Positions 1 through 41,313 of a DNA stretch of 41,313 bases are shown here, in pieces. How positions within the stretch are numbered: position 1 is the first letter of the stretch; each line of letters begins with the position of its first letter. The notes beneath the pieces were generated by a model that was not told the origin of the DNA, ran no database searches, and worked only from the letters and a program-made list of their open reading frames with translations. Both the position numbers and the translations under genes were made by a program. Source of the DNA: a virus; IMG/VR virus record IMGVR_UViG_3300032182_000456, positions 1-41,313 of that record. One strand, 5' to 3'.

Positions 1-9
1 TGTGTCTAA

Positions 10-402
10 ATGCCAACCTTTCAGACATTCAAAGATTTGAGTGTTACGTTTAAGAAGCATCCTGTCACTGACGATATTGTTAGTGTGAAGGATAAGGCGG
101 CTATCGTGCAGTCAATCTCCAATTTGCTTCTTACAAATAAAGGTGAAAGACCATTTCAACCAGATCTGGGGTGCGGACTACGAAATGTATTGTTCGAACC
201 CCTAGATTTTGCGTCTGCTGGTATTATTCGTTCAGAAATCACGGATACACTTAAGAAGTATGAACCAAGAATTACGGTTAATACAATCCGTGTTTATCCA
301 GATCAACTGAATAACGGATATGACGTTGAAATTTCTTACACTATTGTTGGTCGAGATGATGCACCAGTAACTGTAGACATCTTTCTAGAGCGCACACGAT
401 AA
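10..402 (+). CDS. 25: Baseplate wedge protein, gp25-like
   Basis: This 130-residue protein resembles T4 gp25, a small wedge protein of the contractile-tail baseplate (GPW/gp25 family). In T4 gp25 works with gp6 and gp53 and helps start sheath assembly in the infected cell. What I see: an early D-I-V-S-V-K-D-K-A-A-I-V-Q-S-I stretch, then N-L-L-L-T-N-K-G-E-R-P-F-Q-P-D-L-G-C-G-L (about residues 36-56), the family's conserved core, where a short helix leads into G-E-R-x-x-x-P-x-x-G. The C-terminal part is beta-rich and ends in V-D-I-F-L-E-R. Length fits the family (T4 gp25 is about 132 residues). The start ATG directly follows a TAA at 7-9, so it was probably preceded by another tail gene, and any ribosome site lies outside the window. 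Its stop overlaps the next start by one base (TAATG), suggesting coupled translation with gp6. Confidence is high. Confidence 0.93.
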   Translation: MPTFQTFKDLSVTFKKHPVTDDIVSVKDKAAIVQSISNLLLTNKGERPFQPDLGCGLRNVLFEPLDFASAGIIRSEITDTLKKYEPRITVNTIRVYPDQLNNGYDVEISYTIVGRDDAPVTVDIFLERTR

Positions 403-2195
403 TGCCATATACTCAGGTTGCCAATTTAGACTTTGAAGATATCAAAGCAGCTCTGAAGGATTACCTCAGGGCAAATTCTGATTTCACTGATTATGATTTT
501 GAGGGATCGGCATTATCAACGTTGATTGATACTCTTGCCTATAACACCTACTACACGGCGTTTAACACCAATATGGTGGTCAATGAACTATTCATTGATT
601 CAGCGACCCTCAGGGACAACGTAGTAGCGATTGCGAAGCAATTAGGATACAGACCCAAGAGTATCACTTCTCCTACTGCCTCGATTTCTTTTACTGCAAC
701 GTATGCAAACCCAACAACTGATACCGAACTAATCCTAAAAAGAGGAACAGGATTTATTGCCAACTATGACAATACAATCTATCAGTATGTTACTATTGAA
801 GATACGAAAGCACAAATAGCAAATGATCGTGCAGTATTTACTGATGTAGAAATTAGAGAAGGAACTGTAGTTGTCAATAACTTTACTATTGATACTTCAC
901 TCTCTTCACAGAGATTTATTCTTGATAACCAAAGCATTGATGCTAATACTATTAGAGTTAAGGTTTATCCAACTGGCGGAACGTTTAACGAACCTTATCT
1001 GTTAGCAGAAAATATTCTTGGTATTGACGGAAACTCGAAGATCTTCTTCTTGGAGGAAACTGAGGATGACCGATATGAGATGATATTTGGTGATGGAGTT
1101 TTAGGTAAGGCACTAGAGAATGGTGCGAGGGTGGAAGTGTCTTACCTAACCACTTCTGGACCAGACTCAAACGGAGTTAAGAGTTTTGTATTCTCTGGTG
1201 TATTAGAAAATACAACTGGATTTACTCCCGTCACCAATGTAACTATTGATTCTAGCGTTGCATCTTCTGGTGGAGAATTGCCAGAGTCTGTAAAGAGCAT
1301 TAAGTTCAATGCTCCAAAGACCTATGGAACTCAGGATCGTGCAGTTACATCTGATGACTATGCTGCTATCGTTCGTAAGATATATCCATCAGTTAGTGAT
1401 ATCATTACATTTGGTGGAGAGGATCAAGATCCACCAGAGTATGGAAAAGTATTCATTGTATTAAAACCAGTTGATGCTTCTTACTTGACTTCATTAACGA
1501 AGAAGCAAATCACTGATGAATTGAAGAAATATGTTGTTGCTTCTGTAGAACCAGTTATTGTAGATCCTTCTATACTCTATGTTGAACTATCGAGTAAGAT
1601 CTATTATAACGGAAACGTTACAGATCAGACACCTTCACAGATTAGAGACAAGGTTATTGGATCTGTGCAAACCTATACTACAAACTCTGATACAGAAAAG
1701 TTCAACGGTAAATTTAGATACAGTAAATTTGTTGGTGTGATTGATGATGCAGATCGCACTATCAACTCCAACTTAACAGAAGTGACAATGAGGAAAGATT
1801 TCTATCCTCAGTTGAATTCTACATTCTATTATGAGATATGTTTCCAGAATGCTTTTGATGAAGAATGTGATGGACCAACTCTCTCCAGCACAGGATTTAG
1901 GGTAACTGAATATCCTACTTTTGATGTCTATGTTGAAGATAGGGATGGCAAAATTGTCCTATATAGACTAGACACTGTAACTGGCGAAAAAGTTGTTCTC
2001 AACAAGGATGTTGGGGAGATTGATTATGTTAGAGGTGAGCTTAAAATGTATGATTTGACTATCATCAAAGGTAGTTTCTTTGACAACCGCATCTCAGTTA
2101 GAGTAAAACCACTATCTAATGATGTTCAGGCACTCCGTGAGGTCTATCTGGACGTTGATGTAGCGAATTCAAGTTTCACCGCATATAAAGAGTAA
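402..2195 (+). CDS. 6: Baseplate wedge protein, gp6-like
   Basis: This 597-residue protein resembles T4 gp6 (baseplate J family), which dimerises to form the inner ring joining the wedges around the hub. T4 gp6 is about 660 residues, so length is close. The N-terminal 95 residues carry the typical helical segment with L-D-F-E-D-I-K-A-A-L-K-D-Y-L, D-F-E-G-S-A-L-S-T-L-I-D-T-L-A-Y-N-T and D-S-A-T-L-R-D-N-V-V-A-I-A-K-Q-L-G-Y, followed by beta-rich middle domains. A central G-D-G-V-L-G-K-A-L-E-N-G segment and R-A-V-T-S-D-D-Y-A-A-I-V-R-K-I-Y-P are the conserved baseplate J core. The start overlaps the gp25 stop by one base, and the stop is four bases before the next ATG, so the three genes probably share one transcript. 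Identification rests on these motifs and the gp25-gp6 order. Confidence 0.93.
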   Translation: MPYTQVANLDFEDIKAALKDYLRANSDFTDYDFEGSALSTLIDTLAYNTYYTAFNTNMVVNELFIDSATLRDNVVAIAKQLGYRPKSITSPTASISFTATYANPTTDTELILKRGTGFIANYDNTIYQYVTIEDTKAQIANDRAVFTDVEIREGTVVVNNFTIDTSLSSQRFILDNQSIDANTIRVKVYPTGGTFNEPYLLAENILGIDGNSKIFFLEETEDDRYEMIFGDGVLGKALENGARVEVSYLTTSGPDSNGVKSFVFSGVLENTTGFTPVTNVTIDSSVASSGGELPESVKSIKFNAPKTYGTQDRAVTSDDYAAIVRKIYPSVSDIITFGGEDQDPPEYGKVFIVLKPVDASYLTSLTKKQITDELKKYVVASVEPVIVDPSILYVELSSKIYYNGNVTDQTPSQIRDKVIGSVQTYTTNSDTEKFNGKFRYSKFVGVIDDADRTINSNLTEVTMRKDFYPQLNSTFYYEICFQNAFDEECDGPTLSSTGFRVTEYPTFDVYVEDRDGKIVLYRLDTVTGEKVVLNKDVGEIDYVRGELKMYDLTIIKGSFFDNRISVRVKPLSNDVQALREVYLDVDVANSSFTAYKE

Positions 2196-2199
2196 GTAA

Positions 2200-5100
2200 A
2201 TGGCTGCTGTTAAGACCAAGAGAATTTCAACTCTAATTGAGTCCCAGCTCCCTGAATTCATTGCTTCTGAATATGAACTATTCTCTAAGTTCGTTCAGAA
2301 GTATTATGAAGCACAGGAAGTACAAGGCGGTGCTTTGGATATTATTGCAAATATCCAAAAATATACAGACATCGATTTCTATGAAAAGAAACTACTAAAG
2401 CAGAATGATATTCTGTCTGCAACAGTTTCTGCTACAGATACAACAATCACTGTAAATGATGCGAGTTCATTTCCAGAGAAGAATGGTTATATCAGAATTA
2501 ATGATGAAATTATTTTCTATACCTCAAGAACAAGCACACAGTTTTTAGACTGTTCTAGAGGTGTAAGTGGTAACACCACTCTTGGAGATCTATACAGCAC
2601 TTCTAATTTTAGCAGCACTGAGGCATCTTCTCATCAGTCTGGAGAAACTGTATTCAATGTTAGTAATCTTTTCTTATATGCATTTGTAAGAAATTTTGAA
2701 AGTCAATACCTAAGTTCTTTTCCAGAGAAATATCTTAAAGGAGAGATTGACAAGAGAACTTTAATTAAGAACATTCAGAAGTTCTACAAGTCAAAAGGAA
2801 CACATAGTTCTATCAAATTTATTTTCAATACTATTGTCGCTAAAGATATTGAAAATAAACCAGAAGTTTATAATCCAAAGGACTTTACATACAAAGCGTC
2901 CAAGTCTGACTGGACTAATGTTTTTGCTATCAAGGCAAAAGTAGTTACAGGAGATCCAAAAAATCTTATTGGAAAGCAAATTGTCCAGCAACCAACTGAT
3001 GAATATGGATATGCTTCTGCAATAATTGATAATGTATATGCAGAAGGAACCAGTGATGGAGAACAAATCTGGAATCTGGTTGTTGCTCCAGAGACTGTCA
3101 ATGGTCTCTTTGAGATCTCAACTAAGACTAGACTAGAGAAAGAACTTCCTTCGACCTATGGTGTTGGAAAAAGAGTTGATGTATTTTCAACGATTGGTTG
3201 GGAGACCACAGGGTCATTCCTGATTGGAGATGAAGTTATCGAATTTGATGATAAGAATGTAACTCAGTTTATCATCAAAGAAAGAGGTGACATTCCTACT
3301 ACTCATGCAGTAGGATCTTCAGTATATAAACCAGTAACCATTGAGGGGTCTGGAGTAACACTATTAACATTTGGTGTGGTTTATGGTCTTGCACCAGTTG
3401 TAAGAAATCCATACTCTTCAGTAGGTGATCGAATTCAAGTATCAAATCCAGGATTCGAGACTACTGATCCAAAAATTACACAAACGGGATCAAATCAGAC
3501 TAGATGGGTGCTCTCTCAAGGCAATGCTGTCAATTCTCCAACTATTCCATATGTTGCTACAGCATTAGATCAAGTTTCTACTGATGTTTCTGCTATTTTT
3601 GCAGATGAGCAATATTACTATGTTACTAGTTCTTCTTTCCCATCTTACAAAATTTTAGATGGTTCTATCACTACAGACACTGTTGCTGATCAGAAGATCC
3701 TAAGAATTATTAGACAGAAAGCAACCAGCACTACAGAAATCTATAAAACACCAAAGCGCGATGTAGGTATTCTACTTAACGGTGTTCCAATTTATGGATA
3801 TAAAGATCCCGAAAGTGTTAGGTATGGTAAATTAGAAAAAATTGATGTTAATACTCAGGGTAATGGATATGCAAAACCTCCATTTGTCCTTATCGATGAT
3901 CTGCCAAACAAAGCAAGATCATTCCTTGCTGGTCAGGTAGTTGATAGTATTGAAGTAACCACTGAAGAGACATTCATCTCAACTCCAAAAATTACAATCA
4001 CTTCTGGAAGAGGTGCAAAAGTCAGAGCAGTTGTAACAGGAGGAAAAGTTACTAGTCTGGTAATTGACGACCCTGGAGAGTTTTATTCATCTCCACCAAT
4101 TGTCAATATCAGAGATAATCTAGGAAGAGGAAGATTTGCCAACTATCAAGCAATTGTCAATAGTGCAGGAGAGATTACTGGATTTGACCAAATTGAAGAA
4201 GGTAACTTCTACAATCAAGATTCTGTAGTTGTAGATATTATTCCTGTTGGATCAAACGCTAGTGGAACTCCTTCTCTCAAAGAATGGAACTTTAATAGAT
4301 TCCAAAAGTTATCCAATAACTTAGATACTGACTACGGTCATCTATTTGAGAATTATAGTCCTGCTAATGACTATGGTTATGGTCACGTTGGAAATCCAAA
4401 AACTCTTCGTATTAGTCTCAATGACAATATTGACAATGCTGGATCAGAACCAGCTGTAAAGACACACTCTCCAATCATTGGTTTTGCTTATGATGGCAAT
4501 CCAATCTATGGTCCATTTGGTCATGAAGATCCACTAGACCCCAACTCTTCTATTGCAAGAATGACTTCTAGTTATTCTCTCAATGGCACTAGATCTGGTG
4601 GTCCCTCAACCAGCGAGTATGCATTAGGAACATTTACAAATGATTATACCTATGCTCACAAGAGCGGTTCTTTAGACGAAAATAATGGAAGATTCTGCGT
4701 CACTCCAGATTTCCCAGAAGGAACTTATGCTTATTTCCTTACTATTAATAGCAATCAAATACCGCAATTCCCATATGTTCTAGGTGACAACTATTATTCT
4801 CTACCAGTAGATAGTAATTACAATTCTGGCATCAATCAAAATGATATTCCAAAAGATGCAAAGAGATTGTATCTCCCAGGAATGCCACGAAATGGCGAGG
4901 GTCTCATTGCCACAGTAGCAGAAGTAAAATCTGGTACAGTTGATAATGTTCTACTTGATAGATCATCAAGCAATTTCTCTATCAATTCTAAATTATACTT
5001 TGACAATAGAGGCACAGATGGATCTGGTGCAGAAGCATCTGTATCTTCTGTTAAGGGCAAATCCGTAACTTACTTAGAAAGCAAAGAAGATAAAGTTGTA

Positions 5101-8100
5101 AAACTCACAACAATTCAGAATGCATACCTGTTTGCAGATGATACTCTAAGACAACCAGCATCTGGAGCTTCTGGTGACATTGTTGGAACTGTGCAAAACG
5201 ACAATGTAATTGTCCTAAGAAATGTTATCGGTACTTTCAATAACACTGGCACTTTCTCTGCAGATATCAAAACCTTTACTCTCTTCTTAGATAAGAATAG
5301 CACATATACAGAGGGAGCAACTCTTTCTCTAACTGATGGTATCAATCCACCAATTGCAACAGCAGAGGTATTGGATGGATCCAATAATCAAAATATCATT
5401 AGAATTAAAGTTTTAACAGGAACTTGGATTGTTGATGATGATTATTTCTTACAATCAAGTGACTTGTTCAATACCTCGGGAACAAAAATTGTAAGTCTTA
5501 CATCCCTTAGTGATGACCTAGAACCATTTGATGTAAATCAAAATGTAGCATTAATTGAGACTGATGAGAATCATGGTTTGGGTATTGGTGATAATGTAGT
5601 CGTTGATATAAATCCCGACGATACCACAAAAACCAAGACATATTATCTAAGAAAGAGATTATATCAAGAGGTTGTTTTTAGGACTCCTGTATTTGATACT
5701 ACAATTGATTTTACTGGAATTGGCAAATTTACAATCTTAAATGGTGGAGCAGATTATGCACCAGGACAATATCAAGATGTGCCATTGACTGGTGGATCAG
5801 GATCTGGTGCTACAGCAACCATTACTGTATCTGATGCTGGTTTGGTATCTAGTATTCAAATTCAATCTCTTGGTAAAGATTATCAGAGAGGCGATTACTT
5901 GTCCGTAGATGATGAGAGTCTATCAAGATCTTTAGCATCACTAAGCACAGCAAGATTTACTCTGTATGTTGATCATGTTGGATTTGCAGCAGGATCTAGT
6001 AAAGTCATTGTCAAAGATGCAAAAGGATATGCAGAAGGAGATTTGATACAGATAGGAGAAGAAGTTCTAGAAATCTCTTCTATCAATGGTACAGAACTCA
6101 CTGTTATTAGAGCGAGAGAAAATACGAAAGATGTAGATCACTTTGATGGACAGAAAGTATCTCTCTATAATGGAAGATACAACTTTACTGATAACTATCA
6201 GGTACAAACTGGTGTTGGAACTGGTTTCATCAAATCTTACGATCCATCCACACAAACTGCTACGATTGTATTTGACTATGGAACGATAAAGAGCACCGCA
6301 AACCCAGTTGCTCTTAGCACTACATTCTTTGATTCAAGCAATCCTAATAGACTTGTTACTGTAGTATCAGTTAGTGGCATTGACTACAAGTTTGAGTTCT
6401 CTGAAGATAATCAAACATTCGATCCTAATCCTAACATTGATTTGCAGGAATATTATCGTTATGTTTTTGATACTTCACACTCATCTCTGACTGGAACTTT
6501 CTTCGATGTAAGTCCAAGTGGAAAGTTCAATCTAGTAACAGTAGAAAAAATCAATAGTACAATTCTTCCAGGAAACCCAGGAGCATTTACTGATCTAAAA
6601 TTTGGTTTTGGATCTAGATTAGCAGGTAATACGTATCGTGACAAAGTAGGAACTAATTTTACAAATTTCTTCTACTTTGATAGAAATGACATTGTAAATG
6701 CTGACGGAAAGTATTTCAAGATTATACAGGATCCTTTACAGGGGTCAAAGACTGTAAATTATGTAACACCAAATAGATTTGTTTATGATTTGACATCTAT
6801 TCCACTTTGGGATGGATCTGGAACTATTACATACACCACATCTGGACAATTTGCTGTTGGTGAGATTAATTCAATCAATGTTTCTAATCTGGGTCTAAAC
6901 TACAAAAAGGTCCCTGTTATTTTGGGATGTGATCTCAGTTCTACTTTTATTGCTGAGGCAACAGTATTATTTGATACTGCTACACAAACAATAACTGGTG
7001 TCGATATTGACAAAAAAGGATCTAATTATGTAAATCCAAAAGTTGTCATCATTGACGGAGATGGTTTTGATGCAACATTCAATGTTGTTGCAAGAAATGG
7101 AGAGATCTTCTCTATTACTGTAGATAATCCTGGAAGAGGATATACTTATGCTCCAACAATTCAAATCATTGAATCTGATGTAGAAGCATATGTTGATAGT
7201 AATACTATTGGAACTCCACAAAGTATCAACATCTTCAGAAATGGTGGAGCATATCATTTAGACAAGACTGTATCTTCTACCTTTACAACAAAGTATGTAA
7301 TTTCTCTGAAAGATTTTAGTGGCAATTTCCTAAAAGGTGAGAAGGTATCTCAGTCTATTAATGGTATTGAAGTATTCCGTGCCAAGGTTGCTGAATGGAG
7401 ATCTGGATCTAATTTACTCAAATTAGATGATGTTGTGGGAAGTATAAGAAATTCCGTTTCTATCGTAGGAAAAATTTCTAATTCTTCTGGAATGGTTAGA
7501 ACAGTATATGTAACTTCTCTCGCAGAAGAGATTGCATCATTCTACGATAACATTGGATCTTATCAGTCTGATAGAGGAAAACTTGGTGTTGCTAATCAAA
7601 AACTAACTGACAGTTTCTTCTATCAAGACTATTCATATGTTGTAAAATCTAAAACTCCAATTGATCAATGGAGAGACCTGATTAAATCTACAACTCATCC
7701 AGCTGGATTCAAATTGTTTGGTCAGGTTGATATCGAATCTGACGCTGAAATTAGAATGCCAGCTCAGTCTCCAAAGTCTGACAATTTTACTATTATTCAA
7801 CTTTGGGATCCAGAAAAGAACAAGATTAGTGTAGAGAGCACCAGAAGAATTGTAACTCAGACTGTAACCAGTTCGAAGAGCACTAAAGAAATCAAAGGAG
7901 TTGGTACTGCTCATGCATCAGAATTTAATTTTTCTGAAACAAGAGCATTTGAGGTTACTCTTGCCGATCCTTTCAATGGAGTCAATGGTGTTGATGCAAC
8001 AACTGGTTACACTGGTGGTGCAGAGAATGTTGGACAAAAGATTTTCCAACTCCTAGATGATCAAGGTAATCCCTTTACCCCAGTCAGTGCAAAGAATCTT

Positions 8101-11100
8101 ATTATCACGTTGAATGGTATTCTGCAAGAACCAGAAGTTTCTTATACAGTGTCAGGTGATAAGATTGTTTTCTCCCAAGCACCTTTGGGTCCATCATCTA
8201 AATTGACTGGAACTAATCTTACAGATCTAACTTCTTATGATGGTACAGTATTCTATGGAAGATATATTGAGTTTAAAGATAATCAATATAACAACCAGTA
8301 TTTCAAGAAACTGAGAAATATTTTCCAACGTAATGGAAGATGGTTAGATGCTGCAAATCAAATTGAAAGAAATAGAGAATTTATTGTTGAGGAAGCAGTA
8401 GGATATGGTAGAGAGAAGCATCCAAATCTAGATTGGAGCACTAAGATTGATGATTATCTGGAAGATGTTGGATTTATTATTGATGCATATGAACATGATG
8501 TACGTTTTGGTGGAAACATTAAAACTGTAGATTATCTCTCAATATTCAATTCAGATGATGATTACAATTATATCACAACTAATAAAACTGAGTCTTTAGA
8601 TATATTCAAGTATGCTACTAACCTCGCTAAATTAGCAGTTAGAAACTGGGATGTTGTAGAAGAGAATGTTGCATATATTCAAGGATCTAGACAGGTAACA
8701 GTTGCCAATACTAACAATCTAGCTGTTGGAATGTTTATTAGTTCTGGTACTGCATTCGCATCTGGAACTAAAATTGTTTCTATTGACAGTAATACACAAG
8801 TCACTTTAAACAATGCTGCTCTAGCAAACTCTGGTGGAGGGGGTGGCGCTGCAGCAGGTGTCACTGATCTGAGTGGATCAACAGGAGGTAGTGATTACAT
8901 TATTCCTACGAGCACAGGTGCAGTTCAACCTGGAAATCAGTATGCTGTAGATCCTGGTGATGTTTTACAAGCACCTATTTCATTCTCTGCTTCTGATAGT
9001 GCAACTTTCTACTTCAGCGGTATTAACAATGGAACGTTCTGGGATGCGTCGGATTTAATTGCTGGCAATAAAGAATATTTCAAGGAAGAAATTGCTGGGT
9101 GGTTTGCTGCACAATATCCTGGTGTTACCTGGACAGATGTAAGAAAAGATATTGACATTTATGTTGATGCTACTGTCTATCATTTGAGATTTGGTGGCAA
9201 CTTTAAGATAGTTGATTTTGCACAACTATACTATGAAAGAAATCTTTATCCATATCCAGAGCAGTTGAAAGCAGGTGTAAGTCCTGCAGAATTTGCTGGT
9301 GCATATAATGAATTGAAAGTTCTTATGGTTGATGCCATGAGAAATAATTTAGGAATAGGAACATATACTTCTATTCCCCCATTCACAGATGGCACTGTAG
9401 CAACGGATACTTCTTTCCCATACTGTGCCCAAGTAGAAAGTTCTTTGAATAATTTCTACAGCATAATCAATACTATATTGAATGAAGGCAAAGGTTTAAT
9501 AGAGAAAACCAACATCAATTCAAATTATGCTGGAAACTGGAGCAGAACTTTAACGTATTCTAATTACAATATAATTCCTGATCCCCTATTGACAGCACAG
9601 GAGTGCAACGATGTTATTTCATCTGTAGATTCATTGTTTGACAATGTAAGTGACATTCTTAATGGCACTAGTGTTACTAGATCTACTCCAGACTTCTTAG
9701 ATGGAGAGACTACTACTTTTGAAATGTATTGGGATGATGATACAGAGGTCAATACTGAGGAAGACGAAGATCTATTCCTAACATTGAATGCTGTCTTACA
9801 GAGACCAAAATATACAGAATCGTATCCTCTTTCTGATGCATACTATATTGATAGAACAACTATTCCAAACAAACTAGTATTTGACGTTGCTCCTATTTGG
9901 GATCAAGACTTCGGTGCTAAGAGTATTGGCGAACCAACGGCAGTAGAACTAGTTGCTGGTATTGGAGTAGGAAACTACAAGAGATTAACTATTGATTATG
10001 CACTAGTAGATGAAGTTAGAGGTGGTCCTTTCTTAATTCTTGACGTTGAAGATAACACATCACAAGAAATTGAACAGCAAGATTACTTGTTTGTATTCTT
10101 AGATGGAGTTTTACAGAGAAGAGAATACTCTTATAGTGTAGCAGGATCTACAATCTCTTTCAACGTTCCAATTAAGAAGGATACCAAAATTGATATGAGA
10201 TATCTCTATGGAAGAGATTTAGATCAAATTATCAATTTCCACGATTTTAATCAAGATACTTTCTATGCACAAGGTACAGTAACATTTGATGTTGCTTCTG
10301 GAGCAACTGAATTGTTAAACTGGATTGGAATTAATTCTTCCGAATCTTTCCATGCATGGCAAGTCAATCCTAATGGATCTTTCAATGTTATCGGACAACT
10401 TACAAATCCATCACAATCTTCCAACACATTAACCTTTACTCTTGAAGGTCAGAAATGTGATTTGATTCAAGGTGTTGATGTTGTTGTAGGAATTAAAGGA
10501 GATTATTCTAATAATAGAATTATTAGATTGAATTCTTCTGGATCCAGCATATCCTATGTTACTGATGAGGACGGAAGACTCAAACTAGCATATCCAGTAT
10601 CAGAAAACGCTTGGCGTGGAACATTTATTGGTAAGTATTATAGAGATCCTTTTGTTTCTCTGTCAGATGAGGACTATGTAAGAATTGAGGGTGAGAGTGA
10701 CTTTAGAAGAGTTAAGAAAGCACCAGAAACAACAACTTCTAAAGAACATAGAAATCAAGGATATGTTTCTGGTTCCAATTTTGGTATCGCTCAAGTCGAA
10801 GCATATAATGGTGTAACTAGAGGCGAAGGACTGAGTATTGTCGCCAAGATTGAAAACGGATCAGTTGTAAGTCTTGAGTGGAATCAACGTAGTTATGATC
10901 CTTTGACTCAACCAACTGCATATCAATATTATACACCACCAGTATTACATTTCATTCCAAAAAATGGAAATGGTGGCGGTGCTAAAGCAGTAGTTCTTGT
11001 AAGCAAAGGTCAAGTTATCAGTGTTGATCTGCTTGAGGGTGGATCTGGATACACAGAAGCACCAAGAGTTGTTGTTGCAAGAAGATATGAGATCTTGCAA

Positions 11101-12699
11101 GGAAGAGGATTTGGTGTTTCTACTATCAATGGTGGAATCAATTCGACTCTACCTGCATTTATTATGTCGTCATCTTCGACGATTACTGAACTTGGAAACC
11201 AAGTTCCTGGTGTAGAATCATTTACTACAATTCTCTTTGAGAGTCCTAGAGATCTTGATAGAGTAATTGAATGTGAGATTTATTTGGAAGAGAACGTTGG
11301 AACTGGTCTCACTGCTGGTGTTAATAGCATTACAACCCTCTCGGGTGGTGTAGGTACAATCGTTACTGTTACGGCATCAACAGCACCAAATGAATACGTA
11401 TCTATTATATCTGGTCGCGTTGATGATATTATTTCTACTTCTTCTCTGATTTCTTCTAGAGAAGTCACTTCTATAGTAACTAACCAGATTGACAATACTG
11501 ATATTAATGCTGGTCATTACCATTCTGTTGGTGCATTCTTGTCTATTGATTTGGATCCAACCGACAACATTGTATTTGTTCCCGATGTTACTAAGTTTAG
11601 TTCTAATGGATACTTACAGATTGGAACGGAAGTAGTTAGATACTACCGTAAAGGTTTTGGAAGATTCTTGAATGTCCAGAGAGGACAAGAGGGAACAACT
11701 GCACAGTTACATCCAGCAGGAACATTTGTATTACAGATTCCAGATCCAGTATCTGTAGCATACGGTGGCGTCACTAGAATTGAATCTGATTCTCAAGTTG
11801 TTACTATGAGAATAGCATCGGATGTAGGAACAACTGAGAGAGTTACTGGTATTCAAGTAATTACTCCCGATGTAACAATTGAAAATACTTCTACCGTAAC
11901 TGTAGTTGGAGTAGAGATTTCAGCATTCGTAGATTCTATCACTAGCGTAGTCATTCCTCCTGGTGAGAGAGTAGTTTCTGTTGAAATTACTGCAGATCAA
12001 ACTAACTTCCTATCATCATCTTCTACACAAGTTTCTAACTCTGTACTATCAGTACAGACAAATTCTCAGTTGAGAAAAGAGACTCTAGAAGTTCTTCTAT
12101 TCACTCCACCATCTGGTGTGATTGATGGATATGAGGAATCTGTAATATTCAGTGATCCAATCTTAACGAGAGCTGGATTCATTGATATTCCTGAACCATA
12201 TACTGTTACACAAAGAGATGGTAATATTGTTGCTATCACTAATTCATCAGGAACTTCGACAGAATATGTTGGTCAATATACAACTGGAAATGCTGGACCA
12301 ACTTTGAAGAACTTTGATCAAATTCTAGATGATGGTGTATGTAATGTTTCTGGATTGTCACTACTAGATATTGAATTCTACTATCCAAACTTGACAATTA
12401 ATGATTTTGTGGAGCGTGCGAATTCTAGTTACACTCTAGCAGGTGATTACTTCAATCTTGCTACCGCATCAATTCAAAATCCAGTTGCTATATCTGACAC
12501 TCAGGGATTGATACCATCTACAATTAATGTTCTTGGATCAACCACATACTTCCCAAGTGAAGGATACTTATTTACTAGCACTGGAGCAGTTATTCAATAT
12601 ACTGGTACAACTGCGAACTCATTCACTGGTTGTACTCTTTATAGTGGAATAAACAGCATTAATCTTCTTGATGAGTTGATCCCCTTCTCAATTTCCTAA
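2200..12699 (+). CDS. Giant baseplate/tail structural protein with YHYH domain, at the gp7 position
   Basis: A 3499-residue protein between gp6 and gp8, where T4 has gp7 (about 1030 residues). I cannot show homology to gp7, so no symbol is given. The N-terminal 230 residues look like a conserved helical domain: L-P-E-F-I-A-S-E-Y, K-Y-Y-E-A-Q-E, then N-I-Q-K-F-Y-K-S-K-G-T-H-S-S-I-K-F. Residues 748-880 match the YHYH domain (S-P-I-I-G-F-A-Y-D-G-N-P-I-Y-G-P-F-G, later N-G-R-F-C-V-T-P-D-F-P-E-G-T-Y-A-Y-F). At least six G-x-x-Y-x-x-P beta motifs occur (for example residues 552-562 and 2947-2955). Five copies of a module with a G-Y-[IL]-x-[IS] strand occur, three of them followed by R-G or R-A-R. 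Two copies of a helical module lie at 2048-2151 and 2281-2385. The start is ATG four bases after the gp6 stop. The stop overlaps a CTAAATA box for the next unit. It is probably a virion protein of the baseplate periphery. The function is inferred from position and modules. Confidence 0.88.
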   Translation: MAAVKTKRISTLIESQLPEFIASEYELFSKFVQKYYEAQEVQGGALDIIANIQKYTDIDFYEKKLLKQNDILSATVSATDTTITVNDASSFPEKNGYIRINDEIIFYTSRTSTQFLDCSRGVSGNTTLGDLYSTSNFSSTEASSHQSGETVFNVSNLFLYAFVRNFESQYLSSFPEKYLKGEIDKRTLIKNIQKFYKSKGTHSSIKFIFNTIVAKDIENKPEVYNPKDFTYKASKSDWTNVFAIKAKVVTGDPKNLIGKQIVQQPTDEYGYASAIIDNVYAEGTSDGEQIWNLVVAPETVNGLFEISTKTRLEKELPSTYGVGKRVDVFSTIGWETTGSFLIGDEVIEFDDKNVTQFIIKERGDIPTTHAVGSSVYKPVTIEGSGVTLLTFGVVYGLAPVVRNPYSSVGDRIQVSNPGFETTDPKITQTGSNQTRWVLSQGNAVNSPTIPYVATALDQVSTDVSAIFADEQYYYVTSSSFPSYKILDGSITTDTVADQKILRIIRQKATSTTEIYKTPKRDVGILLNGVPIYGYKDPESVRYGKLEKIDVNTQGNGYAKPPFVLIDDLPNKARSFLAGQVVDSIEVTTEETFISTPKITITSGRGAKVRAVVTGGKVTSLVIDDPGEFYSSPPIVNIRDNLGRGRFANYQAIVNSAGEITGFDQIEEGNFYNQDSVVVDIIPVGSNASGTPSLKEWNFNRFQKLSNNLDTDYGHLFENYSPANDYGYGHVGNPKTLRISLNDNIDNAGSEPAVKTHSPIIGFAYDGNPIYGPFGHEDPLDPNSSIARMTSSYSLNGTRSGGPSTSEYALGTFTNDYTYAHKSGSLDENNGRFCVTPDFPEGTYAYFLTINSNQIPQFPYVLGDNYYSLPVDSNYNSGINQNDIPKDAKRLYLPGMPRNGEGLIATVAEVKSGTVDNVLLDRSSSNFSINSKLYFDNRGTDGSGAEASVSSVKGKSVTYLESKEDKVVKLTTIQNAYLFADDTLRQPASGASGDIVGTVQNDNVIVLRNVIGTFNNTGTFSADIKTFTLFLDKNSTYTEGATLSLTDGINPPIATAEVLDGSNNQNIIRIKVLTGTWIVDDDYFLQSSDLFNTSGTKIVSLTSLSDDLEPFDVNQNVALIETDENHGLGIGDNVVVDINPDDTTKTKTYYLRKRLYQEVVFRTPVFDTTIDFTGIGKFTILNGGADYAPGQYQDVPLTGGSGSGATATITVSDAGLVSSIQIQSLGKDYQRGDYLSVDDESLSRSLASLSTARFTLYVDHVGFAAGSSKVIVKDAKGYAEGDLIQIGEEVLEISSINGTELTVIRARENTKDVDHFDGQKVSLYNGRYNFTDNYQVQTGVGTGFIKSYDPSTQTATIVFDYGTIKSTANPVALSTTFFDSSNPNRLVTVVSVSGIDYKFEFSEDNQTFDPNPNIDLQEYYRYVFDTSHSSLTGTFFDVSPSGKFNLVTVEKINSTILPGNPGAFTDLKFGFGSRLAGNTYRDKVGTNFTNFFYFDRNDIVNADGKYFKIIQDPLQGSKTVNYVTPNRFVYDLTSIPLWDGSGTITYTTSGQFAVGEINSINVSNLGLNYKKVPVILGCDLSSTFIAEATVLFDTATQTITGVDIDKKGSNYVNPKVVIIDGDGFDATFNVVARNGEIFSITVDNPGRGYTYAPTIQIIESDVEAYVDSNTIGTPQSINIFRNGGAYHLDKTVSSTFTTKYVISLKDFSGNFLKGEKVSQSINGIEVFRAKVAEWRSGSNLLKLDDVVGSIRNSVSIVGKISNSSGMVRTVYVTSLAEEIASFYDNIGSYQSDRGKLGVANQKLTDSFFYQDYSYVVKSKTPIDQWRDLIKSTTHPAGFKLFGQVDIESDAEIRMPAQSPKSDNFTIIQLWDPEKNKISVESTRRIVTQTVTSSKSTKEIKGVGTAHASEFNFSETRAFEVTLADPFNGVNGVDATTGYTGGAENVGQKIFQLLDDQGNPFTPVSAKNLIITLNGILQEPEVSYTVSGDKIVFSQAPLGPSSKLTGTNLTDLTSYDGTVFYGRYIEFKDNQYNNQYFKKLRNIFQRNGRWLDAANQIERNREFIVEEAVGYGREKHPNLDWSTKIDDYLEDVGFIIDAYEHDVRFGGNIKTVDYLSIFNSDDDYNYITTNKTESLDIFKYATNLAKLAVRNWDVVEENVAYIQGSRQVTVANTNNLAVGMFISSGTAFASGTKIVSIDSNTQVTLNNAALANSGGGGGAAAGVTDLSGSTGGSDYIIPTSTGAVQPGNQYAVDPGDVLQAPISFSASDSATFYFSGINNGTFWDASDLIAGNKEYFKEEIAGWFAAQYPGVTWTDVRKDIDIYVDATVYHLRFGGNFKIVDFAQLYYERNLYPYPEQLKAGVSPAEFAGAYNELKVLMVDAMRNNLGIGTYTSIPPFTDGTVATDTSFPYCAQVESSLNNFYSIINTILNEGKGLIEKTNINSNYAGNWSRTLTYSNYNIIPDPLLTAQECNDVISSVDSLFDNVSDILNGTSVTRSTPDFLDGETTTFEMYWDDDTEVNTEEDEDLFLTLNAVLQRPKYTESYPLSDAYYIDRTTIPNKLVFDVAPIWDQDFGAKSIGEPTAVELVAGIGVGNYKRLTIDYALVDEVRGGPFLILDVEDNTSQEIEQQDYLFVFLDGVLQRREYSYSVAGSTISFNVPIKKDTKIDMRYLYGRDLDQIINFHDFNQDTFYAQGTVTFDVASGATELLNWIGINSSESFHAWQVNPNGSFNVIGQLTNPSQSSNTLTFTLEGQKCDLIQGVDVVVGIKGDYSNNRIIRLNSSGSSISYVTDEDGRLKLAYPVSENAWRGTFIGKYYRDPFVSLSDEDYVRIEGESDFRRVKKAPETTTSKEHRNQGYVSGSNFGIAQVEAYNGVTRGEGLSIVAKIENGSVVSLEWNQRSYDPLTQPTAYQYYTPPVLHFIPKNGNGGGAKAVVLVSKGQVISVDLLEGGSGYTEAPRVVVARRYEILQGRGFGVSTINGGINSTLPAFIMSSSSTITELGNQVPGVESFTTILFESPRDLDRVIECEIYLEENVGTGLTAGVNSITTLSGGVGTIVTVTASTAPNEYVSIISGRVDDIISTSSLISSREVTSIVTNQIDNTDINAGHYHSVGAFLSIDLDPTDNIVFVPDVTKFSSNGYLQIGTEVVRYYRKGFGRFLNVQRGQEGTTAQLHPAGTFVLQIPDPVSVAYGGVTRIESDSQVVTMRIASDVGTTERVTGIQVITPDVTIENTSTVTVVGVEISAFVDSITSVVIPPGERVVSVEITADQTNFLSSSSTQVSNSVLSVQTNSQLRKETLEVLLFTPPSGVIDGYEESVIFSDPILTRAGFIDIPEPYTVTQRDGNIVAITNSSGTSTEYVGQYTTGNAGPTLKNFDQILDDGVCNVSGLSLLDIEFYYPNLTINDFVERANSSYTLAGDYFNLATASIQNPVAISDTQGLIPSTINVLGSTTYFPSEGYLFTSTGAVIQYTGTTANSFTGCTLYSGINSINLLDELIPFSIS

Positions 12700-12720
12700 A
12701 TAACTGCATAAATATAAATA
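12695..12720 (+). promoter_or_regulatory. Late promoter-like boxes upstream of the gp8-like gene
   Basis: An exact T4 late promoter box, TATAAATA, lies at 12713-12720, 34 bases before the gp8-like ATG. Two related boxes precede it: CCTAAATA at 12695-12702, overlapping the upstream stop codon, and CATAAATA at 12707-12714. In T4 such boxes are read by host RNA polymerase carrying the phage factors gp55 and gp33, and start transcription a few bases downstream. The position in a 55-base intergenic gap supports a real promoter. Confidence 0.75.
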
Positions 12721-12754
12721 ACTCAGGCACAAATTACGTCGGAACAGAAAACCA

Positions 12755-14566
12755 ATGGCTGCTATTATCTCTGATAAGTTTAGAATTTTTAATGCGTCTC
12801 AATTCCTAGAGTCGCTTTCTGAGGGTGCTACCGATACTAGCGCCGAGCGTTCAAGAATGTACTTCTTCGTAGGACGCCCTCAAGAATGGTCCGCATACCT
12901 AGAGGTCCATACGAAGTCTTCAACCAACTTTACTGTTGGCAATGAGGTCTTTGTTGGAACTTATGGATCAACAGCATTCCGTGCTACGGTTGCTGCTGTT
13001 TATGACGGTGCCCTCCTTCTATCGAGTATTTTTGGAGCAAACGGAATCAGTTCTGTTCCTCCACTAGGCAGCACTCTTCTCGAAACTGCAGATGGTGGTT
13101 CTACTACTACCAGTGCTACTGCTGTTACTGGAGTCTATCGCTACGCAACAGAGGACATTCCCCCTCTTCCACTAGACAACCAGGACGAGAAGTTTGGTCT
13201 TTACGACGAAATTATTGCCGCTAAGAGAATTACTACCGCTTATGCTAGAACAGTAATTCGTCGTTACAACTGGGATGTCGTAACGAACCCTAAGTTTGAC
13301 ATGTGGAAACCTGACTACTCTGCTACCCCTGGTGGCGGTGGTCAAGTTGGTAAGCAAACTGCAACAGGTGCAAATAGCATTGCTGATGCTAAGTTCTATG
13401 TAATGAACGGAACTTACGAAGTATTCAAGTGCCTCTACAACGGCGAAAACCCAGCAAACCCAGCTGGTCAAAACGCTACTGAAGAACCATCAAGAGGTGG
13501 AGCAAACTATAACGCTGCTACTGGTTTATACACTGAAACTACTGGTGCTGGATACATCTGGAAGTTCATGTACAAACTAGAAATCGATGATGCTGTAAGA
13601 TTCCTCTCATCAGATTTCCTTCCAATCGTTCTAGCATCTAACACCTCAAGACAAGAAGCGACTGCGCTTGCTGTTGATGGTGCTGTTGATGTTGTTCTAG
13701 TTGAGAATGCTGGTACAAACCTTCCTGCTTCACAGACACTATACACCTCCATCAAAGGAGACGGTGCTGGTGGAGTAGTTGCTTTCGACACTGATGGTTC
13801 TGGTAGTATCACTGCTGCAAGAATCGAAGCAAGAGGATCAGGTTACACTTATGCTAACGTTCTCCTCGGCAACGGCAACCTCTTCTCTGATGCTGGTCTA
13901 TCTTCAGCAGTTGCAACTGCTGCTAACGCTGTTGGTGCTCTAGAAGCAATTCTACCTCCACAAGGAGGACACGCATGGAACCATGAGCAAGAGTTGAATG
14001 GTAAGCGTGTCATGACCAACATTCGCATCGAGTTTGCGGAAGGTCAAGGAGACTTCCCTGTTGATAACGACTTCCGTAGAATTGGTATTATCAAGGATCC
14101 ACAACTATGGGGCACTACTGATTTTGCTACTGCAGACACTCTTTCTGGTCTCAAGGCAATTAAGATCAGTGGAGCAACTGCAGACTATATCCCCGATGAG
14201 ACCATTACCCAGACTGTAACTGGTGGTACTGCATACGGTACTGTCGTTTCCTGGACACTAGATCAGGGTTCTACCACTGATGGTGTTCTCAAGTATCTCC
14301 AAACAACAAAGGCACATACCGATCAAGGTGTTGTTCGTGCATTCGAGAGCAATGGTGCAAACGCAGTTAGCGGCGGACTATCTGCTGCTTCTGGAACTGT
14401 TGATACAGGATATGCTGGTTCTCTGCTAGGTAAGACCTTCGCATCTGGTCTTGCTGCTCCAGAAATCGAGAACAACTCTGGTGAGGTAATTTACGTCGAG
14501 AACCGTCGTCTTATCACCCGTGCTCAAGACCAGATTGAAGATATCAAACTAGTTATTGAGTTCTGA
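12755..14566 (+). CDS. 8: Baseplate wedge protein, gp8-like, expanded
   Basis: This 603-residue protein resembles T4 gp8, a dimeric wedge protein that joins gp10 and gp7 in the baseplate arm. Matching segments: M-Y-F-F-V-G-R-P-Q-E-W-S (about residues 36-47), comparable to the T4 gp8 segment F-I-T-F-G-R-S-E-P-W-S as I recall it; A-R-T-V-I-R-R-Y-N-W-D (about 162-172); Y-V-M-N-G-T-Y-E-V-F-K-C-L (about 214-226); and Y-I-W-K-F-M-Y-K-L (about 266-274). T4 gp8 has about 334 residues, so this copy is about 270 longer. Extra length appears near residues 50-130 and from about 300 onward, including a G-S-G-Y-T beta motif at 361-365 like those in the neighbouring giant proteins. The start ATG has GGAACAG at 12741-12747 as a weak ribosome site, and a TATAAATA box lies 34 bases upstream. 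Confidence 0.88.
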   Translation: MAAIISDKFRIFNASQFLESLSEGATDTSAERSRMYFFVGRPQEWSAYLEVHTKSSTNFTVGNEVFVGTYGSTAFRATVAAVYDGALLLSSIFGANGISSVPPLGSTLLETADGGSTTTSATAVTGVYRYATEDIPPLPLDNQDEKFGLYDEIIAAKRITTAYARTVIRRYNWDVVTNPKFDMWKPDYSATPGGGGQVGKQTATGANSIADAKFYVMNGTYEVFKCLYNGENPANPAGQNATEEPSRGGANYNAATGLYTETTGAGYIWKFMYKLEIDDAVRFLSSDFLPIVLASNTSRQEATALAVDGAVDVVLVENAGTNLPASQTLYTSIKGDGAGGVVAFDTDGSGSITAARIEARGSGYTYANVLLGNGNLFSDAGLSSAVATAANAVGALEAILPPQGGHAWNHEQELNGKRVMTNIRIEFAEGQGDFPVDNDFRRIGIIKDPQLWGTTDFATADTLSGLKAIKISGATADYIPDETITQTVTGGTAYGTVVSWTLDQGSTTDGVLKYLQTTKAHTDQGVVRAFESNGANAVSGGLSAASGTVDTGYAGSLLGKTFASGLAAPEIENNSGEVIYVENRRLITRAQDQIEDIKLVIEF

Positions 14567-14580
14567 TTCCTAGAAACTTC

Positions 14581-14588
14581 GCTAAATA
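14581..14588 (+). promoter_or_regulatory. Late promoter-like box upstream of the DUF4815-type gene
   Basis: GCTAAATA lies 36 bases before the ATG at 14625, inside a 58-base intergenic gap. It is one mismatch from TATAAATA in the last seven positions. Similar CTAAATA boxes precede three other units in this window at similar distances, which supports a late promoter. A purine-rich GGCGGAG at 14614-14620 is the likely ribosome site of the downstream gene. Confidence 0.6.
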
Positions 14589-14624
14589 CTTCTACGAGAA
14601 TATTAGTATTATCGGCGGAGTACA

Positions 14625-17600
14625 ATGCCTCAGAAGACTAACCTTAATGCATCACCATACTACGATGACTTTGACGTAAATAAGAATTTCTATAAAATTC
14701 TTTTTCGTCCTGGTTACTCTATTCAAGGTAGAGAATTAACTCAACTTCAATCGATTCTACAGAATCAGGTTGAAAGTTTTGGAAAATACGCCTTCAAGCA
14801 GGGACAGTTAGTTGTCCCTGGAGAAGTAGGTCTTAATACAAAATTAGATTACGTAAAACTATCCTCTGTATCTGAAGTTGCAGTTGGGGAAGGAAATGAT
14901 ATCGTATATAAAAAATACGATATTACCTTACTCAAAGGACTACAGATCAGAGGATTAAATTCTGGCGTATTAGCAACAGTTCTCGATGCTAATACTGCTA
15001 CAGAAGAAGCAGCAGACACACTGTATGTAAATTATCTTAACAGTGGTAATTCTAACTCAGAGGAGACCTTCAGACAGGGAGAAACCATTGAGGTAGTAGA
15101 TGGTGTAAATACTCCACTAATGGTTGTTGGAACGGACGGTAGTGTCCTTCCAACCAGCATTCAAGTTACCAACCCAGACACAGGAGAGGTTACTTCCCTA
15201 GAAAGTCCAGCAATGGGTTATGCTTCTGCTGTAAAAGTAGAAGAAGGTATTTACTTTGTCAATGGATTCTTTGTAAGAAACAACGAAGAACTTTTGATCA
15301 TTGATGAGTATTATGACAAACCATCTGCAAAAGTTGGTTTTGTTATCAATGAAGAAATTGTAACTCCAGAAGAAGATCCAAGTCTCTACGATAATGCTAT
15401 TGGATCATCGAACTATACAGCACCTGGAGCTCATAGACTAAAGATTAACCTTTCACTAAAAGAGTTTGCTGTAAATGCAATCACTGATAGAAACTTTATT
15501 CAGTTAATCACTGTTCTTAGAGGAGTCATTCAGAAAAAAGTCACTCCAACAAATTATAGCATTCTTGAGCAAACTCTTGCAAGAAGAACTTATGATGAAA
15601 GCGGAGATTATGTTGTAGATAATTTCTCTGTTGATGTCAGAGAATATGCTCAGAAAGATAATAACAACGGAATTTATGCAGTAGATGACATTGGTCTCTA
15701 CAATGGTATTTCTGCTAGTGAAGCATCTAGAAAGATGGTCGCTAGCATTGGACCAGGAAAAGCATATATTAAAGGATATGAAATTGTCAATAAAGAGACC
15801 AAATATCTTGAGATCAACAAAGCAAGAGAAAGTCTATCTAGCGATAATGTAACTCTAAAGACTAGAGGACTTCCAACATTTAGTGTTACTAACGTTTATG
15901 GTAGCACTCCATTAAACAAAGAAGGATCTGATCTTACAGCATATCCTGATGTATTCTTATATTCTACATTTAATGATGGTTCTATTGGATTAAGCAATAC
16001 AGAAGCATCTACAGATCACAGACAAACTTTGTCTAGAAGAGGCAAAATTTTCTCTTCCAATGATGCAATCAAAACTATTACAATTCAAGTAACTAGTGCT
16101 ACTAATCCTCTAATAGGGATCACTGATGGAACTTTCGAGAGTCAAATTGGAACTCTATATTATGTTACCTCTAGAGATGACACAGGATCTGCTACTTCTA
16201 TTGGATCTGTAACTTCTCTATCATTTGCATCCGTAAATAGACCTCTCATCAATTCTGCCGAGTCAGTTCAATTCTTAGAATTGACAGTGTTTGGAGACAA
16301 AGATGAAGTAGATCTACTTCTAAGAGAGTATGACGATGGAGATCCTGGATATATCAGAAGATTATATCTCTCACAATCCGATGCTACCATAGGAGAAAAC
16401 GAACTAGGATTTGTTGTTGATTATAGCGATACCATTACTCCTGTAATTGGTAAAGTAAAACCAAGTAATTTCTCTCTACAAAGCAGAGGAGATGGTTTTA
16501 ATCCTGATGCCGATATCGTTCTGTCTAAGGGAAGACTATCTGCAGGAACTGCTGCTTACAATGCTGTTTTTGGATTCTCTTATTTTGATCCTTCATTCTT
16601 TACAAAAATCTTACTAGACTCCAGAATCCAATCTGAAACTTTTGATGAAGGAAAGTATGTATTCGGATTGACTAGTGGTGCATATGGTGTAGTTGAAGGA
16701 GCTCCAAATGGAGTATATACTACGACCAATATGCTTTTTGTGAAAACTTTATCTGGTAATTTTGTTTCTGGTGAAACAATTAGAGATGAAGCTGGAAATA
16801 CTCTCAAGATTGCGACAAATAATACTATTTCACACTTTGTTGTTCAGAACAGAGGTCTTGGTTATTCTTCACTATCGACTCTGTTAATCAATGGAGTTGA
16901 GTATGATTCATCTAAGATTCAACTTTCGATTGCTGGAGAAGATGCAACAGGCAAAATTTATAAAGTAGAAATCAAAGACAGAAATTCTGTTAATATTGAA
17001 TACGCACAACCACCAGCAGTAACTGCATTGCAGGCAGAGGGAGTTGCACAACCACAAACAGCAGCTGCAATTGTTCCAGTTCTGGTTAGAAATGCAGTTA
17101 CAACATACACACCACAGAATGTAAAATCAATTGGTTGCCAATACGGATCTGGAAATGCAAATACATTCACAGCAGATTTAGTAGTAGATAGTCAAACTTA
17201 TTCTGAAATTAAATCGGTTACTGATTTTACTTTCTTTGGATCAAAAGGTTATAAGTTTATTGAATCCACAAGTTTCAGTGCAGACGCTAGCGGTGTTCTA
17301 CAGCAGGGAGACCTTATTCAATTCTCTGATGTCGATAACAATCTTGTTAGAGCAGTTGTACAGTATGCAACTGAGCAGTCTGGACCATCTAAGACCAGAG
17401 TATATCTAGATATTGCTCTACCAGGAGATGTAACAAACACAAGTATTGTTAGACTGAGACCTAAGGTACAGAATCCAAATGCAGGAACTCTAGTCTTCCC
17501 AACTGGTAGCAAGCAAGTAGAACAAATTTCTGCTGGTGGTGATGACACCAAGATTAAGTATTACTTCAGAAGAGACTTTGTAACAACTGCATCTTCTGGT

Positions 17601-20600
17601 GGTGGAACCATTACGTTTGCAGCTCAGTTGCCATTTGGTACTCAGAGATTTGTTGCTTTCAATGAAGATAACTATATCATTACTGTCTTAGATCCAGGTG
17701 ATGCACCAGACTTGACAGTTGGAGATATTGTTTATGTTCCTACTGATAGCGTAGAAATTACATCTGCTACCGATACTGCTAGTGGTCTTACATCTGGTAG
17801 TATTAGTCTTCAATTACCATCAACATATTTTGGAACTATTCCTACCAACGGAACATTCCCTAAACTAAAACTTTCCTCAACTATTGAAGTTACCAACGCA
17901 AAACCAAGACTAAAGACTTCTGTAGAAAATAAGAGAATCGTTATTAGTGCATCTGGTGACAGAGTAATTCCTTTCAGAGGAACAGACTACGACAGTGAGG
18001 TCGTAGAAATTCTGACTTATTCTGATGCATACAAGTTGAACTTTGTCTATGAGGGAACTGCATCTCAAGCACCAACTATCGACAGTGCTGGTAACTTGAT
18101 TTCTGGAACCGATGTTACTGATAGATTTACATTTGATAATGGACAGAGAGATACTATTCTAGATGTCTCAAGAATTGTTCTAAAACCAGGATTTGAAGCT
18201 ACCTCTGGTCAATTGGTAATCTCCTTTGATTACTTCGAGCACTCTCAGGGAGACTTCTGTACAATCGACAGTTATCTCCACGAAGCTGGTGTAACAGAGG
18301 ATGAAATTCCTGGATTTAATTCTGCTGTCCATGGAAACCTAGAATTGAAAAATGTAATCGACTTTAGACCAAAAGTTGATAGCAATGCAATCATTCCAGG
18401 ATTCCAAGATCAGTCTTCTCTATCTGTAACTACTGGTCAGTTCTCTGGTCCTGGTTCTGTCATTGCTAGCACTCCTGCTCCAGATAACAATCTCGAATAC
18501 ACATTCTCGTTTAGTCAAATTCAATACCTTGATCGTATTGATGGAGTGTTCTTGAATAAGAAGGGCGAGTTTATTGTCAAAGAAGGTAACTCATCTCTCA
18601 ACCCAACCAAACCAGATCCAATTGAAGATGCAATTCCTCTCTTCTATGCTTACATCCCTGCTTACACATCTTCGAGTAAGAATGTAAGAATTACTCCAGT
18701 TGATAACCGTCGTTACACGATGCGTGACATCGGTAAATTGGAGAAGCGTATTGAGCGTCTTGAGTATTATACAACACTTAGCATTCTTGAGCAACAAGCT
18801 CTCAATATGCAAGTTAAAGATAGTATTGGATTAGATAGATTCAAGAGCGGATTCTTAGTCGATAACTTTGAAGAGCATAGAGTTGGTAATATTTCCTCAG
18901 CAGATTACTTATGCTCCATTGACAGTCAGCAGTCTGTTCTTAGACCTCAGTCTAAGGAAGACTCTCTAGCACTAAGAGAAGTCAATACAAGAGAAGATCA
19001 AAGAACAGTTGCTGGTTATCAAAAGACTGGCAATGTAGTTACTCTTCCATATACATCACTATCTCTGCTTGGCAACAATTTTGCTTCCAAGACTCTAAAC
19101 CCAAATCCATTTGTTGTTATTCAATATGTTGGTGATGCTTCTATCAATCCATCTATTGATCAGTGGTATGATGATACTGTAGAACCTCTAATTGTAAATA
19201 CCAATACAAGTCTCTACAATATCTTTATTGCAAAAGAAAATGTTAGAGATTCATTCTCCAGTCTATTCAATTCATTTGCTATCAACTGGGTAGGAACTTC
19301 TTCAAGTTTCACTTCAATTGTTTCTCTTGGAGAAATCAATACTCTAGAAGCAAATGCAACTGTAAGCATGGCGTCTATTGGCAGTTCTTCTAATGTCAAT
19401 CCACAAAACAATGAGGTTGCTAAAGGAGTCCAATCTAAGACTGTTGGTAATAGTATTGTTTCCGATTCTCTTCAGTTCTTTGCTAGAAGCATTCCAGTTA
19501 GATTTGTCCTCAGAAGATTAAAACCAAATACTAAAGTTTCTGTATTCTTAGAAGGAAGAAATATTGACAGATGGGTTAATCCAGACTTTAGATTTACTGG
19601 AACTGCAACAAACTCCCTATCAGCATTTAATGGTGATATTGTTACTGACGAGAATGGTAATGCCAGTGGTTTGATTCTAGTTCCTGCAGGACATCCACCA
19701 AGAGAAAACTCTACTTGGACTGGAGATGTTGCTACCGTTGATTATGATTCTTCATTCGAGGAAGTAAGAGTAACAGCAGGTGTAAAAACAATTAGATTTA
19801 CATCTAGTGCTACTGATGAAAACAAAAATAATGTCGATACATATGCAGAAGTTAAATTCTATGCTACTGGAGTTCTACCACAGAATCCTTCAGGTATCGT
19901 ATCAACAAAACCAGCATACTTCAAGGCAAATGAGGGTGTTCAGATAGTTGATAACAATACAGAAAATCCAATCAGACCAAACCCACTAGCACAAACATTT
20001 AAAGTTGAAAACTATGATGGTGGATTGTTTGTAACTGGTATTGATCTATTCTTTAATAAGAAGAGTTCTAACATTCCAGTTAAAGTATATTTGACTGATG
20101 TAGAAGGTGACAAACCAGGAAAAAATATTGTACCTGGAACTGAGAAGACTCTAACTCCAGATACGTATTTGAAAATCTTCACTACTGGAACGGTAACAGT
20201 TGATGTTGGTGAGTCTGTAATTGGATCTAGTTCTGCAGCAAGTGGTCCTATCAAGAAGATCATTGACAAGAATGGTGTCGAATTAATTCCATCATCAACT
20301 GGAAAGATTGCAATAACAAATGAGCAAGTATATACTCTAGTATTGAGTAATCATAATGGAAGATCTTTCCAACAGAATGAAAATCTAACAATCGGTTCTG
20401 TCACCACTGCTAACAATACAAACGGAACTAACTTCACAGTAAGTATCGCTAAAGACAGTGGCAAGGTTTCTAACATAAAAATCACGAACCCAGGAGCAAA
20501 TTACGATAGTGCTATCTTGACAATTGAAAGTCCTCAAATTCCAGGAGGATCAGTAGCTACTGCAAGAATCGATGTTTCAGACGGCAAGATCTATAATGCA

Positions 20601-22736
20601 GAAGTAGTCCTCAATGGTTTTGGATATACAGAACCACCTGCCGTTGTAATTAAAGGTATCGGAAATGGGGCAGGAGGATGTCAAGTAGAAACGTTTATTG
20701 ATATTGATACCCCAGCAGTTAGAATGGGTGTTGCAATTGATGACGTTGAGGTTTCAGGTGCGATTGAGTCTTCTACTCCAACCTACTTTGCATTTGATAA
20801 TCCAATCTATTTGCAAAATGATACTGAGTATGCACTAGCAGTAGAAACTGATTCTGTTGATTATGCTATTTGGGCTTCTCGTCTAGGAGAAACTGATGTA
20901 GCTACGAATACAATTATTACCACACAACCATCTCTAGGTTCTGTCTATAGATCACAAAATATTGATACTTGGACAGAAGACATCTTTGAAGATATTAAAT
21001 TCACTCTATACAGAGCAGAGTTTAGTATTACAAGACCAGCAGAACTTGTTCTTACTAATGAGAAGTTAGGTTATGAGAAACTAGATACTAATCCATTCAA
21101 GACAGATGCATCTTCTAACACAAATGCAACTTCTCTATTGTTTGGCAACAACAATTCTATCGTGAAAGTCGCGCATAGAGATAATGGATTTGAGGATCGT
21201 GGAAATTCTTATGTATTCTACAGAGGAGCACAAGAAACTGCTGGTATCACTGCAGAAACACTGAACAGTGTATTGTTCCAGGTTGATAATTCTGGTATCG
21301 ATACTTATACTATTAGATCAACAAACCAGTCTGCTGGTAATGCTGTTGGTGGTGGTTCTGATGTTTTTGCAACTTACAATAGAAAATTTGAAACTCTATA
21401 TCCACAAGTTCATTATCTGTCATTCACTGGAACCACATTAGAATCTACTGTTAAAACTACAAATGTAGTTCCTGTAGATTCTACTACTACAAATTATACA
21501 TCATATTCTCAGACAGATTATGAAAAGACATTCTTGAATGAACCACATTATTTTACAAACCAGAAGATGGTTACTTCTGAGATCAATGAGACTCTTAATA
21601 GTCTTGATACATCTTTAGAATACAAGTTGTCTCTATCATCTACTGTCTCATATCTCTCACCACTTGTCGATCTATCTTCTTGTTCTGTTAAGACAATAAG
21701 CAATAGAATTGAGAATGGTTCTGGAACTGAAGATCGCTATGGAAGAAGAAATCAAGTTGTTTCCTTCTATCCTATCTACAGTTTCACCTTGACTGGAAAT
21801 CAAAATACAGAGATTCAGAGCAATCAAACAATTAAAGGCAAGACTTCAAAAGCTGCTGGAACTATTGCTAAGATTGATGGATCTACAGTTTTTGTTAGAA
21901 TCAAAACTTCTCAGATCTTCGAGAAAGGTGAGGAAGTTGATCTAGGAAATCAACTCTCACTATCTGGTGTCACTGTTGATAGTGCTTTGACTCAAATAAT
22001 TACCAGCATTAATGATGCATCTGTAATTGTTGCTAGAAATCCATCTATCATTCTAGAAACATATGAAAATATCATTACTGGTAGAGCAGTTATCTGGAAT
22101 AATAAGACACAGGAACTAACTGTAAGAAATGATGCTAGACCTATCAATGATGATTACAACGGAAGAATTATCGACAACGTTCTATTCAATAGAAATGCTG
22201 TTGTAAATGCTCAAGTTGCTGATATCTTCCGTGTTGGAGATTTTGTTAAGTATCCCGATCAACCAGATGATGAAGCATCTTTCCTAGAAATCTCCACTGT
22301 ATCATACACTAATGGTGTTGAGTTTGTAGCAGAAAATACTTCTAAGAATAGTTCTTCGGTTGCTAAGTATGTTACCAAGGAAGTATCTATTTCAAGTCCT
22401 GCTACAACGATTGATGTTAGATTGACTGCTAACCTCAAAGATGTATCTAATGTTGCTGTCTTGTACAAGTTCAAGAAAGCATCAAGTCAAGAAAACTTTG
22501 ATGACATTGATTGGCAGTATTTCAATGTAGATGGATCTCCTGATACTTTAGAAATTGCAAACCCTGAAAATACAATTTCTTCAATTGTAGAAAAGCAAAG
22601 TTCATATCAAGAACTTGCATTCAGTGTTTCTGACCTACCAGAGTTTTCATCTTTTGCAGTGAAGGTGGTTATGAAGGGAGTAGATCCTGCATTCGTTCCA
22701 AAAATTCAAGATATCCGATCTGTTGCATCGTTCTAA
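14625..22736 (+). CDS. Giant virion structural protein, DUF4815-type
   Basis: A 2703-residue protein whose N-terminus matches the DUF4815 family of phage tail/structural proteins: N-A-S-P-Y-Y-D-D-F-D-V-N-K-N-F-Y-K-I-L-F, then R-P-G-Y-S-I-Q-G-R-E-L-T-Q-L-Q-S-I-L-Q-N-Q and F-K-Q-G-Q-L-V-V-P-G (about residues 8-67). Family members are tail or baseplate proteins of myoviruses and siphoviruses, with no known enzyme activity. Later features are F-R-P-K-V-D-S-N (about 1247), a charged helix G-K-L-E-K-R-I-E-R-L-E-Y-Y likely to form a short coiled coil (about 1369-1381), and three G-x-x-Y motifs near residues 744, 1962 and 2003. The C-terminus ends in P-K-I-Q-D-I-R-S-V-A-S-F. Start choice is supported by GGCGGAG five bases upstream and the preceding CTAAATA box. 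By position it may take the place of T4 gp9/gp10-type peripheral proteins, but this is inference. Most of its length is unassigned beta-rich sequence. Confidence 0.88.
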   Translation: MPQKTNLNASPYYDDFDVNKNFYKILFRPGYSIQGRELTQLQSILQNQVESFGKYAFKQGQLVVPGEVGLNTKLDYVKLSSVSEVAVGEGNDIVYKKYDITLLKGLQIRGLNSGVLATVLDANTATEEAADTLYVNYLNSGNSNSEETFRQGETIEVVDGVNTPLMVVGTDGSVLPTSIQVTNPDTGEVTSLESPAMGYASAVKVEEGIYFVNGFFVRNNEELLIIDEYYDKPSAKVGFVINEEIVTPEEDPSLYDNAIGSSNYTAPGAHRLKINLSLKEFAVNAITDRNFIQLITVLRGVIQKKVTPTNYSILEQTLARRTYDESGDYVVDNFSVDVREYAQKDNNNGIYAVDDIGLYNGISASEASRKMVASIGPGKAYIKGYEIVNKETKYLEINKARESLSSDNVTLKTRGLPTFSVTNVYGSTPLNKEGSDLTAYPDVFLYSTFNDGSIGLSNTEASTDHRQTLSRRGKIFSSNDAIKTITIQVTSATNPLIGITDGTFESQIGTLYYVTSRDDTGSATSIGSVTSLSFASVNRPLINSAESVQFLELTVFGDKDEVDLLLREYDDGDPGYIRRLYLSQSDATIGENELGFVVDYSDTITPVIGKVKPSNFSLQSRGDGFNPDADIVLSKGRLSAGTAAYNAVFGFSYFDPSFFTKILLDSRIQSETFDEGKYVFGLTSGAYGVVEGAPNGVYTTTNMLFVKTLSGNFVSGETIRDEAGNTLKIATNNTISHFVVQNRGLGYSSLSTLLINGVEYDSSKIQLSIAGEDATGKIYKVEIKDRNSVNIEYAQPPAVTALQAEGVAQPQTAAAIVPVLVRNAVTTYTPQNVKSIGCQYGSGNANTFTADLVVDSQTYSEIKSVTDFTFFGSKGYKFIESTSFSADASGVLQQGDLIQFSDVDNNLVRAVVQYATEQSGPSKTRVYLDIALPGDVTNTSIVRLRPKVQNPNAGTLVFPTGSKQVEQISAGGDDTKIKYYFRRDFVTTASSGGGTITFAAQLPFGTQRFVAFNEDNYIITVLDPGDAPDLTVGDIVYVPTDSVEITSATDTASGLTSGSISLQLPSTYFGTIPTNGTFPKLKLSSTIEVTNAKPRLKTSVENKRIVISASGDRVIPFRGTDYDSEVVEILTYSDAYKLNFVYEGTASQAPTIDSAGNLISGTDVTDRFTFDNGQRDTILDVSRIVLKPGFEATSGQLVISFDYFEHSQGDFCTIDSYLHEAGVTEDEIPGFNSAVHGNLELKNVIDFRPKVDSNAIIPGFQDQSSLSVTTGQFSGPGSVIASTPAPDNNLEYTFSFSQIQYLDRIDGVFLNKKGEFIVKEGNSSLNPTKPDPIEDAIPLFYAYIPAYTSSSKNVRITPVDNRRYTMRDIGKLEKRIERLEYYTTLSILEQQALNMQVKDSIGLDRFKSGFLVDNFEEHRVGNISSADYLCSIDSQQSVLRPQSKEDSLALREVNTREDQRTVAGYQKTGNVVTLPYTSLSLLGNNFASKTLNPNPFVVIQYVGDASINPSIDQWYDDTVEPLIVNTNTSLYNIFIAKENVRDSFSSLFNSFAINWVGTSSSFTSIVSLGEINTLEANATVSMASIGSSSNVNPQNNEVAKGVQSKTVGNSIVSDSLQFFARSIPVRFVLRRLKPNTKVSVFLEGRNIDRWVNPDFRFTGTATNSLSAFNGDIVTDENGNASGLILVPAGHPPRENSTWTGDVATVDYDSSFEEVRVTAGVKTIRFTSSATDENKNNVDTYAEVKFYATGVLPQNPSGIVSTKPAYFKANEGVQIVDNNTENPIRPNPLAQTFKVENYDGGLFVTGIDLFFNKKSSNIPVKVYLTDVEGDKPGKNIVPGTEKTLTPDTYLKIFTTGTVTVDVGESVIGSSSAASGPIKKIIDKNGVELIPSSTGKIAITNEQVYTLVLSNHNGRSFQQNENLTIGSVTTANNTNGTNFTVSIAKDSGKVSNIKITNPGANYDSAILTIESPQIPGGSVATARIDVSDGKIYNAEVVLNGFGYTEPPAVVIKGIGNGAGGCQVETFIDIDTPAVRMGVAIDDVEVSGAIESSTPTYFAFDNPIYLQNDTEYALAVETDSVDYAIWASRLGETDVATNTIITTQPSLGSVYRSQNIDTWTEDIFEDIKFTLYRAEFSITRPAELVLTNEKLGYEKLDTNPFKTDASSNTNATSLLFGNNNSIVKVAHRDNGFEDRGNSYVFYRGAQETAGITAETLNSVLFQVDNSGIDTYTIRSTNQSAGNAVGGGSDVFATYNRKFETLYPQVHYLSFTGTTLESTVKTTNVVPVDSTTTNYTSYSQTDYEKTFLNEPHYFTNQKMVTSEINETLNSLDTSLEYKLSLSSTVSYLSPLVDLSSCSVKTISNRIENGSGTEDRYGRRNQVVSFYPIYSFTLTGNQNTEIQSNQTIKGKTSKAAGTIAKIDGSTVFVRIKTSQIFEKGEEVDLGNQLSLSGVTVDSALTQIITSINDASVIVARNPSIILETYENIITGRAVIWNNKTQELTVRNDARPINDDYNGRIIDNVLFNRNAVVNAQVADIFRVGDFVKYPDQPDDEASFLEISTVSYTNGVEFVAENTSKNSSSVAKYVTKEVSISSPATTIDVRLTANLKDVSNVAVLYKFKKASSQENFDDIDWQYFNVDGSPDTLEIANPENTISSIVEKQSSYQELAFSVSDLPEFSSFAVKVVMKGVDPAFVPKIQDIRSVASF

Positions 22737-22745
22737 TTTCCGCGT

Positions 22746-22952
22746 ATGTCATATATCAAAGTGTCGGGGCATGATGGTCTTGTCAGAGACGAGACCACAG
22801 GTGCCATCTTGAATCGCGACGATTCTGCTATCCAAGCGAGACGTAAACAAAAACAGTTGAATTCCGCGTTGGATGACATAAATAACTTGAAGGATGAAGT
22901 ATCTGAAATCAAAGCCTTACTGCGAGAGTTAATCAAAAATGCCAGCAATTAA
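22746..22952 (+). CDS. Small coiled-coil virion-associated protein
   Basis: A 68-residue protein that I do not recognise by function, although short proteins of this look occur between large tail genes of cyanophages. The N-terminus contains G-H-D-G-L-V-R-D-E-T-T-G-A-I-L-N-R-D, a motif I associate with small T4-like virion proteins. Residues 30-65 are charged and helical, with heptad-like hydrophobic spacing (L-N-S-A-L-D-D-I-N-N-L-K-D-E-V-S-E-I-K-A-L-L), which suggests a coiled coil. The start is nine bases after the DUF4815-type stop with no clear ribosome site, so it probably depends on translation of the upstream gene. The end overlaps the next gene by 14 bases. A possible role is to trimerise or anchor a fibre, but that is only inference. 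Confidence 0.8.
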   Translation: MSYIKVSGHDGLVRDETTGAILNRDDSAIQARRKQKQLNSALDDINNLKDEVSEIKALLRELIKNASN

Positions 22953-25900
22953 TGTCGCCAGAACTGACACCTTTGAGCAACAAAGGGTCAAAATCAACGA
23001 AATCGCAGAGGATCTATTTGATCTTACTGGAGGATCGGGTGGTGCTACAATTTCTCCAGCAGGAGTTTCTCTACAAGATGGTACAAAATCTGCTCCAGCA
23101 CTGACCTTTCAGTCTGACAATAAATTAGGTTTATACAAAAATAATTCTAATACTATCGGATTTGTTAGCAACGATAGATTAGCATTTACATATAATGATT
23201 ATGGTACATATTTTGAGAATGATTTATTCCTAAGGAATAACTTTCTAGATGATACGTATCTCAACATCACAGAGACTGGATCTGAATATGATGTAGGAAC
23301 TTACTCCAACGTTGCTTTGTTTGGTGGTAGTGGAGTAGGAGCTGAAGCAACTATTGTCATCGCAGAATATAATGGTCAAGAAACTGCAAACAGTAATGTT
23401 GATGAGTATGTAACTGGCATATACTCAAATATTCCTCTGGGTGGTGGAACAGGAAGTAATGCAGCAATTGACTTCCAAATCGTAACTACAGAAGTAGCAA
23501 CCAAGGGAATTATCCAGAATGGTGGAACCGAATATTTTCCAGGTATTTACACTAATGTAGCACTGGATGGTGGAACTGGAAACGGTAAGGTAGCAGACAT
23601 TGAAGTAACTGGTAGTATTACATTTAATTCTACTATCTCTAATGCTGGTACTGGTTATGTTGATGGCACATATCCAAGTGTTCCTGTTGATAACGTTCCA
23701 ACACAGACTATCAACCTAACAGTTGCTCAAAGAAAAGAGTTATTATTTACATACGGAAGACGTTACGAGTGGAACGTAACTGACGACGGAGCAAATACGA
23801 ATTTTGTTTTTGCTGGAGCAACTTCTGGAAATAATGTTGCTATTACTGCCGAAGAGGGAGATTATTTAGTATTCAATATTAACACACCAGGACATCCATT
23901 CTACTTACAATCAGTAGCAGGACCATATGATCCAGCAAATGTTTTAATTGCTGCTGATGGTGTAACAAATAATGGTACTGAAAGTGGTACTATTATTTTT
24001 GATACCAGTGAAGTTTTTGCTGGAACTTATTACTATGTTTGTGGAAACCATGGTTCGATGACTGGCACCATCACCATTGGAACTAACACAGGAAACTCAT
24101 TTGCTGTTGGAGATACTATTGTTGGTGCAAGTGGAAGTGGCACTGTTGTTAATTTTAATGATCAACTTGGAGCACTTTATTTTTCATCAGTAACTGGATC
24201 ATTTACAGTTGGAGAAGAAATTTCTGCTGCTGGCGCGTATGGAGTTGTAAAAGCAGTAGTTACAGATAAGTATCAATACTTACTAAATGGTACTGATACC
24301 ACTGCACTTAATACATCTGTTGATTATTCTCAAACTATTTTATTAGATACTTCAGATGCATCAAACAGTGGGTATGACATTGCTCTTACTGATGATTTTG
24401 GAGTAACACTAGACAATACAATTGTCAGATTAAAGAATTATGGCACTCCTGGACTTGCTGGTGCATATTCACTGCTAATCATAACACCAGAAGTTGTAAA
24501 TCAATCTATTACTGGATTAGGACTTACGCCAAGCACTGGTCCAGATGGAAGAGGTATTATTTTTGCAATATCTGCTACTCCAGCTATTGGGCAATATATT
24601 CTTGATCAAACCGCAAATGTAGAAGTATCTGGCGGTTCAATTATTGCTTGGGATATAGCAACTCTCGGAGCAAATTGGAAGTCAGGAGACCAAGTAACTG
24701 TAGATAACTCCTATCTTGGTGGAACTGGATCTGGTGCAGTAGTAGCATATACGTCTGTCACAATTGTTGGTACAGTTACTACTGTAACAATTACAACAGA
24801 AGGTATTGGATACGTAGAAGGAGATATTCTTTCTTTCAATAATTCTATTACAGGAAATAGCGGATCTGGTTTTGAATATAGAATCTCAAACCGAAGAGCA
24901 ATTTCCGATATTGTATTTGTCAATAGAGGAACTGGATATGTAGTAGGAGATATTTTAAGACTACCACCAGATCCAGGTAATTATGGTGGAGATGATGGAT
25001 TTGAGTTTGAGATTACTAAAGAGGGAACTCTCGAAAGTATTACAATTACAGATCCTGGTAGAAATTACTATACAGGTGATGTACTTCAATTAGATAGAAC
25101 TGCTCTTGTAGCAAACCCAGCAGGACTGTCTGGTAACGAAATAGAAGCTTCTATTGCAGTTACTGATATTGATAGTACAATTCCAATTACCATAAGTAAT
25201 ACTGGTGCATTATCTGTAACTGGATCTGTTACATCTACAACGGTAACGGCAAACACCGTAACTGGAAATACAACTGTAACCTCTCCTTTAGGAACATTTA
25301 CAAATTTAGAAGCAGATAATATTCTGCCAAATTCTACTAATAATATATCAGTATCTTCTCCACTAGGGAATTTAAATATTGATGCAGGATATATTTACGT
25401 TGGTGGTGTCAATGGCACTACACTCACAGTTGTTCCACTAACAGGAAATGTTACTACCACTGGAGTATTAAAAACTACTAACGAACTAAACGTAAATAAT
25501 ATTCTTTCTATTGTAGATAATAATATTTCCGTAGTTGGATCAGGTGATGATCTACTTCTAACCCCAGATGCAACAAAAGTTGTAAAGGTAGATGCAAATT
25601 CTGCTCTAACAATTCCAGTAGGATCTACTGCTGCAAGACCCCCATTAGGATTTGCAGCGGATGGACAAATTAGATTCAACACAGATACAAATCAATATGA
25701 AGGATATAGTGCTACGAATACTTCGTGGTCTTCCTTAGGTGGTATTAGAGACCTAGATGGAAACACATACATTCTAGCAGAACAAACAGTAGGAGCAAAC
25801 GATAATACTTTATGGTTCTATAATGATGGTGACAACACTGTAAGATTTACTCCATTCTATCAAGAATTTGTAGAAGTTAAAAAAGTAAGATCTGTAAATG

Positions 25901-27150
25901 TAACTGCTCCTGCGTATGTAAATTGGACTGCTAACACTCCTGTTGTTGCTGGAGATTATCTAAAGTATAAGCACGACATTTATATCGTAATTTCTCCTGG
26001 AACAACTGGCGTAACACAAGATCCACCAACTGATACTAGTGGTAATACATTTACAAATGGAACTGCAACTCTGCAGTATTCCGCATCTGCTGTAGCGGAT
26101 CTAACTTTTGAGGAGATTGGCACTTTAAAAATTGGTCCTGATACAGATGTACCATTAAGCATTAGCAGTGATCTAAGACTTGTAGGCAGCACTGTATCCA
26201 CAGATATCAGTGATCTGACCCTAGCACCAAATACTGGAAAGAAAGTTGTAGTTGATGCTAATACAACTTTGGCAATTCCAGTGGGAACAACTGCTGAAAG
26301 AGGTATTCCTATTCAGGGATCAATTCGTTTCAATACCACAACTTTCACATATGAAGGTTACGATGGAACTAACTGGGGTTCTCTTGGTGGTGTAAAAGAC
26401 GTTGATCAAAATACTTACATCATCCCAGAGACTGCTCCTGGTGCAAATGAGAACACATTGTTCTTCTATAACGATGGTAACAATACTGTTAATTTGACTA
26501 CCGCAAATCTTGAGATGCGCGGAGTTGATTCTATTAGCAGTCCTGTCTCAAATATCCTAGAATTTACTGCTTCCACAATTCTATTTGATAATGCCACAAC
26601 AACCCTCGACAACACTGCTGTAGATACTACATTTTTACATACATCAAAACAATACTTTGATCTTGGTCTTTCTTCTGGACTTAATACTGATCCAGTCTTA
26701 CGTTTGGATGATCAAGGTGATGTTTATTTCAATATTGGTTTTGGCACAGGAACCTTCTCTGGAGTTAAAGTTTTTGACGGAGAACTAAAAGACTTCGAAC
26801 TTGCTGATTATCAGATTGTAACGGAAACAATTAACTTGGATAAGGGTACTATCGATTCTGGTAGTGCTGATTTGTATGCAACTTCTGTCGCAATGGGTTC
26901 TAAGGTAACAGTTTTTGCTAACAATGCAACTACTGGTGAGAGAGAATTTATCGAGTATGCTGTTATAGATAATGGAACAGATGCATTCCACACTGAGTAT
27001 GGAAATGTAAGATCATCTGGTCAGCTCATTTCAACTGGTATTGAATTGACAGGAGCAGGTATCGTGAGAATTAATATTGACTTGGATGCAAGTGTGGCAG
27101 CTAATGATTTGGTTAATATTAAAGTAATTTCACAACTCGCTAAGAAATAA
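22939..27150 (+). CDS. Tail fibre-like protein with cupredoxin-like domain
   Basis: A 1403-residue fibre-like structural protein. Residues 1-100 contain the fibre motif G-T-K-S-A-P-A-L-T-F-Q-S-D-N-K-L-G-L-Y. Several beta motifs of the type G-G-x-x-Y-x-x-G-x-Y-x-x-V-x-L-x-G-G follow. Residues about 255-381 look like a cupredoxin: G-H-P-F-Y-L with H319, then Y-Y-Y-V-C-G-N-H-G-S-M-T-G with C368, H371 and M374, the complete His-Cys-His-Met type 1 copper set with amicyanin-like C-x2-H-x2-M spacing. Two tail-fibre modules of about 100 residues repeat near residues 872-973 and 1094-1189 (I-R-F-N-T, Y-E-G-Y, S-L-G-G, N-T-Y-I, F-Y-N-D-G). Between them, residues 995-1048 resemble a small surface-binding module. 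The start lies inside the preceding gene with GAGAG at 22924-22928 as ribosome site. It probably forms a fibre or whisker-like appendage; copper binding is a prediction. Confidence 0.87.
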   Translation: MPAINVARTDTFEQQRVKINEIAEDLFDLTGGSGGATISPAGVSLQDGTKSAPALTFQSDNKLGLYKNNSNTIGFVSNDRLAFTYNDYGTYFENDLFLRNNFLDDTYLNITETGSEYDVGTYSNVALFGGSGVGAEATIVIAEYNGQETANSNVDEYVTGIYSNIPLGGGTGSNAAIDFQIVTTEVATKGIIQNGGTEYFPGIYTNVALDGGTGNGKVADIEVTGSITFNSTISNAGTGYVDGTYPSVPVDNVPTQTINLTVAQRKELLFTYGRRYEWNVTDDGANTNFVFAGATSGNNVAITAEEGDYLVFNINTPGHPFYLQSVAGPYDPANVLIAADGVTNNGTESGTIIFDTSEVFAGTYYYVCGNHGSMTGTITIGTNTGNSFAVGDTIVGASGSGTVVNFNDQLGALYFSSVTGSFTVGEEISAAGAYGVVKAVVTDKYQYLLNGTDTTALNTSVDYSQTILLDTSDASNSGYDIALTDDFGVTLDNTIVRLKNYGTPGLAGAYSLLIITPEVVNQSITGLGLTPSTGPDGRGIIFAISATPAIGQYILDQTANVEVSGGSIIAWDIATLGANWKSGDQVTVDNSYLGGTGSGAVVAYTSVTIVGTVTTVTITTEGIGYVEGDILSFNNSITGNSGSGFEYRISNRRAISDIVFVNRGTGYVVGDILRLPPDPGNYGGDDGFEFEITKEGTLESITITDPGRNYYTGDVLQLDRTALVANPAGLSGNEIEASIAVTDIDSTIPITISNTGALSVTGSVTSTTVTANTVTGNTTVTSPLGTFTNLEADNILPNSTNNISVSSPLGNLNIDAGYIYVGGVNGTTLTVVPLTGNVTTTGVLKTTNELNVNNILSIVDNNISVVGSGDDLLLTPDATKVVKVDANSALTIPVGSTAARPPLGFAADGQIRFNTDTNQYEGYSATNTSWSSLGGIRDLDGNTYILAEQTVGANDNTLWFYNDGDNTVRFTPFYQEFVEVKKVRSVNVTAPAYVNWTANTPVVAGDYLKYKHDIYIVISPGTTGVTQDPPTDTSGNTFTNGTATLQYSASAVADLTFEEIGTLKIGPDTDVPLSISSDLRLVGSTVSTDISDLTLAPNTGKKVVVDANTTLAIPVGTTAERGIPIQGSIRFNTTTFTYEGYDGTNWGSLGGVKDVDQNTYIIPETAPGANENTLFFYNDGNNTVNLTTANLEMRGVDSISSPVSNILEFTASTILFDNATTTLDNTAVDTTFLHTSKQYFDLGLSSGLNTDPVLRLDDQGDVYFNIGFGTGTFSGVKVFDGELKDFELADYQIVTETINLDKGTIDSGSADLYATSVAMGSKVTVFANNATTGEREFIEYAVIDNGTDAFHTEYGNVRSSGQLISTGIELTGAGIVRINIDLDASVAANDLVNIKVISQLAKK
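23701..24081 (+). other. Cupredoxin-like domain (type 1 copper site) inside the fibre-like gene
   Basis: This segment encodes about residues 255-381 of the 1403-residue protein. It begins with a beta-rich stretch including Y-E-W-N-V-T and V-A-I-T-A-E-E-G-D-Y-L-V-F-N-I. It then carries H319 in G-H-P-F-Y-L and the C368-x2-H371-x2-M374 loop, followed by the strand T-G-T-I-T-I. The 49-residue gap from first His to Cys and the short metal loop match small blue copper proteins in general layout. The fold and copper site are predicted from motifs only. Confidence 0.75.
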
Positions 27151-27152
27151 AA

Positions 27153-27653
27153 ATGGCAACTACAAAAGATAAATTTGACTCAGTTGGTGGATTCTCTATC
27201 GATAAAACTGTCGTTGTTGATGAACTTAGAAACGCTAAAGATTTCAATACTTTAGAAATTAAAAACGCTGAATTTACAGATAGTAAAACCGTCAATTATA
27301 TATTGAGGGGAGTAAATACAGCTGTATTACAATTGGATACAGTTGGTTCTCAAATTACAATTGATAATAACACACTCAATTTTGTCACAGGTCATGTAAT
27401 TGCTGTCAATCCTTCAGGGACAGTTTATTCTGAAAAGATAGAAAGTGTTGTTACTTGTGACAATGCTGGTTTAGTGTCTGTTTTGTCAAGTATGAATACT
27501 GTTATCAAGGATGATATTCCATCAGGACAAACTTGGGAGATATCTCCTCTGGGAGGAACTAATAGATTTTCATACTCGACCACAAGAGCTGGTACAACGA
27601 ATGTTATCAAGTGGGTTGTTAGCACTCAAGTAGTAAGTATTGCATGGCAGTGA
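27153..27653 (+). CDS. Conserved-looking structural protein of unknown function
   Basis: A 166-residue protein that I cannot assign to a family. It starts two bases after the stop of the cupredoxin-bearing fibre gene and ends 43 bases before the giant fibre gene, so it belongs to the tail cluster. The sequence has an N-terminal segment F-S-I-D-K-T-V-V-V-D-E-L, then alternating beta-type residues (T-A-V-L-Q-L-D-T-V-G-S-Q-I-T-I-D), and a C-terminal part ending W-V-V-S-T-Q-V-V-S-I-A-W-Q. There is no signal peptide, membrane segment or catalytic motif. The ribosome site is weak (AAGAAA just upstream), consistent with coupling to the preceding gene. It may be a small fibre-associated virion protein; function is not predicted. 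Confidence 0.8.
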   Translation: MATTKDKFDSVGGFSIDKTVVVDELRNAKDFNTLEIKNAEFTDSKTVNYILRGVNTAVLQLDTVGSQITIDNNTLNFVTGHVIAVNPSGTVYSEKIESVVTCDNAGLVSVLSSMNTVIKDDIPSGQTWEISPLGGTNRFSYSTTRAGTTNVIKWVVSTQVVSIAWQ

Positions 27654-27654
27654 T

Positions 27655-27662
27655 GCTAAATA
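27655..27662 (+). promoter_or_regulatory. Late promoter-like box upstream of the giant tail fibre gene
   Basis: GCTAAATA lies 34 bases before the ATG at 27697, in the 43-base gap after the 166-residue gene. The distance matches the boxes at 12713 (34 bases) and 14581 (36 bases). An AGG at 27683-27685 is the probable ribosome site. Confidence 0.6.
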
Positions 27663-27696
27663 TAAGTTAGGACAGTAGGCGCAGGTAGTCAGCACC

Positions 27697-30600
27697 ATGA
27701 GTTTTAATATCAATTCCGATAAAGAGTTTGTAAGAGGTTCTCAACCCAAACTCATCGGTGATAACGAACTTACCATTCGATCGGGTACAGGCTCGTTAGA
27801 AAAAGAAATCCTTCGTGCTCAACTTGATAGCAATACTGGATTGCCTCGTGTTGGTATCAATAGAACTGGGCAAAGAGTTGATACGATTAAAATCACCGCT
27901 GGCGGTTCTGGATATACTAGCGCACCTTCCGTAACTATTTCTCCCCCAGCAGCTGGTGGAGTTCAAGCTCTTGCTTCTGCCTTCATCTTCAATGGTGAAG
28001 TAACTACAATTGCTGTTAATAATCCAGGAAGTGGATATACTTCTGCACCAACAGTAACATTTTCTGGAGGTGGTGGTGTAGGTGCTGCTGCTACAGCAAC
28101 ACTCGATACGGTTGATTTTGAATTAGATATTTCTGGTGCTATCAGAACTTCTACTTCTATCATTTCTGATACTGCAAGAATTCTCAACCTAGATGTTGAT
28201 AATCTAATTAGTCCTGATCTAAATCACAGAGCTCCAAACTTAAAAACCTACGCTAACGCTACAGGAACTCTTTGGTCTGCAAGTGTTTTCTTACAGAAAG
28301 ATTCATACAGATATTTTGGATCAAATATTTATCAAGTAACAGTTTCTGGTACTACTGGAGCAGATGCTCCAACTCATACTGATGGCGAAGCAGTCAATGG
28401 TACTGCTACACTAAAGCATATTGGTTTTAGAGTAGATGATAATGAAGCGTTTGGATATGGAACAACAGGAGAATCTGGTGTATATCCAAGATCTATTACA
28501 CCTGTACTTGGTGACAGATCTGATAAGATTGCAACTACAGAATACGTCCTCAATCTAGCAACGAATGACGTTGGTGGTCGTATCTATGTTTCTCAACAGA
28601 TTGGTTCCGACCAAAACGATGGTCGTTCTGCTGTCAATCCTGTCCGCACAATTAAGAAAGCGGCACAGTTAGCATGGGCAACTCCTGGCGTAAAAGAAAC
28701 ACTGATCGTTTCTGGTGGTGACTACGTAGAAGATAACCCAATTTCTCTACCACCCGATTGTTCTATTGTAGGTGATAACTTACGTCTCGTCATCATGAGA
28801 CCTGCCAATCCTGGCAAACACATGGTCAAGTTTGGTGATAAAAACTATGTTATTGGTGTTACCTTCCGTGACCAAATTGACTCAAATGGAGACGCAGTTT
28901 CCACTTGGGACTTTGCTATGGTATTTGATGATAAGCAAAGAGTTATCATCGACAATGAAGTCAATGGAGACTTTGGTGTAGATTTCCCAATTGGTCATCA
29001 AATTTTTGGACCAGACAAGTTTAATGTCGATTTCCAGCAAAACACTGGTCTATCAGCACTTACCAGTGGTTTAGAGGTAGTTGGTGTCAATACTGGTGCT
29101 AGAGCAAAAATTAGTAACGTTACGTTCGAGACAACTACTGGAGCATCAGCGTTCATTAATGGTAGTGTAGATGTTCTTCTAACTAGTGGTTCTTTCGTAG
29201 AAGGTGAGAGATTTGACTATATTGTTTCTGGTTCTCAAGGAAGTCAGATCAATACACAAACAATCACCGCAACTGCTGGAACAAACACACTGATTTTTTC
29301 GACAAATCCTACTGGCGATAGCATTATTCCAGGAAGTTACATCTTTCTAGATGATACTGCAGATGCCAACTTTACTCAAGGATTCTACGAAGTTGCAACT
29401 ATTGATGATACCAATGCTCCAACTAGTTATGAAGTAACAGTTGTACCTATTCTCAACTCACCTTCTTGGGAAACTAATCAAGCAGCATCTATCAATATTT
29501 TCCAGGCTGCTATCGTAACAGAGTCTTTTGATAGTACCTCTATTAAATCAATTAGAGCAGAGGGTGAAGTTGTTTCTGTGGATGAAGATGTAACTTCAAC
29601 TCTTCCCATTCAGAGAATTGATTTCTCTCTACAGGGAGATCCAAGTATCGCAACTGGTGGTTTCCAAAATGCTCAGTTTGGTAATGCAGAAGATCTTGGT
29701 GGTATTGTATTCTATACGAACCAACTAGTTGGTAGAGACAACATTCACGACTTCAAAGAAGGTCAAGAAATTGAAATTTCTGGATTGCCTACTTTAAATC
29801 CAGACCTATCTTTCCTGATGGGCAAACAAAGAATTTACAAAGTTCTAGAAGATGCTGATGGTCGTTCTAGAAGATTTGTAATTCCAAAGAAAGCTCCAAC
29901 AATTAATGATTCAAACTTTGATCCTGGACAGACAGCGGTTGTAAAATCTTACTCCAAGTCAGTTACACTAACACTACTAAACTCACCAAATGAATTTAGT
30001 CTTTCTACTCCAGTAGAAAGAAGATTCCAAGATGCTTGTGTATTCTTACGCAACAACCGAGATTTTATTGCAGATGAAGTTGTAGGAAGGATTAATGATC
30101 AATTTAAGAAAGAATACTATTCTGTTTATAATGTAAGTGGAACTTCCTTTGATATTTTCTTGGGAACACTAGATCATGAAAATACTTATGATAGTGCAAA
30201 CCCAACTGGTACTGCAACTTTCGGTGGAGTTACTGCTAATGTAACTAATTTTGTTTATGACACAGCAGTAACTGGAGTAGCAACAGTAACTACTGATGTA
30301 TCACTAAATCTTTCAGAAGACGATACTGTACAACTAGCAGGTCTTGAGATTTCTTGTGATGCAGGAACTAAAGTCTATCCATCATACAGTTCTCCTACTG
30401 TAACAAATAGCACAACTAATGGTGATGAACAGTGTCGCCAAGATGTAAGGCATTTTATCAACGCTATTGTAAGAGACCTCGAATTTGGTTCTAACCATAA
30501 CATTATTGAAGCAGCACAGAAGTATATTGTTGGTGCTAAGATTGCTTACATTGAAAATGAGATTATACAGACTGTACGTGCAATTGAATATGCTAGAGAA

Positions 30601-33600
30601 CTAGCAATCCTTGCAATGAGAAACTGGAGAACTGGAGATGGAACTCCAGGCAATCCAGCATATACCCCAGTATATTCTAGCGTACCAAGATATTTTGATG
30701 ACAGTGTTATTACATCAACTGCTGGAACTCCTGCATGTGATGATGTAAGATCTGCTATTGATACTCTTGCATATCTATATGTTGATGTTATCGCTAACGA
30801 TGCTTCTGGTACATATCTAGATGCTGCATATCTAATTGCTAGAAACAGAGATCTGATTGCAGATCAAGCACTTATCAATACTGAGGCACAGTTCCCTTCT
30901 CTAGGACTGTCTGATATTCATCAAAGAAAGTGCCGTAGAGATATTAATTATATTCTAGGTGGTCTAATTAGAGACCTTGTTCTTGGAGGAAACTCTGGCA
31001 TTGTAACTAATGCAGAAACATACTTCACAGGAACTGCACTGACTGGTATTGATGCATCTCAAATAGAAGAGACCAGATATGCATATACTCAAGTAAGAGA
31101 TCTTGCTATCGCAGCGATGCGTGGATGGAAAGATGGTACTGGCGCTGCTGTAACCACATCTTCTCCAATTCCACAGTTTGTTGATGCAACTATTCTAGCA
31201 GATCCTCTAGGTAATCCTCTTTGTGCAAACGTAGAAGCATCTATCACAACTTCTATGGGTATTCTAGATGGCATTCTAGAGTATGCAGAGGATCCTGCTA
31301 GTGGAACTGCAATCGAACCAGGAACTACTACTAAGACTACAGGAACATTATTTGACACCACGAATGTAATTACATATCCAGATAGTTACATTTATGATGC
31401 TAACAATCAAAGAATGGCAATTCGTGGTGACTTTGATGATTATCCAATCATTGAGGCATCGCCATATACTCAGAACTCTTCTATCATTTCGTTCTTAGGT
31501 GGTAGTGGTGCTCTAGTTGATGGTTCTAAAGTTAAGCAACCCAACTGTCCTTTCCCTGGTCTAGAACTTGATGGTTCCGCAACCTTCCCCAATCAGGGTA
31601 AGTCGATGGTTGCATCTGCATTCACCATCGTCTCCTTTGGTGGTACAGGATATAAAATTATTGAAGATGGTTACACTCAGTTAGTTTCGGTCTTCGTTAT
31701 CTTCTGTGCTGATGGTATTCTTGCTGAGTCTGGTGGTTATGCATCAGTTACAAACTCCGCTACAAACTTTGGTCAGTTTGCTCTACGTGGTAGAGGATTC
31801 AGAAGAGAAGCATATACATTTGACGTTGGTACTATCGTTAATGTTTCTGCAACTCCAACTGGAAGAACTATCTTCACTGTTGATAATTTAGGAAGAGAAC
31901 CACTAGAGCACTATGTTGTTAAAGTTGATGGTCATAGTAATGTATCAAGCACAGTAGAATACTTCATCGACGAAGTATCTGGTGTTACAGTTGGTCCTCC
32001 TTTCTCTGCTACGATCACCATCGACGATGGAACTGGACAACCATATAGCGTCATCAGAGACAGTGATGGAACTTCTCAAACTGCTGCTTCTCTTCTTGGA
32101 GAAACTATCAGACTTCACAGACCATCTATTGTTAATAGTTCTTCCCACACTTGGGAATTCGCAGGTTCTGGTACTAACTATCTCGCACTACCTGAAAACG
32201 GTGGTACTAAGGTAGAGGCAAACGAGCAAGTCTCTGAGGACTATGGTCGTGTATATGTCTCTGGTACTGACGAACTAGGTGACTTCAAAGTTGGTACTTT
32301 TGCTCAGATTGAAAACAGAACTGGTGCTATCACCTTTACTGGTACGGTTACTATCTCTGAAGTTGAATTCTTGAAACTGAAGGGTGGCGACGTTGTTGTT
32401 ACTGGTTTCGATGCATCCAACACACTTGGTGGTGCTAATGCTACTGACTCTAAACTACCTACTCAAAAGGCAGTTAAGGATTATATCACTAACAACCTTG
32501 GTCCTTACATCAACAAACCATACTCTACAAACGCTGTTCCTAGAGCACTGGTTGAACTTACCGATTCGGGTAAGATTTCTATCGACCAAATTCCAGCACT
32601 AAGACCATTTGAAGTTTATACTGTTGCAAACCAGCAAGAAAGAACTTCTATCGAAGGAGCACTCGCTGGTGACATTGCTATTCAGCAAGACACAACTACA
32701 TCATTCATTCTTAACAATGACTTGGATAGTTTGTTCCTTGCATTTGGTGTTGATCCAACTATCCAATTTACAATTGGCGATATCTTCCTCGGTAGCATAT
32801 CTCAAGGAAGAATTCAAGCAACTGAATATAGACAAGGCGTAGTCCATACTATCAATATTACCGATGGTGGTTCTGGTTATACCTCTCCACCTACAGTAAC
32901 AATTGCTGGTGGTAATCCACAGCAAGGTGCAATATCTGCTGCAGCAACTTGCACTATTGCTAATGGAGAAGTTGTAACTGTAACTATTGTTGAATTCAAT
33001 GGTCTCAAAGGTGGTAAAGGTTATACTACCGCTCCAACAGTTACATTCTCAGCTCCTGCTGGATCTGGAACTCAGGCAACTGGTGTCGCATTAATTGAAA
33101 GCAGATTGTATGGCAACATTGTCAATAACATTGCTATTACTGATACCGATACTATTGATTCCAGTGATATCCCAGCAGTAACTATTAATCTCACCAGAGT
33201 TGTTAATACATCATCATTTGATAGTAACAACTGGGTATCACTAACTTCCAGCACTATCGACGGTTCTACCCTTATTGGTGGTCCAATCCCAGCAAACGTT
33301 ATTGCTACTGGAGGAACTGCAAACTCATTCACATTCTTGCGTGGAGATCAAAACTGGGCACTAGCAGTACAATCTGTCAAGAGCACAGAGACTAGATATT
33401 TTGCAAAACTAAGTTCTCAAGCTTCTTCTGGAAGTTCCGAACTACAATTTACAACCAATTCTGATGTACTGGTTGGACACGAAGTTGTTGCTAATGTAAC
33501 AGGTATTCAAGCAAATACTAACATCGATGGAGTATTAACATCTGGCGGATTTACAACTATTTCCCTCAGCAATACTCTAACATCAACAATTCCAGTTAAT

Positions 33601-36486
33601 ACAGTTATTGAATTTGATAGAGGATCATCTCCTATCACATTTGAGTCTTCATACACGCAAGGTGGATTTGTAGATTCTATCGTAATTGCTAATGGTGGTT
33701 CTGGATTTACAAATGGTCAATACTTTGACCAGCAATTACTTGGTGGTACTGGAACTGGTTTAAGAGCAAACATTACAGTAGCAAACAATGCAATCAGCGA
33801 TATTGTTGTTACTGATGGTGGTGTTGGATTTACCGCAGATTTCAATATTACTACACTACCAACTGCTACCATTGGTGCAGGATCCAATGCAGTATTAGCA
33901 GCAAAAATTTCTACAGTTAATAAGCAATATGCAAATGTTGCTATTGATGTTCAGAGAGTTACTGATCTAACGGTCAGTGCAGACCTCTTCGGTACAATTG
34001 GTGTTGCTAGATTTAAGAAATCTCAGTTTGATATTGGCACAGAAGGTAACGGTTCTGTCACACTGAAAACTGGTGCTGATAGTGGTCTAGATGCTGACCT
34101 CCTCGATGGTGCTCAAGGTGCGTTCTATCTAAACTCAACTAACCAGAATTCTGGAACTTTACCAACTGATAGACTATCTGGTACTTACAATATTAGTATC
34201 TCGGGTTCTTCCGCAAACACCATTCGTTTGATTACTGGTACAAACAACCCAACATCAAACCCATCTCCTAATAACTTTGTTGAAGGTATTATTGCTAATA
34301 CGATTAACAACAGTGCTAATGGTCTCAATGATGGTGGAAGCAAGAACCTTGTAATGACCATCAGAAATGGTGGATCTGGATTTGATGCTTCCTTCGGTGG
34401 TGTAAGACAACTTGCATTCACTGATAATGACAACATGTACCTCCGTGGTTCTGGAACTGGTGTCACCGCTTTTGGTTCTTGGGGTAAGATCTGGAGTTCT
34501 CTCAATGATGGTCCTGGATCTGATCTTGACGCTGATAAACTAGACAACCGCCAAGGCATCTGGTATCAGAATGCTCTGAATGTCAATTACGGAACTCTAT
34601 CTGATGAAAGACTTCCAAGATTTATCAGTGCATCATCTTTCCGCGATGATCTAACAATCAAATCATTCAATGGAGATCCAAGATATCAAATCTATGTTAG
34701 TGGTTTAGTTCTAGGATCTACACCATTTACTCCTGGTAACTCTGTCAATCTGTATAACAGCAATTCTCAGAATGTAGGTGAAATCACGATTGATAATCTT
34801 ATCGTCAATGACGATACTGTTGATAACTTTAATGATTATACAATTATCGTTGGTAGATTAACAACTGGTAATTTCATTGGTGCAGAAACTATTGGATCTG
34901 CAAGCAATAGAGTTCCATTCCAAGACTTCTCTATTGAAGACGGTAACACCATTGATGTTGCTGTACTGGAAAGTGATAGTGGAACAGCTAACCTAAGACT
35001 AGGAAGAAAGGACGGTGTTTCTTCTGCACCTGGAATCTATTTCAATAGTTCTCAGTTAGCAGCAAACTACAACGTTGCAATGATTGCTTCTGGTGGCAAT
35101 GGAACTGACGGATCTGGAACTCTGAACGTTCAGGTTGTTAATGCCGATGGAATGACCATCAACGGTAACCAGATCTGGAACGCAGGCAACATTCAATTCC
35201 AAACAACCAATGTTCCAAACACTGCTGTTCTTCGTGATGCTAATGGAGATATTGCTGTTGGAGCTATCACTGGTAACGTAACTGGTGCTGCTTCTCTAAA
35301 CGTATTGAAAGCAGGCGACACCATGACTGGTTCGCTAACTCTAACTGGTGCTGGATCTAACCTAAGCGTATCTGGAACATCTACTCTAACTGGCGACACA
35401 ACAATTAGTGGAGATCTGATTGTTGATACAAATACATTCTTTGTAGATGCATCAACGAATAGAGTTGGTATTAACTCTGGCACTCCAGCTAGAACGTTTG
35501 ATATTGGTGGTTCTGGTGCAGGTGATGTTGTTGGTATTAAAGGTGGCAATTATAACCAAGTCAATATAGCACACAGTAGCAACAGTGCTTGGGGATTATT
35601 GATAGGCAATAGCGACAATACCCTCAATAGTGCTTATCATTTCTCTACTTCTGGAAACAATAGTAGTTGTGCAATCGTCAATATGAATGACGATGCACTG
35701 CACTTCGGAACAAATAATGTTGAGAGAATGACCATCAAGCATGATGGTACAGTTGGCATCGGAACAAACAATCCAGATTCTAATTTTGGTTTAGATGTAA
35801 ATGCTGCTGCTCGTGTTAGAGAAACTCTAACTCTAGACAGTGCAAATGATAACTCAGGTGTTGGTGTCCGTTTCCTTGGTGCTTCTTCCTATAGAAACTT
35901 TAGAATTGGTAACCAGTTAATTGGCAATGATATCTTCGCTATTCAAGCATCGACTGCTAATGGCGGAACATCTTGGAATGCTACACCTGCTATTGCAATT
36001 GATGGTGGTACAAACAGAGTTTCTATTAACACCACAACTACAACAGTCAATGGCATCAACATGGCGTTGAATGTTGAGGGTAACTTCAACCTCAACGGAA
36101 CTCTATATGCTAATGGTTCTCCATTCGTTACTTCCAAATGGACTGATAGCACGACTGGCGGACACATCTACAGACTATCTAGAGTTGGTGTTAATCAGGC
36201 AGATCCTGATTATCAACTACATGTTAATGGATCTTCTAACTTCATTGGTGCTTCCTTCGGAACTACCACCGCAAGTGCATCCAATAACAATAACGACAAC
36301 GCTATGAGAGTGATGGGTGACAGACAGTATATTGATACCTACGGTGTCATGAAGGCAAACAGAAACACAGTTGCAGAAAACGTCACCGTTCCTGCAAACA
36401 CAAACTGTATGTCTGCTGGACCAATTGAATTGACTGGCAACACAGTAGTCACCATCCTAGATGGTGCTGCATGGTCGATCATCTAA
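27697..36486 (+). CDS. Giant tail fibre protein with beta-helix and tail-fibre repeats
   Basis: A 2929-residue protein, very likely a long tail fibre. Two G-S-G-Y-T-S-A-P beta motifs lie near residues 70-120. Residues 189-241 hold a segment like the binding-type module in the 1403-residue fibre. Residues 293-430 start with I-Y-V-S-x-x-I-G-S-D-x-N-D-G and P-V-R-T-I-K-K-A-A, typical of a pectate lyase-like beta-helix. Residues 777-1147 hold two copies of a helical module also found in the 3499-residue protein. Residues 1237-1400 look beta-helical again. L-P-T-Q-K-A-V-K-D-Y-I (about 1589) and two D-x-L-D-A-D-x-L-D-x-x-Q-G repeats (near 2130 and 2276) are classic fibre motifs, as is K-A-G-D-T-M-T-G-S-L-T-L-T (about 2540). 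The C-terminus carries A-E-N-V-T-V-P-A-N-T-N-C-M-S-A-G-P, a fibre end I have seen in cyanophages. No S74 peptidase motif is visible. It probably contacts the host surface. Confidence 0.9.
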   Translation: MSFNINSDKEFVRGSQPKLIGDNELTIRSGTGSLEKEILRAQLDSNTGLPRVGINRTGQRVDTIKITAGGSGYTSAPSVTISPPAAGGVQALASAFIFNGEVTTIAVNNPGSGYTSAPTVTFSGGGGVGAAATATLDTVDFELDISGAIRTSTSIISDTARILNLDVDNLISPDLNHRAPNLKTYANATGTLWSASVFLQKDSYRYFGSNIYQVTVSGTTGADAPTHTDGEAVNGTATLKHIGFRVDDNEAFGYGTTGESGVYPRSITPVLGDRSDKIATTEYVLNLATNDVGGRIYVSQQIGSDQNDGRSAVNPVRTIKKAAQLAWATPGVKETLIVSGGDYVEDNPISLPPDCSIVGDNLRLVIMRPANPGKHMVKFGDKNYVIGVTFRDQIDSNGDAVSTWDFAMVFDDKQRVIIDNEVNGDFGVDFPIGHQIFGPDKFNVDFQQNTGLSALTSGLEVVGVNTGARAKISNVTFETTTGASAFINGSVDVLLTSGSFVEGERFDYIVSGSQGSQINTQTITATAGTNTLIFSTNPTGDSIIPGSYIFLDDTADANFTQGFYEVATIDDTNAPTSYEVTVVPILNSPSWETNQAASINIFQAAIVTESFDSTSIKSIRAEGEVVSVDEDVTSTLPIQRIDFSLQGDPSIATGGFQNAQFGNAEDLGGIVFYTNQLVGRDNIHDFKEGQEIEISGLPTLNPDLSFLMGKQRIYKVLEDADGRSRRFVIPKKAPTINDSNFDPGQTAVVKSYSKSVTLTLLNSPNEFSLSTPVERRFQDACVFLRNNRDFIADEVVGRINDQFKKEYYSVYNVSGTSFDIFLGTLDHENTYDSANPTGTATFGGVTANVTNFVYDTAVTGVATVTTDVSLNLSEDDTVQLAGLEISCDAGTKVYPSYSSPTVTNSTTNGDEQCRQDVRHFINAIVRDLEFGSNHNIIEAAQKYIVGAKIAYIENEIIQTVRAIEYARELAILAMRNWRTGDGTPGNPAYTPVYSSVPRYFDDSVITSTAGTPACDDVRSAIDTLAYLYVDVIANDASGTYLDAAYLIARNRDLIADQALINTEAQFPSLGLSDIHQRKCRRDINYILGGLIRDLVLGGNSGIVTNAETYFTGTALTGIDASQIEETRYAYTQVRDLAIAAMRGWKDGTGAAVTTSSPIPQFVDATILADPLGNPLCANVEASITTSMGILDGILEYAEDPASGTAIEPGTTTKTTGTLFDTTNVITYPDSYIYDANNQRMAIRGDFDDYPIIEASPYTQNSSIISFLGGSGALVDGSKVKQPNCPFPGLELDGSATFPNQGKSMVASAFTIVSFGGTGYKIIEDGYTQLVSVFVIFCADGILAESGGYASVTNSATNFGQFALRGRGFRREAYTFDVGTIVNVSATPTGRTIFTVDNLGREPLEHYVVKVDGHSNVSSTVEYFIDEVSGVTVGPPFSATITIDDGTGQPYSVIRDSDGTSQTAASLLGETIRLHRPSIVNSSSHTWEFAGSGTNYLALPENGGTKVEANEQVSEDYGRVYVSGTDELGDFKVGTFAQIENRTGAITFTGTVTISEVEFLKLKGGDVVVTGFDASNTLGGANATDSKLPTQKAVKDYITNNLGPYINKPYSTNAVPRALVELTDSGKISIDQIPALRPFEVYTVANQQERTSIEGALAGDIAIQQDTTTSFILNNDLDSLFLAFGVDPTIQFTIGDIFLGSISQGRIQATEYRQGVVHTINITDGGSGYTSPPTVTIAGGNPQQGAISAAATCTIANGEVVTVTIVEFNGLKGGKGYTTAPTVTFSAPAGSGTQATGVALIESRLYGNIVNNIAITDTDTIDSSDIPAVTINLTRVVNTSSFDSNNWVSLTSSTIDGSTLIGGPIPANVIATGGTANSFTFLRGDQNWALAVQSVKSTETRYFAKLSSQASSGSSELQFTTNSDVLVGHEVVANVTGIQANTNIDGVLTSGGFTTISLSNTLTSTIPVNTVIEFDRGSSPITFESSYTQGGFVDSIVIANGGSGFTNGQYFDQQLLGGTGTGLRANITVANNAISDIVVTDGGVGFTADFNITTLPTATIGAGSNAVLAAKISTVNKQYANVAIDVQRVTDLTVSADLFGTIGVARFKKSQFDIGTEGNGSVTLKTGADSGLDADLLDGAQGAFYLNSTNQNSGTLPTDRLSGTYNISISGSSANTIRLITGTNNPTSNPSPNNFVEGIIANTINNSANGLNDGGSKNLVMTIRNGGSGFDASFGGVRQLAFTDNDNMYLRGSGTGVTAFGSWGKIWSSLNDGPGSDLDADKLDNRQGIWYQNALNVNYGTLSDERLPRFISASSFRDDLTIKSFNGDPRYQIYVSGLVLGSTPFTPGNSVNLYNSNSQNVGEITIDNLIVNDDTVDNFNDYTIIVGRLTTGNFIGAETIGSASNRVPFQDFSIEDGNTIDVAVLESDSGTANLRLGRKDGVSSAPGIYFNSSQLAANYNVAMIASGGNGTDGSGTLNVQVVNADGMTINGNQIWNAGNIQFQTTNVPNTAVLRDANGDIAVGAITGNVTGAASLNVLKAGDTMTGSLTLTGAGSNLSVSGTSTLTGDTTISGDLIVDTNTFFVDASTNRVGINSGTPARTFDIGGSGAGDVVGIKGGNYNQVNIAHSSNSAWGLLIGNSDNTLNSAYHFSTSGNNSSCAIVNMNDDALHFGTNNVERMTIKHDGTVGIGTNNPDSNFGLDVNAAARVRETLTLDSANDNSGVGVRFLGASSYRNFRIGNQLIGNDIFAIQASTANGGTSWNATPAIAIDGGTNRVSINTTTTTVNGINMALNVEGNFNLNGTLYANGSPFVTSKWTDSTTGGHIYRLSRVGVNQADPDYQLHVNGSSNFIGASFGTTTASASNNNNDNAMRVMGDRQYIDTYGVMKANRNTVAENVTVPANTNCMSAGPIELTGNTVVTILDGAAWSII

Positions 36487-36499
36487 ATAAATATAAATA
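36482..36499 (+). promoter_or_regulatory. Late promoter-like boxes upstream of the short fibre gene
   Basis: Two boxes almost touch: TCTAAATA at 36482-36489, overlapping the fibre stop codon, and an exact TATAAATA at 36492-36499. They lie 32 and 22 bases before the ATG at 36522. The first has the spacing seen at the other units; the second matches the T4 consensus better, so which one is used is uncertain. GGAAAC and AAGAAAG follow as weak ribosome sites. Confidence 0.7.
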
Positions 36500-36521
36500 A
36501 CAACGGAAACAAGAAAGTAAA

Positions 36522-36938
36522 ATGGCAAGTATTCTAAAGTGTGATACTTTGCAGACAACTGCAGGGGTAACATATGTTTCCAACGGAGCTTTCGTTGGGG
36601 GTGGAATCAGTACAGCAAGTAACATTTCAGGTGGATCTGCTGGACAGTTACTATATCAATCCGCTGCGGATACTACTGCAAAACTGAGTGTTGGTGGCAG
36701 CTCACAGGTTTTGGTTGGTGGAAGCACTCCTTCATGGACTAACATTAGTAGTCTAAGTGTTAGTAGTGCTGCTACACTTACCACTGCTAGAAACATTAAC
36801 GGTGTATCTTTTAATGGTTCTGCAAACATCGCAGTTAATCCAACTTCAGGTGCCTATTCCAATGGATGGGGCGCTAAAACAGTTTCTACTGGCAACCCAT
36901 CTGGTGGAAGCAACGGTGATATTTGGTACAAATACTAA
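36522..36938 (+). CDS. Short tail fibre-like protein
   Basis: A 138-residue glycine- and serine-rich protein. The N-terminus M-A-S-I-L-K-C-D-T-L-Q-T-T-A-G-V is followed by repeat-like fibre sequence, and residues 87-103 contain T-A-R-N-I-N-G-V-S-F-N-G-S-A-N-I, a motif common in phage tail fibres (usually T-x-R-x-I-N-G-V-x-F-x-G-S-A-x-I). It ends in G-D-I-W-Y-K-Y, again typical of fibre ends. It sits between the giant fibre and the chaperone-like gene and has its own late promoter box, so it is probably an accessory fibre or tip piece. It is too short to form a whole long fibre. Confidence 0.85.
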   Translation: MASILKCDTLQTTAGVTYVSNGAFVGGGISTASNISGGSAGQLLYQSAADTTAKLSVGGSSQVLVGGSTPSWTNISSLSVSSAATLTTARNINGVSFNGSANIAVNPTSGAYSNGWGAKTVSTGNPSGGSNGDIWYKY

Positions 36939-36948
36939 TTAAAGGAAC

Positions 36949-37650
36949 ATGTCAGAAGAAAAGACTTACTGGATGCCTGAAGTTCTTCCATCTCCAACAG
37001 AAGAATATAACGAAGCTCAGCGCACAAAATCCTATCTAACACCAGACGGTGAAGAAAAGAGACACCCTGGTTGGACTTATGAGAATCAAGCTTTAGTAGA
37101 TGATGATTATCTTCTAAAGAATGAGGGTTATCGTAGATTGATTGACAACTATCCTAGTGAAGTTGATGATGCCAATCATATTATTGAAAGAACAGATCTT
37201 TCGCAATGGATTGGTACTTCTACTACTGTAACAGTAAAGTATGATGTGTTTCAAATAAGAGAAGCATCATATCCATCAGTTTTAGCATTTGATAAAACTT
37301 GCGAAGAGAATGATATTTCTGAATGGACAGTTGATAAAGTCAATATGGTCATGACGAAGACCTATACTGTTGTAGATCTAACCCCAGAAGAATTGGCAAT
37401 CAAGAAAGAATCAACTTGGGCTGCTGTAAGAGAACATAGAAACAGAAGATTGCAAGAATCTGATGTTATTCTTCTTAAGGGTCTTGAGAACGGAAGAACA
37501 GTCTCAGAAGAAGTAAAAACTTATCGTCAAGCTTTGAGAGATTTCCCATCAACAATTACTGACATTACTACAATTGATGGTCCTACCACAAGAGTAGAAG
37601 ATGATGCTATCTGGCCATCTAAACCAGCAGAATCAAATTACTACGTTTAG
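36949..37650 (+). CDS. Tail fibre assembly chaperone-like protein
   Basis: A 233-residue protein whose C-terminal 85 residues match the phage tail assembly chaperone family (Phage_tail_APC type): T-W-A-A-V-R-E-H-R-N-R-R-L-Q-E-S-D-V, then V-K-T-Y-R-Q-A-L-R-D-F-P and I-W-P-S-K-P near the end. Such proteins help fibres trimerise or attach and are often not in the mature virion. The N-terminal 145 residues (with Y-W-M-P-E-V-L-P and H-P-G-W-T-Y) are unassigned and make it longer than the usual chaperone. The start has a good ribosome site, AAAGGA at 36941-36946. It lies between a short fibre gene and a glycine-rich adhesin-like gene, where fibre chaperones are expected. Confidence 0.82.
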   Translation: MSEEKTYWMPEVLPSPTEEYNEAQRTKSYLTPDGEEKRHPGWTYENQALVDDDYLLKNEGYRRLIDNYPSEVDDANHIIERTDLSQWIGTSTTVTVKYDVFQIREASYPSVLAFDKTCEENDISEWTVDKVNMVMTKTYTVVDLTPEELAIKKESTWAAVREHRNRRLQESDVILLKGLENGRTVSEEVKTYRQALRDFPSTITDITTIDGPTTRVEDDAIWPSKPAESNYYV

Positions 37651-37658
37651 TATAAATC

Positions 37659-38630
37659 ATGAGTATTTTTAATAACGTTTCTGGCACTTGGAGAGAGATT
37701 CAAGAACTCTGGAACAATGTTTCTGGAACTTGGAGACAAGTTGATACTGTTAATAACAATGTCTCTGGAACTTGGAGAGAAACTTATACTGCTACTCAAC
37801 CAGCAGCTTTTAGTTTGTCCCCAGGATCCCCTGGAGACTTGAGTACTTCTCCAAAATTATATCTAAACCCAGGTAATAGTCAGTCTCCTGGTGGGTCATC
37901 TTGGAACATTTCTTTTTCTCAACCAACTCCTGTCAATATTAAAGTTTGGGGAGCAGGTGGTGGTGTCGATGGTCCTGCTGGTGCTGGTGGTTTTGCTGGT
38001 GGCAACATGACAATGAATGGCGGAACCACTTATCAAGTGTGGGCTGGTGGTAGAGGAACTCCATCTGGCGGAAGAAATGGTGCAGGTGGTGGTGCTGCTT
38101 CTGGTATCAGACAGGGCAACACTGCTGTTATTATTGGCGGTGGCGGCGGTGGTGCTGCTGGTCGCCCTGGTGGTGCTGGTGGCGGTACTAATGGTCAGCC
38201 TAGAAGACCACAAGGTGGTGGTGGCGGAACACAAAACGGCGTAGGTGCTGGCGGTGCTGCTCCCAGAAGAAGAGGAAATCCTGGATCTGGAACAAGAGGT
38301 GGTCAGGGTAGAACTGGACCGCCAGCAAACCCAGGCGGAACTAGTGGCATTGGAAACAATGTCTATCAAGGTGGATATGGCGCTGCCAACGGTGGTGACA
38401 AAGGATCTGGTGGTGGCGGCGGTGGTCGCTACGGCGGTGGAGAAGGTGGAGGAGACTCTGGTGCCTTTGGTGGTGGCGGAGGATCTGGTTACACCAATCC
38501 ATCATACATTTCTTCTCCATCATTGTCGCAAGGCAATGGTCCAACCGCAGGAAATAGTGGAGATGGTGATAGAGGTGGTTACGGAAATACAGGAAGAGCA
38601 GGACGAGTTGTTATTACCTGGAATCCATGA
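37659..38630 (+). CDS. Glycine-rich adhesin-like tail tip protein
   Basis: A 323-residue protein in two parts. Residues 5-46 are three copies of a 14-residue repeat, N-N-V-S-G-T-W-R-[EQ] plus a five-residue spacer. Residues about 90-323 are extremely rich in glycine, with runs such as G-G-G-G-G-G and G-A-G-G-G, the opening V-K-V-W-G-A-G-G-G and the end R-V-V-I-T-W-N-P. This resembles glycine-rich phage domains, and the gp38 tip adhesins of T-even phages are also built from polyglycine helices. A role in host receptor binding is therefore plausible but inferred. The interior includes R-R-P and R-R-R segments, which are less usual. It follows the chaperone-like gene by eight bases and has no clear ribosome site of its own. 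Confidence 0.85.
   Translation: MSIFNNVSGTWREIQELWNNVSGTWRQVDTVNNNVSGTWRETYTATQPAAFSLSPGSPGDLSTSPKLYLNPGNSQSPGGSSWNISFSQPTPVNIKVWGAGGGVDGPAGAGGFAGGNMTMNGGTTYQVWAGGRGTPSGGRNGAGGGAASGIRQGNTAVIIGGGGGGAAGRPGGAGGGTNGQPRRPQGGGGGTQNGVGAGGAAPRRRGNPGSGTRGGQGRTGPPANPGGTSGIGNNVYQGGYGAANGGDKGSGGGGGGRYGGGEGGGDSGAFGGGGGSGYTNPSYISSPSLSQGNGPTAGNSGDGDRGGYGNTGRAGRVVITWNP
37671..37796 (+). repeat. Three 42-base tandem repeats encoding N-N-V-S-G-T-W-R units
   Basis: Three in-frame units of 42 bases begin at 37671, 37713 and 37755. The first nine residues of each are almost identical at protein level (N-N-V-S-G-T-W-R-E/Q/E), while spacer residues and many codon third bases differ. That points to an old repeat kept by selection on the protein, not a recent DNA duplication. 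Confidence 0.9.
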
Positions 38631-38655
38631 TAGAATGATTTTTTAGTGATGTGGA

Positions 38656-39207
38656 ATGTTTGTATTTGATCTTCCTTGTCCAATATACAAAACAAAACTA
38701 AAAGAACACAGCACCCTGAAGAATGAGATTTTAAGTCTCATTGATTCTTCAGGGTGTAGTTCTTATGTTGGTGTAGATGATCATGGATATACAAAAACCA
38801 TGATCAGTAAATGTGATTGGAACTTACCCAAAGAAGCAGAAAGAAAATATCTAGATATTATTTTTCCTCACATTGAAGAAAATCACTGTGAGTTGTTTAA
38901 TAAGTTAGGATTTCCAACTGTTGATATTATCAATATGTGGTTCCAGCAATATGAAAAAAATTCTTTTCATGAATGGCATACACATACACAATGTCAATGG
39001 TCATCTGTTTATTATCTAGAATTTCCAAAAGGAAGTCCCAAAACGGTTTTTGTCAGTCCTCTAAATAATACAGATACATTTGATGTTGATACTGAAGAGG
39101 GAGACATCATAACCTTCCCTTCTTTTATTGTACATTCTGCTCCAAAAGTAGAATCAAATAAAAGAAAAACAATTATATCATTTAATTCTGATATTAGTTT
39201 GTCATGA
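38656..39207 (+). CDS. Putative 2OG-Fe(II) oxygenase, H-E-x-H-x-H type (first of four)
   Basis: A 183-residue protein with the double-stranded beta-helix pattern of small 2-oxoglutarate/Fe(II)-dependent oxygenases (similar to the 2OG-FeII_Oxy_5 type). Candidate iron ligands are in F-H-E-W-H-T-H (H105, H108, H110) and F-P-S-F-I-V-H-S-A-P (H160), with R170 in K-R-K-T-I-I-S-F as a possible 2-oxoglutarate binder. The core strand V-Y-Y-L-E-F-P follows the first motif, as in the family. The N-terminus reads F-D-L-P-C-P-I-Y, as in other phage members I know. Such enzymes hydroxylate proteins, nucleic acids or small molecules; no substrate can be told here. The start ATG has only a weak GTGGA upstream. 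The stop overlaps the next start (ATGA). Two strong hairpins lie in its first 150 bases. Confidence 0.8.
   Translation: MFVFDLPCPIYKTKLKEHSTLKNEILSLIDSSGCSSYVGVDDHGYTKTMISKCDWNLPKEAERKYLDIIFPHIEENHCELFNKLGFPTVDIINMWFQQYEKNSFHEWHTHTQCQWSSVYYLEFPKGSPKTVFVSPLNNTDTFDVDTEEGDIITFPSFIVHSAPKVESNKRKTIISFNSDISLS
38708..38760 (+). promoter_or_regulatory. Long hairpin inside the first oxygenase gene
   Basis: Arms CACCCTGAAG (38712-38721) and CTTCAGGGTG (38747-38756) pair perfectly over 10 bases. The inner arms AATGAGA (38722-38728) and TCTCATT (38736-38742) pair over 7 bases, with a seven-base loop and a four-base bulge GATT on the 3' side. Further weak pairing (A-T, C-G, one mismatch, G-T) extends the base outward to 38708 and 38760. 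No T-run follows, so it does not look like a standard intrinsic terminator. Its role is unknown. Confidence 0.7.
38778..38806 (+). promoter_or_regulatory. Second hairpin inside the first oxygenase gene
   Basis: TGATCATGG (38778-38786) and CCATGATCA (38798-38806) form a perfect nine-base stem with an 11-base, A-rich loop, starting 22 bases after the first hairpin's main stem. Alone, a stem of this size could occur by chance a few times in 41 kb; next to the longer hairpin it is more notable. Confidence 0.5.
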
Positions 39208-39749
39208 GTGATTATCAAGAATCCATTTTCTCCGTTCCTGTATTCCATTACGAAGTTAGGGACTGGGAAGTCAAGAAGAAAAAACTCAAAGATCTTTACA
39301 ATAAAGTATCGGTAAATAAAGATTTATCTTATACTGTATTAACTGATTACTTTAGAGAAAGTAAAGAATCTTATTGGGAAGACATTGTAGATATCCTAAA
39401 AGAAGAATTAGGATTGTTTTCTCAAGCAACAAATATGTCTTATGCTCCAAATGGGCATTGGTTTGAGTTAGCTAAAAAAGGTATGCACCATGAAATCCAC
39501 AATCATGGTGCTGTTGGATATAGTTGTGTCTTGTACATAGACTATGATGAAGATGAACATACTCCAACAAGATTTCTGTCACCTTTCAATAATTTTTTTG
39601 TTGGATGTCAATTAGTGCATACTCCCACAGAAATAAAAAGTGGATCTATGATTTTCTTCCCGTCAGTTATTCATCACTACACATCACCATGTACAAGTGA
39701 TAAAGAAAGATTGATTCTTTCATTCAATTTACATCCTATTAATGTTTGA
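39204..39749 (+). CDS. Putative 2OG-Fe(II) oxygenase, H-E-x-H-x-H type (second of four)
   Basis: A 181-residue protein related in layout to the preceding gene. It carries H-H-E-I-H-N-H-G (H96, H99, H101), then a strand Y-S-C-V-L-Y-I-D-Y, and later F-F-P-S-V-I-H-H-Y-T-S-P (H157/H158) with R169 in K-E-R-L-I-L-S-F. This is the same order of candidate iron and 2-oxoglutarate residues as in the first oxygenase. Overall identity between the two looks low, so this is not a recent duplication. The N-terminus S-I-F-S-V-P-V-F-H-Y-E-V resembles the opening strand of such phage enzymes. ATG overlaps the upstream TGA (ATGA), and its own stop overlaps the next start by eight bases, so the genes are probably translated in a coupled way. 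Substrate unknown. Confidence 0.78.
   Translation: MSDYQESIFSVPVFHYEVRDWEVKKKKLKDLYNKVSVNKDLSYTVLTDYFRESKESYWEDIVDILKEELGLFSQATNMSYAPNGHWFELAKKGMHHEIHNHGAVGYSCVLYIDYDEDEHTPTRFLSPFNNFFVGCQLVHTPTEIKSGSMIFFPSVIHHYTSPCTSDKERLILSFNLHPINV
39485..39511 (+). promoter_or_regulatory. Hairpin over the metal-motif codons of the second oxygenase gene
   Basis: GCACCATGA (39485-39493) and TCATGGTGC (39503-39511) form a perfect nine-base stem with a nine-base loop. It coincides with the codons for H-H-E-I-H-N-H-G, so part of the symmetry may simply follow from repeated His codons. Regulatory meaning is uncertain. Confidence 0.4.
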
Positions 39750-40371
39750 TATGGCATTCCAAAGTGTTTGGTATTCTACAGGACTACCTGAAAAATTAGT
39801 AAAAACTATAGACGAAGAACTCTTCAGTGAGTTTAAAGATTCCATGGAAGTTTCTAGTTTATACAAAGGGGAGGTGAATAAAGAAACAAGGAATTCTAGT
39901 AATGCTTGGATTCCTAGTGGTCATTGGTTACCTGGATTTTTGTGGCATTATGTCTCGCTAGCTAACCGATCAAATTTTCTGTATGATATTGATTGTATTG
40001 ATATGAATAGTATTCAATATACTCAATATACTGAGGGACAATTTTATAAATGGCATACTGATCATGGTCTCCTCAATATGTACAAACCTGAAACAGAAGA
40101 TACAACAGGAGAACAGTATATTTCTGACAAGATTAATACAGAGTATGAAAATGTCAGAAAATTATCAATCGTCATGCAATTATCAGATCCATCAGATTAT
40201 GAAGGAGGTAATCTTCAGTTACTAGATGAGAATGGTAAAGCATATTTTGCTCCTAGAACTAGAGGAACTGTAATTATATTTGATTCTAGAACTCAACATA
40301 GAGTATTGAAAGTTACTTCTGGTGTTAGAAGATCTATTGTTGGTTGGGTAGTTGGTCCGAGGTGGAAATGA
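39742..40371 (+). CDS. Putative 2OG-Fe(II) oxygenase, prolyl 4-hydroxylase-like (third of four)
   Basis: A 209-residue protein with the classic HxD...H...R signature of 2-oxoglutarate/Fe(II) oxygenases of the prolyl 4-hydroxylase/PKHD type: F-Y-K-W-H-T-D-H-G (H105, D107), then D-S-R-T-Q-H-R-V (H186) and G-V-R-R-S-I-V-G-W (R196 or R197). The strand Y-E-G-G-N-L-Q-L-L before the distal His is also typical (E-G-G-x-L). It is the clearest oxygenase of the four and of usual length for bacterial PKHD-type proteins. An N-terminal W-I-P-S-G-H-W-L-P-G segment is phage-like. Start could be 39742 (overlapping the upstream stop by eight bases) or M4 at 39751; the former is kept. The substrate may be a peptide or protein, but that is only family-based inference. 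Confidence 0.88.
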   Translation: MFDMAFQSVWYSTGLPEKLVKTIDEELFSEFKDSMEVSSLYKGEVNKETRNSSNAWIPSGHWLPGFLWHYVSLANRSNFLYDIDCIDMNSIQYTQYTEGQFYKWHTDHGLLNMYKPETEDTTGEQYISDKINTEYENVRKLSIVMQLSDPSDYEGGNLQLLDENGKAYFAPRTRGTVIIFDSRTQHRVLKVTSGVRRSIVGWVVGPRWK

Positions 40372-41081
40372 TGGAAATGATAGCTTTAGATAGTCAATTG
40401 ATACCAACAAAAGGTTCTACTTTAAGAACCAGGAATGAAAAATTTGATACTAATGGTTTCTTTTTTCTTCCTAACTTAGTTCCAGATCCCACTAAACTGG
40501 AATGTGATGTACCAGAATGGAGAGGATCCAGACATTATTATGGTAGTGTAGATAATTATTCTCACGTAGATGATGAGGGTCAGGTAGATGGTTCTTCTAG
40601 TAGATACAATTGGCCAGCATATAAGGATCTACATACAAAAATTAGATTAGAAATAGAACAAGTATTAGGTAAAAAATTATATAATACTTACTACTACGAT
40701 AGGTTCTATTTCTTAGGACAGGAATTGGAAAAACATGTCGATAGAGATGCGTGTGAAATTTCTGTCAGTCTTATGATCAAAACAAATCTAAAGTGGGAAT
40801 ATGAATGGCCATTCATTGTAGATAGTTCAAATCCAGAATTAAGAGAAACTTGGATCACTACAGCACCTGGAGATGCTATCATATACAAAGGTTGTGAGAT
40901 ACCACACTGGAGACCACCATTGACTTCTAAGTATGGTAGAGACGAACCTAAATATAAACTGTGGGCACGTAGAATTTTACGTGGTCGTGATGACACTTTT
41001 TGGCATCAGGCATTTTTCCATTATGTTTTGGCAGATGGAAATAGATGCGAACATGCATTTGATGTAAGTAACCGTTATTAA
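40368..41081 (+). CDS. Putative 2OG-Fe(II) oxygenase-like protein (fourth of four)
   Basis: A 237-residue protein from this start. It has L-E-K-H-V-D-R-D (H123, D125) and P-G-D-A-I-I-Y-K-G-C-E-I-P-H-W-R (H180), the order and spacing expected for HxD...H iron binding. G-F-F-F-L-P-N-L-V near the N-terminus resembles the opening of the phytanoyl dioxygenase-like branch. The 2-oxoglutarate-binding Arg is not certain (R182, or W-A-R-R-I-L-R-G further on). A TTG at 40344 is in frame and would add eight residues, but ATG 40368 is preferred: it overlaps the upstream TGA as ATGA and has GAGG at 40359-40362. A second ATG follows directly at 40371. It is less typical than the third oxygenase, so assignment to the superfamily is likely but not sure. 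Confidence 0.75.
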   Translation: MMEMIALDSQLIPTKGSTLRTRNEKFDTNGFFFLPNLVPDPTKLECDVPEWRGSRHYYGSVDNYSHVDDEGQVDGSSSRYNWPAYKDLHTKIRLEIEQVLGKKLYNTYYYDRFYFLGQELEKHVDRDACEISVSLMIKTNLKWEYEWPFIVDSSNPELRETWITTAPGDAIIYKGCEIPHWRPPLTSKYGRDEPKYKLWARRILRGRDDTFWHQAFFHYVLADGNRCEHAFDVSNRY

Positions 41082-41093
41082 TTTGAGGTAATC

Positions 41094-41285
41094 ATGGATT
41101 CAGAAACACTTAAGAAAAATTTTGAGGAGCAACTAGCTTCTACTGACAAGCAGATCAGAGAACTCGAAGAGAATCTGAAAAAAGCAAAAGAGTATAAAAT
41201 TAAACTGGAGGGTGGTCTAGAGACTCTAGGACTTCTAGAAGGTGAATCAGACCCAGACGTTCCAGCAGAAGCACCAACTGAATAA
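41094..41285 (+). CDS. Small coiled-coil protein of unknown function
   Basis: A 63-residue protein, strongly charged and helical through residues 4-42 (L-K-K-N-F-E-E-Q-L-A, I-R-E-L-E-E-N-L-K-K-A-K), which suggests a coiled coil. It is followed by an acidic, proline-containing tail (E-S-D-P-D-V-P-A-E-A-P-T-E). Small proteins of this pattern occur in many cyanophage genomes, but I know no function. It has a good ribosome site, GAGG at 41085-41088, six bases before the ATG, and lies 12 bases after the last oxygenase gene. No enzyme or membrane motif is visible. Confidence 0.85.
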   Translation: MDSETLKKNFEEQLASTDKQIRELEENLKKAKEYKIKLEGGLETLGLLEGESDPDVPAEAPTE

Positions 41286-41302
41286 ATACTAAATCCCTTC
41301 TT

Positions 41303-41310
41303 CCTAAATA
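41303..41310 (+). promoter_or_regulatory. Late promoter-like box at the window edge
   Basis: CCTAAATA lies 17 bases after the last stop codon and three bases before the window ends. It matches the CTAAATA boxes before the other units, so another late gene probably starts about 30-50 bases past the edge. Confidence 0.5.
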
Positions 41311-41313
41311 GGT

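Follow-up and report, generated by a model that had tools for sequence, protein, structure and literature searches.

Structural proteins of marine phages carry a predicted cupredoxin domain that mostly keeps its type 1 ligands

Cupredoxins are electron carriers of cells, and the C-x2-H-x2-M spacing at the copper site of amicyanin is the same as in the phage domain described here. Cyanophages are known to encode a cupredoxin in another form. PMC2984593 lists petE, the gene for plastocyanin, in S-RSM4, Syn9 and P-SSM2; like the domain, the product of this auxiliary metabolic gene is a phage-encoded cupredoxin, and it differs in coming from a separate, small, host-derived gene. A metal in the virion itself is described for iron: PMC11705849 places iron at HxH sites in T4 gp37 and other phage fibres, and takes in Alteromonas phage R22Y and the Trojan (Ferrojan) Horse hypothesis. 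These fibres and the Trojan Horse idea are the nearest precedent. The likeness is a metal held by the fibre apparatus of the virion, possibly for host contact, as is predicted here; the difference is iron at paired His residues in the fibres versus a folded, Cys-containing, putative copper domain in the present case. Literature searches found no published description of the domain, judging by titles and abstract openings and with most subscription papers outside their scope. The fold and the site are of a known kind; that they serve as a recurring module in virion proteins has, as far as these searches show, not been described. To our knowledge, no metal, spectrum or solved structure is known for the phage family.

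The window, by which is meant the whole stretch of DNA analysed (41,313 bases), has a gene content that is, as read from its sequence, of the T4-like cyanophage type. Its PHROG matches include baseplate wedge proteins, and its second ORF has relatives annotated as gp6, adjoining gp25. An ORF at 38656-39207 matches phage 2OG-Fe(II) oxygenases (phrog_81, E 8.1e-35). The domain is carried by an ORF of 1403 amino acids on the plus strand (22939..27150; phrog_6005, E 0), the product of which is a virion structural protein of cyanophage type. The closest phage record to the whole ORF is ACG-2014h (S-MbCM7), with 47.6% identity in two pieces covering 66%. The preliminary description had labelled the protein fibre-like; its relatives are Synechococcus phage proteins named only virion structural protein or hypothetical (phrog_6005), and the label is not retained.

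The segment first singled out, 23701-24081, corresponds to residues 255-381 of this ORF. Alignment, an AlphaFold model and fold matches to blue copper proteins delimit the domain to residues about 272-381 (roughly 110 residues; 23752..24081, plus strand). The predicted first His ligand is H319 (23893..23895) in the GHPF motif at residues 318-321. The other predicted ligands lie in CGNHGSM (residues 368-374) and are the Cys C368 (24040..24042), the second His H371 (24049..24051) and the axial Met M374 (24058..24060), all on the plus strand. All four are supported by sequence, by alignment and by a profile alignment to plastocyanin; their positions, read directly from the ORF, are those of the preliminary description. 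The protein has a single Cys, C368, along with five His and four Met residues. In the six-frame translation of the window the CxxHxxM motif occurs twice, once in the domain and once in a reading frame of 16 codons.

The fold was predicted with AlphaFold for residues 264-387 from alignment A5, which consists of the window domain and 110 relatives from IMG/VR contigs, taken out of 131 candidates and every one picked for having all four ligands. The model has eight strands, a mean pLDDT of 93.8 and a pTM of 0.85. The 50 best PDB rows in Foldseek and the 50 best in VIA-align are all cupredoxins or multicopper oxidases, the absence of other folds from these lists being no evidence in itself. The top solved matches are 2dv6 (N-terminal region of the Hyphomicrobium nitrite reductase; Z 10.7, rmsd 2.9, 98 aligned) and, with the same Z of 10.7, 2cal (rusticyanin; rmsd 2.4, 97 aligned). 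The claim of a cupredoxin fold made in the preliminary description, for which a fold search had been proposed, is thus borne out at the level of the model. Against PDB sequences the A5 profile matches plastocyanin (E 5.6e-6), rusticyanin (1.6e-5) and amicyanin (8.5e-5), scores that are boosted by the shared ligand columns of rows chosen to hold all four ligands, and the profile alignment puts the four residues on the H, C, H and M of plastocyanin. As modelled, the domain has the Greek-key beta barrel of the cupredoxin fold and the type 1 ligand set His, Cys, His and Met in the right order and loop.

On family profiles the window domain scores low. Taken alone, the window domain scores 14.4 and 13.8 bits against PF00127, below the gathering cut-off of 21.2, and 15.1 bits (E 0.024) against the plastocyanin equivalog NCBIfam TIGR02656, which has a threshold of 87.85. 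PF00127 finds 81 of the 111 A5 sequences at E<=0.1, and the relative in the P-SSM2 tail spike exceeds the cut-off with 23.3 bits. The domain resembles plastocyanin, amicyanin, rusticyanin and the N-terminal domain of the Hyphomicrobium nitrite reductase in predicted fold and in the positions and identity of the ligands, and shares with cupredoxins the short C-x2-H-x2-M loop (146 of 151 intact phage clusters). Unlike them, it is embedded in large virion structural proteins, its window copy falls under the PF00127 cut-off, and its copper is a prediction from sequence. The residue after the first His is Pro in 148 of the 151 intact phage clusters versus Asn in the two plastocyanins compared, so the chemistry of the site may differ. 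His-Pro does occur at the type 1 site of multicopper oxidases.

Among predicted viral structures, the nearest of the 50 best matches are Prochlorococcus and Synechococcus phage proteins. Many of the 50 are unnamed, and only the last, a Fadolivirus protein, bears a copper-protein name. Predicted beta-sandwich proteins of Pithovirus and Marseillevirus match the model together with this Fadolivirus blue copper protein, and giant viruses may hold related domains. PF25489 (At5g54830-like domain) matches 22 of the 111 A5 domains, listed to E 0.1, with a best E of 8.7e-6, and may be an unrecognised cupredoxin relative.

Conservation of the ligands was assessed in sequences not picked by ligand, the invariance of H, C, H and M in the 111-sequence A5 being by construction and without evidential weight. 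An alignment of the window domain and 24 relatives, 21-78% identical to it (31 sequences were listed, of which 6 redundant ones were dropped), has H, Y, C, H and M as its only invariant columns. A chance motif is ruled out by the invariance of the four ligands in these 25 sequences. The peptide patterns of three viral-contig scans included the Cys or the first His in part, and never the second His or the Met; two other pattern scans used the Cys and the second His. A ligand-blind test was run on the window and 258 loci, the columns of all four ligands being masked in the search profile. It returned 403 domains, 317 of them distinct, in 187 clusters at 80% identity, and 151 of the 158 clusters with residues in all four columns read H-C-H-M. 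Exceptions were re-read by eye in their own ORFs, and 19 of the 187 clusters, in which the alignment misses part of the site, were left out as unreadable. All four ligands are kept in 152 of the 168 readable clusters, which answers the concern of the preliminary description that relatives might lose them freely. Both synonymous codons are in use at H, C and H.

The 16 exceptional clusters comprise two without one ligand, two without two, eight without three and four without all four, so that two single-ligand losses are observed against about 37 expected under independence. Six of the eight clusters without three ligands seem to belong to a single lineage; when these are collapsed, 11 cases are left, nine of them with two or more ligands lost. 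The four ligands act as a set, which is the behaviour expected of a metal site. Large ORF proteins at three loci (L064, L080 and L093) hold an intact cupredoxin copy beside a copy that reads C-S-L-Y-S-G-Y-G and has the first His replaced by Tyr or Arg, as if the metal were kept in one copy and lost in the other.

A second subfamily is marked by the pattern YYCxNHxGM, which occurs in at least 120 stretches of viral contigs; the same DNA pattern with Cys and His exchanged gave no match, which also disfavours a chance motif. Eighty loci among the matches listed hold 82 instances, and in 76 the frame stays open for 75 codons or more upstream. In the stretch 25-75 residues upstream, an H-[PEAS]-hydrophobic motif is present in 64 of these 76, and a His of any kind in 75 of 76, a figure weakened by another common His in that stretch. 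Alignment A6 uses 70 of 74 usable rows, with L272, L278, L312 (which has no upstream His) and L318 left out as odd; the first His is invariant in the 70 rows, and C, N, H, G and M are so by construction. The A6 model (pLDDT 98.1) has 2dv6 as its best PDB row (Foldseek E 2.7e-3, Z 9.5, rmsd 2.5, 96 aligned), and no row falls below 1e-3. The best rows of its Foldseek list are copper proteins, and other folds, such as the SO1698 aspartic peptidase, are present. Against PDB sequences the A6 profile gives antibody heavy chains at E 0.045 and worse, and plastocyanin only at 0.72. The link of this subfamily to cupredoxins rests on its model and on the profile-profile match to the first subfamily (99.6% probability, E 4e-24, ligands aligned).

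Phage records matched by the domain bear mostly cyanophage names. With the window domain as query, 37 phage records match at E<=1e-3; with that of P-TIM68, 353 of 50,697 do so at E<=1e-4, a count of domain matches in only part of which the ligands were read. By name the 353 are Synechococcus (271), Cyanophage (55), Prochlorococcus (19), Marine (5), Pelagibacter (2) and Actinomycetia (1), so that 345 carry Synechococcus, Prochlorococcus or Cyanophage names. For scale, the gp6-like protein of the window matches 373 Synechococcus and 61 Cyanophage records, the two lists not having been intersected. Together with the abundance of stretches in the viral-contig scans, three of the six having returned counts that are lower bounds, these numbers bear out the earlier suggestion that the domain is widespread in marine phages. 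Profile A5 matches 24 of 25 records, at up to five places each, 19 of the 25 having been fetched because the domain is present; among the six fetched via other searches (S-PM2, S-B43, S-WAM2, Syn1, S-RSM4 and S-MbCM7) five match, S-RSM4 at 8.6e-6 and S-WAM2 only at 7.1e-4. The S-PM2 record gives no match to A5 and a partial one to A6 (E 1.1e-3). A scan of bacterial and archaeal genomes found 34 pattern stretches, two of which encode relatives, both on Euryarchaeota MAG contigs (L257 and L258). Their phage-like cupredoxin domains have all four ligands, and the two may be viral contigs.

The carrier proteins are of several kinds. A sample of 60 rows evenly spread over the ranking of 354 has 49 that bear the annotation gp9 or baseplate wedge tail fibre connector; the annotations in the 60 are gp9 connector, hypothetical protein, and tail or virion structural protein, and never copper protein. 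In all ten gp9-annotated proteins fetched, the domain is C-terminal and has the full H, C, H, M set. The cyanophage gp9 connector (phrog_677) is made up of PF07880 and a C-terminal domain, and Syn9 gp9 and P-TIM68 have PF07880 at the end opposite the cupredoxin domain, in Syn9 gp9 the N-terminus. Of the 111 A5 members, 110 match phrog_677, among them the copy in the window. Unlike gp9, the window protein has no PF07880 (no match at E<=1) and its domain is internal, and an identification of the window protein as gp9 is ruled out on these grounds. The tail spike of P-SSM2 carries two copies of the domain, and a subtilisin-family (S8) peptidase of S-H9-1 (L021:2330-4336), just before a large structural gene, has a C-terminal cupredoxin domain. 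Proteins with the domain in ACG-2014e, ACG-2014h and S-BM3 also bear S8 names. At locus L265 the domain reads C-x2-H-x2-M. A recent capture of cyanophage petE as the source of the structural domain is rejected: cyanophage frames of 114-131 codons, which from length and match are inferred to be petE, give only weak matches to profile A5, at E 7e-4 to 2.5e-3. The best reading of this distribution is a mobile module in the baseplate (gp9), fibre, spike and other structural proteins of marine phages.

Homologs of the window protein itself vary in whether and where they carry the module. A contig 80% identical in the domain (L005) keeps it in place, the S-MbCM7 homolog has a divergent copy (GHPL...CSVHAGM) in the same place, and the S-RSM4 homolog has a copy further on (CLNHADM at 726). 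The S-PM2 homolog of the ORF has no CxxHxxM, and none is present in 12 proteins read from the structural region of S-CREM2. In the S-CREM2 genome profile A5 finds nothing at E<=0.01, and A6 has a single match, in ORF130, which is without CxxHxxM. Mass-spectrometry evidence for the domain in virions was sought in the S-CREM2 virion proteome (PMC10665884) and not found; where examined, that genome is without an intact site. S-PM2 and S-CREM2 thus seem to manage without the site in the proteins examined, and the module is common in this structural protein without being essential to it.

Several explanations of the site can be weighed against these data. The domain could be a metal-free relic, in which the fold is a beta scaffold only and the four residues are kept for packing. 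Some copies without the site do keep the fold signature, and Gly, Pro and Tyr columns that are not ligands are about as conserved as the ligands, so conservation alone is no proof of a metal site and joint loss is the stronger argument. The ligands go together and not singly, and the existence of ligand-free copies implies that packing does not need the four residues, yet most readable clusters keep them all; a relic is highly improbable. Alternatively, the natural ligand of the four residues in the particle could be a soft metal other than copper, namely Zn, Hg, Ag or Fe. The cytoplasm, where virions are built, is poor in copper, and its free copper is kept very low. Iron, moreover, is reported at His pairs in T4 and other phage fibres (PMC11705849). 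Against this stand the ligands and their loop, which match type 1 copper sites, and the listed structural matches, which are to copper proteins; another metal is considered improbable.

A redox function would have the copper site of the virion reduced or oxidised at the host surface, triggering a change in the fibre or baseplate, or shielding the particle from oxidants. Electron-transfer proteins are among the nearest relatives by profile and fold, and among the 162 clusters that have a residue in the column of the axial Met, 157 retain Met. No partner protein is known to us, however, and the copies, some single and others repeated along one protein, and spread over different kinds of protein, fit a binding module better than an electron wire; a redox role for the metal is considered unlikely.

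The reading preferred here is that residues about 272-381 probably form a cupredoxin domain with an intact type 1 ligand set, acting as a metal-locked knob in a structural protein of a marine T4-like phage. Sequence, predicted fold, homology, and the joint conservation and joint loss of the ligands, along with the presence of the module in several different structural proteins, point to a site that in life likely holds type 1 copper or some other soft metal. The domain would acquire a single copper ion; as free copper in the cytoplasm is so low, loading would most likely happen outside the cell or when it lyses. Copper would fix the domain as a small, rigid and exposed knob for binding within the fibre and baseplate network, and the knob would serve assembly contacts or contact with the host surface. 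That the role of the metal is mainly of this structural or adhesive kind is given about an even chance.

A broader suggestion, offered tentatively, is that many marine cyanophage virions are copper particles, each with several type 1 copper domains in the baseplate connector, fibres and other proteins. The copper would come from sea water or from the lysed host and would be used in recognition of the host surface or as a redox trigger of infection. If true, the particles would be for copper what the Trojan Horse idea proposes for iron, and they would act as a measurable organic copper ligand in the ocean. If copper is bound, a directly testable question follows, namely whether infection of Synechococcus or Prochlorococcus by these phages requires the metal and the four ligand residues. 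Bound copper would also be a new metal for virion biology and would tie phage particles to the copper chemistry of the ocean.
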